From Halobellus sp. MBLA0158 (lineage in GTDB: Archaea > Halobacteriota > Halobacteria > Halobacteriales > Haloferacaceae), in the NCBI RefSeq assembly GCF_041477585.1, contig NZ_JBGNYA010000001.1, positions 1,798,001-1,862,000 on the forward strand: DNA of 64,000 bases, in the 5' to 3' direction. The position numbers and the translations under genes were made by a program. The notes beneath the pieces are model-generated. The model saw only the letters and a list, made by a program, of their open reading frames with translations, was not told the DNA's origin and did no database searches. Below are positions 1-64,000 of this stretch, piece after piece (positions within the stretch are counted from its first letter, which is position 1; the number at the start of each line of letters is the position of its first letter).

Positions 1-1
1 G

Positions 2-643
2 GTCCGGGGGGAGCTCCGGGTCCGCGACTGGGACGTGCTGGCGGGCGAGTCGACCGAGACGGTCCACCGCGAGTACGGCTACGAGTTCGCCCTCGATATC
101 GCCGAGGTGTACTTCTCGCCGCGTCTCGCGACCGAACGCCACCGGGTGATCGAGCAGGTCGGAGCCGAAGAGCGCGCCGTGGATATGTTCGCCGGGGTCG
201 GCCCCTTCGCGGTCCCGATGGCCGGCCGCGGCGCCGCGGTCGTCGGCTGCGACCTCAATCCGGCGGCCGTCGAGTACCTGCGGGAGAACGCCCGTCGGAA
301 CGGCGTCGACGAGCGGCTCACCGCCATTCACGGCGACGTCCGCGCGCTCCCCGACGAACACGGCTACGCGGACTGGGCCGACCGCCTGGTGATGAATCTC
401 CCGCACAGCGCCGACGACTTCCTGGACACGGCGGTCGCGCTCGCCGGCGAGGAGTGCGTCCTCCACTACTACGACATCCAGCACGAGGACGACCCGTTCG
501 GACCGGGCGAGCGGGCGATCCGCGCGGCCGCCGAGGCCGCCGAACCAACCTACGACGTCGCCGTCGAGACCGAACGCGTCGTCCGCTCGTACGCGCCCCA
601 CGAGTACAACGTCTGTCTCGACGTCCGCCTCACGGCGCGGTGA
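2..643 (+). CDS. trm5: tRNA (guanine-37-N1)-methyltransferase Trm5, 5' truncated by window edge
   Basis: This is the C-terminal part of a class I SAM-dependent methyltransferase; the frame is open to the first base, so the gene begins outside the window. The visible part shows the SAM-binding loop DMFAGVGPFAVP, an acidic CDLNP that would hold the ribose, and MNLPHSA, the counterpart of the NPPY-like catalytic motif of Trm5. Trm5 makes m1G37 in tRNAs and prevents +1 frameshifting. The family carries an N-terminal domain that would lie upstream and cannot be checked here. The YFSPRL segment just before the SAM domain is typical of Trm5 and Tyw2 proteins, so the Tyw2 paralogue is the main alternative. 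Confidence 0.85.
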   Translation, partial: VRGELRVRDWDVLAGESTETVHREYGYEFALDIAEVYFSPRLATERHRVIEQVGAEERAVDMFAGVGPFAVPMAGRGAAVVGCDLNPAAVEYLRENARRNGVDERLTAIHGDVRALPDEHGYADWADRLVMNLPHSADDFLDTAVALAGEECVLHYYDIQHEDDPFGPGERAIRAAAEAAEPTYDVAVETERVVRSYAPHEYNVCLDVRLTAR

Positions 644-690
644 TTCGGAAGCCTTTTCTTCGTCATCGAAGTACGGTTGAGTGCGTCCGT

Positions 691-763
691 GCCGGAGTAG
701 CTCAGCTGGCAGAGCGATTCCTTCGTAAGGAATAGGCCGAGGGTTCAAATCCCTCCTCCGGCT
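691..763 (+). tRNA. tRNA-Thr (anticodon CGU)
   Basis: A full cloverleaf folds here. The acceptor stem pairs 691-697 (gccggag) with 756-762 (ctccggc), the discriminator is T763, and no CCA is encoded. The D-arm contains agctcagctggcagagc. The anticodon stem attcc/ggaat encloses the seven-base loop ttcgtaa with anticodon CGT, which reads ACG (Thr). The T-arm is gaggg-ttcaaat-ccctc. No intron is visible. It lies 47 nt after trm5 on the same strand. Confidence 0.95.
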
Positions 764-799
764 CTTCTGACGGAACAAAGCGGAGTTGGAGAGCCGCGA

Positions 800-847
800 G
801 AGGGATTTGAATCAGGCAGGAGCTCCGCTCCGACCGTGGTTCAAATC
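800..847. repeat. T-arm-like inverted pair just downstream of the tRNA
   Basis: Positions 800-811 are the exact reverse complement of 12 nt of the tRNA-Thr T-arm (744-755). A second T-loop-like string lies at 837-847 on the plus strand and pairs with 804-814 with one mismatch. The pair encloses a small ggagctcc palindrome. No complete second tRNA can be folded. It may be a degraded tRNA or attachment-site remnant; the function is unknown. Confidence 0.5.
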
Positions 848-946
848 TCCACCTCTGACTCTCTCTGCGCCGACGTGATAGCGTGAATCCGCGGCCGTCA
901 CGTCAACGATCGAAACATACAGGTCCTCGCCCGAGTAGGGCGAACT

Positions 947-1399
947 GTGCGCCGTCTCTCGATCGCGTTCGTGCTCATTCTGGTGCTCTGCGCCCTGACC
1001 GTCGGCTTCGGCGTGCAGTTCAACGGCAGCGACGTATATCCCGATGCCGCGGCCATCGACGCCGACTACGCGGCTCACGTCGGCGAGCGCGCGCACCTCT
1101 GGACGGAGGCCGTCGGAACCGAGAACGGGAGCCTCCTCGTCGAGACTGAGGGGCTCCATCTCCGTGTTTCAGATCCGTCACCGGCGGCCGTCGAGATCGG
1201 CGATCACGTCCAGATCTACGGGATGCTCGGTCCCGATCGACAGTTCGAGACCGAGAACTACCACGTACAGTCCGCCGGCGGCGTCTGGTATATGTACGGC
1301 GTCTCGGTCGTCGGGATCGCGCTCGCGGCCGTGCTGTTCCTGCGGCGGTGGCGGATCGACCTCGACCACTGGCGGTTCGTTCCCCGCGGAGGCGAGTGA
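947..1399 (+). CDS. Small membrane protein with predicted beta-barrel-like exterior domain
   Basis: A 150-residue protein from a GTG start. It has an N-terminal hydrophobic segment (about residues 4-22), a polar beta-rich middle (about 45-110) with EIGDHVQIYGML that resembles an OB-fold strand pattern, and a second membrane helix (about 118-137) followed by a basic tail. Both ends are thus membrane-embedded, with the middle probably outside the cell. The stop codon overlaps the next ATG by one base, so the two genes are co-transcribed. I do not recognise a named family and assign no function. Confidence 0.7.
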   Translation: MRRLSIAFVLILVLCALTVGFGVQFNGSDVYPDAAAIDADYAAHVGERAHLWTEAVGTENGSLLVETEGLHLRVSDPSPAAVEIGDHVQIYGMLGPDRQFETENYHVQSAGGVWYMYGVSVVGIALAAVLFLRRWRIDLDHWRFVPRGGE

Positions 1400-1875
1400 T
1401 GCCGGACCTCCTCACTCACGTCCTGCTGGCGTACGCCGCCGCCGGCCTCCTCGCCTGGCGGACGCGGTTCCCGGAGCGGTACGTCCCGGTCGTCTGCGTG
1501 GGCGCGACGATGCCAGACGCGATGAAGGCCGCCGTCGTCGCCGACGTGGCGAGCGGCAGCGCCTTCGGCGTGCCGTACTCGTTCTGGGGGCTGCACACGC
1601 TCGGTGGAGTGGCGGTTCTCGGCGGGATCGGCGCGCTGACGATCCGGAGCGCCGATCGGCGGGCCGCGCTGGGCGCGCTCGTCGCCGGCGGCATCGGCCA
1701 CCTCGTCCTCGACCTGTTCGTGATCCGCGTCGACGGACTCGGGCCGCCGTACCTGTTCCCGCTCACGGGCTGGCTGCCGCCGGCCGGCAATCTGTACGCC
1801 AGTTCGGATCTGTGGCCCGTCGCCGTCGCCCTGGCCGTGGCCGTGCCGGTCTGGATCGCCCGCGAGGTGTGGTGA
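1399..1875 (+). CDS. YdjM-like (metal-dependent hydrolase family) membrane protein
   Basis: A 158-residue polytopic membrane protein. The start MPDLLTHVLLAYA and the later GHLVLDLF follow the His/Asp pattern of the YdjM/DUF457 group of inner-membrane proteins called metal-dependent hydrolases. About four membrane segments are visible, and a MPDAMKA motif lies near residue 37. The ATG at 1399 is preferred over in-frame upstream codons because it follows the previous stop directly. Catalysis has not been shown for most of the family, so the hydrolase label is tentative. Confidence 0.65.
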   Translation: MPDLLTHVLLAYAAAGLLAWRTRFPERYVPVVCVGATMPDAMKAAVVADVASGSAFGVPYSFWGLHTLGGVAVLGGIGALTIRSADRRAALGALVAGGIGHLVLDLFVIRVDGLGPPYLFPLTGWLPPAGNLYASSDLWPVAVALAVAVPVWIAREVW

Positions 1876-2031
1876 TCGTCGGACTACTGGATATCGTATT
1901 TAATATCTAAGCAGATCGATTTCAAGCCTGCAGAATGCATTCTATCGAGGTTTGAGTAATATTCCACACCTGATTATCTGTTTTGATATTACTATGCCAA
2001 CACATAAACGGCATTGCGAGTAAATACCGAT
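1876..2031. promoter_or_regulatory. AT-rich leader with palindrome and leaderless promoter
   Basis: This low-GC intergenic stretch contains a perfect 12-bp palindrome AGAATGCATTCT at 1932-1943 and a 7-bp inverted repeat (gtaatat at 1956-1962, atattac at 1986-1992). A TATA-like cataaac at 2003-2009 sits about 27 nt before the ATG at 2032, which fits a leaderless transcript of the kinase gene. Confidence 0.5.
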
Positions 2032-3345
2032 ATGAACGACTGGTCGGGAGCGGCGGACGCGTTCGATTCGCACCTCCCCCAGTTTGTGCAGGGCGTCGGC
2101 GTCGCGATCGTCTTTGCCCACCTACTGCTGTACGTCGCCGCCGTCGAGTCGCCCAGAGCCACGACTTCGGTCGAGGGGTTTCTCGTCGGCGCGGCCACGG
2201 TCTATCCCTTCGCCGCGGCGACCGTGTACGGCGGCCGGCGGCTCCAGCGCGGCGACCTCCCGCGGGAGCACTACGGGCGGATCCGGAACTGGTTTCTCGG
2301 CGGCCTCGTCGGTTTCCTGGCGCTGAATCTGGCGATGATCGCGACCTGGCCTGCCGGGTCGGTGTTCAACAACGTCGGCTGGGCGCTGTTCGCGGCGGCC
2401 GTCGGCGGGGCGATGGGGCTGGGCGTCGGCCTGATGGAAGCCCGCCGGATCTGGCAGGCCGTTCGGGCCGATCGGCAGCGGCAGCGTCGCCGAGAGATCG
2501 AGGCGCGGAACGAGCGACTGGCGGACTTCGCGGAGTCGGTCGCACACGACCTCCGGAACCCGCTCAACGTCGCCGCCGGTAATCTGGAGCTCGCGCGACG
2601 GGAGCCGAAAGAGCGGTACTTCGCGAACATCGAATCCGCGCACGATCGGATGGCGACCCTCATCGATCAGTCGCTGAGACTGGCCCGGAGCGGCCGTGAG
2701 ATCGACGAGCTGGAGTCGGTCGAACTGACGACCTTCGCCGAGCGCTGCTGGTCGAACGTTCCGACCGACGACGCCCGGCTCGACCTCGGCGCCCCGACGA
2801 CCATCGACGCCGACCCCGAGCGGCTCACCCAACTCCTCGAAAATCTGTTCCGGAACGCCGTCGAGCACAGTTCCGAAAGCCCCTCGTCGATGTCGGGAGC
2901 GCGCGCCGGGGGCGATAGCGACGGTCGGGGGGACGACGGCGACTTCTATCGGGGGGCCGCGAGCGCGGCTCCGAACGCCGGAGTCGACGCGGGCGAGGGC
3001 ACCGGTGCCGGAGACGAGGCCGACGCTTCTGCGGCGGACGAGGGCGCCGGAAGCGATGCCGACGCGTCCGCGGCGGACGAGGTGAGTGAGAAGCGCGGCG
3101 TGACGGTGTCTGTCGGCCCGCTCCCCGACGGTGCGGGCTTCTACGTCGCGGACGACGGTCCCGGGATCCCGGAGGCCGAACGCTCGAAGGTGCTCGAATC
3201 GGGCTACTCCCAGAGCGACGACGGGAGCGGGCTCGGGCTGGCGATCGTGAGCCGGATCGCCGACGCCCACGGCTGGTCCGTCGAGATCAGCGAAAGCGAC
3301 ACCGGGGGCGCGCGGTTCGAGTTCCACGTCACTGAAGACGAGTGA
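2032..3345 (+). CDS. Membrane sensor histidine kinase with a low-complexity insertion in the ATPase domain
   Basis: A 437-residue kinase. Four hydrophobic segments (about 19-38, 48-65, 87-106, 114-134) lead to a coiled region and a dimerisation/phosphoacceptor helix with SVAHDLRNPLNVAAGNL, where His172 would be phosphorylated. The ATP-binding domain shows the N box NLFRNAVEHS (271-280), then DDGPGIP (374-380) and GSGLGLAI (398-405). Between N and G1 boxes lie about 70 extra residues rich in Ala, Gly, Asp and Ser (about 282-354), which contain a duplicated DADASAADE unit. The ATG at 2032 is preferred over TTG 2014 because a TATA-like box sits 27 nt upstream. No response regulator is adjacent. 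Confidence 0.9.
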   Translation: MNDWSGAADAFDSHLPQFVQGVGVAIVFAHLLLYVAAVESPRATTSVEGFLVGAATVYPFAAATVYGGRRLQRGDLPREHYGRIRNWFLGGLVGFLALNLAMIATWPAGSVFNNVGWALFAAAVGGAMGLGVGLMEARRIWQAVRADRQRQRRREIEARNERLADFAESVAHDLRNPLNVAAGNLELARREPKERYFANIESAHDRMATLIDQSLRLARSGREIDELESVELTTFAERCWSNVPTDDARLDLGAPTTIDADPERLTQLLENLFRNAVEHSSESPSSMSGARAGGDSDGRGDDGDFYRGAASAAPNAGVDAGEGTGAGDEADASAADEGAGSDADASAADEVSEKRGVTVSVGPLPDGAGFYVADDGPGIPEAERSKVLESGYSQSDDGSGLGLAIVSRIADAHGWSVEISESDTGGARFEFHVTEDE

Positions 3346-3408
3346 ATCCGGGCGCTCGGCGGGTCGACTCCGCGCCCTTTATTTCGGAGCCGCGGGCACC
3401 GAGTAGGT

Positions 3409-4269
3409 ATGGACACCGCCGGCTCGCACGGGACTGCGCGGGGCCTCCTCGATCTCACCCGTCCCGGTAACGCGGTCGCGGCCGGGGTGCTCACGTTCAC
3501 GGGCGCGTTCGTCGCCGCCGGCTTCGACGCGGCTCCGGTCGCGGTCGCCGCTGCGGTCGCCGCCACCGTCTTCGCGACCGCCGCGGGCAACGCGATCAAC
3601 GACTACTTCGACCGCGACATCGATCGCATCAACCGCCCCGAGCGGCCGATCCCGCGCGGGGCGGTCTCGGCCCGCGGCGCCCTCGCGTTCAGCGTCGCTC
3701 TGTTCCTCGGGGCCGTCGTGGCGGCGTTCGTCCTCCCGCTGGCCGCCATCGCGATCGCCGTGCTGAATCTCCTCGCGCTCGTCGCCTACACGGAGCTGTT
3801 CAAGGGGCTCCCCGGCGTCGGCAACGTCGTCGTCGCGTACCTGACCGGGTCGACGTTCCTCTTCGGCGCCGCCGCGGTCGGGATGCTGACCCACCCCGCC
3901 GCGCTCGTGTTGTTCGCGCTGGCGGGCCTGGCGACGGTGACCCGCGAGATCGTGAAAGACGTCGAGGACGTCGCCGGCGACAGGGAGGAAGGGCTCCGGA
4001 CGCTGCCGATCGTGATCGGTGAGGGGGCGGCGCTGTGGGCGGCGCTCGCCGTGCTCGTCGTCGCCGTCCTCGCCAGCGCGGTCCCGTATCTGATGGGGAC
4101 CTTCGGGCTTGCGTACGCGGTCCTTGTCGTGCCCGCCGACGCAGTGATGCTCGACGGCGCGCGCCGCGGGTTCACAGACCCCGCGACGGCACAGCGGCGC
4201 CTGAAGCGCGGGATGTTCCTCGCGACGGCCGCGTTCGTGGTCGGGCGGGTAGTCACGGCCGTCGCCTGA
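3409..4269 (+). CDS. Digeranylgeranylglyceryl phosphate synthase (UbiA prenyltransferase family)
   Basis: A 286-residue membrane protein of the UbiA superfamily. The first Asp-rich motif NAINDYFDRDIDRINRPERP and the second, KDVEDVAGDREEGLRTLP, are both present; they bind Mg-diphosphate. Eight or nine membrane helices can be seen. In archaea this enzyme adds the second geranylgeranyl chain to geranylgeranylglyceryl phosphate, a committed step of ether-lipid synthesis. The ATG lies about 28 nt after a TATA-like tttattt, suggesting a leaderless message. The gene for the later saturation step, geranylgeranyl reductase, is at 12-13.4 kb. Confidence 0.92.
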   Translation: MDTAGSHGTARGLLDLTRPGNAVAAGVLTFTGAFVAAGFDAAPVAVAAAVAATVFATAAGNAINDYFDRDIDRINRPERPIPRGAVSARGALAFSVALFLGAVVAAFVLPLAAIAIAVLNLLALVAYTELFKGLPGVGNVVVAYLTGSTFLFGAAAVGMLTHPAALVLFALAGLATVTREIVKDVEDVAGDREEGLRTLPIVIGEGAALWAALAVLVVAVLASAVPYLMGTFGLAYAVLVVPADAVMLDGARRGFTDPATAQRRLKRGMFLATAAFVVGRVVTAVA

Positions 4270-4443
4270 TTCCGGCGAATCCCACGACGGCGCAGAGCTG
4301 TGACGGCCGCTACGTGGCCGATAGGGCCTCGGGAGACACAGCGACCTGTCCTACGGTGTCGCGGGCGGGGACGATGCCGTCACGCGATCGACCGACGCAA
4401 TCAAAAAGAATATTATCTGCACCCAATATGGTCTATTCGTCTA

Positions 4444-4527
4444 ATGACTCCCGGCGAGTCGATACAGCAGATGACCGACGACCCCCTTCTAGCCGGCGGT
4501 TTGACGCCGAGGACTCCAGATGTATGA
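4444..4527 (+). CDS. Possible 27-residue leaderless leader peptide
   Basis: A TATA-like stretch (aaagaatattatc, about 4406-4418) lies roughly 27-30 nt before this ATG, the usual haloarchaeal leaderless spacing. The reading frame, MTPGESIQQMTDDPLL and on, stops at 4527, overlapping the start of the ATPase gene at 4520 by 8 nt. That geometry fits translational coupling. There is no homology evidence and it may be chance. Confidence 0.3.
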   Translation: MTPGESIQQMTDDPLLAGGLTPRTPDV

Positions 4528-5131
4528 CCTCGGCCCGGACCTCGATCGGGAGGTCCCTCCGGGAACGAACGTCCTGGTGAGCGGTCCACCGCTGTCCGGC
4601 AAGCGGTCGCTTTGTCTGGACATCCTCGCGTCCGGAACCGAGAAAGGCGAGGGCGCCATCATCGTCACCACCAAAGACGGCGCGGACCGCGTTCTGAACG
4701 ACTACGAGAAGCGCACGGCCTACGAGGACCGTCCCGTGGCGGTCGTCGACTGCGTGACCCGCCAGCAGGGCGTCGGCGACGTCCGCGACAGCGACCGGAT
4801 CAAGTACACGTCCTCGCCGGTCGATATGACCGGGATCGGGATCAAGCTCTCGGAGTTCCTCCAGTCGTTCTACCAGAATCAGGGGATCGAGCAGAATCGG
4901 GTGATGCTCCACTCGCTTTCGACCCTGCTTATGTACTCGGACCTCCAGACGGTCTTCCGGTTCCTCCACGTCTTCACCGGCCGCATCCAGAGCGTCGACG
5001 GCCTCGGCGTCTTCGCGATCGACGCCAGCGCCCACGACGACCAGACGATGAACACGCTGAAACAGCTGTTCGACGGGATCATCACGACCCACGAAGACGA
5101 ACCGCCGTCGGTCCGTCTGGCGGGCGACTGA
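4520..5131 (+). CDS. KaiC/RAD55-like RecA-superfamily protein
   Basis: A 203-residue single-domain P-loop protein. GPPLSGKRS (22-30) is a variant Walker A, VAVVDCV (about 72-78) lies on a core strand, and VMLHSLSTLL and GLGVFAIDASAHDD (about residue 165) resemble the later strands of KaiC-like domains. Haloarchaea have many such short RecA-like proteins of the HTR-like type, thought to act in signalling; the substrate is unknown. A GAGG at 4509-4512 could be a ribosome-binding site. The Walker A has Lys-Arg-Ser instead of Lys-Thr/Ser directly, but ATP binding remains plausible. Confidence 0.8.
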   Translation: MYDLGPDLDREVPPGTNVLVSGPPLSGKRSLCLDILASGTEKGEGAIIVTTKDGADRVLNDYEKRTAYEDRPVAVVDCVTRQQGVGDVRDSDRIKYTSSPVDMTGIGIKLSEFLQSFYQNQGIEQNRVMLHSLSTLLMYSDLQTVFRFLHVFTGRIQSVDGLGVFAIDASAHDDQTMNTLKQLFDGIITTHEDEPPSVRLAGD

Positions 5132-5227
5132 TCCCCGTGACACATTTTCGGCCCGGGAGCGTCGCTGAAACGGCGATTTGAGTCACCACCGGGATTTTGT
5201 CGATCCGAACGGTACCGAGACCTCACG

Positions 5228-5896
5228 ATGGAACTCGAAGAGTTCACGCGGTCGAACGCGCCCGAGGAGGGCGGCACCGGATTCCAGAAGGAAAACGCCA
5301 GACTGCTCGACGTCCCGGTCGATGGGACGGTGATGGTGAAGGCGGGGACGATGATCGCCTACACCGGCGAGATGACGTTCACCGGAAAGTCCTCCGCGGA
5401 GGGCGGCATCACCGGCTTCGTCAAGGAGGCGGTCAGCGGCGAGGGCACGCCCGTGATGGAGGCCGAGGGCTCCGGCCATCTCTACGTCGCCGATCAGGGC
5501 AAGAAGGTCCAGGTCCTCGACCTCGACGCCGACGAGTCGATCTCGGTCAACGGCAACGACGTCCTCGCGTTCGAGTCCCGGATCGACTACGAGATCAACA
5601 CGATCGGGAGCCTCTCCGGCGCCGCCGCGGGCGGGCTGACGAACGTCTACCTCTCCGGCCCCGGCCAAGTCGCGCTCACCACCCACGGTGATCCGCTCGT
5701 GATGACGCCGCCGGTCTACACGGACCCCGACGCCACCGTCGCCTGGAGCACGAACCTCTCGCCGTCGATCGCGACGAACAAGACGATCGAGATCGGCCAG
5801 ACCTCCGGCGAGGGGATGCAGATGGAGTTCACCGGCTCGGAGGGCTTCGTGGTCGTCCAGCCCCACGAGGAGGGCGGCCAGACCCACGGCCAGTAA
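5228..5896 (+). CDS. AIM24-family protein
   Basis: A 222-residue soluble protein rich in predicted beta strands. The stretch VMVKAGTMIAYTGEMTF near residue 34, the repeated glycine turns GHLYVADQGKK and YLSGPGQVAL, and the late GEGMQMEFTGSEGFVVVQP are typical of the AIM24/TTHA0068 beta-roll family. The yeast member affects mitochondrial inner-membrane organisation; the prokaryotic role is unknown. No signal peptide or membrane helix is visible. It stands alone between the KaiC-like gene and a convergent protease gene. Confidence 0.85.
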   Translation: MELEEFTRSNAPEEGGTGFQKENARLLDVPVDGTVMVKAGTMIAYTGEMTFTGKSSAEGGITGFVKEAVSGEGTPVMEAEGSGHLYVADQGKKVQVLDLDADESISVNGNDVLAFESRIDYEINTIGSLSGAAAGGLTNVYLSGPGQVALTTHGDPLVMTPPVYTDPDATVAWSTNLSPSIATNKTIEIGQTSGEGMQMEFTGSEGFVVVQPHEEGGQTHGQ

Positions 5897-5959
5897 TCTG
5901 TTCTGCCGTTGCCCTCGCCAATCACGATATCACTCCACGCGCGCTGATCGACGCCGACG

Positions 5960-6985
5960 TCACTCGGCGGGCGCGTCGCCGTCCGTCGGCGCTCGCCGGA
6001 GCTCCGGCTCGGCCACCGACGCGTCGATTTCGAGCCGTCCGTACCGCCACTGCACCCACCCGGCGGTGAGGGCGGTGCCGAGGAGGATCGCACCGACGCC
6101 GACGAGCCCGGCCTCCGGGCCGAACGCGCCGCCGGTGAACAGCCGCGGCCCGGACTGCTCGACCGCGATGAGCGAGACGCCGCCGCCGGTCCCGCTGACG
6201 GGGAAGCCGTAGACGACGCCCTGGAAGAAGTTCCAGGTGATGTGTAAGCCGATCGGGATCGCCAGTTCGCCCGTCAGCACGTAGCCCGCGGCGAGCATCA
6301 CCGCGCCGAGGACGATCCCGAGCACGCTCGCGACGCTGGCGTTCGGATTCGCCGCGTGGGCGACGCCGAAGAGGAGCGACGTCGCGAGAGTCGCGAGCCC
6401 GACGGCGCCGATCGGGCTGATCCGATCGAACCACCGGAACCCCTCGGCGAGGTTCGTGAGGAGGTAGCCGCGGAACAGCAGTTCCTCGTAGACGCCGACC
6501 GCGACGAAGGTGAGAAGGCCCCACGCGAACCACGGCCAGAAGGCGAACCCGGCGCGGGCGACGACGAACCGGTCCCGAACCGCGACCCACCCGACCGAGA
6601 GCTCGAACAGGAACACGAGCGTCATCAGCAGGGCGCCGAGCGCGAGGCCGAACCCGAGGTCGAGCCACCACGCGCGGTCGGTCCGGATCCCGAAGTCGCG
6701 GAGTCGACGCCGGTCGACGAACCGACCGACGAGGACGACCGCGCCGGCGATCACGAGCGTCTGCGCGGCCAGCGATGCGACGTTCCGGATCGCGACCGCC
6801 GACTGCTCGGTCGACGCGACCGGCCCCAACACGGCCCGGATCGATCCCGACGTGGCCGCGGCGAAGACGAGGGTGCCGAGATAGCCCAAGAGAACGATCG
6901 TGAGGACCAATGCGGCGATCCGCCAGGGCAGTCGCGGCCGCCGCGCGTCGTCGTTCCAGAGAACGCGTCGTACCCGCGGGCGCAT
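5960..6985 (-). CDS. CPBP-family intramembrane glutamic protease
   Basis: A polytopic membrane protein of about 341 residues. It carries VYEELLFRGYLL, the EExxxR motif of the CPBP (Rce1-like, ABI) family, followed by the FGVAHA and HITWNF histidine motifs on later helices. These residues form the intramembrane active site. Eight or so helices are visible. The family includes CAAX-processing and bacteriocin-immunity proteins; the substrate here is unknown. I chose ATG 6985 (MRPRVRRVLW); an in-frame GTG at 7048 would add 21 polar residues. A TATA-like box on this strand lies at about 7064-7070. Confidence 0.85.
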   Translation of the reverse strand: MRPRVRRVLWNDDARRPRLPWRIAALVLTIVLLGYLGTLVFAAATSGSIRAVLGPVASTEQSAVAIRNVASLAAQTLVIAGAVVLVGRFVDRRRLRDFGIRTDRAWWLDLGFGLALGALLMTLVFLFELSVGWVAVRDRFVVARAGFAFWPWFAWGLLTFVAVGVYEELLFRGYLLTNLAEGFRWFDRISPIGAVGLATLATSLLFGVAHAANPNASVASVLGIVLGAVMLAAGYVLTGELAIPIGLHITWNFFQGVVYGFPVSGTGGGVSLIAVEQSGPRLFTGGAFGPEAGLVGVGAILLGTALTAGWVQWRYGRLEIDASVAEPELRRAPTDGDAPAE

Positions 6986-7094
6986 GTCTCTCACCTCGCG
7001 GAACCGCCCGTTAACTCTGTCGCCGAGGCGGTCCGAGCCGGCCCCCACGGCGTCGGCCTGTCACTTATTACCAAGGATGTCCCAGAGTCGACGT

Positions 7095-7223
7095 ATGTTC
7101 CGACCCTCCACGGTAGTCCCTCCGCACGCTCGCGATTCCGCAGATGGGAGCGACTCCGCAGACGGGAGAGTGAGCAAAGCGACTCCCCGGCACGCGACAG
7201 CCGATCAGCCGACGGAGCGATGA
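7095..7223 (+). CDS. Possible 42-residue leaderless small ORF
   Basis: A TATA-like cttatta at 7064-7070 lies about 27 nt before this ATG. The 42-codon frame ends at TGA 7221-7223, which overlaps the next ATG (7220) as ATGA. The peptide is polar and of no known family. It contains an imperfect internal duplication (RDSADGSDSADG). It could be a translated leader coupled to the next gene or a chance ORF. Confidence 0.25.
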   Translation: MFRPSTVVPPHARDSADGSDSADGRVSKATPRHATADQPTER

Positions 7224-7660
7224 CTGAGCCCCGCGTCTCCGAGCACGTCCGGGTCGACGGCGACGAGCACCCGCCCGGCGTCTACCGAGTCGTCGGCGTC
7301 GACGACGAGACGGTGACGCTCCTCCGCGTGAGCGACGCCGACGGGGCACGCGCCCACACCGGCGAACTGCTCACCGTCGACACGGGTGATTTCGCGGACT
7401 TCGAGCCGGCGACGGAGCCGCCCAGCGACGCGAGCGTCGCCTCCAGGCTGGCGTCGCTCGCCGAGACGGCTTACTGGTCGGTCCGCGCCTTCGGCCAGCA
7501 GTTGGCGGCGCACCCGCTTCCCGCGGCGGCGGCCGGGCTCGTCGTCGCTATCGGAGCCGTCGGCGACGCCTTCGTCTCCCTCCCGGATCCGGTGTTCGGC
7601 GGCCTGATCTTTGTGGGGAGTCTTGGGCTCGCGTACGTCGGAAACGGGCTGTCGCTGTGA
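7220..7660 (+). CDS. Conserved haloarchaeal membrane protein, unknown function
   Basis: A 146-residue protein. The first 60 residues look like a small beta domain (HVRVDGDEHPPGVYRVVGVDDETVTLLRV) and are followed by an acidic linker and two hydrophobic segments (about 99-116 and 124-143). The long open frame upstream of 7220 has no credible start and is antisense to the protease gene. The start overlaps the stop of the small ORF before it. I recognise no domain with known function. Confidence 0.65.
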   Translation: MTEPRVSEHVRVDGDEHPPGVYRVVGVDDETVTLLRVSDADGARAHTGELLTVDTGDFADFEPATEPPSDASVASRLASLAETAYWSVRAFGQQLAAHPLPAAAAGLVVAIGAVGDAFVSLPDPVFGGLIFVGSLGLAYVGNGLSL

Positions 7661-7678
7661 CGGGAGACGGCGGTCCGG

Positions 7679-9088
7679 TCAGTCGTCGCCGAGGATGCCG
7701 CGGTGGGTCATCGTCTCGGGGTCGAGGACCTCGTCAGCCTCCTCTTCGGTGAGGTAGCCCTTCTCGACGACGACCTCCCTGACGGTCTTGTCCTCTTTGA
7801 GCGCCGTCTTCGCGACCTCGCTGGCCTTGTCGTAGCCGATCGTGGGGTTCAGCGCCGTGGCGAGGGCCATCGAGCGCTCGACCTGCTCTTCGCAGACGTC
7901 CTCGTTGGCTTCGAGCTTCGCGACGAAGCGCTCGGCGAACACCTCCGAGGCGTTCGCGAGCAGTTCGCTCGACTGCAGGAAGTTGTGGGCGATGACGGGC
8001 TTGTAGAGGTTCAGATCGATCTGGCCCTCGGCGGCGCCCGCGGCGACTGCGGCGTCGTTGCCGACGACCTGCTTGTGGACCTGATTCACCGCTTCGGCGA
8101 CGACGGGGTTGATCTTGCCGGGCATAATCGAGCTTCCCGGTTGGTTCTCGGGCTGTTCGATCTCGCCGAGCCCGTTACGCGGGCCCGACGCCAGCAGCCG
8201 GAGGTCGTTTGCGATCTTGTTCAGCGAGCCCGCGACGGTGCGGAGCGCGCCGTGCGCTTCGTTCATCGCGTCGTGGGCGGCCTGGGCCTCGAAGTGGCTG
8301 TCTGCCGGCCGGAAGTCGAGGCCGGTCTCCTCGGAGATGTACTCCGCGGCGCGCTCGGGGAACTCGGGGTGGGTGTTGAGCCCCGTTCCGACGGCGGTCC
8401 CGCCGAGCGCGAGCTCGCCGAGGTGGTCGGTGACGCCTTCGGCGCGCGCGATGCCCTTTTCGACCTGCGTGCGGTAGCCCGCGAACTCCTGGCCGAGGCG
8501 GATCGGCGTCGCGTCCTGGAGGTGGGTGCGGCCGGTCTTGACGACGCCGTCGAACTCGTCTTCCTTCTCCGCGAGCGCGTCTTCGAGCGTTTCGAGCGCC
8601 GGGAGCAGGTCCTTCCGCACGGCTTCGAGCGCGGCGACGTGCATCGCGGTCGGGATCACGTCGTTGGAGGACTGCCCGTAGTTGACGTGGTCGTTCGGAT
8701 GGACGACCCGGTCGCCGATGGATTCGCCGAGGATCTCGGCCGCCCGGTTGGCGATGACCTCGTTGGCGTTCATATTCGAGGAGGTTCCCGAGCCGGTCTG
8801 GAAGACGTCGACCGGGAACTGGTCGTCGTGGTCGCCCGCGATGACCTCGTCGGCGGCGTCGACGATGGCGCCGGCGGTCTCCTCGTCGACGAGGTCGAGG
8901 TCGCGGTTCGCCTGCGCGGCGGCCTTCTTGACGACGCCGAGCGCGCGCACGAAGCGCCGGCCGAAGGCGATCCCCGAGATGGGGAAGTTCTCGACGGCGC
9001 GCTGGGTCTGGGCGCCCCAGTACGCGTCTTTCGGTACCTGCATCTCTCCGAGGCTGTCCCGCTCGATGCGGTACTCGTCGTCGGACAT
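7679..9088 (-). CDS. fumC: Class II fumarate hydratase
   Basis: A 469-residue enzyme of the fumarase/aspartase superfamily that interconverts fumarate and L-malate in the TCA cycle. Class II marks are all present: GSGTSSNMNANEV near residue 98, HPNDHVNYGQSSND near 129, GRTHLQDATP near 187 and the signature GSSIMPGKINPV near 318 with the catalytic serine loop. The length equals that of bacterial FumC, and no Fe-S cysteines are needed. Aspartase is the main paralogue that could be confused, but the overall match is better to fumarase. The gene is followed at 90 nt by no partner; bolA lies upstream on the same strand. Confidence 0.93.
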   Translation of the reverse strand: MSDDEYRIERDSLGEMQVPKDAYWGAQTQRAVENFPISGIAFGRRFVRALGVVKKAAAQANRDLDLVDEETAGAIVDAADEVIAGDHDDQFPVDVFQTGSGTSSNMNANEVIANRAAEILGESIGDRVVHPNDHVNYGQSSNDVIPTAMHVAALEAVRKDLLPALETLEDALAEKEDEFDGVVKTGRTHLQDATPIRLGQEFAGYRTQVEKGIARAEGVTDHLGELALGGTAVGTGLNTHPEFPERAAEYISEETGLDFRPADSHFEAQAAHDAMNEAHGALRTVAGSLNKIANDLRLLASGPRNGLGEIEQPENQPGSSIMPGKINPVVAEAVNQVHKQVVGNDAAVAAGAAEGQIDLNLYKPVIAHNFLQSSELLANASEVFAERFVAKLEANEDVCEEQVERSMALATALNPTIGYDKASEVAKTALKEDKTVREVVVEKGYLTEEEADEVLDPETMTHRGILGDD

Positions 9089-9177
9089 ACTCGGACCGAC
9101 GACCGGCGCCCGCGTAAAACCCGTCGGTCTCGCTCAGTCGTCGCGGCCGTCGCGGCCGCCGGGACGGTTGCCCCCAC

Positions 9178-9438
9178 TCACTGCCGGTCCTCGTACTCCT
9201 CGGGCGTGTAGGTCTTCATCTCTAAGGCGTGGATCTCGGTCGTCATCGCCTCGCCGAGCGCGTCGTAGACCATCTGGTGCTGTTCGACGAGCGTCTTCCC
9301 CTCGAAGGCGGGCGAGACGACGACCGCCGCGAAGTGGGCGTCCTCGTGGTCCTCGTCGGGGACGCGGGGGAGCGTGACGCTGGCGTCCGCGTCCTCGATC
9401 CCCGCTTCGATCAGGCGTTCGACTTCCTCGGTGTCCAT
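9178..9438 (-). CDS. BolA-family protein
   Basis: An 86-residue BolA/IbaG-type protein with the family pattern: EEVERLIEAGIEDADASVT, then FAAVVVSPAFEGKTLVEQHQMVYDALG and a final EIHALEMKTYTPEEY. The FxGKxxxxxHxxV core with its conserved His is intact. In other organisms BolA proteins work with monothiol glutaredoxins in Fe-S cluster handling. No glutaredoxin is adjacent here. It lies upstream of fumC on the same strand with an 89-nt gap. Confidence 0.9.
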   Translation of the reverse strand: MDTEEVERLIEAGIEDADASVTLPRVPDEDHEDAHFAAVVVSPAFEGKTLVEQHQMVYDALGEAMTTEIHALEMKTYTPEEYEDRQ

Positions 9439-9570
9439 ACCCGTCCCCTGGGTCGGCGCGGAATAAAATGCGCCGCTTTGGGACGCTTCGGAGGACCGCC
9501 CGACGCCGTGACTAAAACGACTGTTCGCCCTTACGGCGCTTTTGAGTCGCCGGCGGCCGTCGGATCACGT

Positions 9571-9819
9571 ATGTCCCCGCGAACGGACGCCAACCCCCTC
9601 CCCCACCGAACCGACGCCGTCGACCCGCCCGGATTCCCGACCGGCTCTGAGAGCGATCGACCGCCCGCAGCTCGACTCCGCTCGCGACTCGCTTCCGTCT
9701 CCGGACTCGTCGCGTTCGGTTGCCTGCTCGTCGTGTACGTCGCCGCGCTGGCCGCGATCGGGCTTCGCCGCGCCCTCGGAGGACTGGCCCGGTGGGCGCT
9801 CCCGACGAGCGCTCGGTGA
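9571..9819 (+). CDS. Small single-helix membrane protein, hypothetical
   Basis: An 82-residue frame starting at ATG 9571. The N-terminal half is polar and proline-rich; one strong hydrophobic helix (VSGLVAFGCLLVVYVAALAA, about 43-62) follows, with a short basic tail. It is divergent to bolA and convergent with the next gene. Support is only the helix and haloarchaeal codon use. It may be an unrecognised small membrane protein. Confidence 0.45.
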   Translation: MSPRTDANPLPHRTDAVDPPGFPTGSESDRPPAARLRSRLASVSGLVAFGCLLVVYVAALAAIGLRRALGGLARWALPTSAR

Positions 9820-9831
9820 CGGTCCGGCCGG

Positions 9832-10155
9832 TCACATCTGGTAGCGGCGCTCGTCGTCGCGCTGCGGGTACTGGTCCTGGCCGGTCATCTCCTCGTAGGT
9901 CATCCCCGAGAGGTACTCGTCGTAGGTCACGTCGTAGTCCTGCCGGAGGTGGAAGTCGAGTGTGCCGCGGTCGACCGTGGTCTGGAACAGCAGATGCACC
10001 GCCCGACGGAGCAGTTCGTCGGTCTCCTCGGTGCCGAAGGCGGCCTTGAGCATCGCCAGTTCGTGTCGCGTCTCCCGATCGAGCGAGACCGGCTGCTCTG
10101 CGTCAATGTCGGTGTAGGCGGATTCGACGTCGCCGGTGAGTTCGTCGAGGCTCAT
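9832..10155 (-). CDS. Conserved haloarchaeal protein (DUF5811-like)
   Basis: A 107-residue acidic soluble protein. The middle part, SLDRETRHELAMLKAAFGTEETDELLRRAVHLLFQ, is clearly helical, and the C-terminal half has many aromatic residues (DYDVTYDEYLSGMTYEEM). I believe it is the haloarchaeal DUF5811 group, but this is from memory. No catalytic motif is visible. The helical core and an RHE pattern could suggest a DNA or protein adaptor, which is speculation. Confidence 0.6.
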   Translation of the reverse strand: MSLDELTGDVESAYTDIDAEQPVSLDRETRHELAMLKAAFGTEETDELLRRAVHLLFQTTVDRGTLDFHLRQDYDVTYDEYLSGMTYEEMTGQDQYPQRDDERRYQM

Positions 10156-10322
10156 ACCACGGACTCTCGGGAGGCGCGTGCAAACGGCTTTCGCCTTCGG
10201 TCTCGTTTCGCTCTCGCTCCGCCTCTTCGGCCTTCGTCGTCGCCGTTTCTTCGGTCCCGCCGTCCGCGACGGCTTCGGTCGAGACCAGAACCCCCAAGCC
10301 GCACCGGTCCGAGGTTCCGACG

Positions 10323-11267
10323 ATGACCGACGGCGACGCCGGAAACGAGGCTCGGTCCGAGCCGGACGAGGCGCTCCCCGAAGACCTCGACGCCGTCCGC
10401 GACGCGCTCGTGTCGTGGTACGAGGCCGACCACCGATCGTTCCCCTGGCGCGAGACCGACGACCCCTACGAGATCCTCGTCTCGGAAGTGATGAGCCAGC
10501 AGACGCAGTTGGACCGCGTCGTCGACGCCTGGCGGGACTTCCTCGACCGCTGGCCCACGGCCGCGGCGCTCGCGGACGCCGACCGGGCCGACGTCGTCGC
10601 CTTCTGGAGCGACCACTCGCTCGGCTACAACAACCGCGCGAAGTACCTCCACGAGGCGGCCGAGCAGGTGCTGACCGAGTACGGCGGCGACTTCCCCGAA
10701 ACGCCCGACGAACTCTCGGAACTGATGGGCGTGGGCCCCTACACCGCGAACGCGGTCGCGTCGTTCGCGTTCAACAACGGCGACGCCGTCGTCGACACGA
10801 ACGTGAAGCGCGTGCTCTACCGCGCCTTCGACGTCGAAGACGACGACGGCCGGTTCGAGCGCGTCGCCGCCGATCTGATGCCCGCGGGCGAGTCACGCGT
10901 CTGGAACAACGCGATAATGGAACTCGGCGGCGTCGCCTGCGGGAAGAAACCGCGGTGCGACGAGGCGGGCTGTCCCTGGCGCGAGTGGTGCCACGCCTAC
11001 GAGACGGGCGATTTCACCGCGCCGGACGTCCCGACCCAGCCGGAGTTCGAGGGGAGCCGCCGCCAGATGCGCGGCCGCGTGATCTCGACGCTCAAGGAGT
11101 ACGACGAACTCGGCCTCGACGAACTGGGACCGCGGGTCCGGGTCGACTACGCGCCGGACGGCGAGTACGGGCGCGAGTGGCTCGCGGAGTTGCTTTCGGA
11201 TCTGGAACGCGACGGACTCGTGGAGTTCGATGGCGGCGACGAGCCCGTCGCGCGGTTGCGGCGGTGA
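10323..11267 (+). CDS. mutY: A/G-specific adenine glycosylase with noncanonical C-terminus
   Basis: A 314-residue HhH-GPD base-excision enzyme that removes adenine opposite 8-oxoguanine. SEVMSQQTQ carries catalytic Glu55, LMGVGPYTANAV (135-145) is the helix-hairpin-helix with the MutY-type Tyr140, and VDTNVKRVL holds catalytic Asp158. Four cysteines (206, 212, 217, 223) could bind the 4Fe-4S cluster, with spacing X5-X4-X5 rather than the common X6-X2-X5. The usual C-terminal NUDIX-like domain that reads 8-oxoG is missing; the last 80 residues instead resemble a winged-helix (RGRVISTLKEYDELGLDELG). It stands just upstream of a toxin-antitoxin pair. Confidence 0.9.
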   Translation: MTDGDAGNEARSEPDEALPEDLDAVRDALVSWYEADHRSFPWRETDDPYEILVSEVMSQQTQLDRVVDAWRDFLDRWPTAAALADADRADVVAFWSDHSLGYNNRAKYLHEAAEQVLTEYGGDFPETPDELSELMGVGPYTANAVASFAFNNGDAVVDTNVKRVLYRAFDVEDDDGRFERVAADLMPAGESRVWNNAIMELGGVACGKKPRCDEAGCPWREWCHAYETGDFTAPDVPTQPEFEGSRRQMRGRVISTLKEYDELGLDELGPRVRVDYAPDGEYGREWLAELLSDLERDGLVEFDGGDEPVARLRR

Positions 11268-11311
11268 CTCCGCGACCGCGACCGACGTAACAGTTTATTC
11301 GCCTCGGCGTT

Positions 11312-11323
11312 TACCTTCAGGTA
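11312..11323. promoter_or_regulatory. Candidate operator of the toxin-antitoxin promoter
   Basis: TACCT-tc-AGGTA is an inverted repeat lying between a TATA-like gtttatt (11293-11299) and the ATG at 11329. That position suits autorepression by the antitoxin, the normal mode of type II modules. Confidence 0.45.
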
Positions 11324-11328
11324 GCCAG

Positions 11329-11592
11329 ATGAGCCCGACCGTGAAGATATCCCAGGAGGATGGCGAATACACCGCCGTCGACTCCGAGACCGGCGAGGTC
11401 GGCGTCGGCAGCACGCGGGCGATGGCGCTGGCCGAACTCGCCGTCCGCCTCGGATCGGCGGAGCAACAGCCCGACGCGGACACCGAGGACGAGGTCAGGA
11501 AGCTCGTGGCCCGCACACGTGCGCGGTTCGACCGCGAGGAGGTCACAGAAGACGACGTCGAGGACGCGATCGAATGGGCACGGTCGGAGTAG
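11329..11592 (+). CDS. HicB-like antitoxin of a PIN toxin pair
   Basis: An 87-residue acidic protein. The N-terminal half, VKISQEDGEYTAVDSETGEVGVGSTRAMALAELAVRLG, has the strand-turn-strand-helix pattern of HicB-like proteins (exposed sheet followed by an EAL-like helix). The C-terminal half is helical and could bind the toxin. The gene overlaps the PIN gene by 19 nt, which ties the two together. Antitoxin function is inferred from this pairing. Confidence 0.75.
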   Translation: MSPTVKISQEDGEYTAVDSETGEVGVGSTRAMALAELAVRLGSAEQQPDADTEDEVRKLVARTRARFDREEVTEDDVEDAIEWARSE

Positions 11593-11981
11593 TCCTGGAT
11601 ACGAACGTGCTCGTCTCCGCGCTCGGATTCGGCGGTCCGCCGCTCGAAGCGTTGCTCCGCGCGCTCGAAGACGACGTACGGCTGCTCGCCTCGGAGTCGA
11701 CGCTGGACGAGCTCGATCGGGTAATGCAGTACGACCGGCTCCCGTTCACGGACGCTGATCGGCACCAGTACCTCTCGATTCTCCGGCGTGAGGCGTCTCT
11801 CGTTCAGCCGATCGAGGGCGTCGAGGTGGCTCGCGACCCCGACGATGACAAATTCTTGGGTGTCGCGATCGCCGGCGACGCGGATTACGTCGTCTCCGGA
11901 GACGGCGATCTGCTCGATATCAGATCGTACCGGGGCGTCGAAATCGTCGCACCCGATGCGTTCGTCGATACGATCGCGTAG
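11574..11981 (+). CDS. PIN-domain toxin (COG1569/VapC-like ribonuclease)
   Basis: A 135-residue PIN protein. VVLDTNVLVSAL supplies the first catalytic Asp (residue 8), an acidic residue in STLDELDRV (about 44-47) the second, and DPDDDKFLGVAIAGDADYVVSGDGDLL the remaining acidic cluster. This arrangement matches the COG1569 group of putative type II toxins, which are Mg-dependent RNases. Translation starts inside the upstream antitoxin gene, so both come from one transcript. The target RNA is not predictable. Confidence 0.85.
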   Translation: MGTVGVVLDTNVLVSALGFGGPPLEALLRALEDDVRLLASESTLDELDRVMQYDRLPFTDADRHQYLSILRREASLVQPIEGVEVARDPDDDKFLGVAIAGDADYVVSGDGDLLDIRSYRGVEIVAPDAFVDTIA

Positions 11982-12018
11982 ACTCCACTGGGGAAGAATG
12001 GACTGTGGACTGCGGCCG

Positions 12019-13392
12019 TCAGTACTTCGCGTCGGCGCCGGTGACCTCGTAGATCTCGTCCATCAGGCGGTCGCGCTCGTCCTGCCAGACCGACAGCGTC
12101 TCCGGGCGGGTCGGGTACCGCTCGTAGTGGCGCATCAGCTCGTCCGCTAGGCTCTTCGTCCGGTAGAAGTTCAGGATCTGGCCCCAGTAGCCGAAGGAGT
12201 CCTTCACCGTCTTCGCCAGGAGCGTCGGCCCGAACGAGGTCGTCCCGGAGTACAGCGCCTCCGCGAGCTTCTCGCCGGGGAGCGACGCGAGCAGGCCCAT
12301 CAGGTCGTCGACGTCGACGGCCGTCGAGAGGATGTTGTAGACGTCGAGGCCGGCGTAGCGCGCGCCGAAGTGGTCCATCACCCGCTCGTTGTAGCGCCAC
12401 AGCGACGCCTCGCTCACGTCGCCCTCGGAGATGGCCTTCACCGCCTGCTCGGCCGCGTAGGTACCGGCGTAGGCCGCGCCGGCGATCCCGCCGCCGGTCG
12501 TGGGGTTGACGTGGCCGGCGGCGTCGCCCGCGGCGAGGAAGCCGTCGGCGACGGCGGAGTCGTAGGGGCGTCGGGTCGGCAGCGCCGCGCCGAGCTTGTC
12601 GGTCACTTCGGCGCCCCGGAACTCGGGGCGGTTCCGGAGGTCGCGCTTCAGGTCCTCGACGAGCTTCATCGGCTCCTCGTTCATCTGGAAGCCCAGCCCG
12701 GCGTTGATCGTCGTCTCCGTCCGCGGGAAGTACCAGAGGTAGCCCGCCGCGCGCTCGGTGGGCTTGAACACCAGCGCGTCGTCCCACTCGACGGGCTCGG
12801 GGACCTCGACGATCTCCCGGTAGGCGGAGCAGAACTGCGAGTAGGAGACGTTCGTGTCGAAGGTCGACTCCGAGAGGTCGGCCTTGTCCTGGAGGAGCGA
12901 CAGCGACCCGGCGCCGTCGAGGACGACGTCGGCCTCATACTCGACGACGTCGCCCTTCCGCGTGCCGCGGATTCCCGTCACGGTGCCGTCGTCGTCCTGG
13001 GTGACGTCCTGGACGACGGTGTCGTAGTGGAAGTCCGCGCCGGCGTCGGACGCGCCCTCGATGATCAGCCGACCGTACTCCCAGCGGTCGATGACCGCCA
13101 GTTCGCCGGGGACCGGGATGTCGAGGACGGTGTCCTCCTGGGGGATCTCGAAGCGGCCGTGGTCGACGCCCGTGTTCGTGAACGCGCCCTCGATCCGGGA
13201 CTTCGGGATCGCCTCGGGGAAGGCGTCCGCGCCCTTGAGCGCGTCGCCGCAGGCGATGTGGCCCGCCTCTTCCTCGGACTTCCGCTCGACGACGGCGACG
13301 TCGAGGCCCTCGTTGGCGACGGTGGCGGCGGCGTAACAGCCCGCCGTCCCGGCGCCGACGACGACGACGTCGTACTCGTGGGAGGTACTCAT
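12019..13392 (-). CDS. Geranylgeranyl reductase family flavoprotein
   Basis: A 457-residue FAD enzyme starting MSTSHEYDVVVVGAGTAG, a Rossmann fold with the GxGxxG motif at the N-terminus. The second FAD motif reads GFLAAGDAAGHVNPTTGGGI near residue 285. The family includes archaeal digeranylgeranylglycerophospholipid reductases, which saturate the isoprenoid chains of membrane lipids, and plant ChlP. The in-frame 40-codon extension upstream of 13392 is unlikely because the motif would then be buried. Together with the UbiA-family synthase at 3.4 kb it points to ether-lipid synthesis. Another FAD-dependent monooxygenase-like role cannot be excluded. Confidence 0.85.
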   Translation of the reverse strand: MSTSHEYDVVVVGAGTAGCYAAATVANEGLDVAVVERKSEEEAGHIACGDALKGADAFPEAIPKSRIEGAFTNTGVDHGRFEIPQEDTVLDIPVPGELAVIDRWEYGRLIIEGASDAGADFHYDTVVQDVTQDDDGTVTGIRGTRKGDVVEYEADVVLDGAGSLSLLQDKADLSESTFDTNVSYSQFCSAYREIVEVPEPVEWDDALVFKPTERAAGYLWYFPRTETTINAGLGFQMNEEPMKLVEDLKRDLRNRPEFRGAEVTDKLGAALPTRRPYDSAVADGFLAAGDAAGHVNPTTGGGIAGAAYAGTYAAEQAVKAISEGDVSEASLWRYNERVMDHFGARYAGLDVYNILSTAVDVDDLMGLLASLPGEKLAEALYSGTTSFGPTLLAKTVKDSFGYWGQILNFYRTKSLADELMRHYERYPTRPETLSVWQDERDRLMDEIYEVTGADAKY

Positions 13393-13529
13393 CGTTCCGT
13401 CTCTCGCGTGCGAGCGGAAAACTCTTTTTCCCTCGGAAGGCCGCGGTCCGCGGGCGTCCGGTCCTGGCATTCGGTGGCCGACGTCCGATGTCCCGCGTCC
13501 ACTATCCCGCACCCCGCATCGGGTGAGCC

Positions 13530-14915
13530 CTACGGATCCCTGTCAGCCGCGGCTTCGTCGAGCAGGTGCTCGACCGTCGATGCGAGCCCCTCGGCGGTCT
13601 CGCCGACGACCCGGACCATCGGCTCCTTGCCGACGGCGCCCTCGTCGGCGACGGCGCGCGGCGGCTCGTCCGCGCGGTCGAAGACGCGGTCGGCGGCCCA
13701 GTTCATCGTGGCGGCGTCGTCCGGCTCTGCGGTCCGGTCGAACCACGCGACGGGGGCGTCCAGCGTCTCCAGCCCGTGACGCGTCCCCGGGGTGAGCCGG
13801 CAGTTCGTCGCGAAACGGAGGCCGGGATCGTGCTCGCGGGCCGCGAGCAGGAAGCGCGCGAGGTGGCTCGACGCGCCGAACCGGACTTCGGAGTTGGGTT
13901 CGACGCCGTCCAGCGTGCGGGTGATCCGGCCCTCCACGGCCGCGATCTCGTCGACGGCCTCGGCGTACGGCGCCGCGCCGACGACGTTCATCCCGACCTC
14001 GGCTAGGAGCGGACTCACGTCGATCTCGACGAACCGCTCGACGAGGTCACGGACGGCGTCCAGCGTCGCCCGCTCTCCGGCCGCGTTGCGCGCGTCGACC
14101 AGCGGGTGGACGGCGCCCGGCCCCTCGCCGACGTCGTGCGGGTAGCGGACGGCTCGGGCGGCGAAGTCGACCGCCTCCGCGACCGCCGCTTCGAGGTCGA
14201 GGCCGCGGCTCAGATTCGCCGCGATCGCCGCCGACAGCGTACAGCCCGAGCCGTGGGTCGCGTCGGTGTCGACTCGCGGATGCGCGAACTCCCGGGCCCC
14301 GTCGGCGGTCACGAGCACGTCGCGGACGGTCGCGCCGTCGCCGTGGCCGTCGGTGACGAGCGCGGCGTCGGCTCCCATCTCGACGATGCGTTCGCCGGCT
14401 TCGCGGGACGTCAGATCCGCGTCGTTTTTATCTCCATTCCCGACGAGGACGGCCGCCTCGTCGCGGTTCGGCGTGACGAGCGTCGCCTCGGCGACGAGGT
14501 CTTCGTAGGTGCGCTCGCCGGCGGGCTCCAGGAGGCGGTCGCCGGACGTCGCGACCATCACCGGATCGACGACGAGCGGGAACGGAGCGTCGGCGACGCA
14601 CTCTCGGACGGTGCGGACGATCTCGGCGGTCCCGAGCATCCCGGTCTTGGCGGCGGCGACCTCGAAGTCCGCGGCGACGGCCTCGTACTGGGCGCGGACG
14701 TCGGCGGGATCGAGGACCGTAGAGCGCTCGACGCCCCGGGTGTGCTGTGCCGTTACGCTCGTCACGACGCTCGTCGGGAACGCGTCGTGGGCCGCCATCG
14801 TCCGGACGTCCGCCTGGACGCCGGCGCCGCCGCCCGAGTCGCTGCCGGCGATCGTGAGCGCGACGGGGAGCGAGACCGGCGCGGGGATGCGCCGTTCCGT
14901 GCCGGTCCCGGCCAT
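13530..14915 (-). CDS. ThiD-ThiN fusion: HMP/HMP-P kinase with thiamine-phosphate synthase domain
   Basis: A 461-residue fusion. Residues about 15-260 are a ribokinase-fold ThiD: LTIAGSDSGGGAGVQAD near the start, VDPVMVATSG in the middle, and DATHGSGCTLSAAIAANL with the catalytic Asp/anion hole. Residues about 275-461 match ThiN, the archaeal thiamine-phosphate synthase that replaces ThiE (FGASSHLARFLLAAREHDPGLRFATN). The protein would phosphorylate the pyrimidine twice and join it to the thiazole phosphate. Its ATG overlaps the tenA stop by one base, and it is third in the thi4-tenA-thiDN operon. Confidence 0.92.
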   Translation of the reverse strand: MAGTGTERRIPAPVSLPVALTIAGSDSGGGAGVQADVRTMAAHDAFPTSVVTSVTAQHTRGVERSTVLDPADVRAQYEAVAADFEVAAAKTGMLGTAEIVRTVRECVADAPFPLVVDPVMVATSGDRLLEPAGERTYEDLVAEATLVTPNRDEAAVLVGNGDKNDADLTSREAGERIVEMGADAALVTDGHGDGATVRDVLVTADGAREFAHPRVDTDATHGSGCTLSAAIAANLSRGLDLEAAVAEAVDFAARAVRYPHDVGEGPGAVHPLVDARNAAGERATLDAVRDLVERFVEIDVSPLLAEVGMNVVGAAPYAEAVDEIAAVEGRITRTLDGVEPNSEVRFGASSHLARFLLAAREHDPGLRFATNCRLTPGTRHGLETLDAPVAWFDRTAEPDDAATMNWAADRVFDRADEPPRAVADEGAVGKEPMVRVVGETAEGLASTVEHLLDEAAADRDP

Positions 14916-15595
14916 CAGGCGGACACCTCCCACGACTCCCGCGTGTAGGCCATCTCCCAGAAGCGGTGTTCGAGCCGCGCGCTTGTCAGGAACGCCTCCC
15001 GCATCGCCTCGCGCTCGCCGGGATTTGCCTCCGCGCAGCGGTCGACCAGTTCCCGCATCCACGACACCGACTCGCGGAAGGCGTCGCTCGTGTACTTCTC
15101 GATGAACGGCGTGTAGCGGTGCTCCTCGTCGGCGAGGTCTGCCATATGCTCGGCGACGTCCAGGTACCCCTGGCCGCAGGGGTAGATGGCGGCGGCGACC
15201 TCCGGGAACGATCCCTCGTGGGCGGTCCGCAGCAGGAAGTTCGTGTAGGCGACGCAGGTCGGCGCCTTCTCGGTCGACTCCAGATCGGCGGGCGCGAGCC
15301 CGTAGTCCTCGGCGAACTCGCGGTGGAGGTCCATCTCGTAGTCGACGACCGTGTGGGCGACGTCGAGGAGCCGGCGCATCCGGTCTTCGTCCGCCGCCTT
15401 CGTCCCCGCGATGGCGAACACGCGGGCGTAATCGAGCAGGTAGCGGTAGTCCTGGGTGACCCAGTGGCGGAAGGCGGCCTCGTCGAGCGTCCCCGCGGCG
15501 AGCTCGCGGACGAAGGGGTGGTCCTTCTGGGCGGCCCAGATCGCCGCGCCGTCGTCGAGCAGCCGGTCGCTGAAGGCCGCGCCGTCGTCGGCCAT
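14915..15595 (-). CDS. tenA: TenA-family aminopyrimidine aminohydrolase (thiaminase II)
   Basis: A 226-residue all-helical protein. The TenA pattern is clear: HPFVRELAAGTLDEAAFRHWVTQDYRYLLDYARVFA, the active-site Cys140 in YPCGQGYLDV, and a late FWEMAYTRESWE with the acidic residue. TenA hydrolyses amino-HMP from degraded thiamine, so it serves salvage; thiaminase activity is also known in the family. It sits 2 nt after thi4 and overlaps thiDN, showing a single operon. Confidence 0.92.
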   Translation of the reverse strand: MADDGAAFSDRLLDDGAAIWAAQKDHPFVRELAAGTLDEAAFRHWVTQDYRYLLDYARVFAIAGTKAADEDRMRRLLDVAHTVVDYEMDLHREFAEDYGLAPADLESTEKAPTCVAYTNFLLRTAHEGSFPEVAAAIYPCGQGYLDVAEHMADLADEEHRYTPFIEKYTSDAFRESVSWMRELVDRCAEANPGEREAMREAFLTSARLEHRFWEMAYTRESWEVSA

Positions 15596-15597
15596 CG

Positions 15598-16524
15598 TCA
15601 GTCGTCGGCGGAGGCGGGCGCGTCGCCCGGGAGGTCGACGACCGGCGCGTTCGAGCCGAGCTCGTCGAGGGCGACCTGCGCGGCGCGCTTGCCCGACAGC
15701 AGCATCGCCCCGAACGTCGGCCCCATCCGGGTGAGGCCGTGGGTCGTCGCCGTCGACAGGCCCGCAGTAATGAGCCCGTCGTGGATCTTCCCGGTCTTTT
15801 CGACGACCTTGTCCTCGCTGTCCTGGGCCCACATCGAGTCGTGACCCGGGGAGTCGTGGCCGGGCGCGCCGTACTCGCCTTCTTCGGTCGTGTCCATCCC
15901 GGTCGCGTGCGTCTCGGCGTGCTCGATCCCCGGTGCGTCGATGGCGCCGCGCTCCTGGAGCTTGGAGACGACGACGGCCTCGTGGCCCGTCGCGTCGACG
16001 ACGAGATCGGACTCAACGGCGATCGGGTCGACGCAGGTGAGTTCGCGGGGGAGCGCGTGGACGGGCGACCAGTTCATCACGATGCCCGCGACGCGGTGGC
16101 CGTCCCGGACGACGACGTCCGTGAACTCCGTCATGTTCTGGATCTTCGCGCCGGCGTCGCAGGCGGCCTTGATCAGCGCGGAGCAGGCGTGGGGGCCGTC
16201 CGCGAGGTGGAGGCCCGGAGTGTCGGACTCCTCGTGGGGGACGTCGAGCTCGTCGAGCACCTCGTCGGCGGGCTCGCGGACGGTGAGCTTGTTCATCAGG
16301 AAGCCACCGAGCCAGAAGCCGCCGCCGAGGTAGTTGTTCTTCTCGACGACCATCACGTCGATGCCGCGCTCGGCCAGTTCCTTCGCGGTGACCAGTCCCG
16401 AGGGGCCGCCGCCGACGACGATGACCTCCGTGTCGGTGAAGTCGAGGAACTCCTCGCTCCAGGACTCCGCGATGGCGTTCGTGACCTGTGCGTCCGTCGC
16501 GTCGCTGAATCCGCTGAACGACAT
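15598..16524 (-). CDS. Thi4-type thiazole synthase with active-site cysteine
   Basis: A 308-residue Rossmann protein that makes the ADP-thiazole precursor of thiamine from NAD and glycine. [19 protein letters not shown] (35-53) binds [17 protein letters not shown] follows, and [17 protein letters not shown] closes the C-terminal part. Cys164 in ELTCVDP aligns with the sulfur-donating cysteine of fungal and Haloferax Thi4, whereas methanogen homologues have His. A suicidal, single-turnover enzyme is therefore expected. The ATG at 16524 (MSFSGFSD) is preferred: a TATA-like element lies about 25 nt upstream. It is first in the thiamine operon. Confidence 0.92.
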
Positions 16525-16531
16525 ATAACCT

Positions 16532-16543
16532 AGTGATATCACT
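16532..16543 (-). promoter_or_regulatory. Perfect palindrome between TATA-like box and start of thi4
   Basis: AGTGATATCACT is a 12-bp perfect palindrome that begins 8 nt before the thi4 start. The TATA-like ctaattacta (minus strand, 16544-16553) adjoins it. A repressor bound here would block the leaderless transcript, so this is a good candidate operator of the thiamine operon. No TPP riboswitch could be recognised in the very short leader. Confidence 0.6.
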
Positions 16544-16688
16544 TAGTAATTAGTCGTTGCGGTCGACGGTCAGTAAGTCGGCGGGGTCGAGGAACGGGAC
16601 CCCAGAAGAAACCGAGCGGCGGTGCGGCCGCTCTACGGGGCAAAAATCGGAGAAACGAGAGCCGACGGGAGTCCGAGCGCGCCGAGGC

Positions 16689-17774
16689 CTACTCCTCGCC
16701 GGACTCGTAGTACTCGCCGGCGGCCTCGGGGATGCGCGTCCGGCCGACGAGCGCGAGGACGACGATGACGATCACGAACGGCGTGATCCGGATGAGCTGC
16801 CGCGGGATGCCGATGCCGCGGAGCTGGAGGACGGTCTGCATCGCGTCCAGTCCGGCGAAGAGCAGCGTCGAGAAGAACGCGCCCACGGGGTTGTAGTTGC
16901 CGAAGAGGTACGCGACGATGGCGATGAAGCCCTTGCCGTTGACCATCGTCGGGCCGTTGCCGGTGAACTGCCCGAGGTCGAGCGACAGCGCGGCCCCGCC
17001 CATCCCCGAGAGGACGCCCGAGAGCAACACGGCGGCGTAGCGGACGCGCGCGACGCTCACGCCCGCGGTGTCGAGGGCCTTCGGGTTCTCGCCGCTGGCG
17101 CGGACCCACCGGCCGAACGCCGTCCGCTCGAAGACGTACCACGAGAGCGCGACCGCCAGGAAGAGCAGGTAGACCGACGGCGACGCCGAGAAGAGCGCGC
17201 CGAAGAACGGGATCTGCGAGAGCACCGGCACCGAGATCGAGCCCGGCGTCGCCACCGTCGGCGTGTTCGGCCCGTTGTAGATCACCTGCGAGGCGAAGGG
17301 CGCCAGTCCCAGAGCGATGAGCCAGACCGCGAGCCCGGCGATGATCTGGTCCGCCCGGAACTCGATCGTCACGATGGCGAACAGCCCCGCCAGGAGCGTG
17401 CTCGCGACCACGCCGCCCGCGAAGCCGATCCAGACGCCGCCCGTGACGTCGGTGACGTAGATCGCGGAGAACGCCGAGATGATGAGCAGGCCTTCGAGGC
17501 CGATGTTGATCACGCCAGACTTCTCGGCGAAGATGCCGCCGAGCGCGGCGAAGGCGATCGGCACGGACAGCCGCAGGGCCGACGCGAGCGTGTTGCGGCT
17601 CGTGATGACGTCCGCGATCGTCCCCGCCAGCGAGCGGGGGAAGAGCCAGCCCGCGACGAGCAGAACGACGAGGCCCGCGACGGTCGCGCCGGCGATGAGC
17701 GCCCGCGTCGAGTACCGCTCGACGAAGGACTCCTCGGCGTCGGCCTCCCCGCCGGAGGGGCGTGCCTCACTCAT
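16689..17774 (-). CDS. ABC transporter permease, NupQ/BmpD-type
   Basis: A 361-residue permease of the BPD-transp_2 family (ribose/nucleoside type) with eight to ten hydrophobic segments. IFAEKSGVINIGLEGLLIISAF is the family hallmark near residue 95. It overlaps the end of the preceding permease gene by 8 nt and is the last gene of the importer operon. In bacteria the BMP-NupOPQ system takes up purine nucleosides; the substrate here is inferred only from that similarity. The ATG at 17774 is chosen over GTG 17783 as it gives MSEARPSGG, close to the overlap. Confidence 0.9.
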   Translation of the reverse strand: MSEARPSGGEADAEESFVERYSTRALIAGATVAGLVVLLVAGWLFPRSLAGTIADVITSRNTLASALRLSVPIAFAALGGIFAEKSGVINIGLEGLLIISAFSAIYVTDVTGGVWIGFAGGVVASTLLAGLFAIVTIEFRADQIIAGLAVWLIALGLAPFASQVIYNGPNTPTVATPGSISVPVLSQIPFFGALFSASPSVYLLFLAVALSWYVFERTAFGRWVRASGENPKALDTAGVSVARVRYAAVLLSGVLSGMGGAALSLDLGQFTGNGPTMVNGKGFIAIVAYLFGNYNPVGAFFSTLLFAGLDAMQTVLQLRGIGIPRQLIRITPFVIVIVVLALVGRTRIPEAAGEYYESGEE

Positions 17775-19011
17775 CGGCGTCACCTCCCTCGGACTCGCTC
17801 CGGCCGCCGTCGGTCGCGACGGCCCTCGACTCCCGGCCGCCGACGAACCGCCCGCCGAGGAGCCGGAAGAACTCCGGCATCGCCACGAAGAGGATGATCA
17901 GCCCGCGGAGGACGCCCACGAGCTGCGGCGGCACGTCGGTCGCGAACTGCACGACCGTCGTCCCGCTCTTGAGGATCCCGAACAGCAGGGCCGCGATCCC
18001 GACCCCGAGGGGGTTGTTGCCGGCGAGGATCGAGACCGTGATGCCGTCGAACCCGTAGGCGGGGAGGCCGGTCTGGAACGTCCCGAGCACCATCATCACG
18101 TACATCGCGCCCGCGACGCCGCCGAGCGCGCCCGACAGCGTCAGGCTCGTGACGATCGTGCGCGCGGAGTCGACGCCGCCGTACTCCGCGGCCCGCGGCT
18201 GGATCCCGCTGGTCCGGACGTCGTACCCGAACGCCGTGTGTTCGAGGACGTAGTAGAGCGCGCCGATGGCGACGAGGCCGAACGCGAGCGCGACGAGCGA
18301 GAAGTCCTGGCGGGCGCCGAACGCGATCGACGGGAACCGCGCGTACTCCGGCAGCGGGACGGTCTGGTTCGCGGCGCTGTTGGGGTCTTTGAACGCCCCG
18401 CTGACGAGATACAGCGTCACGCCGGTCGCGATGAAGTTGAGCATAATCGTCGTGATGACCTCGTTGGCGTCGGCGTAGGCCTTCAGCAGGCCGGGAATCG
18501 CCCCGTAGAGCCCGCCGAAGACCGCACCGACGAGGACGCCGAAGGGGAGCAGAAGCACCGTGCCGACGACGCCGGAGACCAGCGAGGACGCCCAGAGGAC
18601 GCCGATCCCGGTCGCCAAGGCGCCGACGACCATCTGGCCCTGCGTCCCGATGTTGAAGATGCCCGCGCGGAAGGCCAGCGCGACCGACAGGCCTGTAAAG
18701 AGCAGCAGCGTCGTCTCCCGGAGCGTGACGGCGAACTGGCCGTCCGGCGACCAGCCTCCGCGGAACGGCTCGCCGAGCGCGCCGAGGAACAGGCGGTCGA
18801 AGACGGTCACGGGGTCGTAACAGAAGCCGGTCCCGAAGTAGTACACGGCGTCGGTCGGCGCACAGGTCGTCATCCGTCCGGCGACGAGGACCAAGAGCGC
18901 TCCCAGTATGATCGAGATGACGAGCGCGGCCGTGCTGATCAGGAGCCGCTCGGTCGCCGACGCGGACACGAGCCGTTCGAGCGCGTCGCGGGCGCGGTCG
19001 GCGGCGCTCAC
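17767..19011 (-). CDS. ABC transporter permease, NupP/BmpC-type
   Basis: A 414-residue permease, GTG start, overlapping the upstream ATPase stop as GTGA. The hallmarks are ALAFRAGIFNIGTQGQMVVGALA and the later GYDVRTSGIQPRAAEYGGV, which is the cytoplasmic coupling loop. A loop near residue 50-60 contains CAPTDAVYYFGTGFCYDP with two cysteines and is probably outside the membrane. It pairs with the next permease to form a heterodimeric channel. Confidence 0.9.
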   Translation of the reverse strand: MSAADRARDALERLVSASATERLLISTAALVISIILGALLVLVAGRMTTCAPTDAVYYFGTGFCYDPVTVFDRLFLGALGEPFRGGWSPDGQFAVTLRETTLLLFTGLSVALAFRAGIFNIGTQGQMVVGALATGIGVLWASSLVSGVVGTVLLLPFGVLVGAVFGGLYGAIPGLLKAYADANEVITTIMLNFIATGVTLYLVSGAFKDPNSAANQTVPLPEYARFPSIAFGARQDFSLVALAFGLVAIGALYYVLEHTAFGYDVRTSGIQPRAAEYGGVDSARTIVTSLTLSGALGGVAGAMYVMMVLGTFQTGLPAYGFDGITVSILAGNNPLGVGIAALLFGILKSGTTVVQFATDVPPQLVGVLRGLIILFVAMPEFFRLLGGRFVGGRESRAVATDGGRSESEGGDADE

Positions 19012-20606
19012 GCGCGCTCACCGCCTTCGTGATTCGCCCTGTCGGTTCCGCCGTCGGCCGCCGCGTCGGCCTCCGCCGCGCGGTCGCGCTCGTCCGGCCG
19101 CTCGCCGGCCATCAGCAGGCCGAGTTCTTCCTCTGTCGTCTTGGCGGGGTCGACGACGTCGATGAACTCGCCCTCGTAGACGACCGCCAGGCGGTCCGAG
19201 AGCCCCTGGACCTCCTCCAGTTTCGAGGAGACGAGCAGGACGGCGACGCCCTGGCGCCGGAGTTCGAGCAGGCGCTCGTGGATGAACTCGATCGAGCCGA
19301 CGTCGACGCCGCGGGTCGGATGCGAGGCCACGACCAGTTCGGGGTCGCGCTCGAACTCCCGGCCGACGATGAACTTCTGTTGGTTGCCGCCCGAGAGCGA
19401 CTCCGAGGTGGCGTCGGGGTCCGGCGGGCGGACGTCGTACTCGTCGATGATCGCCTCGGCGTGCTCGCGGGTCGCCGGCCAGTCGATCCGCCCGTTCGGG
19501 CCGAACTCCTCGCTGTGTTGGCTCCCCAAGAGCGCGTTCTCGACGAGGTCGAAGTCCATCACGAGGCCGCGCTCCTGGCGGTCCTCGGGGATGTAGGCCA
19601 TCCCGGACGCGATCCGCTCGCGCCGGGACGCCGTGGTGACGTCCTCGCCGCGGAAGCGGATCGTCCCCGACTCGGGCTCGCGGAGCCCGGTCAGCGCCTC
19701 GACGAGCTCGGACTGGCCGTTGCCGTCGACGCCGGCGATGCCGAACACCTCGCCCGCCCGGACGTCGAAGGAGACGCCGTCGACCGCGCGGACGCCGCGG
19801 TCGTCCTCGACGACGACGTCCTCGACGGCGGCGACGACGTCGCCCGTCTCCGCGGGCTCGCGGTCGACGTCGAGGAGGACCTCCCGGCCGACCATCAGCT
19901 CGGCGAGGTCCTCGCGGGTGGTCGCGTCGGCGTCGACGGTGCCGACGTTGCGACCGTCTCTGAGGACGGTGATCTCGTCGGCCGCGCGCATCGCCTCGCC
20001 GAGCTTGTGCGTGATGAAGATGATCGTCTTGCCCTGGGCGGTGAGCTCTTCGAGGACGCCGAACAGCTCTTCGACCTCCTGGGGCGTCAGCACGGCCGTC
20101 GGCTCGTCCAGGATGAGGGTGTCGGCGCCGCGGTACAGCGCTTTGAGGATCTCGACGCGCTGTTGCTCGCCGACGGAGATGTCCTCGACGCGGGCGTCGG
20201 GGTCGACGTCGAAGCCGTAGCGCTCCGAGAGGTCGACGACCGCCTCGCGGGCGGCCGCCCGGTCGACCGCGAGGCCGCCCCACTTCCGCGGCTCGTTCCC
20301 GAGGGTGATGTTCTCGGTGACCGTCATCGGGTCGACGAGCATGAAGTGCTGGTGGATCATCCCGACGCCGGCGTCGATGGCGTCCCGCGGGGAGTCGAAC
20401 GAGCGGGGCTCGCCGTCGAGGTGTACCCGCCCCGACGTCGGTTCGTAGAGGCCGTAGAGAACGTTCATCAGCGTCGTCTTGCCGGCCCCGTTCTCGCCGA
20501 GGAGCGCGTGGACGGTGCCGCGCTCGACTTCGAGGTCGACGTCGTCGTTCGCCACGACCCCGGGGAACCGCTTCGTGATCCCCTCGAGGTGGACGGCAGT
20601 GGCCAT
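19008..20606 (-). CDS. ABC transporter ATPase with two nucleotide-binding domains, NupO-type
   Basis: A 532-residue protein with tandem ATPase domains, as in sugar and nucleoside importers. The first shows GENGAGKTT (Walker A), SVGEQQRVEILKAL (signature) and LILDEPTAVL (Walker B). The second shows GVDGNGQSELVEAL, a degenerate Walker A without the Lys-Thr/Ser pair, then LSGGNQQKFIVGRE and VVASHPTRGVD. One degenerate site is common in this family. A strong GGAGGT lies just before the start. It is the second gene after the binding protein. Confidence 0.93.
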   Translation of the reverse strand: MATAVHLEGITKRFPGVVANDDVDLEVERGTVHALLGENGAGKTTLMNVLYGLYEPTSGRVHLDGEPRSFDSPRDAIDAGVGMIHQHFMLVDPMTVTENITLGNEPRKWGGLAVDRAAAREAVVDLSERYGFDVDPDARVEDISVGEQQRVEILKALYRGADTLILDEPTAVLTPQEVEELFGVLEELTAQGKTIIFITHKLGEAMRAADEITVLRDGRNVGTVDADATTREDLAELMVGREVLLDVDREPAETGDVVAAVEDVVVEDDRGVRAVDGVSFDVRAGEVFGIAGVDGNGQSELVEALTGLREPESGTIRFRGEDVTTASRRERIASGMAYIPEDRQERGLVMDFDLVENALLGSQHSEEFGPNGRIDWPATREHAEAIIDEYDVRPPDPDATSESLSGGNQQKFIVGREFERDPELVVASHPTRGVDVGSIEFIHERLLELRRQGVAVLLVSSKLEEVQGLSDRLAVVYEGEFIDVVDPAKTTEEELGLLMAGERPDERDRAAEADAAADGGTDRANHEGGERA

Positions 20607-20615
20607 AGGTCTGTT

Positions 20616-20621
20616 ACCTCC
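20616..20621 (-). promoter_or_regulatory. Strong Shine-Dalgarno of the importer ATPase gene
   Basis: On the minus strand GGAGGT precedes the ATG at 20606 by about 9 nt. Clear Shine-Dalgarno sites are uncommon here, since many genes look leaderless. It supports internal translation within a transcript that begins at the binding protein gene. Confidence 0.6.
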
Positions 20622-20666
20622 TGGTTCGAGGATAAACGAATAGGTTTGGATGTGCGTCGCCGGTCG

Positions 20667-21803
20667 CTACTGCGGCGCGGTCGGGACCGAGATGTCGCCG
20701 CCGATGATGCCCTCGCGGGCGCTCTGGACCTCGCTTCTGACGTCGTCGGGGATCTCCGAGCCGAGCTGGTCGCCGTAGACGAGCGCGACGCCCTCCTGTT
20801 CGAGCCCGAGGGAGACCGCCGTGCCGCCGGGGAACTCGCCGTCGACGACCGACTCGATGGCGTTGAACACGGCCGTGTCGACGCGCTTTACCATACTGCC
20901 GAGGATCACGTCGGAGTAGGAGGGCTTGGTGATCGACTGGTCGCGGTCGACGCCGATCGCGAACCGCCCCTGCTCTTGGGCCGCCTGGAAGACGCCCGTG
21001 CCGGTGTTGCCCGCCGCGTGGTAGACGATGTCGGCGCCGCTGTTGTACATCGCGGTTGCGGCCTCGCGGCCGCCCGCGACGTCGTTGAAGCCGCCGACGT
21101 AGTTCGTCAGGACGTCGACGTCGTCGCTGCCGGCGGCGACGCCGGCCTCGAACCCGGCCTGGAACTTCTTGATCAGGTCGGACTCGACGCCGCCGACGAA
21201 GCCGACGTTCGTCGAGTCACCCGCGGTCGAGCCGGCGCCCGCGGAGTAGTCACGCGTCGTGAGCATGCTCGCCATCAGGCCCGCGAGGTACGAGCCCTCG
21301 TGCTCCTTGAACGTGTAGCTCGCGACGTTCGGCGCGTCGACGACGGAGTCGACGATCATCAGGTTCTGATCAGGGTACGTCTCGGCGGTCTGGCCGACCG
21401 AGTCGGCCTGGAGGAACCCGATGCAGCAGATCAGGTCGTAGACCGGGTCCGTCGACTCGGCGAACTGCTGCTGGAAGGTGCTGAACTGCGACACCTGATC
21501 GGGCTGGGCCTCGTTGAACGCGATGCCCAGTTCCTCTTCGGCCTGCAGCGCGCCCTGCTGGGCCTGGTCGTTGAACGACCCGTCGCCGAGGCCGCCGGTC
21601 GCATAGACCATCCCGATGTTGGCCGTCGGGCCGCTCGCGGTGGTCTCGGCCGCGGTCGTCTCCTCGCCGCCGCCGTCGCCGCCCGCGTCGGTCGGCGCTT
21701 CGGTCTCCGTCTCGGTCGAGCCCCCGGAGGGACCGCCGCTACAGCCGGCCAGTCCCGCGATTCCCGCCACGCCCGTCGCCTTCACGAAAGTACGTCTATC
21801 CAT
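20667..21803 (-). CDS. BMP-family Tat lipoprotein, nucleoside-type binding protein
   Basis: A 378-residue secreted lipoprotein. MDRRTFVKATGVAGIAGLAGCSGG is a twin-arginine signal with a lipobox ending at Cys21, followed by a Gly/Thr/Glu-rich linker. The mature part has NIGMVYATGGLGDGSFNDQA, the opening strand and loop of the BMP/Med family (PnrA, purine nucleoside binding). It is first in the four-gene importer operon and should hand the ligand to the NupP/NupQ permeases. The ATG at 21803 is used because it places RR four residues in. Confidence 0.92.
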   Translation of the reverse strand: MDRRTFVKATGVAGIAGLAGCSGGPSGGSTETETEAPTDAGGDGGGEETTAAETTASGPTANIGMVYATGGLGDGSFNDQAQQGALQAEEELGIAFNEAQPDQVSQFSTFQQQFAESTDPVYDLICCIGFLQADSVGQTAETYPDQNLMIVDSVVDAPNVASYTFKEHEGSYLAGLMASMLTTRDYSAGAGSTAGDSTNVGFVGGVESDLIKKFQAGFEAGVAAGSDDVDVLTNYVGGFNDVAGGREAATAMYNSGADIVYHAAGNTGTGVFQAAQEQGRFAIGVDRDQSITKPSYSDVILGSMVKRVDTAVFNAIESVVDGEFPGGTAVSLGLEQEGVALVYGDQLGSEIPDDVRSEVQSAREGIIGGDISVPTAPQ

Positions 21804-21950
21804 TACTATGGACACCTACCCAGTAAGGGACGCGATATGTGCATAAATTCGTCGCTTCCGACCCCGCACACCCACTCCCGGGTGTGAAAACTGGACGGGC
21901 ATTGGAAACCCGACCGCGGGCCGGCGGGTCGGGGCGAAGCTACCGACGGC

Positions 21951-23336
21951 TCAGTCTGCGTCCTCGACCGCGGCCTCGACGACGGTCGTCACCTCGTCGA
22001 CGAGGGCGTCGACGTCGTCGGCCTCCGCGTAGACGCGGACGTACGGCTCCGTCCCGGAGGGGCGGACCAGCGTCCACGACGCGTCCGCGAACTCCAGGCG
22101 GACCCCGTACTCGGTGTCGACGTCGGCGTCGGGGAAGGCCTCCGGAAGCGACGACTCCAGGCGGGCCATCGCCTCGGCTTTCCGCTCGTCGGGACACGGG
22201 ACGCTCACTTTCCGGTAGGGACGCTCCGTGACCGGCGCGCGGAGGCCGTCGAGCCCCGACTCGGCGACGAGTCGCGTCAGGACGGCCGCCGAGGCGACGC
22301 CGTCGATCCAGCCGCCGTGTTCGGGGTGGATGTGCTTCCAGGGCTCGGCCGCGAAGACCACGTCCCCGCCGCCGGCGCGGGCGGTCGCGATGCCCTCGTG
22401 GAGCGCGCCGAGCCGGACCCGCTCGACGCGGCCGCCGGCCGCGCGGACCCGCTCGTCGATCCGCCCCGAGGCGTTCGGCGTCGTCACGACCACGGGGTCG
22501 TCGGCGTCGGCCGCCTCGGTGAAGCGCTCGGCTAAGATCGCCACGACGGTGTCCTCGTGAACGACCTCGCCATCGCCGTCGACGATCACGATCCGGTCGG
22601 CGTCGCCGTCGTGGCCGATCCCGAAGTCGAAGTCGCCGTCGCGGACGAACGCCCGGAGGTCCGCGAGGGACTCGGGGGTCGGCTTCGACTCCCGGCCGGG
22701 GAAGTGGCCGTCGACCTGGCCGTTGAGGGTGACGACGCGCGCGCTGAGCTCCCGGAGGACGCCCGGCGTCCCGAGCGCGCCCATCCCGTTGCCGCAGTCG
22801 ACCGCGACGTCGAGGCCGTCGGCGTCGGCGCCGTACTCGCGGGCGTAGGCGACGACCGCCTCCCGGTAGTCCGGGAGCACCGTCTCCTCGGCGGAGTCGC
22901 CCCAGGCGTCCCACGTGGCGGGCCGCTGCTCGCCCGCGACGCGCGCCTCGATCGCCTGTTCGAGGTCCCTGTCGTACTCCTCGCCGTCGACGAACACCTT
23001 GATGCCGTTGTCCGTCGGGGGGTTGTGCGACGCCGTGAGCATCACGCCGCGGCGGCCCCGCGAGGCGTACGCGAGCGCCGGCGTCGGGACCACGCCCGCC
23101 CGGCGGACGTCGACGCCGGCGGATTCGAGCCCCGCTTCGGCCGCGGCCGCCAGGGCCGGGCCCGTCGTTCGCCCGTCCCGTCCCACGACGACGGTCGGCG
23201 TGTCGTTCGCCGCTCCCCCGTCCGGTTCGGTCCCGGTGACGTCGGTGCCGACGGCGCGACCCACCGCGAGCGCGAGTTCGGGCGTCACCCGCTCTTCGGC
23301 CGACCCGCGGATCCCAGCCGTCCCGAAAAGGTCCAT
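21951..23336 (-). CDS. Phosphohexomutase (phosphoglucomutase/phosphomannomutase family)
   Basis: A 461-residue alpha-D-phosphohexomutase. MDLFGTAGIRG opens the protein, VMLTASHNPPTDNGIKVF carries the phosphoserine loop (TASHNP), DFGIGHDGDADRIVIVDGDG is the metal-binding loop, and VRPSGTEPYVRVYAE binds the substrate phosphate. The family includes GlmM, PGM and PMM; sequence alone does not settle which sugar is used. In haloarchaea such enzymes feed glycan and nucleotide-sugar synthesis. The ATG at 23336 is the second of two near-adjacent starts. Confidence 0.9.
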   Translation of the reverse strand: MDLFGTAGIRGSAEERVTPELALAVGRAVGTDVTGTEPDGGAANDTPTVVVGRDGRTTGPALAAAAEAGLESAGVDVRRAGVVPTPALAYASRGRRGVMLTASHNPPTDNGIKVFVDGEEYDRDLEQAIEARVAGEQRPATWDAWGDSAEETVLPDYREAVVAYAREYGADADGLDVAVDCGNGMGALGTPGVLRELSARVVTLNGQVDGHFPGRESKPTPESLADLRAFVRDGDFDFGIGHDGDADRIVIVDGDGEVVHEDTVVAILAERFTEAADADDPVVVTTPNASGRIDERVRAAGGRVERVRLGALHEGIATARAGGGDVVFAAEPWKHIHPEHGGWIDGVASAAVLTRLVAESGLDGLRAPVTERPYRKVSVPCPDERKAEAMARLESSLPEAFPDADVDTEYGVRLEFADASWTLVRPSGTEPYVRVYAEADDVDALVDEVTTVVEAAVEDAD

Positions 23337-23536
23337 ACCCACAGTGGGTCCGCCGATCCCCTATAACTTCACGCTTGCCCGCCGGCCGTCGGCGATGTTG
23401 CCTGATGGTGTGAAGATCACACATACAGATATCCAGATAGGTCGAGAATCCGTGACGTCTATATGTCCGGAGAATCCGCGTACGCTGGTTCCTGCCCAGT
23501 AGGATCCACCCGTAATTATATATTAACTGGTGGGTA

Positions 23537-23552
23537 TCCTCCGAACGGAGGA
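23537..23552 (+). promoter_or_regulatory. Inverted repeat at the start site of the DoxD/DoxX gene
   Basis: TCCTCCG-AA-CGGAGGA lies between a TATA-like attatatatt (23514-23523) and the ATG at 23561. The right arm contains GGAGG at 9 nt from the ATG. It may be a repressor site over the transcription start or a hairpin hiding the ribosome-binding site. Confidence 0.5.
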
Positions 23553-23560
23553 CGAGACGC

Positions 23561-24136
23561 ATGTCATCAAGCACGCGAAAACTGGACGCGGAGATTCTGG
23601 GTCGGACGACCAACTTCGAGTACTCCGAGCACTGGATCGGCTACGCCATCCTGATCCTTCGGGTCGTGATGGGCTGGACCCTGTTCCAGGGCGGCATCAC
23701 GAAGCTCGTCACGTATCTCGACGCGAACCCCGAGAACAACTGGACGGCCGCGGGCTACCTCGCGAACGCGATCCCGCAGGCCAATCCCGCTCGGGAGCTG
23801 TTCATCTCGATGGCGGGGAGCCCGCTCATCGACATCCTCAACATGTGGGGGCTGACGCTCACCGGACTCGGGCTCATCGTGGGCGCGCTCGTCCGCTGGA
23901 ACGCGTTCTGGGGCGCCGTGATGATGCTGTTCTACTGGCTGGCGAGCCTTCAGGGCGGCCTGCTCGCGGGCCTGCCGCTGGCGCACGGCTGGGTCGTCGA
24001 CGACCACATCGTCTACGCGGCCCTGCTGTTCGGCCTCGGCGCCATCGGCGCTGGCCGGATCGTCGGCGTCGACGAGTACCTCGAAGAGACCTCGATCGTG
24101 CAGAGCAACCCCTGGCTCAGGTACCTCCTCGGCTGA
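23561..24136 (+). CDS. DoxX/DoxD-family membrane protein
   Basis: A 191-residue four-helix membrane protein. YAILILRVVMGWTLFQGGITKL on the first helix, LNMWGLTLTGLGLIVGALVR on the second, and later HIVYAALLFGLGAIGAG match the DoxX superfamily, more exactly the DoxD-like small subunit of thiosulfate:quinone oxidoreductase. No DoxA partner is nearby, so thiosulfate oxidation is not implied. It is monocistronic, with its own AT-rich promoter region. Confidence 0.85.
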   Translation: MSSSTRKLDAEILGRTTNFEYSEHWIGYAILILRVVMGWTLFQGGITKLVTYLDANPENNWTAAGYLANAIPQANPARELFISMAGSPLIDILNMWGLTLTGLGLIVGALVRWNAFWGAVMMLFYWLASLQGGLLAGLPLAHGWVVDDHIVYAALLFGLGAIGAGRIVGVDEYLEETSIVQSNPWLRYLLG

Positions 24137-24246
24137 CTCCCGGCTCCGGATTTTTCGCGGTGGCGACGCGGTCTCGGAGTCGGACGGTTCGACCGCGAAT
24201 CTCCCGGACCGCCATCTTTTCCGTTCGGCGTCCGTACGTCGATTCG

Positions 24247-24546
24247 ATGACCGACGACGCCAGCGACGCAGCCGACACCGTCAGAGCGCACGTCTTCGTC
24301 AGCGGGACCGTCCAGGGCGTCTACTACCGCGCGTCGACGCGCGATGCGGCCCGCGAGCGCGACGTCGACGGCTGGGTGCGGAACCTCGACGACGGTCGCG
24401 TCGAGGCGGTGTTCGAGGGCCCCGAATCCGCCGTCGAGGAGATGGTCGAGTGGTGCCACACCGGGAGCCCGGCCGCCTCGGTCGAAGACGTCGCGGTCGA
24501 GTACGAGACGCCCGAGGGCGAGTCGGGGTTCCGCGTGCGGTGGTGA
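24247..24546 (+). CDS. Acylphosphatase
   Basis: A 99-residue acylphosphatase. HVFVSGTVQGVYYRASTRDAARE contains the phosphate loop and the catalytic Arg, and VDGWVRNLDDGRVEAVFEG includes the catalytic Asn. The enzyme hydrolyses acyl phosphates such as carbamoyl phosphate. The first dozen residues are an acidic haloarchaeal extension. The frame is open far upstream, but the family length and a following leaderless-like TATA region support ATG 24247. Confidence 0.93.
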   Translation: MTDDASDAADTVRAHVFVSGTVQGVYYRASTRDAARERDVDGWVRNLDDGRVEAVFEGPESAVEEMVEWCHTGSPAASVEDVAVEYETPEGESGFRVRW

Positions 24547-24620
24547 GTGCGAGTACGAGTACGGACCCGAGCCCAAGCCCGAGAGCGTGAGCGTGAGCGG
24601 AAGCGAGCGCGGGTCCCCGC
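24547..24620 (+). repeat. Short runs of hexamer repeats
   Basis: Directly after the acylphosphatase stop, gagtac is repeated in tandem and gagcgt occurs in a second run with variants. The stretch lies between convergent genes and may be a slippage product. No function is assigned. Confidence 0.4.
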
Positions 24621-24629
24621 CTCGCCCGC

Positions 24630-25421
24630 TCACTCCTCGCCGAACGACCCGTTGAGGAAGGAGTCGATGCTGTTCTCGATGACCCGCGCGAGGATCTCGG
24701 CCATCGCCGTGTCGGCCGACCAGATCGCCGTCTCGTCGGCGCCCTCGCCGGGCGGCGTCGCCGAGAGCAACACCACGCGGTCGTCGACGATGAGGACCCG
24801 GCCCGGGTGGTCCATCGGCGGGTCGATCGCCTCGGCGACCTCGACGCCCTCGACGTCCGCGAAGATCGCTCTGACGTCCGCGTCCTCGCTGAGGACGCGA
24901 GCCGACGCCCCGGCTGCGATCCGCGACTGGAGGGTCGCCGGGAGGTCCGGCGGCACGAACGCCGGTGACGGCGCCGCAAACAGGATCGAATCCGTCGCCT
25001 GGCGGGCGAGTTCCTCCACGCGGTTGTGGACCGGCTCGCGCCCGTGGATCGTCCAGACGTCGTCGCGGGTCTCCCGCTCGATCCGGGCCTCGCGCTGGGC
25101 TTCGAGGAACGAGAACGCGCGGTCGGCCTCGCGCTTCATCCGCTCTGCGAGCTGTCGCCGCGCGGTGTCCAGACCCACCGGCCGGTAGCGCTTCGGCGTC
25201 GACTGCTGGAGTTCGACCAGTCCGAGGTCGAGCAGCTCCTCGGCCGCGCCGTAGACCTGCGAGCGCGGCACGTCGGTCTCCTCGTGGATCTGCTTGGCCG
25301 TCGCGACGCCGAGGCGCTGGAGCGCGACGAACACGCGCGCCCCGTAGTTCGAGAGCCCGAGGCGTTCGAGCGCCTCGACGGCCTCGTGCTCGGAGACGTC
25401 GGTGTCGACGTCCGGGCTCAT
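24630..25421 (-). CDS. TrmB-family transcriptional regulator
   Basis: A 263-residue regulator. Residues about 12-80 form a winged helix (LSNYGARVFVALQRLGVATAKQIHEETDVPRSQVYGAAEELLDLGLVE), exactly the TrmB DNA-binding head, followed by a coiled segment and a phospholipase-D-like effector domain that ends near EE. TrmB proteins respond to sugars in some archaea. Here the gene overlaps the RND transporter gene by 4 nt (ATGA) and is last in its operon, so it probably controls that transporter. Confidence 0.9.
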   Translation of the reverse strand: MSPDVDTDVSEHEAVEALERLGLSNYGARVFVALQRLGVATAKQIHEETDVPRSQVYGAAEELLDLGLVELQQSTPKRYRPVGLDTARRQLAERMKREADRAFSFLEAQREARIERETRDDVWTIHGREPVHNRVEELARQATDSILFAAPSPAFVPPDLPATLQSRIAAGASARVLSEDADVRAIFADVEGVEVAEAIDPPMDHPGRVLIVDDRVVLLSATPPGEGADETAIWSADTAMAEILARVIENSIDSFLNGSFGEE

Positions 25422-27964
25422 ACTGACCCCCCGTCGACGTTCGTTCCGTCGAGCGGTTCGTCAGCGGCGGCCTCGCCCCCGGCGTCGCGGGGCCCCATCG
25501 CGGTGGTGGGATCGCCGTTGACCACGCGGTCCCAGGCCACGAGCGCCGACGGCAGGACGAGAAGCGACGCCAGGAAGGAGTAGACGATCGAGATCGCCGT
25601 CAGGATGCCGAACTGCCCGAGCACCGAGAGGACGGCCAAGACGAGCACGCCGATCCCGAACGCCGTCGTCGCCATGCTGCCGAGGAGCGCGCCGCCGGTC
25701 CCGATGACGGTGCGTTCGAGCGCCTCGACCAGCGGCCGCTCGCGGCGCTCGTCGATGAAGCGGTGGACGACGTGGACGGAGTAGTCGATCCCCAGCCCGA
25801 TCGTCAACGAGAGGATCGTCGCGGTGAAGGCGTTGAACGAGATGCCGAGCACGCGCATCGTCCCCGCGACGGCCGCGACCGCGACGACGATCGGCACGAG
25901 GTTGGCGATCCCCAGCGACGGCAGGCCCTCCAGGACCCAGTAGACGAACACGAGGAACAGCACGGTCGCGCTCAGCGCGATCGAGAGGCTCGTGATCGCG
26001 GACTCGAAGATCAGGTCCGAGACCTGCTGGAAGACCACGGTGTTGCCCGTCGCGGTCGCGTCGGTCCGGAACCGGTCTGCGATCTCGCGGGCGGCCGCGG
26101 TCGCCTCGTCGTCGGAGGCGTCGGCGGTCGTCGAGTAGACGATCCGGACGCTCCGGTGGTCGTCCGCCAGGTACTCGGAGGCGCGGTCGCCGACCGGCGA
26201 CCGCTCGAGCTCGCGGTAGATCGTCGCGAGGTTGTCGTCCGGCACGCCGTTGTCGTTGCGGTCGTTCCGCTCGACCAGCTCGGCGAACTCCGGATCGCGG
26301 TCCGCGTAGTCCTGGATGATCGTGACGATGCTCGTCGACTCCGCGCGGCGGTCGCCCGCGTCGACCAGCGCCTCCGGCGGATTCTCCCCCGCGCGGTAGA
26401 TGCGTTCGAGGGCGGCGTCGTTCTCCATCCGCCCCTCGACGTAGACGGTCACTGATCCCCCCTGGGTCCGCGTGAATTTGTCTTCGAGGAAGTTCAGCGT
26501 CGCGACGACGCCGTAGTCGCTCGGGGCGAACGGCTCCGGGAGCGACTTCAGGAACGGCGAGACCTCCTCGGGCGGGAGGAAGTCCTCCTGGGAGAACGAG
26601 GTGTCGACGCCGGTCGCATAGCCCGCGGCGCCCGCGCTGAACAAGAGCCCGAGGACGATGACGACGACGGGCGCCTTCCGCGCGAGGAACACGCCCACCG
26701 AGAGGACGCGCCCGAGGCTCGACCCCTCGCGGCCGAGCGGGCTCTGGCTGAAAGTGGGGATGGGCCAGCCGTCGCGGCGGCGGTCGAGCCACACCTTCGC
26801 CGCGGGGAGGAAGATGCCGAAGATCAGGAAGGTGAACGTGATCCCGACGCCCGCGACGATCCCGAAGTCGCGGATCGGCGGCAGGTCCGAGGCCAGGTTC
26901 GACAGGAACCCGATGACGGTGGTGCCCGTGACGATGAAGAACGCGACGAGCAGCTGGTCGGTCGCGACCCGCATCGCCGAGTCGACGTCGAGTCCGGTCG
27001 CGCGGTCCTCGCGGTAGCGGTTGATCGCGTGGATGCCGAAGTCGATCCCGACCGCCAAGAGCAGGGGCGGGACAGAGATCATAATCTGATTGAACGGGAT
27101 CCCCGCCAAGCCGAGGAACCCGAACGTCCAGACCACCGCCATCAGGAGCGAGACCACCCCCAGGATGAGGTCCAGGAGGTCGCGGTAGGCGACGATGAGG
27201 AAGCCGACGATGAGGAGCACGGCCGCGGGCGTGACGATCAGCAGCGAGTCGGTGATGACCGTCCCGAACTCGTCGGCGATGATGCCGCTGCCGAAGACGG
27301 TGATGTCCGCCGACAGCTCCGCGTCGATGATCCGCTGGGCGTCGATCTGGATTGACGTCATCGGGCTGTCGCCCGACTGGCCGGTCCCGCCGCCGACGTC
27401 CTGCGGCAGGTCGTGGGTCACGACGCCGATCGTCGCCGAGGCCGACGCGGCCTTCCGGTTGAAGTCGTTGCTCAGCGTGCCGGTGAACCGCGGATTGTCC
27501 GCGTTCTCGCGGACGGCCTGCCGGACCTCGGTCGGGGTCGCCCGCTCCAGGGCGACGATCTGTTCTTCTAGCGTCGTCGCCTCGGGGTCGATCGTCTGAG
27601 CGATGACCGTCGCCGCGGACGAGGTGTCCGAGACGTACATGTCGTCGCGGTCTTCGAGCGCCTCTTGGGCCCGCAACATCGCGAGCATCGACTGCTTCGA
27701 GAGGACGTTCGCGTTCCGCTGGACGAGCTGGGTGCTTCCGGTGCCGGATTCGAACACCGGCAGGAACTCGTTTTCGATGCGTTCGAGCGCGTCCGCGGCG
27801 GGGATGTCCTCGGCGAACTGCTGGGTCCCCGACTCCGTCGAGACGTTGCCCAGGCCGACGCTGAAGACCAGCGTGACGAGGACGAACGCCAGCATCACTT
27901 TCTTCGGACGGTTGACGATGTTGTCGTCCGCCCAGTCGACGAAGCGCTGGTAGTCGACTGCCAT
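25418..27964 (-). CDS. RND-superfamily (MMPL/HpnN-like) transporter
   Basis: An 848-residue membrane protein with an internal duplication. Each half has one N-terminal helix, a large external domain and five more helices. Hydrophobic clusters such as IGVDFGIHAINRYREDRATG (first half) and GLGIDYSVHVVHRFIDERRE (second half) are the sterol-sensing-like helices of RND proteins. Such permeases export lipids or small molecules using the ion gradient. It follows a CARDB-like surface protein gene at 3 nt and precedes trmB-like with overlap, giving a three-gene operon. Confidence 0.9.
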   Translation of the reverse strand: MAVDYQRFVDWADDNIVNRPKKVMLAFVLVTLVFSVGLGNVSTESGTQQFAEDIPAADALERIENEFLPVFESGTGSTQLVQRNANVLSKQSMLAMLRAQEALEDRDDMYVSDTSSAATVIAQTIDPEATTLEEQIVALERATPTEVRQAVRENADNPRFTGTLSNDFNRKAASASATIGVVTHDLPQDVGGGTGQSGDSPMTSIQIDAQRIIDAELSADITVFGSGIIADEFGTVITDSLLIVTPAAVLLIVGFLIVAYRDLLDLILGVVSLLMAVVWTFGFLGLAGIPFNQIMISVPPLLLAVGIDFGIHAINRYREDRATGLDVDSAMRVATDQLLVAFFIVTGTTVIGFLSNLASDLPPIRDFGIVAGVGITFTFLIFGIFLPAAKVWLDRRRDGWPIPTFSQSPLGREGSSLGRVLSVGVFLARKAPVVVIVLGLLFSAGAAGYATGVDTSFSQEDFLPPEEVSPFLKSLPEPFAPSDYGVVATLNFLEDKFTRTQGGSVTVYVEGRMENDAALERIYRAGENPPEALVDAGDRRAESTSIVTIIQDYADRDPEFAELVERNDRNDNGVPDDNLATIYRELERSPVGDRASEYLADDHRSVRIVYSTTADASDDEATAAAREIADRFRTDATATGNTVVFQQVSDLIFESAITSLSIALSATVLFLVFVYWVLEGLPSLGIANLVPIVVAVAAVAGTMRVLGISFNAFTATILSLTIGLGIDYSVHVVHRFIDERRERPLVEALERTVIGTGGALLGSMATTAFGIGVLVLAVLSVLGQFGILTAISIVYSFLASLLVLPSALVAWDRVVNGDPTTAMGPRDAGGEAAADEPLDGTNVDGGSV

Positions 27965-27967
27965 CGG

Positions 27968-29512
27968 TCAGCCCTGCCGGCGGTAGTAGAGGTACCCGCC
28001 GCCGACGACGAGCACGAGCACGACGCCGACGATGGGCAGCACGGGCGGGCCGCCGCTCCCGGAGCGCTCTGTCACCTCGACGGGCACCTGGTAGGTGTCG
28101 GAGATGATGGTGTCGCCGTCCTCGTCGTCGTACTGGAAGTCCATCTTCACGGGGTAGGTCTTCGCCGTGGCGCCGCTTCCGGCGCTGAGCTGGAAGCGGA
28201 TCGTCGCCGACTCGCCGGGTTCGAGCGTCTCGACGAACGCCTCGTCGTCGGACGACGACAGCGGCGAGTCCATGTAGATCTTCGCGGAGATGTCGGAGAC
28301 GGCGTGGTCACGGGTGTTCGTCAGCGTCAGCTCGAAGGTGCCGCCCGAGCCCGCGCTGTACGTCGCGTTCACGGGCTGGACGTCGAACTCCGGCGACTGC
28401 TCGCCGATCTCGACCCGTCTGGGCACCGTCTCGGCCTGCTGTTCGGTGTTGTCGCGGTCGCGGTAGGTGACGCCGAAGTCGAACTGTCGCGGGCCCGAGG
28501 AGGCGCTGCTGGTCACCTCGACGTCGAACGAGAACGGCGCGGACTCGCCCGGCTCGAGGGATCCGACGGCGACGGAGTCCTCGACCGGCGTGATCGTCGG
28601 ACCGGGGTCCTGGAGCGTCACGACGGCGTTGTCAGCGGCCATCGGCCCGGTGTTCGTGACCGTGCCCGAGACCGCGCCCTCCTCGCCGACGCGGAGCGAA
28701 CTCTGGAGGTCGGAGATGTCGAAGGTCATCTCCGGGAGCGCGCGGACGGGAACGGTCAGCGACGGCGTCGAACCGGTGGTCCCGTCGGGCTTCTCGAAGT
28801 CGATCTGGGCCGCAAGCGAGTAGTTGCCGACGGAGGCGCTGTCGCTGAGGGTCGCCTCGAACTCGAAGGTGCGGTTCTCGCCGCGCTCCCAGGCGTCGAC
28901 GAAGCGCGTGCTGGAGGTGTCCGAGCCGAGCGTGACGTCGGGGGCCGACGACGACAGCGACACCGTCGAGTCGTAGGCGGCGGTGTCGCCGACGTTCTGG
29001 ATCGTCACTTCGAGCGTCCCCGACCCGCTCACGGTCGCCGTCGAGGCCGTGTCGACGACGTCGAACTGCGGGCCGGACTCGACGCGCACGGGGAGGTAGA
29101 TCGTCGTCTTCCGCTCGACGTCGTTGCCGGCGCCGTTGTCGTACTCGTAGGTGAGCCGGAGCGGGATCCGGTAGGTCCCGCTATCGATGTTCGCCGGGAC
29201 GTCGAGGTCAAGTGACAGATCCGCGGGCTCGCCGTCGGGAAGCGACTGGACGTAGAGCTCGCGCGTCTCGACTTCGATCGGACCGACGCGGCCCGCCGGC
29301 CGGACGTGGACGTTGTACGCGTCGCGCGTCTCGTCCTCCGCGCCGGTGCCGTCGTTCAGGAGCTTGAACGAGAGCTCGTTGACGCTGCCCGGCTGGAGCG
29401 TGGGGTTCGACGTTACCGTCTGGATGTTGGGGTTCGAGGTCAACGCGACCGCGGGTACCGCGCTCGCGAGGAGCGATGCGACCATCAGAGCGGCGAGTAG
29501 CTTGCGTTTCAT
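27968..29512 (-). CDS. COG1361-type surface protein with CARDB-like repeats, C-terminally anchored
   Basis: A 514-residue secreted protein: Sec signal peptide (KLLAALMVASLLASAVPAVA, 4-23), several beta-sandwich repeats of the CARDB/NEW3 type marked by ISDLQSSLRVGEEGAVSGTV, LEPGESAPFSFDVEV and LEPGESATIRF, and a C-terminal helix VLPIVGVVLVLVVGGGYLYY before a basic tail. It would sit on the outside of the membrane. The tight link to the RND gene suggests that it is the outside partner of that transporter, an inference. The ATG 29512 is chosen so that the signal begins MKRK. Confidence 0.85.
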   Translation of the reverse strand: MKRKLLAALMVASLLASAVPAVALTSNPNIQTVTSNPTLQPGSVNELSFKLLNDGTGAEDETRDAYNVHVRPAGRVGPIEVETRELYVQSLPDGEPADLSLDLDVPANIDSGTYRIPLRLTYEYDNGAGNDVERKTTIYLPVRVESGPQFDVVDTASTATVSGSGTLEVTIQNVGDTAAYDSTVSLSSSAPDVTLGSDTSSTRFVDAWERGENRTFEFEATLSDSASVGNYSLAAQIDFEKPDGTTGSTPSLTVPVRALPEMTFDISDLQSSLRVGEEGAVSGTVTNTGPMAADNAVVTLQDPGPTITPVEDSVAVGSLEPGESAPFSFDVEVTSSASSGPRQFDFGVTYRDRDNTEQQAETVPRRVEIGEQSPEFDVQPVNATYSAGSGGTFELTLTNTRDHAVSDISAKIYMDSPLSSSDDEAFVETLEPGESATIRFQLSAGSGATAKTYPVKMDFQYDDEDGDTIISDTYQVPVEVTERSGSGGPPVLPIVGVVLVLVVGGGYLYYRRQG

Positions 29513-29610
29513 GGGTATTCCCACGCCGCGCCGCGGCCGATCGGCGGCGGTCCGCCCCCGCGACGGACGTGGTCGTTACCGCGGTCATAGAACCCCTAGT
29601 ATAAAAGGTA

Positions 29611-29626
29611 TTGTAAATTTCTACAA
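29611..29626. promoter_or_regulatory. Inverted repeat upstream of the surface-protein/RND operon
   Basis: TTGTA-aatttc-TACAA lies next to a TATA-like ataaaagg (29601-29608) in the space upstream of the minus-strand operon. It could be the site of the operon's own TrmB-like regulator, though it does not look like the published TACT-N7/8-GAGTA motif of halobacterial TrmB. The promoter would leave a leader of about 85 nt. Confidence 0.35.
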
Positions 29627-29790
29627 ACACCGTGTGCGTTCTCGGCCGTCCGGCGGGCACGTCGACGGTCGCCGCGACGACGCGACCGCGACACTGTCAA
29701 TTATTCGTCAGAACACCATAAAAGTGGCCCAAAACCCCGGTTACACCGCTGTCACCCGATATCATCGGCGTTCGCAAACTGATATAACAG

Positions 29791-29806
29791 TTCGTATCGA
29801 TACCAA
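29791..29806 (+). promoter_or_regulatory. Palindromic operator of the second DoxX gene
   Basis: TT-c-GTATCGATAC-c-AA has a perfect 10-bp core palindrome at 29794-29803. It lies between the TATA-like gatataac (29781-29788) and ATG 29815, where a bound repressor would block transcription start. Confidence 0.55.
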
Positions 29807-29814
29807 CTAACGAG

Positions 29815-30258
29815 ATGATACCAGATATCTCAACGACGGTGCTACAGCTCGACGCCGGATCGAACGGACTCGCGTTCCTCTTGGGACGCCTGCTCTTCGG
29901 TCTGGTGCTGGCCTTCATGGGCCTGAATCACTTCCAGAGCGCCGACCAGTTGGCCGGCTACGCCGAGGCGAAGGGGATTCCCGCGGGCCGCGCGTCGGTC
30001 CTCTTCAGCGGCGGAATGCTGCTCGCCGGCGGCCTCGGAATCGCGATCGGCGCGTTCCCCGCCCTGTCCGCGGGCGCGATCGCGCTGTTCCTCGTCGTCT
30101 CGACGCCGACGATCCACGACTTCTGGGCCGTCCCCGAGGAGCAACAGCAGTCCGAGATGACGAACTTCCTGAAGAACGTCGCGCTGCTCGGCGGCGCGCT
30201 CGTCTTCCTGGCGCTGTCCGGGACCGCGTGGCCGTACGCGCTCAACGTCGGCATCTGA
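29815..30258 (+). CDS. DoxX-family membrane protein
   Basis: A 147-residue four-helix protein. LLFGLVLAFMGLNHFQSADQLAGYAEAKGIP on helix one and the following loop, then LFSGGMLLAGGLGIAIG, are typical for DoxX. Members affect redox or membrane stress responses in bacteria, but the biochemical role is open. It is a separate transcription unit with a clear leaderless promoter and palindrome, distinct from the DoxD-like gene at 23.6 kb. Confidence 0.85.
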   Translation: MIPDISTTVLQLDAGSNGLAFLLGRLLFGLVLAFMGLNHFQSADQLAGYAEAKGIPAGRASVLFSGGMLLAGGLGIAIGAFPALSAGAIALFLVVSTPTIHDFWAVPEEQQQSEMTNFLKNVALLGGALVFLALSGTAWPYALNVGI

Positions 30259-30347
30259 GTCGATAGCCGACGAAGCCGACGCGCCCGGCCCCCGTGTGGT
30301 GGCGCGCCATCGGGACGTTTAACCTCGCGTCCCTCCCGCGTTGAGGT

Positions 30348-31322
30348 ATGAAAGCCACCGCCAGGGCGCACCCGATCCAGGGCGTGATCAAGTACCACGG
30401 AATGCGGGACGACGAGCTCCGCCTCCCGTATCACGACAGCATCAGCGTCTGCACCGCGCCGAGCGCGACGACGACGACCGTCGAGTTCCGGCCGGACGCG
30501 GCCGACGACGTCTACCGGATCGACGGCGACCGGGTCGACGGCCGCGGCGCAGAGCGCATCGACGGCGTCGTCGACCGCGTCCGCGACCTCGCGGGGTTCG
30601 ACCACCCCGTCCGGCTCGAATCCGAGAACTCCTTCCCCTCGAACATCGGGTTCGGCTCCTCGGCCTCGGGCTTCGCGGCGGCGGCGATGGCGCTCGCGGA
30701 GGCCGCCGGGCTCGACCTGACGCGCCCGGAGGTCTCGACGATCGCCCGCCGCGGCTCGGCCTCGGCGGCCCGCGCGGTCACCGGCGCCTTCTCGCACCTC
30801 CACTCGGGGATGAACGACGAGGACTGCCGCTCCGAGCGGATCGAAACCGACCTGGAGGACGACCTCCGGATCGTCGCCGCGCACGTGCCCGCCTACAAGG
30901 AGACTGAGGAGGCCCACCGCGAGGCCGCCGAGAGCCACATGTTCCAGGCCCGGATGGCGCACATCCACCACCAGATCGACGCGGCGCGGGACGCCCTCTA
31001 CGACGCCGACTTCGACCGCGTCTTCGAGCTGGCCGAGCACGACTCGCTGTCGCTGGCGGCGACGACGATGACCGGCCCGGCCGGGTGGGTCTACTGGCAG
31101 CCCGACACCGTCGCCGTGTTCAACGCCGTGCGCGAACTCCGGACCGACGAGGACGTGCCCGTCTACTTCTCGACGGACACGGGCGCGAGCGTCTACGTCA
31201 ACACGACCGCCGAGTACGCCGACCGCGTCGAGGAGGCGGTCGCGGACGTCGGCGTCGAGACCGACGTCTGGGAGGTCGGCGGCCCCGCGGAGATCCTCCC
31301 GTCGTCGGAAGCGCTGTTCTGA
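30348..31322 (+). CDS. mvaD: Phosphomevalonate decarboxylase (mevalonate diphosphate decarboxylase homologue)
   Basis: A 324-residue GHMP-superfamily enzyme. AHPIQGVIKYHG holds the N-terminal Lys15, SENSFPSNIGFGSSASGFAA (92-111) is the ATP-binding GHMP loop, and YFSTDTGASVYV near residue 268 contains the aspartate used in decarboxylation. In Haloferax the homologue acts on phosphomevalonate, giving isopentenyl phosphate for a separate kinase; I infer the same here. The product feeds the isoprenoid lipids. The gene stands alone behind the DoxX gene. Confidence 0.9.
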   Translation: MKATARAHPIQGVIKYHGMRDDELRLPYHDSISVCTAPSATTTTVEFRPDAADDVYRIDGDRVDGRGAERIDGVVDRVRDLAGFDHPVRLESENSFPSNIGFGSSASGFAAAAMALAEAAGLDLTRPEVSTIARRGSASAARAVTGAFSHLHSGMNDEDCRSERIETDLEDDLRIVAAHVPAYKETEEAHREAAESHMFQARMAHIHHQIDAARDALYDADFDRVFELAEHDSLSLAATTMTGPAGWVYWQPDTVAVFNAVRELRTDEDVPVYFSTDTGASVYVNTTAEYADRVEEAVADVGVETDVWEVGGPAEILPSSEALF

Positions 31323-31385
31323 GAAAAGTCGATTCCGGCCCGCGGCGGCCGTACGACATTTGCGCGTTCGCCCCGTGGCTTCCGT

Positions 31386-32543
31386 ATGCGAGTGGCTGTC
31401 CTCGGTGCCGGCTACGCCGGCGTGACGCTGGCCCACCGGCTGGAATCGGCGCTGCCGCCGGACGTAGACCTCGTCGTGGTCGACGAATCGGAGACCCACC
31501 TCGTCAAGCACGAGGTCCACCGGGTCATCCGACGCCCGAGCGTCGCCGACGCGATCCGGGTGCCCCTGACGGAGCTGTTCGACCGCGCGGACGTCCGGAC
31601 GGCCCGCGTAGACGGCATCGACCGCGAGCGACGGACCGTCCGCTTCGCCGACGGCGACGCCCTCTCGTACGATTACGCCGCGGTCTGCCTCGGCTCGGAC
31701 ACCGCCGACTACGGCATCCCGGGCGTGGCCGACCACGGGCTTCCGCTCACCTCGGTCGCGGACGCGACGGCCATCCGCGAGTCGTTCTTCGATGCCGCCG
31801 CCGAGACGGATCCCGGCGAGTCAGTCGACGTCGTGGTCGGCGGCGCGGGGCTCTCGGGGATCCAGACGGCGGGCGAACTGACCGCCCTCGCCCGCGAGGA
31901 GGACGTCGCGACCGACGTCACCGTCCTCGAACAGCAGTCCGTGGTCGCGCCGAACTTCCCCGCGAACTTCCGGGCCGCGGTCCGCGATGAACTCGAATCC
32001 CGCGGCGTGGCGGTCGAGACCGACACGACCGTCGAATCGGCCACCGCGGACGCCGTCGAGACCGACCGCGGACGATTCGCCGCCGACGTCTTCGTCTGGG
32101 CGGGCGGGATCCGCGGCACCGACGCGATGGAGCGGGACCGCCCCGTCGTCCGGCGCGACCTCCGACTCGACGAGCGGACCTTCGCGGTCGGCGACGCCGC
32201 CAGGGCCATCGACGCCGACGGCGAGCCGGTGCCCGCCTCCGCCTCCGCCGCGATCCGCGAGGCGCGGACCGTCGCGGACAACCTCGCGCGGTTGGTCACC
32301 CACGAGAAGTCCGGCGAGGGCGGGTTCGAGCCGCGGTTGAATCCCTACCGCTTCGAGGTGCCCGGCTGGATCGTCACGGTCGGCGACGGCACGGTCGCCC
32401 AGATCGGTCCGGAAGTGGTGACCGGCGCGCCCGCGAAGGCGATGAAGACCGCCGTCGGCGCAGGTCACCTGAGTTCGGTCGGTGCCGTCCGAAACGCGGT
32501 GGAGCTGGCCGAAGCCGAGTTTAAAGGTAAGATAATATTTTAA
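31386..32543 (+). CDS. NDH-2-like NAD(P)/FAD-dependent oxidoreductase
   Basis: A 385-residue two-Rossmann flavoprotein. MRVAVLGAGYAGVTLAHRLE binds FAD, VDVVVGGAGLSGIQTAGELT (about 150-169) binds NAD(P)H, and FAVGDAARAIDADG closes the FAD site. The pattern is that of type II NADH dehydrogenases and related quinone reductases. There is no obvious membrane helix but the C-terminal third could be amphipathic. The gene runs into an AT-rich gap. Sulfide:quinone reductase is less likely because the paired cysteines are missing. Confidence 0.85.
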   Translation: MRVAVLGAGYAGVTLAHRLESALPPDVDLVVVDESETHLVKHEVHRVIRRPSVADAIRVPLTELFDRADVRTARVDGIDRERRTVRFADGDALSYDYAAVCLGSDTADYGIPGVADHGLPLTSVADATAIRESFFDAAAETDPGESVDVVVGGAGLSGIQTAGELTALAREEDVATDVTVLEQQSVVAPNFPANFRAAVRDELESRGVAVETDTTVESATADAVETDRGRFAADVFVWAGGIRGTDAMERDRPVVRRDLRLDERTFAVGDAARAIDADGEPVPASASAAIREARTVADNLARLVTHEKSGEGGFEPRLNPYRFEVPGWIVTVGDGTVAQIGPEVVTGAPAKAMKTAVGAGHLSSVGAVRNAVELAEAEFKGKIIF

Positions 32544-32842
32544 TCTGTTTAGTAGTAAAATAAAATTTATGAACTGATTCCAGGATACAGTCTATTTAAC
32601 TGCTCTATCGACCTAATAACGAAGTACACTCTGAATACTAAATTCAGTATAGAATATATTTATACCGATATTATTGGGTGAGAATGGGACTCGGTTTCTC
32701 CCAACACAGAGCGATTCGAGCGGGTCGCGACCGCTCGATTGGATAACACTGGTACATATGTTATTGGGAGCGCGCCCAACCGCCGGACGGCGATGGCGAA
32801 TCCACACACAACGATTATGTTGATTCGGTCGTCAGTGGGCGT
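32544..32842. promoter_or_regulatory. AT-rich intergenic region dense in inverted repeats
   Basis: No gene is seen. Overlapping repeats CTGAAT/ATTCAG (32631-32647) and ATACT/AGTAT (32635-32650) occupy the AT-rich part. TTGGG-containing inverted repeats lie at 32674-32704 and 32764-32779, each starting with TTATTGGG (32671 and 32761, exactly 90 nt apart). A perfect 8-bp inverted repeat TCGAGCGG/CCGCTCGA is at 32716-32738. A TATA-like gattatg (about 32813) is 30 nt before the DUF3237 gene. Confidence 0.55.
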
Positions 32843-33328
32843 ATGGCCGACGACTGGCAGAGCGACGATCCGAACCTCGAACTGGGCCTCGAACGGGTAA
32901 TGGAACTGGACGTGGAGGTCGAATCCCCGATCGAGATCGGCGACACCGGCGACGGACAGCGGCGCATCATCCCGATCCTCGGCGGCACCGTGACGGGGAA
33001 GATCGAGGGCGAGGTCCTCGATGCGGGCGCGGACTACCAGATCTACCGCGACCGACGCCCCAGCGAACTGGTCGCGAAGTACGCCATCGAGACGACCGAC
33101 GGCGACCGCATCTACGTGGAAAACCGCGGAATGCGATTCGCCGATCTGGAGGTCAGCGAGCGGATCCGCGAGGGGAAGCCGGTCGACCCCGAGGACGTCT
33201 ACTTCTGTTCGGTTCCGGAGTTCGAGGTCGCCACGCCGGAGCTCGAATGGCTCGAAAACAGGATCTTCGTCGCGACCGGAACGCGTCAGCCGAAGGGCGT
33301 CCGACTGGCGATCTACCAGGTCGGATAG
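32843..33328 (+). CDS. DUF3237 family protein
   Basis: A 161-residue single-domain protein. LERVMELDVEVESPIEIGDTGDGQRRIIPILGGTVTGKIEGEVL is the DUF3237 opening, and DGDRIYVENRGMRF and a late FVATGTRQPKGVRLAIYQV complete the beta-barrel. The family has no known reaction, but often lies beside catabolic genes for aromatic or organic acids. The next gene is an IclR regulator, 125 nt downstream, in the same direction. No signal or membrane segment is present. Confidence 0.85.
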   Translation: MADDWQSDDPNLELGLERVMELDVEVESPIEIGDTGDGQRRIIPILGGTVTGKIEGEVLDAGADYQIYRDRRPSELVAKYAIETTDGDRIYVENRGMRFADLEVSERIREGKPVDPEDVYFCSVPEFEVATPELEWLENRIFVATGTRQPKGVRLAIYQVG

Positions 33329-33411
33329 CCCGTCCCGGTCGCGGCGTCCGACCGATCTGTCCGGCACCGCCGGAGCACTCCGCGCTTCGGAAGAACTGCA
33401 TCCATTTCCTT

Positions 33412-33441
33412 CCGAACGATAGTTATAATATCCCGAACGAT
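33412..33441 (+). promoter_or_regulatory. Paired direct repeats around the TATA box of the IclR gene
   Basis: CCGAACGAT occurs at 33412-33420 and 33433-33441, 21 bp apart, with ttataat (33423-33429) in between. The ATG at 33454 is about 27 nt from the TATA box. Two sites on one face of the helix suggest autoregulation by a dimeric repressor. Confidence 0.6.
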
Positions 33442-33453
33442 CCTTCATATCCT

Positions 33454-34224
33454 ATGGACGCCAGCCCCCCGGAACCGAACACGCCCGTGAAGACAGCACA
33501 GACGACGTTCCGGATCGTCGAGGCGCTGAAGTCCCTGGACGGCGCGACGGTGACAGAGTTGTCCGACCACCTCGACATTCCGAAGAGCAGCGCGCACAAC
33601 TACCTCCGCACGCTCGAACACGCGGGGTACGTCGTCCAGCGCGATCAACGGTACGAGGTCGGCCTTCGCTTCTTCGATCTCGGCGGGTACGCGCGCTCCC
33701 GCGAGCGACTGTACTCGATCGCCATCCCGGAGATGGAGCGCCTCGCGGACGCGACGGGCGAGTACGCCAACCTCCTGGTCGAAGAACACGGTCTCGGCGT
33801 GTTCCTCGCGCGCGAGCGCGGCGACGACGCCGTCAGCCTCGACTCCTACACGGGCCAGTCGGTCCGACTCCACACGACGGCGCTCGGCAAGACCGTCCTC
33901 GCGTACCTCCCCGAAGAACGCGTCGACGAGATCATCGACCGCCACGGCCTCCCGGCGAAGACCGAACACACCATCACAGATCGCGAGGAGCTCTTCGAGG
34001 CGCTCTCGGAGATCCGACAGCGCGAGTACGCCTACGACCGCCAAGAGCGGATCAAGGGGCTGAACTGCGTTGCCGTGCCGATCCTCTGCGACGGCGAGAT
34101 CGCGGGGTCGCTTTCGGTCTCCGGTCCGGTCAGCCGGATGGACGAAGACCGCATCGACTCCGAGATCCTGCCGGAACTCCGCCGGGCGGCGAACATCATT
34201 GAACTCAATCAGACGCACTCGTAG
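33454..34224 (+). CDS. IclR-family transcriptional regulator
   Basis: A 256-residue protein. The winged helix (TFRIVEALKSLDGATVTELSDHLDIPKSSAHNYLRTLEHAGYV, about 17-60) is followed by the IclR effector domain with LDSYTGQSVRLHTTALGKTVLAYLP near residue 133 and INCVAVPI-like LNCVAVPILCDGEIAGSLSVSGP. Haloarchaeal IclR proteins control sugar-acid and aromatic catabolism. The long upstream frame is not coding: the TATA box and operator lie just before 33454. Likely targets are DUF3237 and the D-2-hydroxyacid dehydrogenase, but also the 41.6 kb cluster could be considered. Confidence 0.93.
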   Translation: MDASPPEPNTPVKTAQTTFRIVEALKSLDGATVTELSDHLDIPKSSAHNYLRTLEHAGYVVQRDQRYEVGLRFFDLGGYARSRERLYSIAIPEMERLADATGEYANLLVEEHGLGVFLARERGDDAVSLDSYTGQSVRLHTTALGKTVLAYLPEERVDEIIDRHGLPAKTEHTITDREELFEALSEIRQREYAYDRQERIKGLNCVAVPILCDGEIAGSLSVSGPVSRMDEDRIDSEILPELRRAANIIELNQTHS

Positions 34225-34414
34225 CCGGGGTTCCGATCGGCGTCTCGCGGCGAACCTCAGGATCGTTAATCATAGATTTCGAACCCGCTTTCGTCGTCTC
34301 CGAACAGCGTCGGACCGCGACGCCGACACACGAGCGTTCACGCTCGGGGCCGCGGAATTCGCGTGACGTGGAACTGGCGTATGCGGCGGTATATTCGTCT
34401 TCTACATTATCTAG

Positions 34415-34429
34415 TTCGTAATATACGAA
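34415..34429. terminator. Inverted repeat between convergent genes
   Basis: TTCGTA-ata-TACGAA is nested in a looser pair GTCTTC (34397-34402) and GAAGAC (34431-34436). The gap 34225-34510 between the convergent IclR and dehydrogenase genes holds no gene, so termination is the simplest role. A protein-binding site is the alternative. Confidence 0.35.
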
Positions 34430-34510
34430 AGAAGACACATATCTCGGGAACTTTTCACCGAGCGTTCGCGAAACTCGAACGCCTCGAAGCTCGGTCGATC
34501 GGACCGCGCG

Positions 34511-35458
34511 TCAGACGATGCGGTTCCACGGCGTCCCGTCGTCGTCGAGGCGCCCGAGGTTCGTCTCGACAAGCTCGGCGATCCGGTCGCCGTACGTGAC
34601 CGCCTGGGCGGCCGCGTGGGGCGTGACGATGACCTCCTCCATCTCCCAGAACGGCGAGTCCGCGGGCAGCGGTTCGTCGTAGAACACGTCGAGGGCCGCG
34701 CCGGCGATGTTGTCGGCCTCCAGCGCGTCCACGAGCGCCTCCTGGTCGACGATCTCGCCGCGGCTGACGTTGACCAGGTAGGCGTCTCCGCGCATCGCGT
34801 CGAGGACGTCGGCGTCGACGAGTCCGCGTGTCGCCTCGGTGAGCGGCGTGGTCAACACGACGAACCGCGCGTCAGCGACGGCTTCTTCGATGCGGGAGGC
34901 GTCGTAGACGCGGTCGAGACCCAGCCCCGAGACGGGGCGGATGTCCACGCCGTCGACGTCCATCCCGAGGACGCCGAGCCGCGTCGCGGCGCTCCCGCCG
35001 AGTTCGCCGAGCCCGACGACGCAGGCGCTGGATCCGCTCACCTCGAATGGTCGGCGCCACGGGAGGCGCTTCCACTCCCGGGCGGCCTGCTTGTCGCGAT
35101 AGCGGTGGAAGCCCTTCGCCAGCGAGAGCACGAGGCCCGTGACGCTCTCGCCGACGAGGTCGCCCGCGACGCCCGTGCTGTTCGTCACCGTGATCCCTCG
35201 CTCCTCGTAGGCGTCCAGCGGGAAGTCCTCGTAGCCCGAGCGGATGTTGTGGACCCACTGGAGGCCCGATTCGAGGAACTCGTCGTGGTGATAGAGCGTG
35301 ACGACCGCATCGAAATCCGCGAGATCGTCGGTCTCACACAGCTCGAACTCGCAATCAGGAAGAGACTCCGAAAGGAGATCGCGGAGGTAGTCGGGCGGAC
35401 ACGGGTGCGTGCCCCAGTCGTGGATGCCGATGCGCTCGATCGACGTGTCTCGGGCCAT
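34511..35458 (-). CDS. D-isomer-specific 2-hydroxyacid dehydrogenase
   Basis: A 315-residue NAD(P)-dependent dehydrogenase. GLGELG (149-154) lies in the Rossmann fold, and the catalytic triad is visible as Arg233 in NVSRGEIVD, Glu262 in DEPLP and His281 in TPHAAA. The family reduces or oxidises 2-oxo acids such as glyoxylate, hydroxypyruvate and phosphoglycerate; residues for one substrate cannot be singled out. No ACT domain is present, so it is not a full SerA. It lies downstream of the E3 gene on the same strand, 67 nt away. Confidence 0.9.
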   Translation of the reverse strand: MARDTSIERIGIHDWGTHPCPPDYLRDLLSESLPDCEFELCETDDLADFDAVVTLYHHDEFLESGLQWVHNIRSGYEDFPLDAYEERGITVTNSTGVAGDLVGESVTGLVLSLAKGFHRYRDKQAAREWKRLPWRRPFEVSGSSACVVGLGELGGSAATRLGVLGMDVDGVDIRPVSGLGLDRVYDASRIEEAVADARFVVLTTPLTEATRGLVDADVLDAMRGDAYLVNVSRGEIVDQEALVDALEADNIAGAALDVFYDEPLPADSPFWEMEEVIVTPHAAAQAVTYGDRIAELVETNLGRLDDDGTPWNRIV

Positions 35459-35525
35459 ACCCCAGCCACCGCACGACGGAAAATAGTTCCTTGGTTCGGG
35501 GACGCCGACGATCGGCGTCGGACGC

Positions 35526-36950
35526 TCAGCGGTTCAGCGTGTGGATCGCCTGGCCCTGCGCGTTCTCGGCGGCCTCCATCACGGCCTCGGCGAGCGTCGG
35601 ATGCGTGTGGACCGTGCCGGCGACGTCTTCGAGCGTCGCGCTCATCTCGACGGCGAGGGCGACCTCCGCGACGAGCTCGGAGGCGTTGGGACCGACGAGC
35701 TGGCCGCCCAGGACGATGCCGCTCGCCTCGTCGGCGACCACCCGGACGAAGCCCTCGGACTCGTTCATCGAGAGCGCGCGGCCGCTGGCCCGTAGCGGCA
35801 TCTCGCCGACCACGGGCTCGAAGCCCTCTGCTTCGGCCTCCGCCTCGGTCAGCCCGACCGTCGCGATCTCGGGATCTGTAAACACCGCGGCGGGGATCGC
35901 CTGCTGGTCGAGCGCGTCCGGCTCGCCCGCGGCGACCTCGGCGGCGACGATGCCCTCGGCGCTGGCCGCGTGCGCGAGCATCGGCTCGCCCGCCACGTCG
36001 CCGATCGCGAAGACGTTCTCGACGTCGGTCCGGGCGCGGTCGTCGGTCTCGATGAAGCCGTTCTCGTTCGGCTCCAGGCCGATCGACTCCAGTTCGAGCG
36101 TGTCGGTGACGGGCTGGCGCCCGACCGCGACGAGGACGGCGTCGCCGGCGTACTCCGACACCTCGCCGTCTTCGGTCTCGGTCGAGACGACCACGCCGTC
36201 GCCCGCCTCCTCCCAGCCGGTCGCGCCCTCGCCGAAGTGGAACTCGACGCCGAGGTCCTCGGCGCGCGAGCGGACGATCCGCTTGATGTCGTCCTCGTAC
36301 ATCGGCAGCACGTCGTCCAGCATCTCGACGACGGTCACGTCGGTCCCGAGCTTCGCGAGCATCGTCGATAGCTCCATCCCGATGTAGCCCGCGCCGACGA
36401 CGACGAGGCTGTCCGGGACCGACTCCATCTGGAGGAGTTCCGCCGAGGAGAGCACGGGGTCGTCGTCGAAGTCGAAGCCGGGAATCTGGAGGGGCCGCGA
36501 CCCGGTCGCGATGATCGCCTGGTCGAACTCGACGGTCTCCATACCCTGCCCCTCGCCGCCGTGGGCGATCCGCGCGGTGTGTTCGTCCTCGAAGGCGGCC
36601 GTGCCCTCCAGGAGCGCGACGCCGTTGGCCTTACAGAGTTTCTCGACGCCGCTCGTGAGTTGGTCGACGACGCCGGACTTCCACTCCTGCATCTGGCGCA
36701 TATCCACGGCGGGGTCGGCGTGGATGCCCAGTTCCTCGGCGTTCGCGGCCTCGTGTGCGACGTCGGCGCCGTGGATGAACGCCTTCGAGGGGATGCAGCC
36801 GCGGTTGAGACAGGTGCCGCCGTAGGCGTCCTTCTCGACGAGGGTCGTGTCCAGTCCGAGCTGTGCGCCGCGGATCGCGGCGACGTACCCGCCCGGTCCC
36901 GCACCGATGACGAGGAGGTCCGTCGCCGTCGCGATGTCGCCCATTACCAT
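35526..36950 (-). CDS. lpdA: Dihydrolipoyl dehydrogenase (E3)
   Basis: A 474-residue flavoprotein disulfide reductase. DLLVIGAGPGGYVAAIRGAQLG binds FAD, GGTCLNRGCIPSKAF has the redox-active Cys pair, VVVGAGYIGMELSTMLAKLG binds NAD, and VHTHPTLAEAVMEAAE near the C-terminus has the catalytic His-Glu. It reoxidises lipoamide of the 2-oxoacid dehydrogenase complex. It is the last gene of the E1-E2-E3 set, 69 nt after E2. Two ATGs (36950 and 36944) are possible; a third upstream start is less likely. Confidence 0.95.
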   Translation of the reverse strand: MVMGDIATATDLLVIGAGPGGYVAAIRGAQLGLDTTLVEKDAYGGTCLNRGCIPSKAFIHGADVAHEAANAEELGIHADPAVDMRQMQEWKSGVVDQLTSGVEKLCKANGVALLEGTAAFEDEHTARIAHGGEGQGMETVEFDQAIIATGSRPLQIPGFDFDDDPVLSSAELLQMESVPDSLVVVGAGYIGMELSTMLAKLGTDVTVVEMLDDVLPMYEDDIKRIVRSRAEDLGVEFHFGEGATGWEEAGDGVVVSTETEDGEVSEYAGDAVLVAVGRQPVTDTLELESIGLEPNENGFIETDDRARTDVENVFAIGDVAGEPMLAHAASAEGIVAAEVAAGEPDALDQQAIPAAVFTDPEIATVGLTEAEAEAEGFEPVVGEMPLRASGRALSMNESEGFVRVVADEASGIVLGGQLVGPNASELVAEVALAVEMSATLEDVAGTVHTHPTLAEAVMEAAENAQGQAIHTLNR

Positions 36951-37019
36951 ACCCGACTCCTCTCGGCCGCGAATCAAAAAGCCATCCGTCTGCGGTCGGG
37001 CGCCGGGGGAGATCCGGGC

Positions 37020-38732
37020 CTACTCCAGGAGGAGCCGCGTCGGGTCCGCCAGCAGTTCCTTCACGCGGTTCGAGAACCGCGCGGCGTCGGCGCCGTCGAC
37101 GAGGCGGTGATCGACCGACATCGAGAATCGCATCGTGGTCCGCGCGACGACCTCGTCGTCGACGACCCACGGGCGCTTCTTGATCGGGCCCATCGCGAAG
37201 ATGGCGGCCTCGGGGTGATTGATGATCGGCGAGGAGTACTCGCCGCCGATGACGCCGATGTTCGTGATGGTGAACGTCCCGCCCTGCATCTCCTCGGGCT
37301 TGATCTTCCGATTTCGGGCCCGCGTCGCGAGGTCGTCGATCTCGCGGGCCAGCTGCTTGAGCCCCTTCTCGTCGGCGTCGTCGACGACGGGGACCATCAG
37401 CCCGGCGTCGGTCGCGACCGCGATGCCGACGTTGTACTCGTCGTGGAGGACGATCTCTTCGGCCTCCTCGTCGAGGCTGGCGTTGAGGTACGGGTACTCC
37501 TTGAGCGCCGCGGTGATCGCCTTCACGACGAGCGGGAGGTAGGTGAGCTTCACGTCCTCGCCGGCGGCCGCGTCGAGTTCCTCGCGCAGCGAGACCAGAT
37601 CGGTCGCGTCGAACTCGTCGTGGTGGGAGACGTGCGGCGCGGTGTACTTCGACTGGGCCATCTGCTCGCCGATCGTCCGCCGGACGCCGCGGTAGGGGAC
37701 ACGCTCGCCGGGGCGGTCCGAGAGGTCCGCCTCGCCGCCCCCGCTCGCGACGTCGGCCGAGGTATCCGCTTCCGCCGTCGACGCCGCGGTCGTCGCGTCC
37801 GCTTCGGATTCGGTCGTCGCCGACGCGTCGGCGACCGATTCAGCCGCGCCCTCGGCCGCCGCTTCCCCCCCGCGCTCGGCGAAGGCCCGGACGTCCTCGG
37901 GCGTCACGAACGGCTCGCCCTCCCGCTCCTCGCTGGCGGGCACGGCGTTCAGATCGACGCCGAGTTCCTCGGCCAGGCGCCGCGTGGCCGGCATCGCCAG
38001 CGTCCGCTCGCGGTCGGCGCTCTCGCTCGTGACGGCGACCGGCGCTCCGCCGGCTCGTCCCTCGTCGCTCCCGACGACGCCGTCTGTTGTCTGCGCGACG
38101 CTCGCCGCGTCGGCGCCCGATTCGGCCGCGCTCGCTCCGGCCGTCGCCGCTGTCCCGCTCGCTTCGGCCTCGCCCTCGGCGTGCGCTCGAACGTCCGACG
38201 CGGTCACGCGACCGCCCGGCCCGGTGCCCTCGACGCGGCCGATGTCGACGCCGAGCTCCCGGGCGAGCGAGCGCGTGCTCGGGGACGCGAACACGCGGCC
38301 GCTCGGGACAGAGGGCTCCTCGTCCCCGGCGGTCGATTCCGGTTCCGCGTCCGCGGCTGTTTGTGCGTCTGCCTCCGCGGCGGCGTCACCGCCTGCGGAT
38401 TCGGCCGTCTCGTCGGCGTCTGTCGTCGACGACTCGGCCGCCGCTTCGGCCTCGCTCTCGGCGTCGGCGGTCCCGGCCGCTCCCTCGCCCTCGTCGACCT
38501 CGAAGGTCACGAACGTCGCGTCGACGGGGACGGTCTCGCCCTCGTCGTAGTGGAGTTCGGTCACGACCCCGTCGTACCGGCTCGGGATCTCTACGAGCGC
38601 CTTGTCGGTCTCGACCTCGGCGATGACCTGGTCTTCCTCGACGGCGTCTCCGGCCGCGACGAGCCAGGAGACGAGTTCGCCCTCGGCGATCCCCTCGCCG
38701 AGGTCCGGCAACTCGAAGGTGCGTTCTACCAT
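37020..38732 (-). CDS. Dihydrolipoamide acyltransferase (E2) with two peripheral-subunit-binding domains
   Basis: A 570-residue E2. Residues 1-79 are a lipoyl domain with Lys44 in ETDKALVEI. Two separate E3-binding domains follow: about 147-184 (SPSTRSLARELGVDIGRVEGTG) and about 246-286 (MPATRRLAEELGVDLNAV). Linkers between them are Ala, Asp and Glu rich. The catalytic core (about 340-570) ends with SVDHRLVDGADAARFS, where His542 and Asp546 are catalytic. The second binding domain lacks the typical GPGGRV turn. The acyl substrate cannot be told from sequence. Confidence 0.95.
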   Translation of the reverse strand: MVERTFELPDLGEGIAEGELVSWLVAAGDAVEEDQVIAEVETDKALVEIPSRYDGVVTELHYDEGETVPVDATFVTFEVDEGEGAAGTADAESEAEAAAESSTTDADETAESAGGDAAAEADAQTAADAEPESTAGDEEPSVPSGRVFASPSTRSLARELGVDIGRVEGTGPGGRVTASDVRAHAEGEAEASGTAATAGASAAESGADAASVAQTTDGVVGSDEGRAGGAPVAVTSESADRERTLAMPATRRLAEELGVDLNAVPASEEREGEPFVTPEDVRAFAERGGEAAAEGAAESVADASATTESEADATTAASTAEADTSADVASGGGEADLSDRPGERVPYRGVRRTIGEQMAQSKYTAPHVSHHDEFDATDLVSLREELDAAAGEDVKLTYLPLVVKAITAALKEYPYLNASLDEEAEEIVLHDEYNVGIAVATDAGLMVPVVDDADEKGLKQLAREIDDLATRARNRKIKPEEMQGGTFTITNIGVIGGEYSSPIINHPEAAIFAMGPIKKRPWVVDDEVVARTTMRFSMSVDHRLVDGADAARFSNRVKELLADPTRLLLE

Positions 38733-38792
38733 ACCGACCGGTCGACGCACAACCCTTTCAGTATTTCCCTGCGGTGTCGGACGGGGAGAAGC

Positions 38793-39764
38793 TCAGTCCG
38801 ACAGCGCCCGCTCGATCCCGTCGCGGATCCGCGGCGGGTGCGGGAGGTAGAAGTCCTCCATCGAGAGCAGCGGGACCTGGGTGTCGAAGCCGGCCACGCG
38901 CTCGATCGGCGCCTCCAGGTACATCAGCGCCTCGTCGTTGATCCGCGCGACGAGCTCGCTCCCGACGCCGAGCGTCCGCGGGCCCTCGTGGACGACGACG
39001 CAGCGGCCGGTCTTCTTCACCGACTCCGCGACCGTCTCGGTGTCCATCGGCGAGATCGTCCGGAGGTCGATCACCTCGGCGTCGACGTCGCTGTCGTCGA
39101 CCGCCTCCAGCGTCGGCGGCATCATCGCGCCCCAGCCGACGACGGTGACGTCCGCGCCCTCGCGGCGGACCGCCGCCTCGCCCAGCGGCACCTCGTGGTC
39201 GCCCTCGGGGATCTCCTCGCGCACGGAGCGGTAGATCCGCTTGGGCTCCATAAACAGCACCGGGTCGGGGTCGCGGATCGACGCCGTGAGCAGGCCCTTC
39301 GTGTCCGCGGGCGTGCTCGGCACGACCACCTTGAGCCCGGGGATGTGGGCGTAAGCGCCCTCCAGGCTCTCGGAGTGGTGTTCGAGCGCGCGGACGCCCG
39401 CGCCGTACGGCGTCCGTACCACCATCGGGGCGGTGAGTTCGCCGCGGGTCCGCCAGCGGATCCGGCTGGCGTTCGTGACGAGCTGGTCGAACGCCGGCGG
39501 GAGAAAGCCCGAGAACTGGATCTCCGCGACCGGACGGTAGCCGTACATCGCCATCCCGGTCGCGCCGCCGACGATCGCGATCTCCGACAGCGGCGTGTCG
39601 ACGACGCGGTCGCTCCCGAACTCCTCGAGGAGGTCGTCGGTGGCGCGGAAGACGCCGCCGCTCTCGGCGACGTCCTCGCCGAAGACGACCACCCGGTCGT
39701 CGCGTTCCATCTCCCCGTGCAGTGCGTCGTTGACCGCCTGAACGATTGTTGCCTGCATCGTCAT
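38793..39764 (-). CDS. 2-Oxoacid dehydrogenase E1 beta subunit
   Basis: A 323-residue transketolase-like subunit. VVVFGEDVAESGGVFRATDDL near the N-terminus and DTPLSEIAIVGGATGMAMYG are E1beta marks; RTPYGAGVRALEHHSESLEG in the middle forms the active-site loop with the His pair; VIDLRTISPMDTETV and VVVHEGP follow in the C-terminal domain. It overlaps the E1alpha stop by 4 nt (ATGA), so both subunits are made together. Pyruvate, branched-chain 2-oxo acids or another 2-oxo acid could be the substrate. Confidence 0.93.
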   Translation of the reverse strand: MTMQATIVQAVNDALHGEMERDDRVVVFGEDVAESGGVFRATDDLLEEFGSDRVVDTPLSEIAIVGGATGMAMYGYRPVAEIQFSGFLPPAFDQLVTNASRIRWRTRGELTAPMVVRTPYGAGVRALEHHSESLEGAYAHIPGLKVVVPSTPADTKGLLTASIRDPDPVLFMEPKRIYRSVREEIPEGDHEVPLGEAAVRREGADVTVVGWGAMMPPTLEAVDDSDVDAEVIDLRTISPMDTETVAESVKKTGRCVVVHEGPRTLGVGSELVARINDEALMYLEAPIERVAGFDTQVPLLSMEDFYLPHPPRIRDGIERALSD

Positions 39765-40927
39765 CCCTTGGGCCGCTGTTCGATGTGGTCGTACATCTCG
39801 GGTCGCTTTTCTAGCAACGCCTCGAACGCCTCCTGCTGCCGGGACAGCTCCGGCGGGAGCTCCTCGTAGACGTGCGCGAAGATCTCGGCGACCTGCCGCT
39901 CAGCCATCTCGTTGGCCGCCGCCAGCGCCGCGTCGAACTCGGCTTCGATGTCCTCGACGATGGCGTCGTGGTCGATCTGGGACCACAGCCCCTCCGACTT
40001 CAGGAAGGAGCGGTAGCGCTCGATGGGGTCGTTTTCCTCCCAGGCTCGGACCTCCTCGTCCTCGCGGTAGCGCGTCGGATCGTCGCTCGTGGTGTGGGCG
40101 TCCAGCCGGTAGGTGACCGACTCGACGAACACGGGCGTGCCGTTCTTCACCCGCTCGCGGGCGGTCTGGACCGCGTCGTAGACCGCGAGGACGTCCTGGC
40201 CGTCGACCCGGATCGCGTCGATGCCGTACGCCAGCGCCTTCTGCGCGAGCGTCTTCGCGCCGGTCTGTTCGTCGACCGGCATCGAGATCGCGTACTGATT
40301 GTTCTGGCAGAAGAACAGCGCCGGCAGCGAGAGCGCGCCCGCGAGGTTGATGCCCTCGTGGGCCGCGCCGGTGCTCGTCGCCCCGTCGCCGATGTACGCG
40401 GTCGCGACGGCGTCGGCGTCGTCCAGCTGCATCCCCCACGCCAGTCCGGCGACCAGGGGGACGTGCGAGCCGATCGAGATCGCGATCTGGGAGTTCTGCT
40501 TCGCGAACGCCTGCTGGCCCTCTTCGATCCCGCGCCAAAAGCGGATCATGTCGTCCATCGACGCGCCGCGCATAAACATCGGCGTCCACGCGCGGCCGAC
40601 GTACAGCCAGTCCTGCGGTTCCAGCGTGAACGCGCTCCCGATGATGCTCGCTTCCTGTCCGCGGGTCGAGCCGAAGGTGCCCAGCTCGCCGCGGCGCTGG
40701 ATGTTCACCATCCGGCGGGAAAACACCCGATCGGTCACCATCCAGCGGTAGAGGTCGCACAGTTCCTCCTCGGAGAGGTCGGGGACCACCTCGGGGTCGT
40801 AGGACCCGTCGGGCTCGACGATCTGGTGGGTGGGCACCGCGAGGTCCGCCTGGCTCAGGACCGCCACCTCTCCGTCGCCGTTGCCGACAGCCGACGGTAC
40901 TCGCCTGTCTGATGCTCTGTCGCTCAT
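39761..40927 (-). CDS. 2-Oxoacid dehydrogenase E1 alpha subunit
   Basis: A 388-residue thiamine diphosphate enzyme. The TPP motif runs from GDG (180-182) to NN (209-210), and TFGSTRGQEASIIG and VTYRLDAHTTSDDPTRYR are E1alpha marks, the last containing the phosphorylation-loop region. It oxidatively decarboxylates a 2-oxo acid and passes the acyl group to E2. The ATG at 40927 is chosen; a longer Arg-rich in-frame extension is not credible. It is first in a four-gene operon and divergent from a UspA gene. Confidence 0.93.
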   Translation of the reverse strand: MSDRASDRRVPSAVGNGDGEVAVLSQADLAVPTHQIVEPDGSYDPEVVPDLSEEELCDLYRWMVTDRVFSRRMVNIQRRGELGTFGSTRGQEASIIGSAFTLEPQDWLYVGRAWTPMFMRGASMDDMIRFWRGIEEGQQAFAKQNSQIAISIGSHVPLVAGLAWGMQLDDADAVATAYIGDGATSTGAAHEGINLAGALSLPALFFCQNNQYAISMPVDEQTGAKTLAQKALAYGIDAIRVDGQDVLAVYDAVQTARERVKNGTPVFVESVTYRLDAHTTSDDPTRYREDEEVRAWEENDPIERYRSFLKSEGLWSQIDHDAIVEDIEAEFDAALAAANEMAERQVAEIFAHVYEELPPELSRQQEAFEALLEKRPEMYDHIEQRPKG

Positions 40928-41065
40928 TCGACGGCGGATGTGTTTCGTGGGCCCGGTAATAAAATCGCGGGTGCGCGGTCGCCGGCGTCGGTGCCACCGC
41001 CGGCGGTATCCGCGCGCGCGGAATCGGCACCACGATTTATGTGGACCCGCTCGGAGTATCCGGAT

Positions 41066-41566
41066 ATGACGATACTGACAGCGGTCGACGGCGAGACGAC
41101 CCCGAGCGAGGCTGTCGAGCGGGGCGCGGAGTTGGCGGCGGCGCTCGGCGTCGAACACGTCGTGCTCCACGTGATGCCGCAGGACGTCTTCGAGGAGTTC
41201 CGGTCGGCCGCCGGCGGCTCGTCGAGCCGGTCAATCACGACGCCGGCCTCCTACGGGGGTGGCGACGCCCGGCCGCACCAGGAAGTCGACGAGTACACGA
41301 TCGAGGACGGAGAGCGCCACGCGACCGGCGTCGCCCGCGACGTCGTCCGCGGAACCCTCGACGACCCCGCCGACACGGTCTTGATGGGTCGCGTCGGCGA
41401 GCCCGTCGAGGAGATCCTGGCCGAGGCGGACCGGCGCGAGGCCGACTACCTCGTCATCGGCGGGCGGAAGCGCTCGCCCACGGGGAAGGCCCTCTTCGGG
41501 AGCAAGACCCAGTCGATCCTGCTCTCGGCCGATCGCCCCGTGGTCGCCGTGATGGCTGTGGAGTGA
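41066..41566 (+). CDS. Universal stress protein (UspA family)
   Basis: A 166-residue UspA protein. It begins MTILTAVDGETTPSEAVERGAELAAALG, and ends with the nucleotide loop region DYLVIGGRKRSPTGKALFGSKTQSILLSADRPVVAVM, close to the G-2x-G-9x-G-S/T pattern of ATP-binding members. An insertion rich in Ser, Gly and Glu lies about 48-75. A TATA-like tttatg lies about 28 nt upstream, consistent with a leaderless transcript. Role: stress response, details unknown. Confidence 0.9.
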   Translation: MTILTAVDGETTPSEAVERGAELAAALGVEHVVLHVMPQDVFEEFRSAAGGSSSRSITTPASYGGGDARPHQEVDEYTIEDGERHATGVARDVVRGTLDDPADTVLMGRVGEPVEEILAEADRREADYLVIGGRKRSPTGKALFGSKTQSILLSADRPVVAVMAVE

Positions 41567-41669
41567 TCACCGGACGCGCGGCGTTGCTCTCCGTTCCCCG
41601 TTCGGTATCTGCTGCAGAGTTAGACATAGATTTTTGTCGGATAATGATCAATCACCGGGACAGATCCCA

Positions 41670-42764
41670 ATGAGAATCACTGACGTAAGCGCCAACGCGT
41701 ACGAGATCCCCGTGCAGCTTCCGTTACTCGACTCCACAGAAGATACTGCTGTCGTGTTCGCGACGGTGGAGACCGCCGACGGCGTCGTTGGCTACGGCGA
41801 GACAGGCTATCTTAATCCCCGCGCAACGGCGGATTTCATCAACAATGAGATAGCCGAGGAAATCGTGGGGATGGACCCACGCGAGACCAATCGGATATGG
41901 GATACCCTCTACGAGAAGTACAACCCCCGCTCCCAGACTGGTGTTTGGAGCACCGCCGTGAGCGCGGTTGACATCGCTCTTTGGGATATCAAAGGGAAGC
42001 ACTACGGCGAACCCGTGTGGCGTCTTCTCGGCGGCGCGCGATCGGAAGTCCCTGCCTACGTCACCTTCGGATTCGCCGACTACGATATTGAACAGCTCCG
42101 GACCGCCGCGGAAAACCTCGTTGACAACGGCGCCGAACGGTTGAAGATGGTGGTTGCCGCCACCGAAAGCGCGACGCCACGGACCGACGCTGACCGCGTT
42201 CGCGCGGTCCGCGAGGCTGCGGGCGATGACGTCGAGCTGATGATAGATGCAAACTACGGATACTCTCTGCCAGAAGCGCTGGAGCTCAGCAACCGGATTG
42301 AGGACCAGCACATCGCTTGGTTCGAAGAGCCGGTCTACGGCAACGATGTCGACCTCCTATCGACGCTCCGGGAACGGACTCGGATCCCGATCGCTGCCGG
42401 ACAGAACGAGGGCCACGCGTTCCGACACCGGGACCTGATCGAAGGCGGCGCTGTCGACATCAGTCACCCGAACGTCGCCTTCGTGGGTGGATTCACTGAG
42501 GCGCGGAGGGTTGCGGGGATCGCGAAGGCCAACAACGTGCGCGTCGCCAACGGAGGCGGCTGGCCGTTCCAGAATATGCACCTGCAGGGTGGTGTCTCCA
42601 ACGGATGCCGCGTCGAGTTCCACGTCCCGGTATGGGAGGCAAACAAGCGGCTCTACGAGTCGCTCCCGGAACCCGAGGGTGGAACGGTCTCGCTTCCTGA
42701 GCGGCCCGGACTCGGGCTGCACCCAGATGAGGAGGCGCTTGAGAGCCTCGATACACTCGACTGA
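41670..42764 (+). CDS. Enolase-superfamily (mandelate racemase/muconate lactonizing type) protein with altered catalytic residues
   Basis: A 364-residue protein with the capping domain and the TIM barrel of the family. Metal ligands are visible as Asp193 (DANYG), Glu219 (EEPVYG) and Glu247 (GQNEGH). The usual KxK motif reads LKMV, so Lys159 is kept and the second Lys is Val161. The later QPD position reads HPN (Asn268), and the SSH position near 294 reads ANGGG. The normal acid/base set of mandelate racemase is thus missing. It opens a cluster with the TctCBA transporter, so an organic or sugar acid substrate is plausible. The ATG 41670 is supported by a following MRITDV, the usual start. Confidence 0.85.
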   Translation: MRITDVSANAYEIPVQLPLLDSTEDTAVVFATVETADGVVGYGETGYLNPRATADFINNEIAEEIVGMDPRETNRIWDTLYEKYNPRSQTGVWSTAVSAVDIALWDIKGKHYGEPVWRLLGGARSEVPAYVTFGFADYDIEQLRTAAENLVDNGAERLKMVVAATESATPRTDADRVRAVREAAGDDVELMIDANYGYSLPEALELSNRIEDQHIAWFEEPVYGNDVDLLSTLRERTRIPIAAGQNEGHAFRHRDLIEGGAVDISHPNVAFVGGFTEARRVAGIAKANNVRVANGGGWPFQNMHLQGGVSNGCRVEFHVPVWEANKRLYESLPEPEGGTVSLPERPGLGLHPDEEALESLDTLD

Positions 42765-42818
42765 GCTGTTCTGGTCAGCGTAACTCTTTACTATCATCTG
42801 CGACCTTCGCTAACAATA

Positions 42819-43565
42819 ATGTCTGAGTCGATCAGATCGGACGAGATGGTGAAGTTCCTCTGTTACGATGAGTTCTACGGAGAGATCCCGGAGCCGCGGC
42901 CGGCGAATCGCGAAGTCCCGAAGTGGTTCAGAGAAATGGACAACACTTTCGGCGACGGTAAGTCGACAGTGACGCAATGTCGGCCGTTCTTGGACGCGAT
43001 GACCCTCGGTTGGATCGTCCCCCTGGCCGACCATGTGCGGGTGGAAGCTGACGAGGACGGTACGATCAACTTCCGCTGGAATTTCGATATCCCGTTGCTC
43101 CACCGTCAGGAAGAGGGAGTGATGAGCGACGAGTCTCCATTCGGAGGAGTGTCTATCTTTCAGTGGCTCAGTCCGTGGCGGATTCAGGTTCCCGAAAACC
43201 ATAGTGTACTCGTAACTGCGCCGATGAATCGGCGAGAACCTCGTTTTAGCGTTTTCTCCGGAGTCATTGATGCCGATCAGGGATTTTTCAACCTCAACTG
43301 TCCCTTCATTTGGGAGCAGATTCCCTACGACGGGTGGGTCAAGAAGGGAACGCCGATTGTACAGGTGATTCCCTTCAACCGCGACGGGATCGTCTCCGAC
43401 GGAGAGATCAGGAGTATGAATCCCGACGAGGAGAAAATTGCCGAAAAAGAGGACCAGCAAAAAATCGAACAGCCTTCCCGGTACAAGAACGAGAAGTGGG
43501 TTCCGAAGCGCGGTTCGCGCGTGGTCGCCGAGAAGCTAGATGACGGAAAAGGATCTGGGGAATAG
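42819..43565 (+). CDS. DUF6065-like protein
   Basis: A 248-residue soluble protein. VKFLCYDEFYGEIPEPRPANREVPKWFREM, then CRPFLDAMTLGWIVPLADHVRVE, then FQWLSPWRIQVPENHSVLVTAPMN and a late GTPIVQVIPFNRD agree with the DUF6065 family as I remember it, which is known from phage and bacterial genomes and has no known function. It has many aromatic residues and two cysteines, no membrane part. It lies 54 nt after the enolase-like gene, with its own weak TATA-like site (tttacta), and ends before a T-rich stretch. Codon use is less GC-biased than the neighbours. Confidence 0.6.
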   Translation: MSESIRSDEMVKFLCYDEFYGEIPEPRPANREVPKWFREMDNTFGDGKSTVTQCRPFLDAMTLGWIVPLADHVRVEADEDGTINFRWNFDIPLLHRQEEGVMSDESPFGGVSIFQWLSPWRIQVPENHSVLVTAPMNRREPRFSVFSGVIDADQGFFNLNCPFIWEQIPYDGWVKKGTPIVQVIPFNRDGIVSDGEIRSMNPDEEKIAEKEDQQKIEQPSRYKNEKWVPKRGSRVVAEKLDDGKGSGE

Positions 43566-43611
43566 GGTGCCAACATACTGCCTAACGGAATAATACCTAA
43601 TTTTATCACGA

Positions 43612-43633
43612 CAAAATATTGTTTTGCTTTTTG
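43612..43633 (+). terminator. Hairpin plus T-tract after the DUF6065-like gene
   Basis: CAAAA-tattg-TTTTG is followed by ctttttg. Oligo-T is the usual archaeal termination signal. It separates the first two genes from the TctCBA set, which has its own TATA-rich promoter at 43675-43715. Confidence 0.5.
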
Positions 43634-43723
43634 TAACTATTATTTCTCTATAGACATAACCAATATTGAGGGACTTATATACCACCCAAACATTTATTTA
43701 CATATATTTTAACACAATAGGTG

Positions 43724-44791
43724 ATGTCACGAAGTAGCAGACGTAAGTTTCTAGCATCGGTTGCCACCACCAGCGTCGCCGGCGTCGCCGGCTGTTCAGG
43801 AGGAGGTTCCGATGGTGGAGGGGGCTCCACGGATAGCGGCTCTATGGATAGTGGCTCGGGCGGAAGCACCGAAGCGAGCGGTGGGAGCAGCAGCGAGTTC
43901 CCCGACCAGCGGATCCGGGCGATCATCCCGTTCGGCCAGGGTGGCGGTACCGATATTTACGCCCGGAAGGTCTGGACGAAGGCGGCCGATATCGCAGGAG
44001 TCCCGGTCCAGTTCGAAAACATCACCGGCGCTGGAGGTATGCGCGGTGGCATCGAGCTCTACAACGCCGAGCCAGACGGTTACAGCGTCGCGCCGATGAA
44101 TACTCCCGAGGTGACGACGACGCTCGTTGACCAGACGGAGTTCAAACTCTCCGAATTCCGGGGGATCGCGTCTCACGCAACGACGGCGATGGTTGTGATC
44201 ACGAACACCGAACACAACGTCGAGAACTTCGAGGACTTCGCAGGGCGCTACGAGTCTGGAGAATTCGAATCCATCGGCGGGATGTCACCAGGAAGCCCGA
44301 CGCACCTGATCGCCCTGCTATTCAAGAACGACTTCGAGATTCCGTGGGAGAACTACGTTCCCTACGACGGGTCGGGGCCAGTCGGACAGGCAGTGGCGAG
44401 TGGGGAATTGCCCGCGGGGATCGTCACGGAGACAACTGCGCAGAGCATCGAGGATACAGGCAACATCGACGTAGTCGCGGCACTGACGTCAGAGGGCAGC
44501 GCTGTTTTCCCTGATCTCGAACCTCACACGGAGTATGGTTACCCCAACATCGACTACGCCGGCCAGATTGGACGGTTCTTCCTCACCGCGCCGGAGACAC
44601 CCGATGAACGCGTGCAGAAGCTCGCTGATCTCGTCGAACAGGCGATTAACTCGGACGAGCTCCAGAGTTGGTCTGAGGAAACTGGGAACCCCCTCCGGTT
44701 TATCGGCGGGCCGCAGTACGTTGATGACCTCATCAAACAGGCCTACGAGGAGATTCCGGAGAAGGTCGACATTGAACAGTTACGGGGATAA
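43724..44791 (+). CDS. TctC-type (Bug) solute-binding Tat lipoprotein
   Basis: A 355-residue lipoprotein. SRSSRRKFLASVATTSVAGVAG ends in a lipobox Cys, and a Gly/Ser linker follows. The mature part has IRAIIPFGQGGGTDIYARKVW, ENITGAGGMRGGIELYNAEPDGY and NTPEVTTTL, all typical of Bug-type receptors of tripartite tricarboxylate transporters. These bind carboxylates such as citrate, succinate or aromatic acids by water-mediated contacts. A leaderless start is likely: TATA-like tttattta (43692-43699) is 27 nt before ATG 43724. Order C-B-A with the next two genes. Confidence 0.92.
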   Translation: MSRSSRRKFLASVATTSVAGVAGCSGGGSDGGGGSTDSGSMDSGSGGSTEASGGSSSEFPDQRIRAIIPFGQGGGTDIYARKVWTKAADIAGVPVQFENITGAGGMRGGIELYNAEPDGYSVAPMNTPEVTTTLVDQTEFKLSEFRGIASHATTAMVVITNTEHNVENFEDFAGRYESGEFESIGGMSPGSPTHLIALLFKNDFEIPWENYVPYDGSGPVGQAVASGELPAGIVTETTAQSIEDTGNIDVVAALTSEGSAVFPDLEPHTEYGYPNIDYAGQIGRFFLTAPETPDERVQKLADLVEQAINSDELQSWSEETGNPLRFIGGPQYVDDLIKQAYEEIPEKVDIEQLRG

Positions 44792-44883
44792 GATGAGAGG
44801 ATTGGCTCATACCTACACCGTTCGGACGACGGCACCGAGGAGAGAATAACCGGTACGAAGATCGTTCACGACACATTATCAAT

Positions 44884-45471
44884 ATGGGAAAATCAGACAG
44901 TCTCTCACGTGCGTCGTCGCGGGTGAACTCCGAGCAGGTGATGCTGATGATTATGCTCCTCGTCGCTGGGTATATGTTCATCGGCTCCTACGATTTCAGC
45001 TGGGCGGCTGCCTTCTTTCCACGGTTTATGGCGGCGATGACCATTATTGGTGCGTCGCTCCTACTGTTCCGAAATTATCTTCCCGGCTTCCTTCAGCAGT
45101 ACGTTACGACTTCTGTGAGCATTGTCAACGAGGACGTCCGCGCGGAGTCGACCGAAGAGATCGCAGAGGAGGCCGCGCAACGAGCAAAGGCAGAGCAGGC
45201 AGAAGCGGAGCCGTCTGAGGACCTGCTTTGGGGTTCGAACCCCGGTCTCATCACAGTGCTGTTGATGGCCGGGTACATCCTTGCGTCCTTCTTGGTAGGT
45301 ATGCTGTGGATGACCCCTGTGTTCGTCTTCGCCTATCTCGTCTGGTTCCGCGTTCGCTTGAGCTACGCGGCGATCTTATCCGCGGTGTCGTTCGTACTCG
45401 CGTATACCTTTATGACCGTCCTGCTGCTCGATATCGATGGCGGGATACTCTTTGAGGGAGGGCTGCTGTGA
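44884..45471 (+). CDS. TctB-type small permease subunit
   Basis: A 195-residue protein with four hydrophobic segments (about 18-36, 42-58, 118-139, 150-172) and an acidic cytoplasmic stretch with EEIAEEAAQRAKAEQAEAEPSEDL between helices two and three. This is the DUF1468/TctB layout. It forms the membrane part with TctA. The stop overlaps the next start by 4 nt (GTGA). Confidence 0.88.
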   Translation: MGKSDSLSRASSRVNSEQVMLMIMLLVAGYMFIGSYDFSWAAAFFPRFMAAMTIIGASLLLFRNYLPGFLQQYVTTSVSIVNEDVRAESTEEIAEEAAQRAKAEQAEAEPSEDLLWGSNPGLITVLLMAGYILASFLVGMLWMTPVFVFAYLVWFRVRLSYAAILSAVSFVLAYTFMTVLLLDIDGGILFEGGLL

Positions 45472-46964
45472 TCGAAGTCGCTCCACTCATACGAGCGTTC
45501 GACATCGTCACTAGTTGGCCCACTATCGGTTGGATCCTGTTCGGTCTCCTGTTCGGGACCGTGATCGGGATGATACCCGGACTCGGCCCGAATCTTGGGA
45601 TGGCGGTCGTCCTTCCGCTCACTATCAAGATCGACGGTATCTCCGCCGTTCTGCTGCTCATCAGTATCTACAGCGGGGCGATGTACGGAGGCAGCGTCGC
45701 AGCCATCCTTATCAACGCGCCGGGGACCGCCGCAGCGGCCGCGACAACGTTCGACGGATATCCGATGTCGAGACAGGGAAGAGCCCGCGACGCCCTGTCA
45801 ATATCTGCAATCTCCTCAGCGTTCGGCGGGGCGTTCACGATTTTGCTCCTCATCTTCCTTTCTCCCCTGTTGGTGTTCATCGTCCTGCTCTTCGGCTCTC
45901 CTGAGTACTTCCTGATCGCAATCCTCGGGCTGGCGCTGATAACGATAGTCGCCGAAGGGTCGATGGTTAAGGGGTTGACTGCCGGCGCGTTCGGACTACT
46001 CTTGACGAGTATCGGACTCCCTGTGATGACCGCCGAACCCCGCTACACACTCGGGCTCTACGAGCTGTACAATGGCATTCACTTCGTCGTCGCCCTCATC
46101 GGCGTGTTCGCCATCGGCGAGATGATCAAACTTGCCAACGAACAGGAGGGGAAAATCGCTCAGGGTGACATAGAAGTCGAGGGTAGCGTCCTCACCGGCG
46201 CGAAGGAGGTAATCTACAACCCGGTTACGACAATCAAATCGGCGCTCATCGGTGGTCTAATTGGCGCCATTCCGGGAGCGGGCGCCTCCATCTCGAATTT
46301 CATCTCCTACGGGGAGGCAATGCGGTCGAATAACGAGGAGGGCACGTTCGGAAACGGGGATCCGAAAGGCGTCATCGCTTCGGAGGCAGCCAACAACGGA
46401 ACTGTCTCGGGGTCTCTCATCCCGACGTTGTCGTTCGGGATTCCGGGTAGTGGTTCGATGGCCGTGCTGCTCGGCGGTCTCCTTATGCACGGCATTAGGC
46501 CCGGCCCAGACCTGTTCACGACAAACCTGTACGTGACTCAGAGCATCTTCCTCGCGCTTCTGCTAGGCAACATCGTTATCCTCGTCGCGGGAGTACTGCT
46601 GTTCACCCGAGCGGGGATCATCACCCGTATCGACACCACATACATCATTCCCCTCGTGATCATCTTCGCCGTGCTGGGGTCATTCAGCCTGCGCGGCAAC
46701 TGGTTCGACGTCCTCTCGGTGTTCGCGTTCGGTGTCCTCGGATTCTATATGAGTAAACACGATTACTCAATCATCGCGCTCGTATTGGGAATTGTCCTCG
46801 GGACGATCGTTGAGGAGAACCTATACCGGTCGATGCAACTGAGCGGGGACATACCTGTCTTCTTCACACGTCCGCTCTCGATCGTCTTGATCGTCGCGAT
46901 TCTCGCGATTCTCTTCGCCCCCGTGATCAAAAACCGGTGGGGGCGAAGAGAGGCGACGTCCTGA
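45468..46964 (+). CDS. TctA-type large permease subunit
   Basis: A 498-residue permease with about twelve helices and the two hallmark glycine/proline motifs: GTVIGMIPGLGPNLGMAVVLPL near residue 28 and GGLIGAIPGAGASISNFISYGEA near residue 258, then PTLSFGIPGSGSMAVLLGGL. It starts with GTG. Together with TctB and TctC it makes a complete secondary, binding-protein-dependent uptake system for a carboxylate. Confidence 0.94.
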   Translation: MIEVAPLIRAFDIVTSWPTIGWILFGLLFGTVIGMIPGLGPNLGMAVVLPLTIKIDGISAVLLLISIYSGAMYGGSVAAILINAPGTAAAAATTFDGYPMSRQGRARDALSISAISSAFGGAFTILLLIFLSPLLVFIVLLFGSPEYFLIAILGLALITIVAEGSMVKGLTAGAFGLLLTSIGLPVMTAEPRYTLGLYELYNGIHFVVALIGVFAIGEMIKLANEQEGKIAQGDIEVEGSVLTGAKEVIYNPVTTIKSALIGGLIGAIPGAGASISNFISYGEAMRSNNEEGTFGNGDPKGVIASEAANNGTVSGSLIPTLSFGIPGSGSMAVLLGGLLMHGIRPGPDLFTTNLYVTQSIFLALLLGNIVILVAGVLLFTRAGIITRIDTTYIIPLVIIFAVLGSFSLRGNWFDVLSVFAFGVLGFYMSKHDYSIIALVLGIVLGTIVEENLYRSMQLSGDIPVFFTRPLSIVLIVAILAILFAPVIKNRWGRREATS

Positions 46965-47062
46965 GGCGACCCCCTCAGTGGGATGTCAACCGGGGCATCT
47001 TGCTCGCGACCACCTCAAAAAGGAAAATTTAACATAATTTACCGTTACTGTTAAGCGGTCCT

Positions 47063-47074
47063 GTACTGCAGTAC
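47063..47074 (+). promoter_or_regulatory. Perfect palindrome just before the M29/NicX-like gene
   Basis: GTACTGCAGTAC ends 4 nt before the ATG at 47079. A TATA-like tttaacataattta lies at 47029-47042. The palindrome therefore overlaps the expected transcription start and could be a repressor site. Confidence 0.5.
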
Positions 47075-47078
47075 GGAT

Positions 47079-48050
47079 ATGGCATTAGTCGAGGAAATCG
47101 ATGGAGCAGCGACTATCGTCGAGACGTGTGCTGGAGTCAAGCCGGGAGAACAAGTCCTGATTGTCGGAGACTGGCGAACCGCAGACACCACGGAACGGCT
47201 CGCAACAGCGGCCGCCGGCGCCGGCGCTGATCCCACCGTCACGCTGATGGACATTCTGGACGAGGATGGGAACGAACCGCCTGAGACGGTCGCCGCAGCG
47301 ATGCTCGAAGCCGACGTAATTATGCTGGTGCCGACGCGGGCGATCGCTCACTCGGCATCTGTGAAACGTGCCCTTGAGAACGACGCCCGCGTCCTCGCGA
47401 TGGGACAGCTCTCCCCCGAAACGCTGGTCAACGACGGTTTGAAGATCGACTTCCACGAGGCGGCGACAGAGTGTGAGGCGATTGCTCGTCGGTTTACTGA
47501 GTCCGAGTCAGCGCGAGTCGTTGACGAGGGGACCGATCTGACGTTCGATCTGAGCGGCCGTGATGGGAACGCGTTCACGAGTCTCGTGGAGAACCCTGGT
47601 GAGTTCACGACCGCATACGCGACCGAGGCAAACGTGACGCCCTCGCCGATTGGGACTAATGGCCGGGCTGTCTTCGACGGTTCAATACCTAATCTTGGGA
47701 TTGGACGGCTAGATGAAGCGCTAACCATCAAGGTCGAAGACGGTACAGTGACCGAACTGGAGGGCGGTGATGCTGCCCGAAAGGTGAAACGGACCTGGAA
47801 TAAATACGACGATCCGGCGGTCCGGACCGTGGCCGAGTTGGCGGTCGGAACGAACCCGGGCCTCACCGAATTTACCGGTGGTGTAATCAATGATCACGGT
47901 GTCTATGGTACCGTCCACGTGGGGCTGGGAACAAGCAGCAACATCGGCGGCGAGACTCGCACACCCCTTCACTTCGACATCACGATGGACGATGCTTCGT
48001 TGTATCTCGATGGCGAGCTAGTGGTGGAGGATCGCGAGATCCTGCTCTGA
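47079..48050 (+). CDS. Aminopeptidase M29/NicX-like metalloenzyme
   Basis: A 323-residue protein. ETCAGVKPGEQVLIVGDWRTAD at the start and ELAVGTNPGLTEFTGGVINDHGVYGTVHVGLG, TPLHFDITMD near the end follow COG2309 (M29 aminopeptidases) and its relative NicX, the 2,5-dihydroxypyridine dioxygenase. His280, His298 and Asp300 fit the two-His-one-carboxylate iron set of NicX, and the protein is short like NicX. A ring-opening dioxygenase or a metallo-hydrolase are both possible. It lies between two uptake systems, so it probably acts on an imported compound. Confidence 0.7.
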   Translation: MALVEEIDGAATIVETCAGVKPGEQVLIVGDWRTADTTERLATAAAGAGADPTVTLMDILDEDGNEPPETVAAAMLEADVIMLVPTRAIAHSASVKRALENDARVLAMGQLSPETLVNDGLKIDFHEAATECEAIARRFTESESARVVDEGTDLTFDLSGRDGNAFTSLVENPGEFTTAYATEANVTPSPIGTNGRAVFDGSIPNLGIGRLDEALTIKVEDGTVTELEGGDAARKVKRTWNKYDDPAVRTVAELAVGTNPGLTEFTGGVINDHGVYGTVHVGLGTSSNIGGETRTPLHFDITMDDASLYLDGELVVEDREILL

Positions 48051-48116
48051 TCTACGGCAAGTTGTTCACGAAAGAACTGGCATAATTTATATACTATCGC
48101 TAATACCCTACGAGTG

Positions 48117-49142
48117 ATGGTACAATATATCACAGGCCGCCGGTCTTTCCTGAAGGCCGGCGCAGCGACGGGAACAATTGGACTAACTGGACTCGCCGGC
48201 TGTTCCAGCATCACGGGTGGCGGGACCACTGAACTCGGCCTCGCGTACACCGTTCCGGTCGAGAATCTGGGCTCGCTCTTCGCGATTCCCGAGATCCAAG
48301 ACGAACTGTCGAACCTAGGTTCCGCGTACGAACTCAGCGTCACGCGGAATGAGAGTACCCCCGACTCGCTGAACGCGATGGCGGCCGGCGAGGTCGATAT
48401 GGCGTTGCTCACGACGGTGAGTTACGCGTCGGCCGTGCGTCAGGAGGCTGTCCCCGGAAACATCTCGATGATCTCGACGGACTTCTGGGACGCCCACCCC
48501 GAGTGGTACGGATTCAAGATTTATGCCCACCCGGACACTGACATCTCCGAGATCTCTGACCTCGAAGGGAAGAACGTCGGCGTCAACGCCCAGGGGACGG
48601 GAACCCACGCCGTTCTACGGAAGGGGGCGCGACAGGCGGGCTTCGAGTACGGCAGCGACGCCCAGATCGTCGAACTGCCGTTCCCGACGTTCGTCTCGGC
48701 GATGAACGACGGCCGGATCGACGCAGGTATTTTCCCGGCACTGTTCGCCGTCGCGGCGCGATCCGAGGGCTTCAACGAGGTGTACTCGAGCCAGGACCTC
48801 TGGGATGAGGCGTACCCGTTCGCCTACACGGTCGCCTCGAACAACTCACTCGATCAGAAGGGCGATGCGATCGGTGCGTTCGGCGAGGATCTCGACGAAC
48901 TGGTCACGTACTGCTACGACAACCGCGACAGGGTTGTCTCGCTGGCCGCGGAGTACTTCGAGCTCCCGGAGGCCGTCGTTGACGGGTTCTTCCTCACGAA
49001 CCAGGACTACTACCGACAGGACATCACGATCGACTACGAGCGCCTCCAGTTCGCGATCGACGAACTCGTCAACCTTGGGTTCGTCGAGGAAAGCTTCGAC
49101 GTCCAGCAGTACGCGACCAACGAATACGTTCCCTCGAACTGA
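48117..49142 (+). CDS. SsuA/THI5-like ABC solute-binding Tat lipoprotein
   Basis: A 341-residue lipoprotein: GRRSFLKAGAATGTIGLTGLAGC is a twin-arginine signal with a lipobox. The rest has the NMT1/THI5-like periplasmic fold with NAMAAGEVDMALLTTVSYASAVRQ and ISDLEGKNVGVNAQGTGTHAVLRKGA. Such proteins deliver sulfonates, nitrate, pyrimidines or aromatic acids to NitT/TauT transporters. The matching permeases and ATPase have no binding protein of their own and lie at 52.8-55.2 kb on the other strand, so this is the likely partner. TATA-like taatttatat lies about 28 nt upstream. Confidence 0.85.
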   Translation: MVQYITGRRSFLKAGAATGTIGLTGLAGCSSITGGGTTELGLAYTVPVENLGSLFAIPEIQDELSNLGSAYELSVTRNESTPDSLNAMAAGEVDMALLTTVSYASAVRQEAVPGNISMISTDFWDAHPEWYGFKIYAHPDTDISEISDLEGKNVGVNAQGTGTHAVLRKGARQAGFEYGSDAQIVELPFPTFVSAMNDGRIDAGIFPALFAVAARSEGFNEVYSSQDLWDEAYPFAYTVASNNSLDQKGDAIGAFGEDLDELVTYCYDNRDRVVSLAAEYFELPEAVVDGFFLTNQDYYRQDITIDYERLQFAIDELVNLGFVEESFDVQQYATNEYVPSN

Positions 49143-49379
49143 GTTCCGGTTCGACGGTCGGAGCGGCCATCCCGCGGCGTGAGCCGCACTCGCAGCCGCG
49201 GACGCCGCGAGCCGGTCCCGGATCGTCGCGAGGCGCTGTCGGCGAACGAACGCATCACGCGGGAACGCAGAGGCACCCCAGACACCCCCGCGTGATCGGC
49301 TTTCGGCCGAAAATCCACCCCCGGCGGTCGACCGCTGACCACCGGCCGCCACCCACGCTTTCTCGCTGTCGCTCCGGCG
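49143..49379. other. GC-rich gap between convergent genes
   Basis: No gene, RNA or clear repeat is seen in this 237-nt space between the binding-protein gene and the dehydrogenase gene. The GC content returns to the genome norm here, unlike the stretch just before it. Confidence 0.4.
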
Positions 49380-50387
49380 TCAGGGTAGGTCTGCCCGCAC
49401 CGACTCGTAGGCCCGCCGGAGTTCCGCCGACTCGTCGTCTGCGAGGTCCCACTCGTGGATCGCCGCGACGCCGTCGGCATCGAGGTCGACCGGGACGCCG
49501 AGGGAGACGTCTTCGAAGCCGTATTCGCCGTCGAGCGGCGTCGACAGACAGAACGTCCAGTCGTCGCCCGCGGGCTCGACGCCCGCCGGCGTTCCGTCTA
49601 TCGGGACGTCGTCGTCCGCGGCGGCCATCGCGCGGACCACCCGCGAGACGCCCGCGCTCGTCACCCACCGCGACGTCTCGTCGACGCCGCGCTCCTCGGC
49701 GATGTCGAACGGGATGTCGCGGACGTACTCCATCAGCTCTGTTCGCTCGGACTCGGTGACGTCGAGCGGGTCGCCGTCGACGCGAGCCCGGCTGAAGACT
49801 GGGACCATATGCTCGCCGTGTTCGCCCATCATCGGGCAGTAGACGTCGTTCCGGTGACCGTCGACGAGGTCGGCGATGCCGTCGACCATCCGGGCGGTCT
49901 CCGAGAGCGAGTAGCCGATGAAACACCGCCGCGGCCACTCCAACAGGGTATAAAAGTGGTAGACGAGCCGGTCGATCGGGTTCGTCACCACCAACAGCGG
50001 CGTCGGATCCAGCGACTGGAGGTCCTCGGCGACGTCCCGGACGATCGAGAGGTTCCGCTCCAGTTCGGCCTCCCGAGCGCTCGGATCGGTGGCGTCGTCA
50101 GGCTGTGGCGCCGCCGCGTTGAAGACGAGCAGGTCCGGGTCCAGGGCCCCGAGTTCGTCGGGCGTCGCCGACCGGATCGTCCCCACGGACTCCGTGTCGT
50201 GGCCGGGCACGGCGCCCGGCGCGTGCGCGAAGTGGTAGCTCGCGTGTTCGATGTCGGTCCCGTGGGCCCACGCGGCTCCCTCGTTGATATCGACGAGCGA
50301 GACGTCGACGCTCGGGGCCAGCCCCGACAGCGTGTACGCCACGGTCGTCCCGATCGTGCTCGCGCCGCCGATGATCGCAACGTGCAT
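49380..50387 (-). CDS. Lactate/malate dehydrogenase superfamily protein
   Basis: A 335-residue protein. MHVAIIGGASTIGTTVAYTLSG is the NAD fold, TNPIDRL near 135 holds the conserved Asn, and GEHGEHMVPVFSR has catalytic His190. The substrate loop reads AAAPQPDDATDPSARE where malate dehydrogenases have two arginines, so the usual dicarboxylate binding is doubtful. The first glycine motif is GGASTIG instead of GAxGxxG. It is last in the minus-strand set after the amidohydrolase and Rieske genes. It may reduce or oxidise a nonstandard 2-hydroxy acid. Confidence 0.8.
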   Translation of the reverse strand: MHVAIIGGASTIGTTVAYTLSGLAPSVDVSLVDINEGAAWAHGTDIEHASYHFAHAPGAVPGHDTESVGTIRSATPDELGALDPDLLVFNAAAPQPDDATDPSAREAELERNLSIVRDVAEDLQSLDPTPLLVVTNPIDRLVYHFYTLLEWPRRCFIGYSLSETARMVDGIADLVDGHRNDVYCPMMGEHGEHMVPVFSRARVDGDPLDVTESERTELMEYVRDIPFDIAEERGVDETSRWVTSAGVSRVVRAMAAADDDVPIDGTPAGVEPAGDDWTFCLSTPLDGEYGFEDVSLGVPVDLDADGVAAIHEWDLADDESAELRRAYESVRADLP

Positions 50388-50458
50388 ATCCGAACCTTAC
50401 CGCTCGGACACAAGTAGATTGCCCCGGGGATTTCTGAAGTCCCCCGAACGCGCCCCGT

Positions 50459-50839
50459 TCAGTCGCCCTTATCGACGTAGACGATGCCGTCGTCGACGAC
50501 GACGTCGTAGGTGGGGACGCGGATGCGGTCGTCGCCGATGTGGATGCCGGTATCGAGTTCGAAGGACCAGCCGTGCCAGGGGCAGGAGATGATGTCCGTG
50601 TCGCTGTACTGTTGGTCGACGCGCTTGCCCGTGCCTTTGAATTCGCCGACCAGTTCTTTCTGAACGTTGCCCTTGCAGACGGGGCCGCCGTCGTGGGGGC
50701 ACTGATTGCGGATCGCGTAGAATTCTCCTTCTGCCCGGATGACGCCGACTTCCGCGCGACCGACCTGGACGATTTCCGCGTCGCCGTCCTCGAACTCCGA
50801 GGCGGGCCCGACCTCGACCAGATTCTCCGCATCACTCAT
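50459..50839 (-). CDS. Rieske-type 2Fe-2S ferredoxin
   Basis: A 126-residue single-domain Rieske protein. NQCPHDGGPV supplies Cys47 and His49 and ISCPWHGWSFEL supplies Cys86 and His89. The spacer is 36 residues instead of 15-17, so about 20 residues are inserted between the two halves of the cluster site. No signal or membrane part is present. Its ATG overlaps the amidohydrolase stop by 4 nt. Rieske ferredoxins usually feed ring-hydroxylating oxygenases, but no oxygenase subunit is nearby. Confidence 0.9.
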   Translation of the reverse strand: MSDAENLVEVGPASEFEDGDAEIVQVGRAEVGVIRAEGEFYAIRNQCPHDGGPVCKGNVQKELVGEFKGTGKRVDQQYSDTDIISCPWHGWSFELDTGIHIGDDRIRVPTYDVVVDDGIVYVDKGD

Positions 50840-51924
50840 ATCTCGAACACCTCCAGGGCGTTGCCGCCGAGGATGGCTCGACGCTCGTCGTCGTCGAGCA
50901 TCGGGAGTTCGTTGATGATCGAGGGGCTGTCGAAGTCCCAGTGGGGGTAATCGGAGGCATAGAGCAGGCGATCGGTGCCGATCATATCGAAGCACAGTTC
51001 CAAGAGATCGTTGCGCGCGGAGACTTCTAGTGGCTGAGTGCCGAAGTAGAAATCAGTGATGTACTCGCTGGGACGCGTATCCAAGAGCGGCGCTTCCTCG
51101 GGGCGCTTGAGATATTCTTCGTCCAGCCGGCTCACCAGGCCGGGAATATACGTAACGCCCGATTCCATGAAGACGATGTCGAGGTCAGGGTATTTCTCGG
51201 GGACGCCCTGGCAGGCGACGCTGACGATCTGGGACATATTCGATTCGAGGAAGCCGAGCGTGTGGGTCTCGATCATCTCCTGGTAGCCGGCGCGGACGTA
51301 CTCGTCGAGACCCGATCCGCCCGTGTGATAGACGACGGGGAAGTCCATCTCCTCGCAGCGCTCGTAGATCGGGTCGTACTTCCGATTGCCGAGCGGGGGG
51401 CTCGCGCCCGCGGTGACGAAACACGCGCCCACGTAGGCTTCCTCGTCTTCGACGCGCTCTAAGATGTCGAGGGAGGCTTCGACGTCGCCGTAGGGCATCG
51501 GGGCGAGGCCGTAGACGCCCTCGTCGGGGTCCAGGACCTCTTCGAGCATGTACTCGATGTAGCCTTTGGTGAACGCTTGGACGCGCTCGTCGTCGGCGGT
51601 GACCCCGCCCATCGCGAGGATGAGATGCGAGATCTGCAGGGAGACGTCGATGTCGAGGAAGTCCATTCCCTCGGTGACGCGCTCGGGGTCCTCGGGCTCT
51701 TCGGGGTAGTTCGAGTGTTCGCGCAAGACCTTCCCGTAGTTCTGCCGATCCCCCGTCGACGTCGGAAAGAACGAACTGAGGTTCTGCTTCACGCCGGCGT
51801 CGTCCCAGTTGCTGTTCTTGTACTTGGTGTACCAGGGCTCGGGCATGTACTCGGCGACTTCCTTGAACGAGTCCTGGTAGTGCCAGTCGCAGTCGACGAC
51901 GAGCTCCGACTCGGCGTCGATCAT
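50836..51924 (-). CDS. Amidohydrolase-2 family (ACMSD/decarboxylase-like) protein
   Basis: A 362-residue TIM-barrel protein of the PF04909 type. The N-terminal metal motif reads DCDWHYQD rather than HxH, VVYHTGG carries the middle His, and LLYASDYPHWDFDSP holds the late Asp and His, a strong hallmark. Members decarboxylate or hydrolyse ring-derived acids (ACMSD, gamma-resorcylate decarboxylase). It shares an operon with the Rieske gene, which supports a role in cyclic compound degradation. The upstream 140 nt up to the IS contains a TATA-like stretch on this strand, so the gene may have its own promoter. Confidence 0.85.
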   Translation of the reverse strand: MIDAESELVVDCDWHYQDSFKEVAEYMPEPWYTKYKNSNWDDAGVKQNLSSFFPTSTGDRQNYGKVLREHSNYPEEPEDPERVTEGMDFLDIDVSLQISHLILAMGGVTADDERVQAFTKGYIEYMLEEVLDPDEGVYGLAPMPYGDVEASLDILERVEDEEAYVGACFVTAGASPPLGNRKYDPIYERCEEMDFPVVYHTGGSGLDEYVRAGYQEMIETHTLGFLESNMSQIVSVACQGVPEKYPDLDIVFMESGVTYIPGLVSRLDEEYLKRPEEAPLLDTRPSEYITDFYFGTQPLEVSARNDLLELCFDMIGTDRLLYASDYPHWDFDSPSIINELPMLDDDERRAILGGNALEVFEI

Positions 51925-52064
51925 CGGTCTCCCTCCTGCTCACCTGCCGTCGCGCTCGCGACCGCTGGAGGGCGTTTCGACTCCGTCCGAACGTGCCTGG
52001 GTATGGCTGGCATACGGTCGTATCTTTGATGGACGACCATTTATGTTTTTGCGCTAGAATACGG

Positions 52065-52761
52065 GGCATTGTTCAGATTAGCTGATTGAAGCAGACGGCG
52101 AATGCTTGGAGCCACGCTTCTGCAGTGTTCGGATCGGCGTGTCTGAAGTGGTTTGCAAACGCCTCAGTTCGGCGTTTCAGCTCTTTAAACACGCGTTCGA
52201 TGGCATTCCGATTCCCGTGGGTGACGTGTTGGAATCGGAGCGAGTGGCGGTGACAGGCCGCCTGGAGCCAGGGTGCGCCATCGACCAGGAAGATCGCGTC
52301 GGAAACGAGATGTTTCTCGCGGAGTTCCGCAAGGAACATCTCGGTCAGCGCTTGGGTCCTGGTCGGGAATAGTCGCACGTGCAGCAGGCGAGTCGTGTCG
52401 GGATCGACCGCCGCAAACAGCCAGTAGCGCTGGTCATTCACTCGAATTACAGTCTCATCAACCGCGACGTAATTCGGATTCTGTCCCTCGGCAGGCTGTA
52501 GGTCTGCCTTCTGAACCCAGTTGTGAACGGTCGAACGACACCGATCGACACCCAGGCTTGCAAGAACAGAGACGGTATCCGACAGCGATAATCCCGCCAA
52601 ATGCAGTTGGATACCCAGCTTCATTGCCGACTCGGGTGTCGCCTCTCGCTCCACAAAACCTAACTCTGGAAAGTCGCTACCTCCGGTGAGGCGGTCCGGT
52701 TCTTGCATAGGCACCAACGAACTACGACCGCCTCACTTTTCGATCTTATCTGAACAGTGCC
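52065..52761 (-). mobile_element. IS6-family insertion sequence, apparently intact
   Basis: A 697-bp element with one transposase gene. The ends are inverted repeats of 17 nt (52065-52081 and 52745-52761) that differ at two places. ATACGGG occurs at 52059-52065 and again at 52762-52768, with one base shared with the left end, and looks like a target-site duplication; IS6 elements usually make 8 bp, and the eighth base differs here. The element lies between permease and amidohydrolase genes of the same orientation. Confidence 0.9.
52073..52708 (-). CDS. IS6-family DDE transposase
   Basis: A 211-residue transposase. The helix-turn-helix GLSLSDTVSVLASLGVDRCRSTVHNWVQK is followed by DDE residues in VAVDETVI (first Asp), IFLVDGAPWLQ (second Asp) and NAIERVFKELKRR (Glu). 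The gene nearly fills the element and has no frameshift or stop, so it may be active. ATG 52708 (MQEPDRL) is chosen; an in-frame GTG at 52717 would add three residues. Confidence 0.95.
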   Translation of the reverse strand: MQEPDRLTGGSDFPELGFVEREATPESAMKLGIQLHLAGLSLSDTVSVLASLGVDRCRSTVHNWVQKADLQPAEGQNPNYVAVDETVIRVNDQRYWLFAAVDPDTTRLLHVRLFPTRTQALTEMFLAELREKHLVSDAIFLVDGAPWLQAACHRHSLRFQHVTHGNRNAIERVFKELKRRTEAFANHFRHADPNTAEAWLQAFAVCFNQLI

Positions 52762-52820
52762 ATACGGGCCGCCGGCGAGCGAAGAGAACGGGGGCGAAAC
52801 GCGAGAGAGAGGTAGACGCC

Positions 52821-53606
52821 TCAGGTCCAGTGCAGGAGCCGACCGCGGGCGACCCGGAGCAGTCGGTCGAGGGCGATCCCGATGAGCATAATCGCGATGA
52901 TCGCGGCGTAGACCTGCGTGGACTCGAACGACCGGACGCCCGCGATCTCCAGGGCGCCGAGACCGCCGCCGCCGGCGACCATCTCGAAGACGAAGGTGAT
53001 GATGAGCGACAGCGGCATCGCGATCTGGAAGCCGGTCAGAATGCCCGGGAGCGCGGCCGGCATCACGACCCGCCACAGCAGGCGGCGGTCGTTCGTCCCC
53101 ATCATCTTCGCCGACCAGATGAGGTTCGTCTCGACCTGACGGGTGCTGTCGCGGGCGTTGACCGCGACGGGCCAGAACGTCCCGACCGCGACCATGATGA
53201 TCTTCGAGATGTCGCCGATGCCGAACCAGAGCATAAACACCGGGATCAGGGAGATGATCGGCACCGGGTATCCGATCTTGATGATCGGATCGAAGAACCA
53301 ATCGACGAGGTCGTTCCGCGCCGACAGCACGCCGACGGCGACGCCGAAGACCGTGGCGATGGCGAGTCCGACGAGCGCGCGCATCAGCGTGAGATACGCG
53401 TTGTAGAGCATCTGGCCGTTGAGCGTCAGCTCGACGAACCGCAGGATGATGTCCGAAAGCGGCGGGAGGAAGTAGTAGTGAATCAGTCCGAGCTGGGCGA
53501 CGGCTTCCCAGAGGACCAACACGATGACCAGCGAGTACACCGACTTCGCCATCTCGACCGCCTTCGAGAGATCGAACCGCGGGTTCGCGTCGGCGGTCAC
53601 GTCCAT
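52821..53606 (-). CDS. NitT/TauT-type ABC transporter permease (second)
   Basis: A 261-residue SsuC/TauC-like permease with six helices. The EAA loop reads MGTNDRRLLWRVVMPAALPGILTGFQIAMPLS. It overlaps the previous permease gene by 10 nt. With its neighbour it should form a heterodimer, unusual because SsuC-type permeases often work as homodimers. The gene ends 60 nt before the IS right end. No binding protein is adjacent. Confidence 0.92.
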   Translation of the reverse strand: MDVTADANPRFDLSKAVEMAKSVYSLVIVLVLWEAVAQLGLIHYYFLPPLSDIILRFVELTLNGQMLYNAYLTLMRALVGLAIATVFGVAVGVLSARNDLVDWFFDPIIKIGYPVPIISLIPVFMLWFGIGDISKIIMVAVGTFWPVAVNARDSTRQVETNLIWSAKMMGTNDRRLLWRVVMPAALPGILTGFQIAMPLSLIITFVFEMVAGGGGLGALEIAGVRSFESTQVYAAIIAIMLIGIALDRLLRVARGRLLHWT

Positions 53607-54388
53607 ACCAACCACCTCTCTCTGACCTCCTCGAAGAGGCGGACGGCGATGAAGGCGACCGCCGAGATGACGACGATGTTGGCGAACATCCGCGGGTAGT
53701 TACCGATCTGTCCGGAGGTGAGAATGAGGTAGCCCATCCCCTGATTCGACGCGATGAGTTCGGCGCTCACGAGGGCGATGAACGCGATCGGGACGGCCTG
53801 TCGAACCCCCGTCAGGATCTCGGGGATCGTCGCCGGGAAGACGACCTTGAGCAGGACGTCGCGGCCTTCGGTCCCCATCATCTTCGCCGACCAGATGAGG
53901 TTCTGGTCGACGTTGCCGGCGGCGTTGTACGCGTTGAGCACGATCGGGAGGAGACACGCGAGGAAGACGATGAGGATCGCGGTGCTCGTCCCCACGCCGA
54001 GCCACAGGATCGCAAGCGGCACCAGAGCGGTCTTGGGGATCGGGTAGGTCATCGCGAGGAACACGTCGAAGAAGTTCTCGATGGGGTCCGAGCGCGCCAT
54101 CCCGATTCCGAGGAGGACGCCGACGAGGATGCTCAACGCGAGCCCGACGACGACGCGGAACAGCGAGATGTAGAGGTGGGAGAACACGCTGCCGGTGACG
54201 AAGAGGTCGACGATCTCGCCGGCGACCGTTGCCGGTGCGGGCAGGACGGCGGTCGCGACGATCGCGCCGCTGACCAGGTCCCACAGGACGACGACGATCG
54301 CCAGCGGGATCCAGTCGACGAGCGTCTGTGCGGCGCGCTGCAACGGCGCCGGGAGCCCTTCGATGCGTCGCGAGGTCGCGTATCGCAC
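53597..54388 (-). CDS. NitT/TauT-type ABC transporter permease (first)
   Basis: A 263-residue permease, GTG start 2 nt after the ATPase stop. Six helices and the EAA loop MGTEGRDVLLKVVFPATIPEILTGVRQAVPIA are visible. It is similar in plan to the next permease but clearly diverged, as expected for two subunits. Substrate: sulfonate-, nitrate-, pyrimidine- or aromatic-acid-type; not decided by sequence. Confidence 0.92.
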   Translation of the reverse strand: MRYATSRRIEGLPAPLQRAAQTLVDWIPLAIVVVLWDLVSGAIVATAVLPAPATVAGEIVDLFVTGSVFSHLYISLFRVVVGLALSILVGVLLGIGMARSDPIENFFDVFLAMTYPIPKTALVPLAILWLGVGTSTAILIVFLACLLPIVLNAYNAAGNVDQNLIWSAKMMGTEGRDVLLKVVFPATIPEILTGVRQAVPIAFIALVSAELIASNQGMGYLILTSGQIGNYPRMFANIVVISAVAFIAVRLFEEVRERWLVWT

Positions 54389-54390
54389 GG

Positions 54391-55173
54391 TTACAGGGTC
54401 ACCTCGGTTTTCGTCTCCTCGTGGAGGGATTTCCAGACGGTATTCTTGTACTCGGCGAAGGCGTCGGACGTGACGATCTCCTCACGCGAGCCCGAGCGAT
54501 CGAGGTCGACCTCGGTGACGGTCTTTTTCGTCCCGGGGTGACGCGTCATAATCATCACGCGCTCGGAGAGATAGACCGCCTCCTCGACGTCGTGGGTGAT
54601 GAACACGATCGTCTTCCCGACGTCGTTCCAGATGTCGATCAGTTGATCTTGCAGGGCCTCGCGAAGCGGCTGGTCGAGCGCGCCGAAGGGCTCGTCCATA
54701 AGCAGGATCTTTGGTTCGTACGCGAGCGTGCGTGCGATGCCGACGCGCTGTTTCATCCCCCCGGAGAGCTCCTTGGGGTACTTGTCCTCGAACCCGTCGA
54801 GGTCGACCAGGTCGATGTACTGCTGGGCGAGGCTCTGGCGCTCTTCCTTCGGGACGCCGTCCTCTTCGAGGCCGTAGGTGACGTTCTCGAAGACGGTCCG
54901 CCAGGGGAACAGCGCGTAGTCCTGGAAGACGACGCCCCGGTCCGTGCCCGGTCCCTGGATCGGGTTGCCGTCGACCGAGATGGTGCCGCTCGTCACGTCG
55001 AGAAAGCCCGCGATGAGGTACAGGAGCGTACTCTTCCCGCAGCCGCTGGGCCCGACGACGCTGACGAACTCGCCGCCGTCGACCTCGAACGAGAGGTCCT
55101 CGATCGCTTTCGTTCGCTCTGCGCCCTCGCCGTACACCTTTTCGAGTTCGGAAATCGTGACTCGTCCGTCCAT
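54391..55173 (-). CDS. NitT/TauT-type ABC transporter ATPase
   Basis: A 260-residue SsuB/TauB-like ATPase. [16 protein letters not shown] is Walker [34 protein letters not shown] joins signature and Walker B, and [16 protein letters not shown] has the switch His. It is first in the minus-strand run. ATG 55173 (MDGRVTISE) is preferred to the in-frame start three codons upstream. The 550-nt space before it contains several AT-rich possible promoters. Confidence 0.94.
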
Positions 55174-55182
55174 CAATACCAC

Positions 55183-55730
55183 ACCTCTGTTCTGGTGCGT
55201 CGAGCGTTCCGGTTCGTCGCGTGTTCGCCGTCGTCGCTGTCGTTCGTTATCATATGAATCTCCGTGTGAACCGCGCCGTGTCCCGTGTCCCCTCGCGCCG
55301 GCGGTCGCAAAGCGAAGACATCACCGACATCGCACCACCGGAGTACCGGACGAGATCCGCACGTATGACACGTTCAAGTGGTCGAGACCGCTATTGCTAC
55401 CACGTAACACGATGTCGATACGGTCACCATCGTACAAAAACCTTCCTTCCGACGCATCGTGTGCCGCGCCGCGGCGATTCTATCGTGGTATCTTGGAATA
55501 GTATTATAAATTACAAACTTAAGTACTATTTTAGTTAATAAAGTATTATACGACTCAGAATCTATTTTGGGCCAACTCACAGTAGTAAATATAGAAACAA
55601 CTCTTCTAGATTTATTTAATGACTCACTTTCCACCCTGTCGCCACGACCACTCGCCGATCCGACACCGCGATTCCGAAGACCCCGCAGCCACCATCGTGC
55701 TTTTTTACGGTTGGTATGCTACCTTCACCT
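55183..55730. other. Gene-free divergent region with an AT-rich core
   Basis: Between the ABC ATPase and a UspA gene, no convincing gene is found: short ORFs here lack codon bias and start signals. The core 55490-55620 is strikingly AT-rich for this genome and contains agtattata twice and the palindrome ACTTAAGT. Promoters for both flanking genes lie here; ttttttacgg at about 55701-55710 serves the UspA gene. Confidence 0.5.
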
Positions 55731-56180
55731 ATGTACAGTGACATCCTGCTCGCGACCGGCGGCGAGGCCGCATCGGACAGGGCGACGGACCACGCGATCC
55801 AGCTGGCGGCCCACCACGACGCCACGCTGCACGTGCTCTACGTCGTCGACAGCGACGTCTACGACGCCTACAGCGGCGACGAGTACGTCGACGAGCGCGA
55901 GGGCCCCGAACACGGGCTCGAAGAGGTCGGCGAGGAGGTGGTCGAAGCGGTCGCCGACCGCGCGCGGGACGCGGGCGTCGCCGTCGAGACGGCGCTCCGA
56001 CACGGGCGTCCGCCCGAGACCATCGTCGAGTTCGCTCGCGAGACCGACGTCGACTTGGTCGTGATGGGGACGCGCCGCCGCCCGGACGAGTACCGGAGCC
56101 TGCTCGGCAGCGTCACCGACCGCGTCCTTCGGCTGGCCGAGATGCCCGTCACGGTGGTCAAAACCCCCGTCGAGGGGTAA
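55731..56180 (+). CDS. Universal stress protein (UspA family)
   Basis: A 149-residue UspA protein. MYSDILLATGGEAASDRATDHAIQLAA is the start, VDLVVMGTRRRPDEYRSLLGSVTDRVLRLAEMPVTVVK the nucleotide-loop end with G-x-x-x-x-x-x-S-V-T form. Acidic insert at about 45-65. It likely binds ATP and responds to stress. ATG 55731 is used because the TATA-like box lies about 27 nt upstream; five upstream in-frame residues are possible but less likely. Confidence 0.92.
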   Translation: MYSDILLATGGEAASDRATDHAIQLAAHHDATLHVLYVVDSDVYDAYSGDEYVDEREGPEHGLEEVGEEVVEAVADRARDAGVAVETALRHGRPPETIVEFARETDVDLVVMGTRRRPDEYRSLLGSVTDRVLRLAEMPVTVVKTPVEG

Positions 56181-56271
56181 TCCACGCCTCTGGCGAGCGT
56201 CAGCCGAGAGGCCGACACCGCACCGCGGCTTTTTTGCGAGCGCGACGGAAATCGTGCGACGATCGTCCCCG

Positions 56272-57258
56272 ATGACAGACCCTCTCCCCTCCAGACGACA
56301 GTTTCTCGGCGCCGTCGCGGCGTCGTCCCTGATCGCGACCGCCGGCTGTCTCAGTTCGTTCGACGGACGCACAGACGAGGCCGACGAGACCACGCTTGCG
56401 CTCGCGCTCTCGCGATCCGGCGATACGCTCCGGGACCCGTTCGTCGTCGACCTCGCCGATACGACCCCCGACTGGGACGAGGCCGCGTTCGAGGCCGTCC
56501 TCGACGGCGAGACGTACACGACCCAGTACCGGAAGCCGTTTTTCGCCACTCCCGACGATCCCGTCTACGCGAGGCGGGACGGGACGTACTATCGGCTCGG
56601 ATCGATCGTCGTCGGCGAGGCCGAGGCGGTCCACCCGATCCTCCGGCTTCGCTGCGCCGACTCCGATACCGAGGACGGAGCCGACGCCGTCGCGGCCGAT
56701 AGCCTCCCCGAGGGCGACGCGACGGCGGTTCGGATCGCGCAGATGGCGACCCGGGCCCGCGGGAATCCCGGCGGCGCGCCGTGGGGGCTCGTCCAGCGTG
56801 GCGGCTTCGTCTACCGCGGAACCGATCGGGTCGAGTCGAGCGAACTCCTCGCGAACGAACCGGCGTTCGTCACCTATCGCGACCGGCGGTACGCAGTCGA
56901 GATCTCGCGGGAGACGTTCTACGAGCCGATCTACCGCGCCGTCGCGGAGCCGGTCGCCGACTCGCCCGCGGAAATGGAGGCGATCCTCCGGGCGAGGTTC
57001 GTCGACGCGCGCTTCGACCGCGCCGACCTCTCGGCCGGCGCCCGCGACGTCGTCGACGCGGCCCGGCGGGACGCCTACGAGGAGTCACACCCCTACTCGG
57101 CGGCGTACCGGGAGCTCCTCCGGACGATGCACAAGCGGGCCTACCTCGACGGCAACATCAGGAAGGACGCCGGCGTCGACGACGAGGGGCGGACGTTCCT
57201 CCGCTACGATGGCGTGTACTACGACTATCGCCTCGCGTTCAGGGAGGCTCGGTCCTGA
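56272..57258 (+). CDS. Tat lipoprotein of unknown function
   Basis: A 328-residue protein. PSRRQFLGAVAASSLIATAGC is a twin-arginine signal with a lipobox. The mature part is acidic with a repeated-looking pattern around two tyrosine-rich segments (YTTQYRKPFF..YYRLGS and AFVTYRDRRYAVEISRETFYEPIYRAVAEPV), which may be two related domains. No catalytic motif is recognised. Six upstream codons in frame are possible but the RR motif suits ATG 56272. It is a single gene facing the sensor kinase. Confidence 0.75.
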   Translation: MTDPLPSRRQFLGAVAASSLIATAGCLSSFDGRTDEADETTLALALSRSGDTLRDPFVVDLADTTPDWDEAAFEAVLDGETYTTQYRKPFFATPDDPVYARRDGTYYRLGSIVVGEAEAVHPILRLRCADSDTEDGADAVAADSLPEGDATAVRIAQMATRARGNPGGAPWGLVQRGGFVYRGTDRVESSELLANEPAFVTYRDRRYAVEISRETFYEPIYRAVAEPVADSPAEMEAILRARFVDARFDRADLSAGARDVVDAARRDAYEESHPYSAAYRELLRTMHKRAYLDGNIRKDAGVDDEGRTFLRYDGVYYDYRLAFREARS

Positions 57259-57291
57259 CGGGCGGCGGCCCATCCCGGCGGAGCAGTCGCG

Positions 57292-59121
57292 TCAGGTATC
57301 CCTGATCTCGAACCGCGCCCCGCCGAGTGCGCTGGCGTCTGTCACCTCGATCTCCCAGCCGTGCCCGGCGACGACCTGGCGGACGCTCGCCATCCCCAGT
57401 CCGACGCCCGTGCCGTCCGGCTTCGTCGAGAACCCCGGCGCGAACAGCTCCTCCCTGATCGACGGATCGACGCCGGGACCGTCGTCCTCGTAGAAAAACC
57501 CGTCTTCGAGCGGGCCCATCCGGACGGTGACGTCGTCGTCGCCGTGCTCGATCGAGTTCCGCACGAGGTTCTGGAGGAGCCGGTGGAACGCCTCGGGGTC
57601 GGCCTCGATCTCGACGGGGTCGACGACCTCGTATGACGCCCCCGCGCCCGGGTCGGCCGTCGCCCACACGTATTCGAGGGCTTCCTCGACGGCGATCGGC
57701 TCGGGGTCGGCGACGACCTCGCCGTTCCGTAGGGTCTCGGCGAGGTCCGTTCTGAGTTCGTCGATCCGGTCGACGGCGTCGATAGCCCGCTCGATGTGCG
57801 CCTCGTCGTCGGTTTCGAGCGCGAGTTCGAGCCGGCCCCGAGCGGTCGCGATCGGCGTCTGGAAGTCGTGGGAGATGAAGCTCGCGAACTCGTCGAGCCG
57901 GTCGTGCTGCCGCCTGAGTTCCCGCTCGCGCTCCCGCCGGGCCGTGACGTCCCGCGCGGAGACGACGATCGCGGTCACGGCCCCCTCGTCGTCTGTGACC
58001 GGCCGGAACATCCCCTCGACGAAGACCGAGTCGCCGCCCGGAACCGGGTGTTTGCTCTCGAATTCGACGTACGCTCCCGAGGCCGCGCGTTCGATCCACT
58101 CGTCGACGTCCGGCCGCGACGTCTCGGGCCACCACGGCGTCTCCCGGAACGCCGCCCCGATCAGCTCCTCGCGCTCGGCGTCGACGTACTCCAGTGCGGT
58201 GCGGTTGACGTCCCTGACCGTCCCGTCGGGCGCGAGCAGTCCCACGAGGACGTTCGGGTCCTCGAAGATGGCGCGGAACCGCCGCTCGCTCCGCTCCAGT
58301 TCGGCCTCCCGCTCTTTGAGCGGCGTGATGTCCGTGATGAACCCTTCGAGCACCCGCTCTGTCTCACCGTCGACGGCCGTGAGTTCGGCGGCGCTCGGCG
58401 GCCGCTCGGTGATCCGCCCGCGCTCCCACATCCACTTGATCGAGCCGTCGGAGGCCACGACCCGATAGGTACACTCGAAGGGCTCGTCGTCCTCGATCGC
58501 CTCTTGGACGATCTCCCAGGTCCGCTCGCGTTCGTCGGGATGGAGGACGTCCGCGCCCCACTCGACGTCCCCGGACTGGAGTTCCTCGGGCGTGTATCCG
58601 ACGAGGCGTTCGGTCTCGCCCGCGACGTACTCCATCGGCCACCCGGACTCGTTCCGGCACTGATAGATCATCCCCGGGAGGTTGCTCACGAGCGTCTCCA
58701 GGCGTCGCTTGCGGTTGTCCGCGGTCCGCTGGGACCGGAGCCGCTCGACCGCATGCTCGATGCGGTTCGCCAGCAGCTCGAACTGTTCGGTCCCGCGCTG
58801 CTTCTGGAGGTAGTCGGTGACGCCGGCGGAGATGGCGCGGCTCGCGACCTCCTCGGATCCCTTGCTCGTGAAGAGGATAAAGGGGAGATCCGGATAGCGC
58901 TCCCGCACCGTCTCGAGGAAGTCGATGCCGGTGGTCGCCGTGAGGTCGTGATCGGAGACGACGCAGTCGATCCGCTCGGCGTCGAGACGGGCGAGGGCGT
59001 CCTCGACGGTGTGGGCCGACTCGACCGTCAGGTCATCGCCGTGTCTCGGCAGAAACGCGGCGGCCAGGTCGGTGAACTGGGGATCGTCGTCGACGTGCAG
59101 CACCCGGATCCCCGAAGCCAT
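57292..59121 (-). CDS. REC-PAS-PAS sensor histidine kinase
   Basis: A 609-residue soluble multi-domain kinase, typical of haloarchaea. Residues 5-125 are a receiver with Asp57 (VVSDHDLT) and a Lys in LFTSKGS. Two PAS domains follow (about 141-268, 280-398), then a phosphoacceptor helix SFISHDFQTPIATARGRL (His418) and an ATPase domain with NLVRNSIEHGD, DDGPGVD and GTGVGLGMASV. The H-box reads HDFQTP in place of the usual HDLRNP. Having no membrane part, it must sense an internal signal. Confidence 0.93.
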   Translation of the reverse strand: MASGIRVLHVDDDPQFTDLAAAFLPRHGDDLTVESAHTVEDALARLDAERIDCVVSDHDLTATTGIDFLETVRERYPDLPFILFTSKGSEEVASRAISAGVTDYLQKQRGTEQFELLANRIEHAVERLRSQRTADNRKRRLETLVSNLPGMIYQCRNESGWPMEYVAGETERLVGYTPEELQSGDVEWGADVLHPDERERTWEIVQEAIEDDEPFECTYRVVASDGSIKWMWERGRITERPPSAAELTAVDGETERVLEGFITDITPLKEREAELERSERRFRAIFEDPNVLVGLLAPDGTVRDVNRTALEYVDAEREELIGAAFRETPWWPETSRPDVDEWIERAASGAYVEFESKHPVPGGDSVFVEGMFRPVTDDEGAVTAIVVSARDVTARRERERELRRQHDRLDEFASFISHDFQTPIATARGRLELALETDDEAHIERAIDAVDRIDELRTDLAETLRNGEVVADPEPIAVEEALEYVWATADPGAGASYEVVDPVEIEADPEAFHRLLQNLVRNSIEHGDDDVTVRMGPLEDGFFYEDDGPGVDPSIREELFAPGFSTKPDGTGVGLGMASVRQVVAGHGWEIEVTDASALGGARFEIRDT

Positions 59122-59173
59122 AGACGATCCGTTCACGGGCGAGCGTATTAGAGATTTCTCGTCGCGACGACAG

Positions 59174-59770
59174 TTACGTGCCGGATCGACCGTGACGGTC
59201 GGCCCGGTCGCACGGGAGATCGAGGTCGGCGGCGGCCGCCTCCAGCGCGTCGACCCGCTCGCGGAGGTCGGCCCCGAAGTCAGGGTCGTCGAGCCACGCG
59301 AGGCTCCGGCGGGCCGTCGCCAGCGATCCCCGGAACGCGCTCTCGGCCAAACAGATCCCCGTTTCGGCGTCGGCGACGACCGCGCCGCGTCCCAGGTCGA
59401 CGACGGTCTCGGCGAGCCGGAGGACTTCGAGTGTGGTCTCCGCGACCGTGAACGGGACGGTGGCGGCCCGCTTCCGGTCGCGCGCCGTCGACTCTTCCGA
59501 CCCGCTCCCGAACAGTTCGTCGACGACGGCGGCGTCTTGGTCCGCGAGCGCGAGGAGCGTCTCGCGGTGGCGTTCGAGCGCCGCACGGCAGTCGGCGAGG
59601 CGCTCTGCGTCCCGGTCCGGAACGTCGCCCGCCGAGTGGACACAGCACATCTCACAGAGTGCGGCCCCCATCGCTCCCGAGACGGCGAGCGCCGTCCCGC
59701 CCGCCGGCGCGACGCGCTCGGCGGCGATCCCGTCGGTCAGTTCCGCGACCGTCCGCTCGGTTGGGGACAT
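59174..59770 (-). CDS. Cyclodeaminase/cyclohydrolase (FTCD-C) family protein
   Basis: A 198-residue helical protein. VAELTDGIAAERVAPAGGTALAVSGAMGAALCEM is the conserved family start, followed by long helices with FTVAETTLEVLRLAETVVDLG. The family includes formimidoyltetrahydrofolate cyclodeaminase and methenyl-THF cyclohydrolase. Haloarchaea use folates, so a C1-folate role is plausible. Two neighbouring Cys (CEMCCVHS) are unusual. No partner gene is adjacent. Confidence 0.85.
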   Translation of the reverse strand: MSPTERTVAELTDGIAAERVAPAGGTALAVSGAMGAALCEMCCVHSAGDVPDRDAERLADCRAALERHRETLLALADQDAAVVDELFGSGSEESTARDRKRAATVPFTVAETTLEVLRLAETVVDLGRGAVVADAETGICLAESAFRGSLATARRSLAWLDDPDFGADLRERVDALEAAAADLDLPCDRADRHGRSGT

Positions 59771-59848
59771 CGTCGGTGCTTCGGCCACGGCGGTGTTGAG
59801 TGTTTGGCCGTCGCCGGCGACGCCGCTTTGATCGGGTCGTCCCGACGC

Positions 59849-61039
59849 TCAGTTCGTGGTAACGATCTCGACGACGTCGCGGTGGGCGAGTTCGTGGTCG
59901 GCGCCGACCTGACGGTTCGAGCGGCAGTCGATGCCGTGGAGGAGGCCGTCGCCGATGTCCGAATGCAGGTGGTAGGCGAAGTCCTCGGTCGTCGAACCCT
60001 CGGGCAGGACGAAGCAGTCGCGGAAGACGCCTTGGGTGTCGGCGCGGCCGTTCGCGCTCCCGGGGAAGACCGCGATGGCGCCCATCACGTCGAAGAGCGC
60101 CGATTCGAGGACGTCCTGGACGCCCGTGCCGTCGTACTCCGCGACGTACTCGCGGATCTGTTCGAGCCCCGCGGCCTGCTCCTCGGAGGGGTCGCCGACG
60201 ATCTCGAAGGTCGACGCGCCGGGCTGGTAGTCGACGACGCCGGCCTCGTCGGCCTTCTTGAGCGCCTTCTCCGCGTGCGCGCTCGTGGGGACGAAGGTGA
60301 GGTGGTCGTAGTCGGGGTCGGCGGTGATCTCCGCGTAGTTCTCCTGGGCCGCGTCGGTGTCCATCTTGTTCGCCGCGATCACGATCGGCTTGGTCCGCTT
60401 CCGGATCTCGCGGGCGACGCGCGCTTTCGTCTCGTCGTCCCACTCGTCGGGGTCGAGGCCCGCGCCCGTCGACAGCAGGACCTGCTTGATCTCGTCTTTG
60501 TTCGTCTTGAACGCCGACATCTGCTCTGCGAGGTCCTCCTCGACGTTCGCCTCCTCGCCGTGGTAGCCCGAGCGGTAGCGTTCGAGCCCCTTCTCCAAGA
60601 TGTCGAGGTACCACATATCGAGCTCCTCTTCGAGGAAGTCGATGTCGTCGCGGGGGTCGTGGCCCTCTGTGGGCTCGCCCTCGATGTCCGTCGTCCCGGA
60701 GAAGTCGACGACGTGGACCAGGACGTCGGCCTCGTTGAGGTCGGTCAGGAACTGATTGCCGAGGCCGTTGCCCTCGTGGGCGCCGGGGATGAGCCCCGCG
60801 ACGTCGACGAGCTTGACCGGGACGAACCGGACGCCGTCGTCGCAGAAGCCGACCGAGGGCGTGCAGGTCTCGTCGAACTCCGGGGCCGCGCAGTCGACGC
60901 GGACGTACGCCTCCCCCACGGAGGGATCGATCGTCGTGAAGGGGTACGCGCCCTCGGGCACGTCGTTCATCGTCGCCGCATTGAAGAAGGAGGACTTGCC
61001 GACGGAGGGCTTGCCGACGAGTCCGATCTTGTAGCTCAT
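59849..61039 (-). CDS. Obg/YchF-type GTPase with TGS domain
   Basis: A 396-residue P-loop GTPase. GKPSVGKS (9-16) is G1, PFTTIDPSVG is the switch with the G2 Thr, DVAGLIPGAHEGNGLGNQFL is G3, and AANKMD (about 223) is G4. A helical insertion and a C-terminal TGS domain (VFRDCFVLPEGSTTEDFAYHLHSDIGDGL) follow. Bacterial and eukaryotic YchF/OLA1 have an NxxE motif and prefer ATP; the NKMD here predicts GTP. The family acts near ribosomes and tRNA. Confidence 0.92.
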   Translation of the reverse strand: MSYKIGLVGKPSVGKSSFFNAATMNDVPEGAYPFTTIDPSVGEAYVRVDCAAPEFDETCTPSVGFCDDGVRFVPVKLVDVAGLIPGAHEGNGLGNQFLTDLNEADVLVHVVDFSGTTDIEGEPTEGHDPRDDIDFLEEELDMWYLDILEKGLERYRSGYHGEEANVEEDLAEQMSAFKTNKDEIKQVLLSTGAGLDPDEWDDETKARVAREIRKRTKPIVIAANKMDTDAAQENYAEITADPDYDHLTFVPTSAHAEKALKKADEAGVVDYQPGASTFEIVGDPSEEQAAGLEQIREYVAEYDGTGVQDVLESALFDVMGAIAVFPGSANGRADTQGVFRDCFVLPEGSTTEDFAYHLHSDIGDGLLHGIDCRSNRQVGADHELAHRDVVEIVTTN

Positions 61040-61208
61040 TGGGTCACGACAGCCCCTCGCCAGTCAAAAGGCGTGCTATCTATGCCCGCGCTGTGACGTG
61101 ATCACATAGCTCAACGCGACCGTGTGGCGATAGCGTGACGGTCGCGCGCGGGTCGCTTCAGCCCCGTCCACCGCGGGGTATTTGCCTGACGCGCACGCAC
61201 TGGTGGAT

Positions 61209-61565
61209 ATGACAGAGACGGGAGACGGGGACGACGCGCCGGCCGCCGGTGCCGACATCGACAGCGAAGGCGACGCTGCCGACCCGGACGCCGACACCTT
61301 CGGCGTCGGGATCCACGTCACCGAAACGGAGTTCCAGTTCGTGGTCCACGTGCCCGCCGACATCGATTCTGGGTGGTCCGACCCTGACGCGTTCCAGCGG
61401 CTCGTCGAGCGGACCGTCTGGGAGCGATTGGACCGGGAGGCGACGCTCCGGCGGATCGCGAAGGAGGCCGAGACGGGCGAGACGGTCACGCTCGGGCGCG
61501 TCTCGCTCCGCCCTGACGGGACCGTGACCGACGTCGACTTCCGGGAGACCGCGGTTCCAGCGTGA
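61209..61565 (+). CDS. Conserved haloarchaeal protein, unknown
   Basis: A 118-residue acidic protein. The first 40 residues are a disordered Asp/Gly/Ala run; the rest (GVGIHVTETEFQFVVHVPADIDSGWSDPDAFQRLVERTVWERLD) looks like a small alpha/beta domain. No known motif. The ATG 61209 follows a TATA-like region; nine upstream in-frame codons are possible. It overlaps the next gene by 4 nt (GTGA). Confidence 0.7.
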   Translation: MTETGDGDDAPAAGADIDSEGDAADPDADTFGVGIHVTETEFQFVVHVPADIDSGWSDPDAFQRLVERTVWERLDREATLRRIAKEAETGETVTLGRVSLRPDGTVTDVDFRETAVPA

Positions 61566-61951
61566 CCGACGCGCTCGAAGATGTCGTCGACGCGGCGCTC
61601 CGACGGGCGCTCGTCGACGGGACCGACGCCCGCCGCTACTTCGCGCTCGCCGGTGCCCTCGACCGTGCGCGCGCCGGCGCGGAGGCGGATTCGCCGCCCG
61701 CGGAATCCGTGAGCGTCGATCGCGCGGGCGCGGCGCTCGTGAGCACCGTCGCCGTCCGGGCGCTCTCTGCCAGCCCGCGCGACGGCATCGACGCCGGTGC
61801 CTGGATTCCCGGCGACAGCGACCCGCACGAGGAGCTGGTCGTCGCGGGGGCGCGACTCGCCCGCCGTCGCTTCGACGTCGACGCGACGACCGTCGCGGCC
61901 GCGGCCGGCGTCGATCCCGTCAGGGTCGTTGACGCCGAGGCGTCGCGGTGA
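61562..61951 (+). CDS. Conserved haloarchaeal helical protein, unknown
   Basis: A 129-residue protein, GTG start. It is almost all helical, with DVVDAALRRALVDGTDARRYFALAGALDRARA at the start and a C-terminal HEELVVAGARLARRRFDVDATTVAAAAGVDPVRVVDAE that could be a helix-turn-helix. It is co-translated with the preceding gene. A DNA-binding role is only a guess. Confidence 0.65.
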   Translation: MTDALEDVVDAALRRALVDGTDARRYFALAGALDRARAGAEADSPPAESVSVDRAGAALVSTVAVRALSASPRDGIDAGAWIPGDSDPHEELVVAGARLARRRFDVDATTVAAAAGVDPVRVVDAEASR

Positions 61952-62015
61952 ACTGACTGCGAAAAACGAATCGCGCGGAGTGTCGGAGGGCCGTTCGATG
62001 GGGATTCAGGGAGTC

Positions 62016-62097
62016 ATAGTGATTACTCTCGCTGTTTACCGCCGAACGCCACCACCGGTGACGGCGTTGGGCGGGAAGAGACGAGAGTACTCACTAT
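62016..62097. repeat. 82-nt near-perfect hierarchical inverted repeat
   Basis: Outer arms 62016-62031 and 62082-62097 pair at 15 of 16 positions. Inner arms 62039-62050 and 62063-62074 pair at 11 of 12. Between outer and inner arms both sides carry exactly seven unpaired bases, and the centre holds the palindrome CACCGGTG. It lies between two convergent gene ends (61951 and 62112). It may be a bidirectional terminator, a cruciform or a small mobile remnant. Confidence 0.85.
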
Positions 62098-62111
62098 CAG
62101 TCGGGACTCGA

Positions 62112-63857
62112 TTAGTTCTGGCCGGGGGCGTTGCCTGAGTTCCCGGGCGCGCCGCCCGAGTTGCCGTTTCCGTTGCCCGAACTGCTGGACGACCCGCCGC
62201 CGGCTTCGGACTCGTCATCCTCGGCTTCCTCGTTCTCGGCCTCCTCGTCTTCGGTCTCTGCCTCTTCGGACTCGACTTCGTCGTCTCCGTCCTCGTCCTC
62301 ATCCGCGGCCTGGGGTCCGCCGTCGCGGCCGCGGTCGTCGGTCTCGTTTTCGGTGTCGTCGTCGGGACCGGCCTGACCGGAGCGACCCGGCGCGTCGCCG
62401 GACCGACCGGGAGCGTCTGCGGCGTTACCCGCGCCGCCGCTCCGCGCGCTCTCGGACTGTCCCGGTGCGTCGCCGGAGCGGCCGGGCGCGTCGGCAGCCT
62501 GCCCAGGGGCGTTGCCGGAGTTGCCCGGGGCATCGTCGGCCGCTTCGGGCGTTTCGGTCTCGTTTTCGGCCGTCTCGTTCTCGCTGTTGTCGTCCTGCCC
62601 GGGGGCGTTGCCTGAGTTCCCGGGCGCTTCGTCGGCGTTACCGGGGTTGTTGCCGGTGACGAAGTCCGAGATGATCTGTCCCGGCGGGCCGTCGAAGCCG
62701 GCCGACTGGAGCGCGCTCACGAACCCGGCGACGGCCTGGCCGAAGGGCCCCTGCTGGGCGAACTCGACGGTCAGCCGCTCCGTGGTCGTCGCGGTCTCGT
62801 TCTCCGCGCTGGCGGTCACGGTGATCGTGACATTCTCCTGCGGGAGCGGGAGGGCGACCTCGCCGTCGGCGTCGGTCGCGTACGTGCCCGTGCCCGAGTA
62901 GTCGCCGTCGGCCTCGATCTCGACGGTGGCGTTCTCGACCGCGTCGTCGCCGTGCGTGACGCGCACGAAGACGCCGTCGTCGTTCTGGACCGCCGAGACT
63001 TCGAGCTTCGCGTAGCCGGCGAGCTCGGACGTCGTCTCGGCGCTCGCACCTTCGACGCTCGCGGTCACCGTCACCTGCTGGGTATCTTCGGGCTGGTCCA
63101 GCGTGACGGTGCCGTTGGCGTCGGTGGCGTAGGTCCCCGCCTCGGAGTAGTTCTCCTCGCCGGTGACGTTCACGGTGGCGCCCTCGACGACCTCGCCGTA
63201 CTGGGTGACCGTCACGGTCGCCGTGCCGTCGTCGCTCTGTTCGACGGCGACGTCAAGGGACTCGGAGAGCGGCACCAACTCGACGCTCGCGCTCGCGTTC
63301 GCGCCGTTGGCGCTCGCTTCGACGGTCACCGAAACCGTCTCGTTCGGGTTCGGCAGGGCGACCTCGCCGTCGGCGTCGGTCTCGTAGCTCCCGTTCCCGT
63401 CGTAGGCCGTCTCGGAACTGACCGCGACGGTCGCGTTCTCGATCGCCTGGTCGTACTGCGTGACGGTTATCGTCGCCGTGCCGTCGTCGTTCTGCGCCGC
63501 GGAGACGGCGAGTGCGTCCTCGCGGGGGCGCAGTTCGACCTGCTGGCTCGCGTTGACGCCGTCGCTGGAGGCGTTGATCGTCACGGTGACTGTCTCGGCC
63601 GGCTCGGGGAGCACGACGGTGCCGTCGGCGGCTGTCGTGTACGTCCCGTTGCCCGCGTACGCGCTTTCCCCTGTGACTTCGACTGTCGCGTTCTCGACTG
63701 CGCTCTCGTTTGCGGTCACGGTGACGACTGCCTCGCCCGTCTCGGGGCGCTGGTCGACGTCGACCGCGAGTCCGGTCGCCGCGCTCGCGGCCGACGGGAC
63801 GACGGCCATCCCGAGGACCACGAACGCCGCGACGAGTGCGAACGTGCTGCGGTTCAT
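62112..63857 (-). CDS. Secreted four-repeat Ig-like protein with Pro-Gly-Asn-rich tail
   Basis: A 581-residue exported protein. Sec signal (STFALVAAFVVLGMAVVPSAASA) is followed by four tandem repeats of about 82 residues (about 30-111, 115-196, 200-280, 283-365), each with a core like ENATVEV..Y.G.GTY.TDADGEVALP, resembling carboxypeptidase-regulatory/big Ig-like folds. Many N-x-S/T sequons suggest N-glycosylation. From about 400 the chain is low-complexity: APGNSGNAPGQ occurs three times, with DAPGRSGDAPG variants and an acidic Glu run. No C-terminal anchor such as PGF-CTERM is present. Function: probably cell-surface or matrix. Confidence 0.85.
   Translation of the reverse strand: MNRSTFALVAAFVVLGMAVVPSAASAATGLAVDVDQRPETGEAVVTVTANESAVENATVEVTGESAYAGNGTYTTAADGTVVLPEPAETVTVTINASSDGVNASQQVELRPREDALAVSAAQNDDGTATITVTQYDQAIENATVAVSSETAYDGNGSYETDADGEVALPNPNETVSVTVEASANGANASASVELVPLSESLDVAVEQSDDGTATVTVTQYGEVVEGATVNVTGEENYSEAGTYATDANGTVTLDQPEDTQQVTVTASVEGASAETTSELAGYAKLEVSAVQNDDGVFVRVTHGDDAVENATVEIEADGDYSGTGTYATDADGEVALPLPQENVTITVTASAENETATTTERLTVEFAQQGPFGQAVAGFVSALQSAGFDGPPGQIISDFVTGNNPGNADEAPGNSGNAPGQDDNSENETAENETETPEAADDAPGNSGNAPGQAADAPGRSGDAPGQSESARSGGAGNAADAPGRSGDAPGRSGQAGPDDDTENETDDRGRDGGPQAADEDEDGDDEVESEEAETEDEEAENEEAEDDESEAGGGSSSSSGNGNGNSGGAPGNSGNAPGQN
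62122..62150. repeat. 29-bp direct repeat, copy 1 (in the tail of the secreted protein gene)
   Basis: This 29-bp segment is identical to 62599-62627, 477 bp away. Both encode APGNSGNAPGQ tail units, in the same frame. Recombination between them would delete 159 codons without a frameshift. Confidence 0.85.
62599..62627. repeat. 29-bp direct repeat, copy 2
   Basis: This is the partner of 62122-62150, identical over 29 bp. A third unit near 62508-62530 is similar but diverged. Confidence 0.85.
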
Positions 63858-63880
63858 TGCACTCGGCCGTTACACCGTAT

Positions 63881-63890
63881 CCATCATAAA
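63881..63890 (-). promoter_or_regulatory. TATA box of the secreted four-repeat protein gene
   Basis: On the minus strand tttatgatgg sits about 27 nt before the ATG at 63857, which fits a leaderless transcript. Confidence 0.5.
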
Positions 63891-63918
63891 CCGGGAACTC
63901 GCTCAGCCCGTCTTCCCG

Positions 63919-63948
63919 CCGATTTAGCCCGATTTAGCCCGATTTAAC
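63919..63948. repeat. Three tandem 10-bp repeats upstream of the secreted protein gene
   Basis: The unit ccgatttagc occurs three times in a row (the third ends in aac). The period is close to one helical turn. It lies 30-60 nt upstream of the TATA box, where an activator or repressor could bind repeatedly. The rest of 63858-64000 shows nothing else. Confidence 0.6.
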
Positions 63949-64000
63949 GGTCTTTGGACTCGGTTCGGCGGGCTGGCCCAGCGAGCGGAGTGCTGAGGCT

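Follow-up and report, generated by a model that had tools for sequence, protein, structure and literature searches.

MITEs, including those of Haloquadratum walsbyi, are short, non-coding and mostly intergenic sequences with inverted ends and target duplications that are present in many copies (PMC3119063; review PMC10969869). The same archaeon carries SMR-A and SMR-B, which are about 80–110 bp in length with inverted ends, have no known mobiliser and are reported to lack target duplications and to insert in other mobile elements; HqIRS41 is 80 bp in length (PMC3119063). Two further groups, the PATEs and the REP/REPIN sequences, are palindromic, non-autonomous and found in many copies. PATEs are moved by HUH enzymes, are common in haloarchaea and are reported without inverted ends or target duplications (PMC3119063), and REPs are 20–40 bp in length with a GTAG or CGTC tag at one end (PMC3733652). 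In the PHIS superfamily (PIF/Harbinger-ISL2EU-Spy), which is related to bacterial IS5, the eukaryotic NuwaII group inserts at C-TNA-G with a 3-bp duplication, while the duplications of IS5 are ANT; both PHIS and IS5 elements encode DDE transposases (PMC4482050).

Here, we describe a hairpin in a 64-kb window (the whole stretch of DNA analysed) of a Halobellus chromosome that is, with high probability, one copy of a non-autonomous MITE-like transposable element that has spread through the class Halobacteria. An earlier note on this DNA had described an 82-nt double inverted repeat between convergent genes, and both the architecture and the gene arrangement proved to be exact on reading and folding the sequence. 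The outer arms (ATAGTGATTACTCTCG and CGAGAGTACTCACTAT) comprise 16 bp and the inner arms 12 bp, each with one mismatch, and the centre contains the palindrome CACCGGTG. No other close inverted repeat in the window is as long as the 82-mer. Folding of both strands, which the note had proposed, gave energies of −48.4 kcal/mol (plus strand) and −44.4 kcal/mol (minus strand), with z scores of −7.9 and −7.6, respectively, and none of 200 shuffled sequences folded as well. The claimed extent needs a small revision, as the terminal A and T are part of the TCA repeat on either side and the mobile unit itself comprises 80 bp (Table 1). A covariance model built from 17 subfamily sequences, the E-values of which are rough, matches the window copy over model positions 1–80 (91 bits, E = 4.5e-19). 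This copy is intact and retains both duplications. The element was not matched by any Rfam covariance model or by any sequence in the phage and viral collections.

Table 1. Features of the hairpin element and its flanks in the 64-kb window
Feature	Position	Strand	Sequence or product	Basis or remark
Left target-site duplication	62014–62016		TCA	TSA direct repeat flanking 89/91 comparable copies
Hairpin element, full-length copy	62017–62096		80 bp	Family alignment and covariance-model match
Outer arm, left	62017–62031	+	TAGTGATTACTCTCG	Paired with 62082–62096; fold, covariation
Internal loop, left	62032–62038	+	CTGTTTA, 7 nt	Unpaired, differs from right loop; fold, alignment
Inner arm, left	62039–62050	+	CCGCCGAACGCC	Paired with 62063–62074; sequence, fold
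Centre	62051–62062	+	ACCACCGGTGAC	Either orientation seen among copies
Inner arm, right	62063–62074	+	GGCGTTGGGCGG	Sequence, fold
Internal loop, right	62075–62081	+	GAAGAGA, 7 nt	Fold, alignment
Outer arm, right	62082–62096	+	CGAGAGTACTCACTA	Fold, covariation
Right target-site duplication	62097–62099		TCA	TSA direct repeat flanking 89/91 comparable copies
Flanking gene	61562–61951	+	129 aa, no Pfam family	Stop 65 nt from element
Flanking gene	62112–63857	−	581 aa, secreted repeat protein with DUF6795	Stop 15 nt from element

Several other features of the window and its surroundings were recorded. The product of the minus-strand flanking gene contains four Fn3-like repeats and a long acidic tail rich in PGNSGNAPGQ and is possibly a cell-surface protein. 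The window ends beside an rRNA operon, with the 5S and 23S rRNA genes located on the minus strand just past its end (L009, 4583–5106). An A-T-rich palindrome with 23-nt arms (AACGACATATAACCTAGTGATAT and ATATCACTTAGTAATTAGTCGTT) is located at 16517–16558 in GC-rich surroundings, and a 22-bp inverted repeat that is 86% complementary (TTCAAATCCCTCCTCCGGCTCT and AGAGCCGCGAGAGGGATTTGAA) and looks tRNA-derived or like an integration site is located at 744–811.

The search of haloarchaeal genomes with the 82-mer, also suggested by the note, was productive. At least 40 copies with 78–94% identity, all chromosomal, were found by similarity in the source genome, to which a pattern search and fetched loci added a few more. 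DNA similarity places the element in eight of 17 Halobellus species, including H. limi, H. inordinatus (G003), H. rarus and H. clavatus; a ninth has a single match to the covariance model. Ten of the 22 copies in H. inordinatus equal the consensus outside the centre, which indicates that the expansion there is recent. A recent burst is likewise indicated by about 76 near-identical copies in a genome that is Halomicrobium-like by element similarity (G240). Overall, the covariance model matches 103 of 392 Halobacteria genomes, representing 34 of 86 genera and at least five families; related elements are carried by, among others, Halomicrobium, Haloarcula, Natrinema, Natronorubrum, Halococcus and Salinirubellus, and most of the class-wide relatives that were fetched share the same TSA duplication. 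Members of the family are 79–81 bp in length and nearly all stem, with TANKG ends and terminal inverted repeats formed by outer arms of 14–15 bp. Elements seen in other genera (G020/G021, L339, L340 and L354–L366; G056/G058, L344 and L346) share the length, the target and the plan of two stems but have a different inner stem. No earlier description of the element was found in the literature searched, which consisted mostly of papers available without subscription.

The flanks were aligned for 123 copies drawn from Halobellus and from a few further genera. The flanking triplets are identical in 89 copies, compared with 44.8 expected from shuffled pairing (maximum of 62 in 2000 shuffles), and G or C is concordant in 89 of the 91 copies that read T(G/C)A at both ends. 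The element ends are bounded by a 3-bp target-site duplication. A reading of the TGA/TCA end triplets as another flipping segment was dropped in favour of this duplication. The triplet is almost always TGA or TCA and seldom another TNA, a bias that a simple TNA target does not predict; one copy from another genus (L452 in G240) is flanked by TTA on both sides, suggesting that the target is the source of the triplet. Copies located away from stop codons have a target that is symmetric on both sides (GWC-TSA-GWC). The flanking bases are C in 75 and G in 69 of 89 copies, with W and C further out, and CTSAG is present at 56 of 89 copies versus 102 of 1112 non-coding TSA sites. The symmetry of the target suggests that a DDE-type transposase makes a symmetric cut. 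In five instances in G240 (L411, L412, L422, L440 and L456) a copy directly adjoins the terminus of a second one (TCCGTA-TCA or TGA-TACGG beside the duplication), as if the duplicated TSA had served again as a target.

The symmetry also bears on the possibility that a single-strand transposase (HUH/Y1, of the IS200/IS605 or REP type) cuts beside CTGA and that the second TGA is part of the element. Such an enzyme would account for a triplet that is almost always TGA on one strand and for the hairpin structure, and it has a precedent in the haloarchaeal PATEs. Nevertheless, the matching preferences on the two flanks, the TTA/TTA copy and the lack of inverted ends and target duplications in the PATEs themselves make this mechanism improbable.

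Sites without the element further support its mobility. For one copy (L037), in 11 further Halobellus species the same gene terminates at the equivalent codon and the element is missing; this codon is TGA in nine of them. Further orthologous element-free sites were found for L309, L310 and L316. An intact H. clavatus element (L313) matches a deletion remnant in the source genome (L056). Owing to the divergence of the species compared, the far flank is only partly alignable. Remnants that read TGA-GAGTAATCACTA-TGAG, or nearly so, recur right after gene ends in the source genome (L040, L049, L053, L057 and L039) with a nearly constant structure, and judging from their sequence may have arisen by loss of the stretch between the duplicated TGA and another TGA located in the arm. 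Inserted copies seem to degenerate, in some cases through internal deletion.

In 71 of the 123 copies (about 58%, by an ORF heuristic) the duplicated TGA is the stop codon of the neighbouring gene. Public annotation agrees on this position in H. limi (two genes), Halobellus sp. DFY28, Halomicrobium, Halomontanus, a Natrialbaceae isolate, Natrinema and Halococcus. At these sites the duplicated TGA leaves the protein intact. More than half of the copies lie exactly on a stop codon because GWC-TGA-G resembles a haloarchaeal gene end and the copies lie outside genes. In the source genome, stop-codon copies number 28 of 47 compared with 20.8 expected (p = 0.04), the expectation resting on a background of 464 kb in which 54% of the non-coding CTSAG sites are stop codons. 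The stop-codon position is therefore mostly a by-product of the preference for CTSAG and the loss of gene-breaking insertions; special targeting of stop codons was considered and set aside, as the same preference and the exclusion from genes largely explain it. Convergent gene pairs are over-represented, with 15 of 40 copies versus 15% of the intergenic length. The location of the window copy between convergent genes fits the target preference and a tolerance of insertions at 3' ends better than it fits a dedicated role in the intergenic region.

These positions, together with the very stable fold, could also be read as those of a 3'-end element that acts as a bidirectional terminator or an mRNA-stabilising hairpin and is selected between convergent genes and at stop codons, and a survey has reported that archaeal inverted repeats are enriched +50 to +80 bp past stop codons (PMC13155455). 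However, the position is mostly accounted for as described above, the copies occur in either orientation relative to the gene (43:28) and the same gene ends in other species carry no copy. Moreover, no T-tract was found on reading the element, and the own-genome copies do not covary. An origin as a terminator is thus not supported, and we regard selection as a 3'-end element as slightly more improbable still than single-strand transposition.

The evidence for constraint on the stems comes from comparison of subfamilies. Between subfamilies, 15 pairs are altered on both sides, with a covariation score of 0.303 versus 0.126 for shuffled alignments (reached in none of 500 shuffles), and both stems covary across the subfamilies of different species. 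Among the own-genome copies no covariation beyond that of shuffles was detected, and the copies therefore seem to decay after insertion. The selection that the earlier note had deduced from the matched loops consequently holds at the level of the family and not at the site itself. The simplest reading of the alignments is that the hairpin may matter for spreading, or that palindrome correction may keep the arms alike, with decay setting in once a copy is inserted. A family of structured non-coding RNAs spread by duplication would agree with this covariation between subfamilies and with the conserved boxes at the internal loops, but is not supported and is the least probable origin considered, given the target duplication, the element-free orthologous sites, the bursts of identical copies, the lack of an Rfam match and the lack of covariation among own-genome copies. 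Of the four options that the note had offered (a cruciform, a small MITE-like mobile element, a structured RNA or a protein site), it is the mobile element that the copies, the 3-bp duplication, the element-free sites and the class-wide relatives favour.

The centre of the element occurs in both orientations. Among 59 copies that were read in G240, 26 are identical outside the 11-nt centre, the orientation of which is divided 14:12, and both orientations are present in at least three variant backgrounds, indicating that inversion, or exchange between copies, has recurred. Both orientations are also found among the Halobellus copies. Template switching between short inverted repeats is known to homogenise arms and to invert spacers (PMC8604942); the flips could result from template switching or from a folded transposition intermediate, both of which fit the data. 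Only one of 52 informative G240 copies has its middle segment inverted with respect to the ends, and we make no claim of such a flip. No flips were found between two H. mukohataei plasmids, which are identical.

The element inserts at C-TSA-G, preferably within the symmetric 9-mer GWCTSAGWC, and the central TSA is duplicated in the process. We propose that a DDE transposase of the IS5/PHIS kind that recognizes the symmetric target moves the element in trans, presumably reading its conserved ends and the boxes next to the internal loops. A folded state (a hairpin, a cruciform or a polymerase strand switch in the palindrome) would recurrently invert the loop and keep the arms alike. A search for insertion sequences that share the element ends found none in G000, G003 or G020, or among the G240 matches listed; the ends lie in pairs separated by about 80 bp or, in G000, in remnants. 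The transposase families searched in carriers, PF01609 and PF13340, contained no matching DDE enzyme: none of the PF01609 transposases of three carriers has such ends or a TSA duplication, and PF13340 is absent from the genus Halobellus. A more specific scenario, which we offer only tentatively and consider rather unlikely in its entirety, is a class-wide haloarchaeal transposon lineage in which the folded hairpin itself serves as the substrate. In this scenario an unlinked orphan (possibly domesticated) DDE-like enzyme would insert the 80-bp foldback into a palindromic site similar to the stop-codon context, with a hairpin or cruciform intermediate that randomizes the loop orientation in each round.

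The element would explain the recurrent long hairpins at gene ends in many haloarchaeal genomes, which might be taken for terminators or small RNAs. It illustrates how a transposon can do almost no harm if its target overlaps with stop codons. Because flips are recorded in the orientation of the loop among copies that otherwise match, the element offers a natural record of palindrome chemistry in archaea. The mobiliser, once found, would test the link of these archaeal elements to PHIS-type targeting.

Compared with the known systems, the element differs from REP/REPIN sequences in its length of 80 bp and its TANKG ends, and from PATEs in having both inverted ends and a target duplication, while sharing with both a palindromic, non-autonomous and multicopy character. 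It resembles the SMRs of H. walsbyi in size, in its inverted ends and in lacking a known mobiliser, but is set apart from them as described by its duplicated TSA and its location at gene ends. Like MITEs, it is short, non-coding, multicopy and mostly intergenic, with terminal inverted repeats and a target-site duplication; unlike them, it has yielded no transposon with matching ends in the genomes and listings searched, it consists almost entirely of a single stem interrupted by two fixed internal loops, the loop flips and the length of 79–81 bp is fixed across the class. The PHIS superfamily, its NuwaII group and bacterial IS5 differ in encoding their transposases, whereas no partner transposase was found for the element among the families searched. 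With these systems it nevertheless shares the 3-bp duplication and the symmetric C-TNA-G frame, in which N is nearly always G or C.
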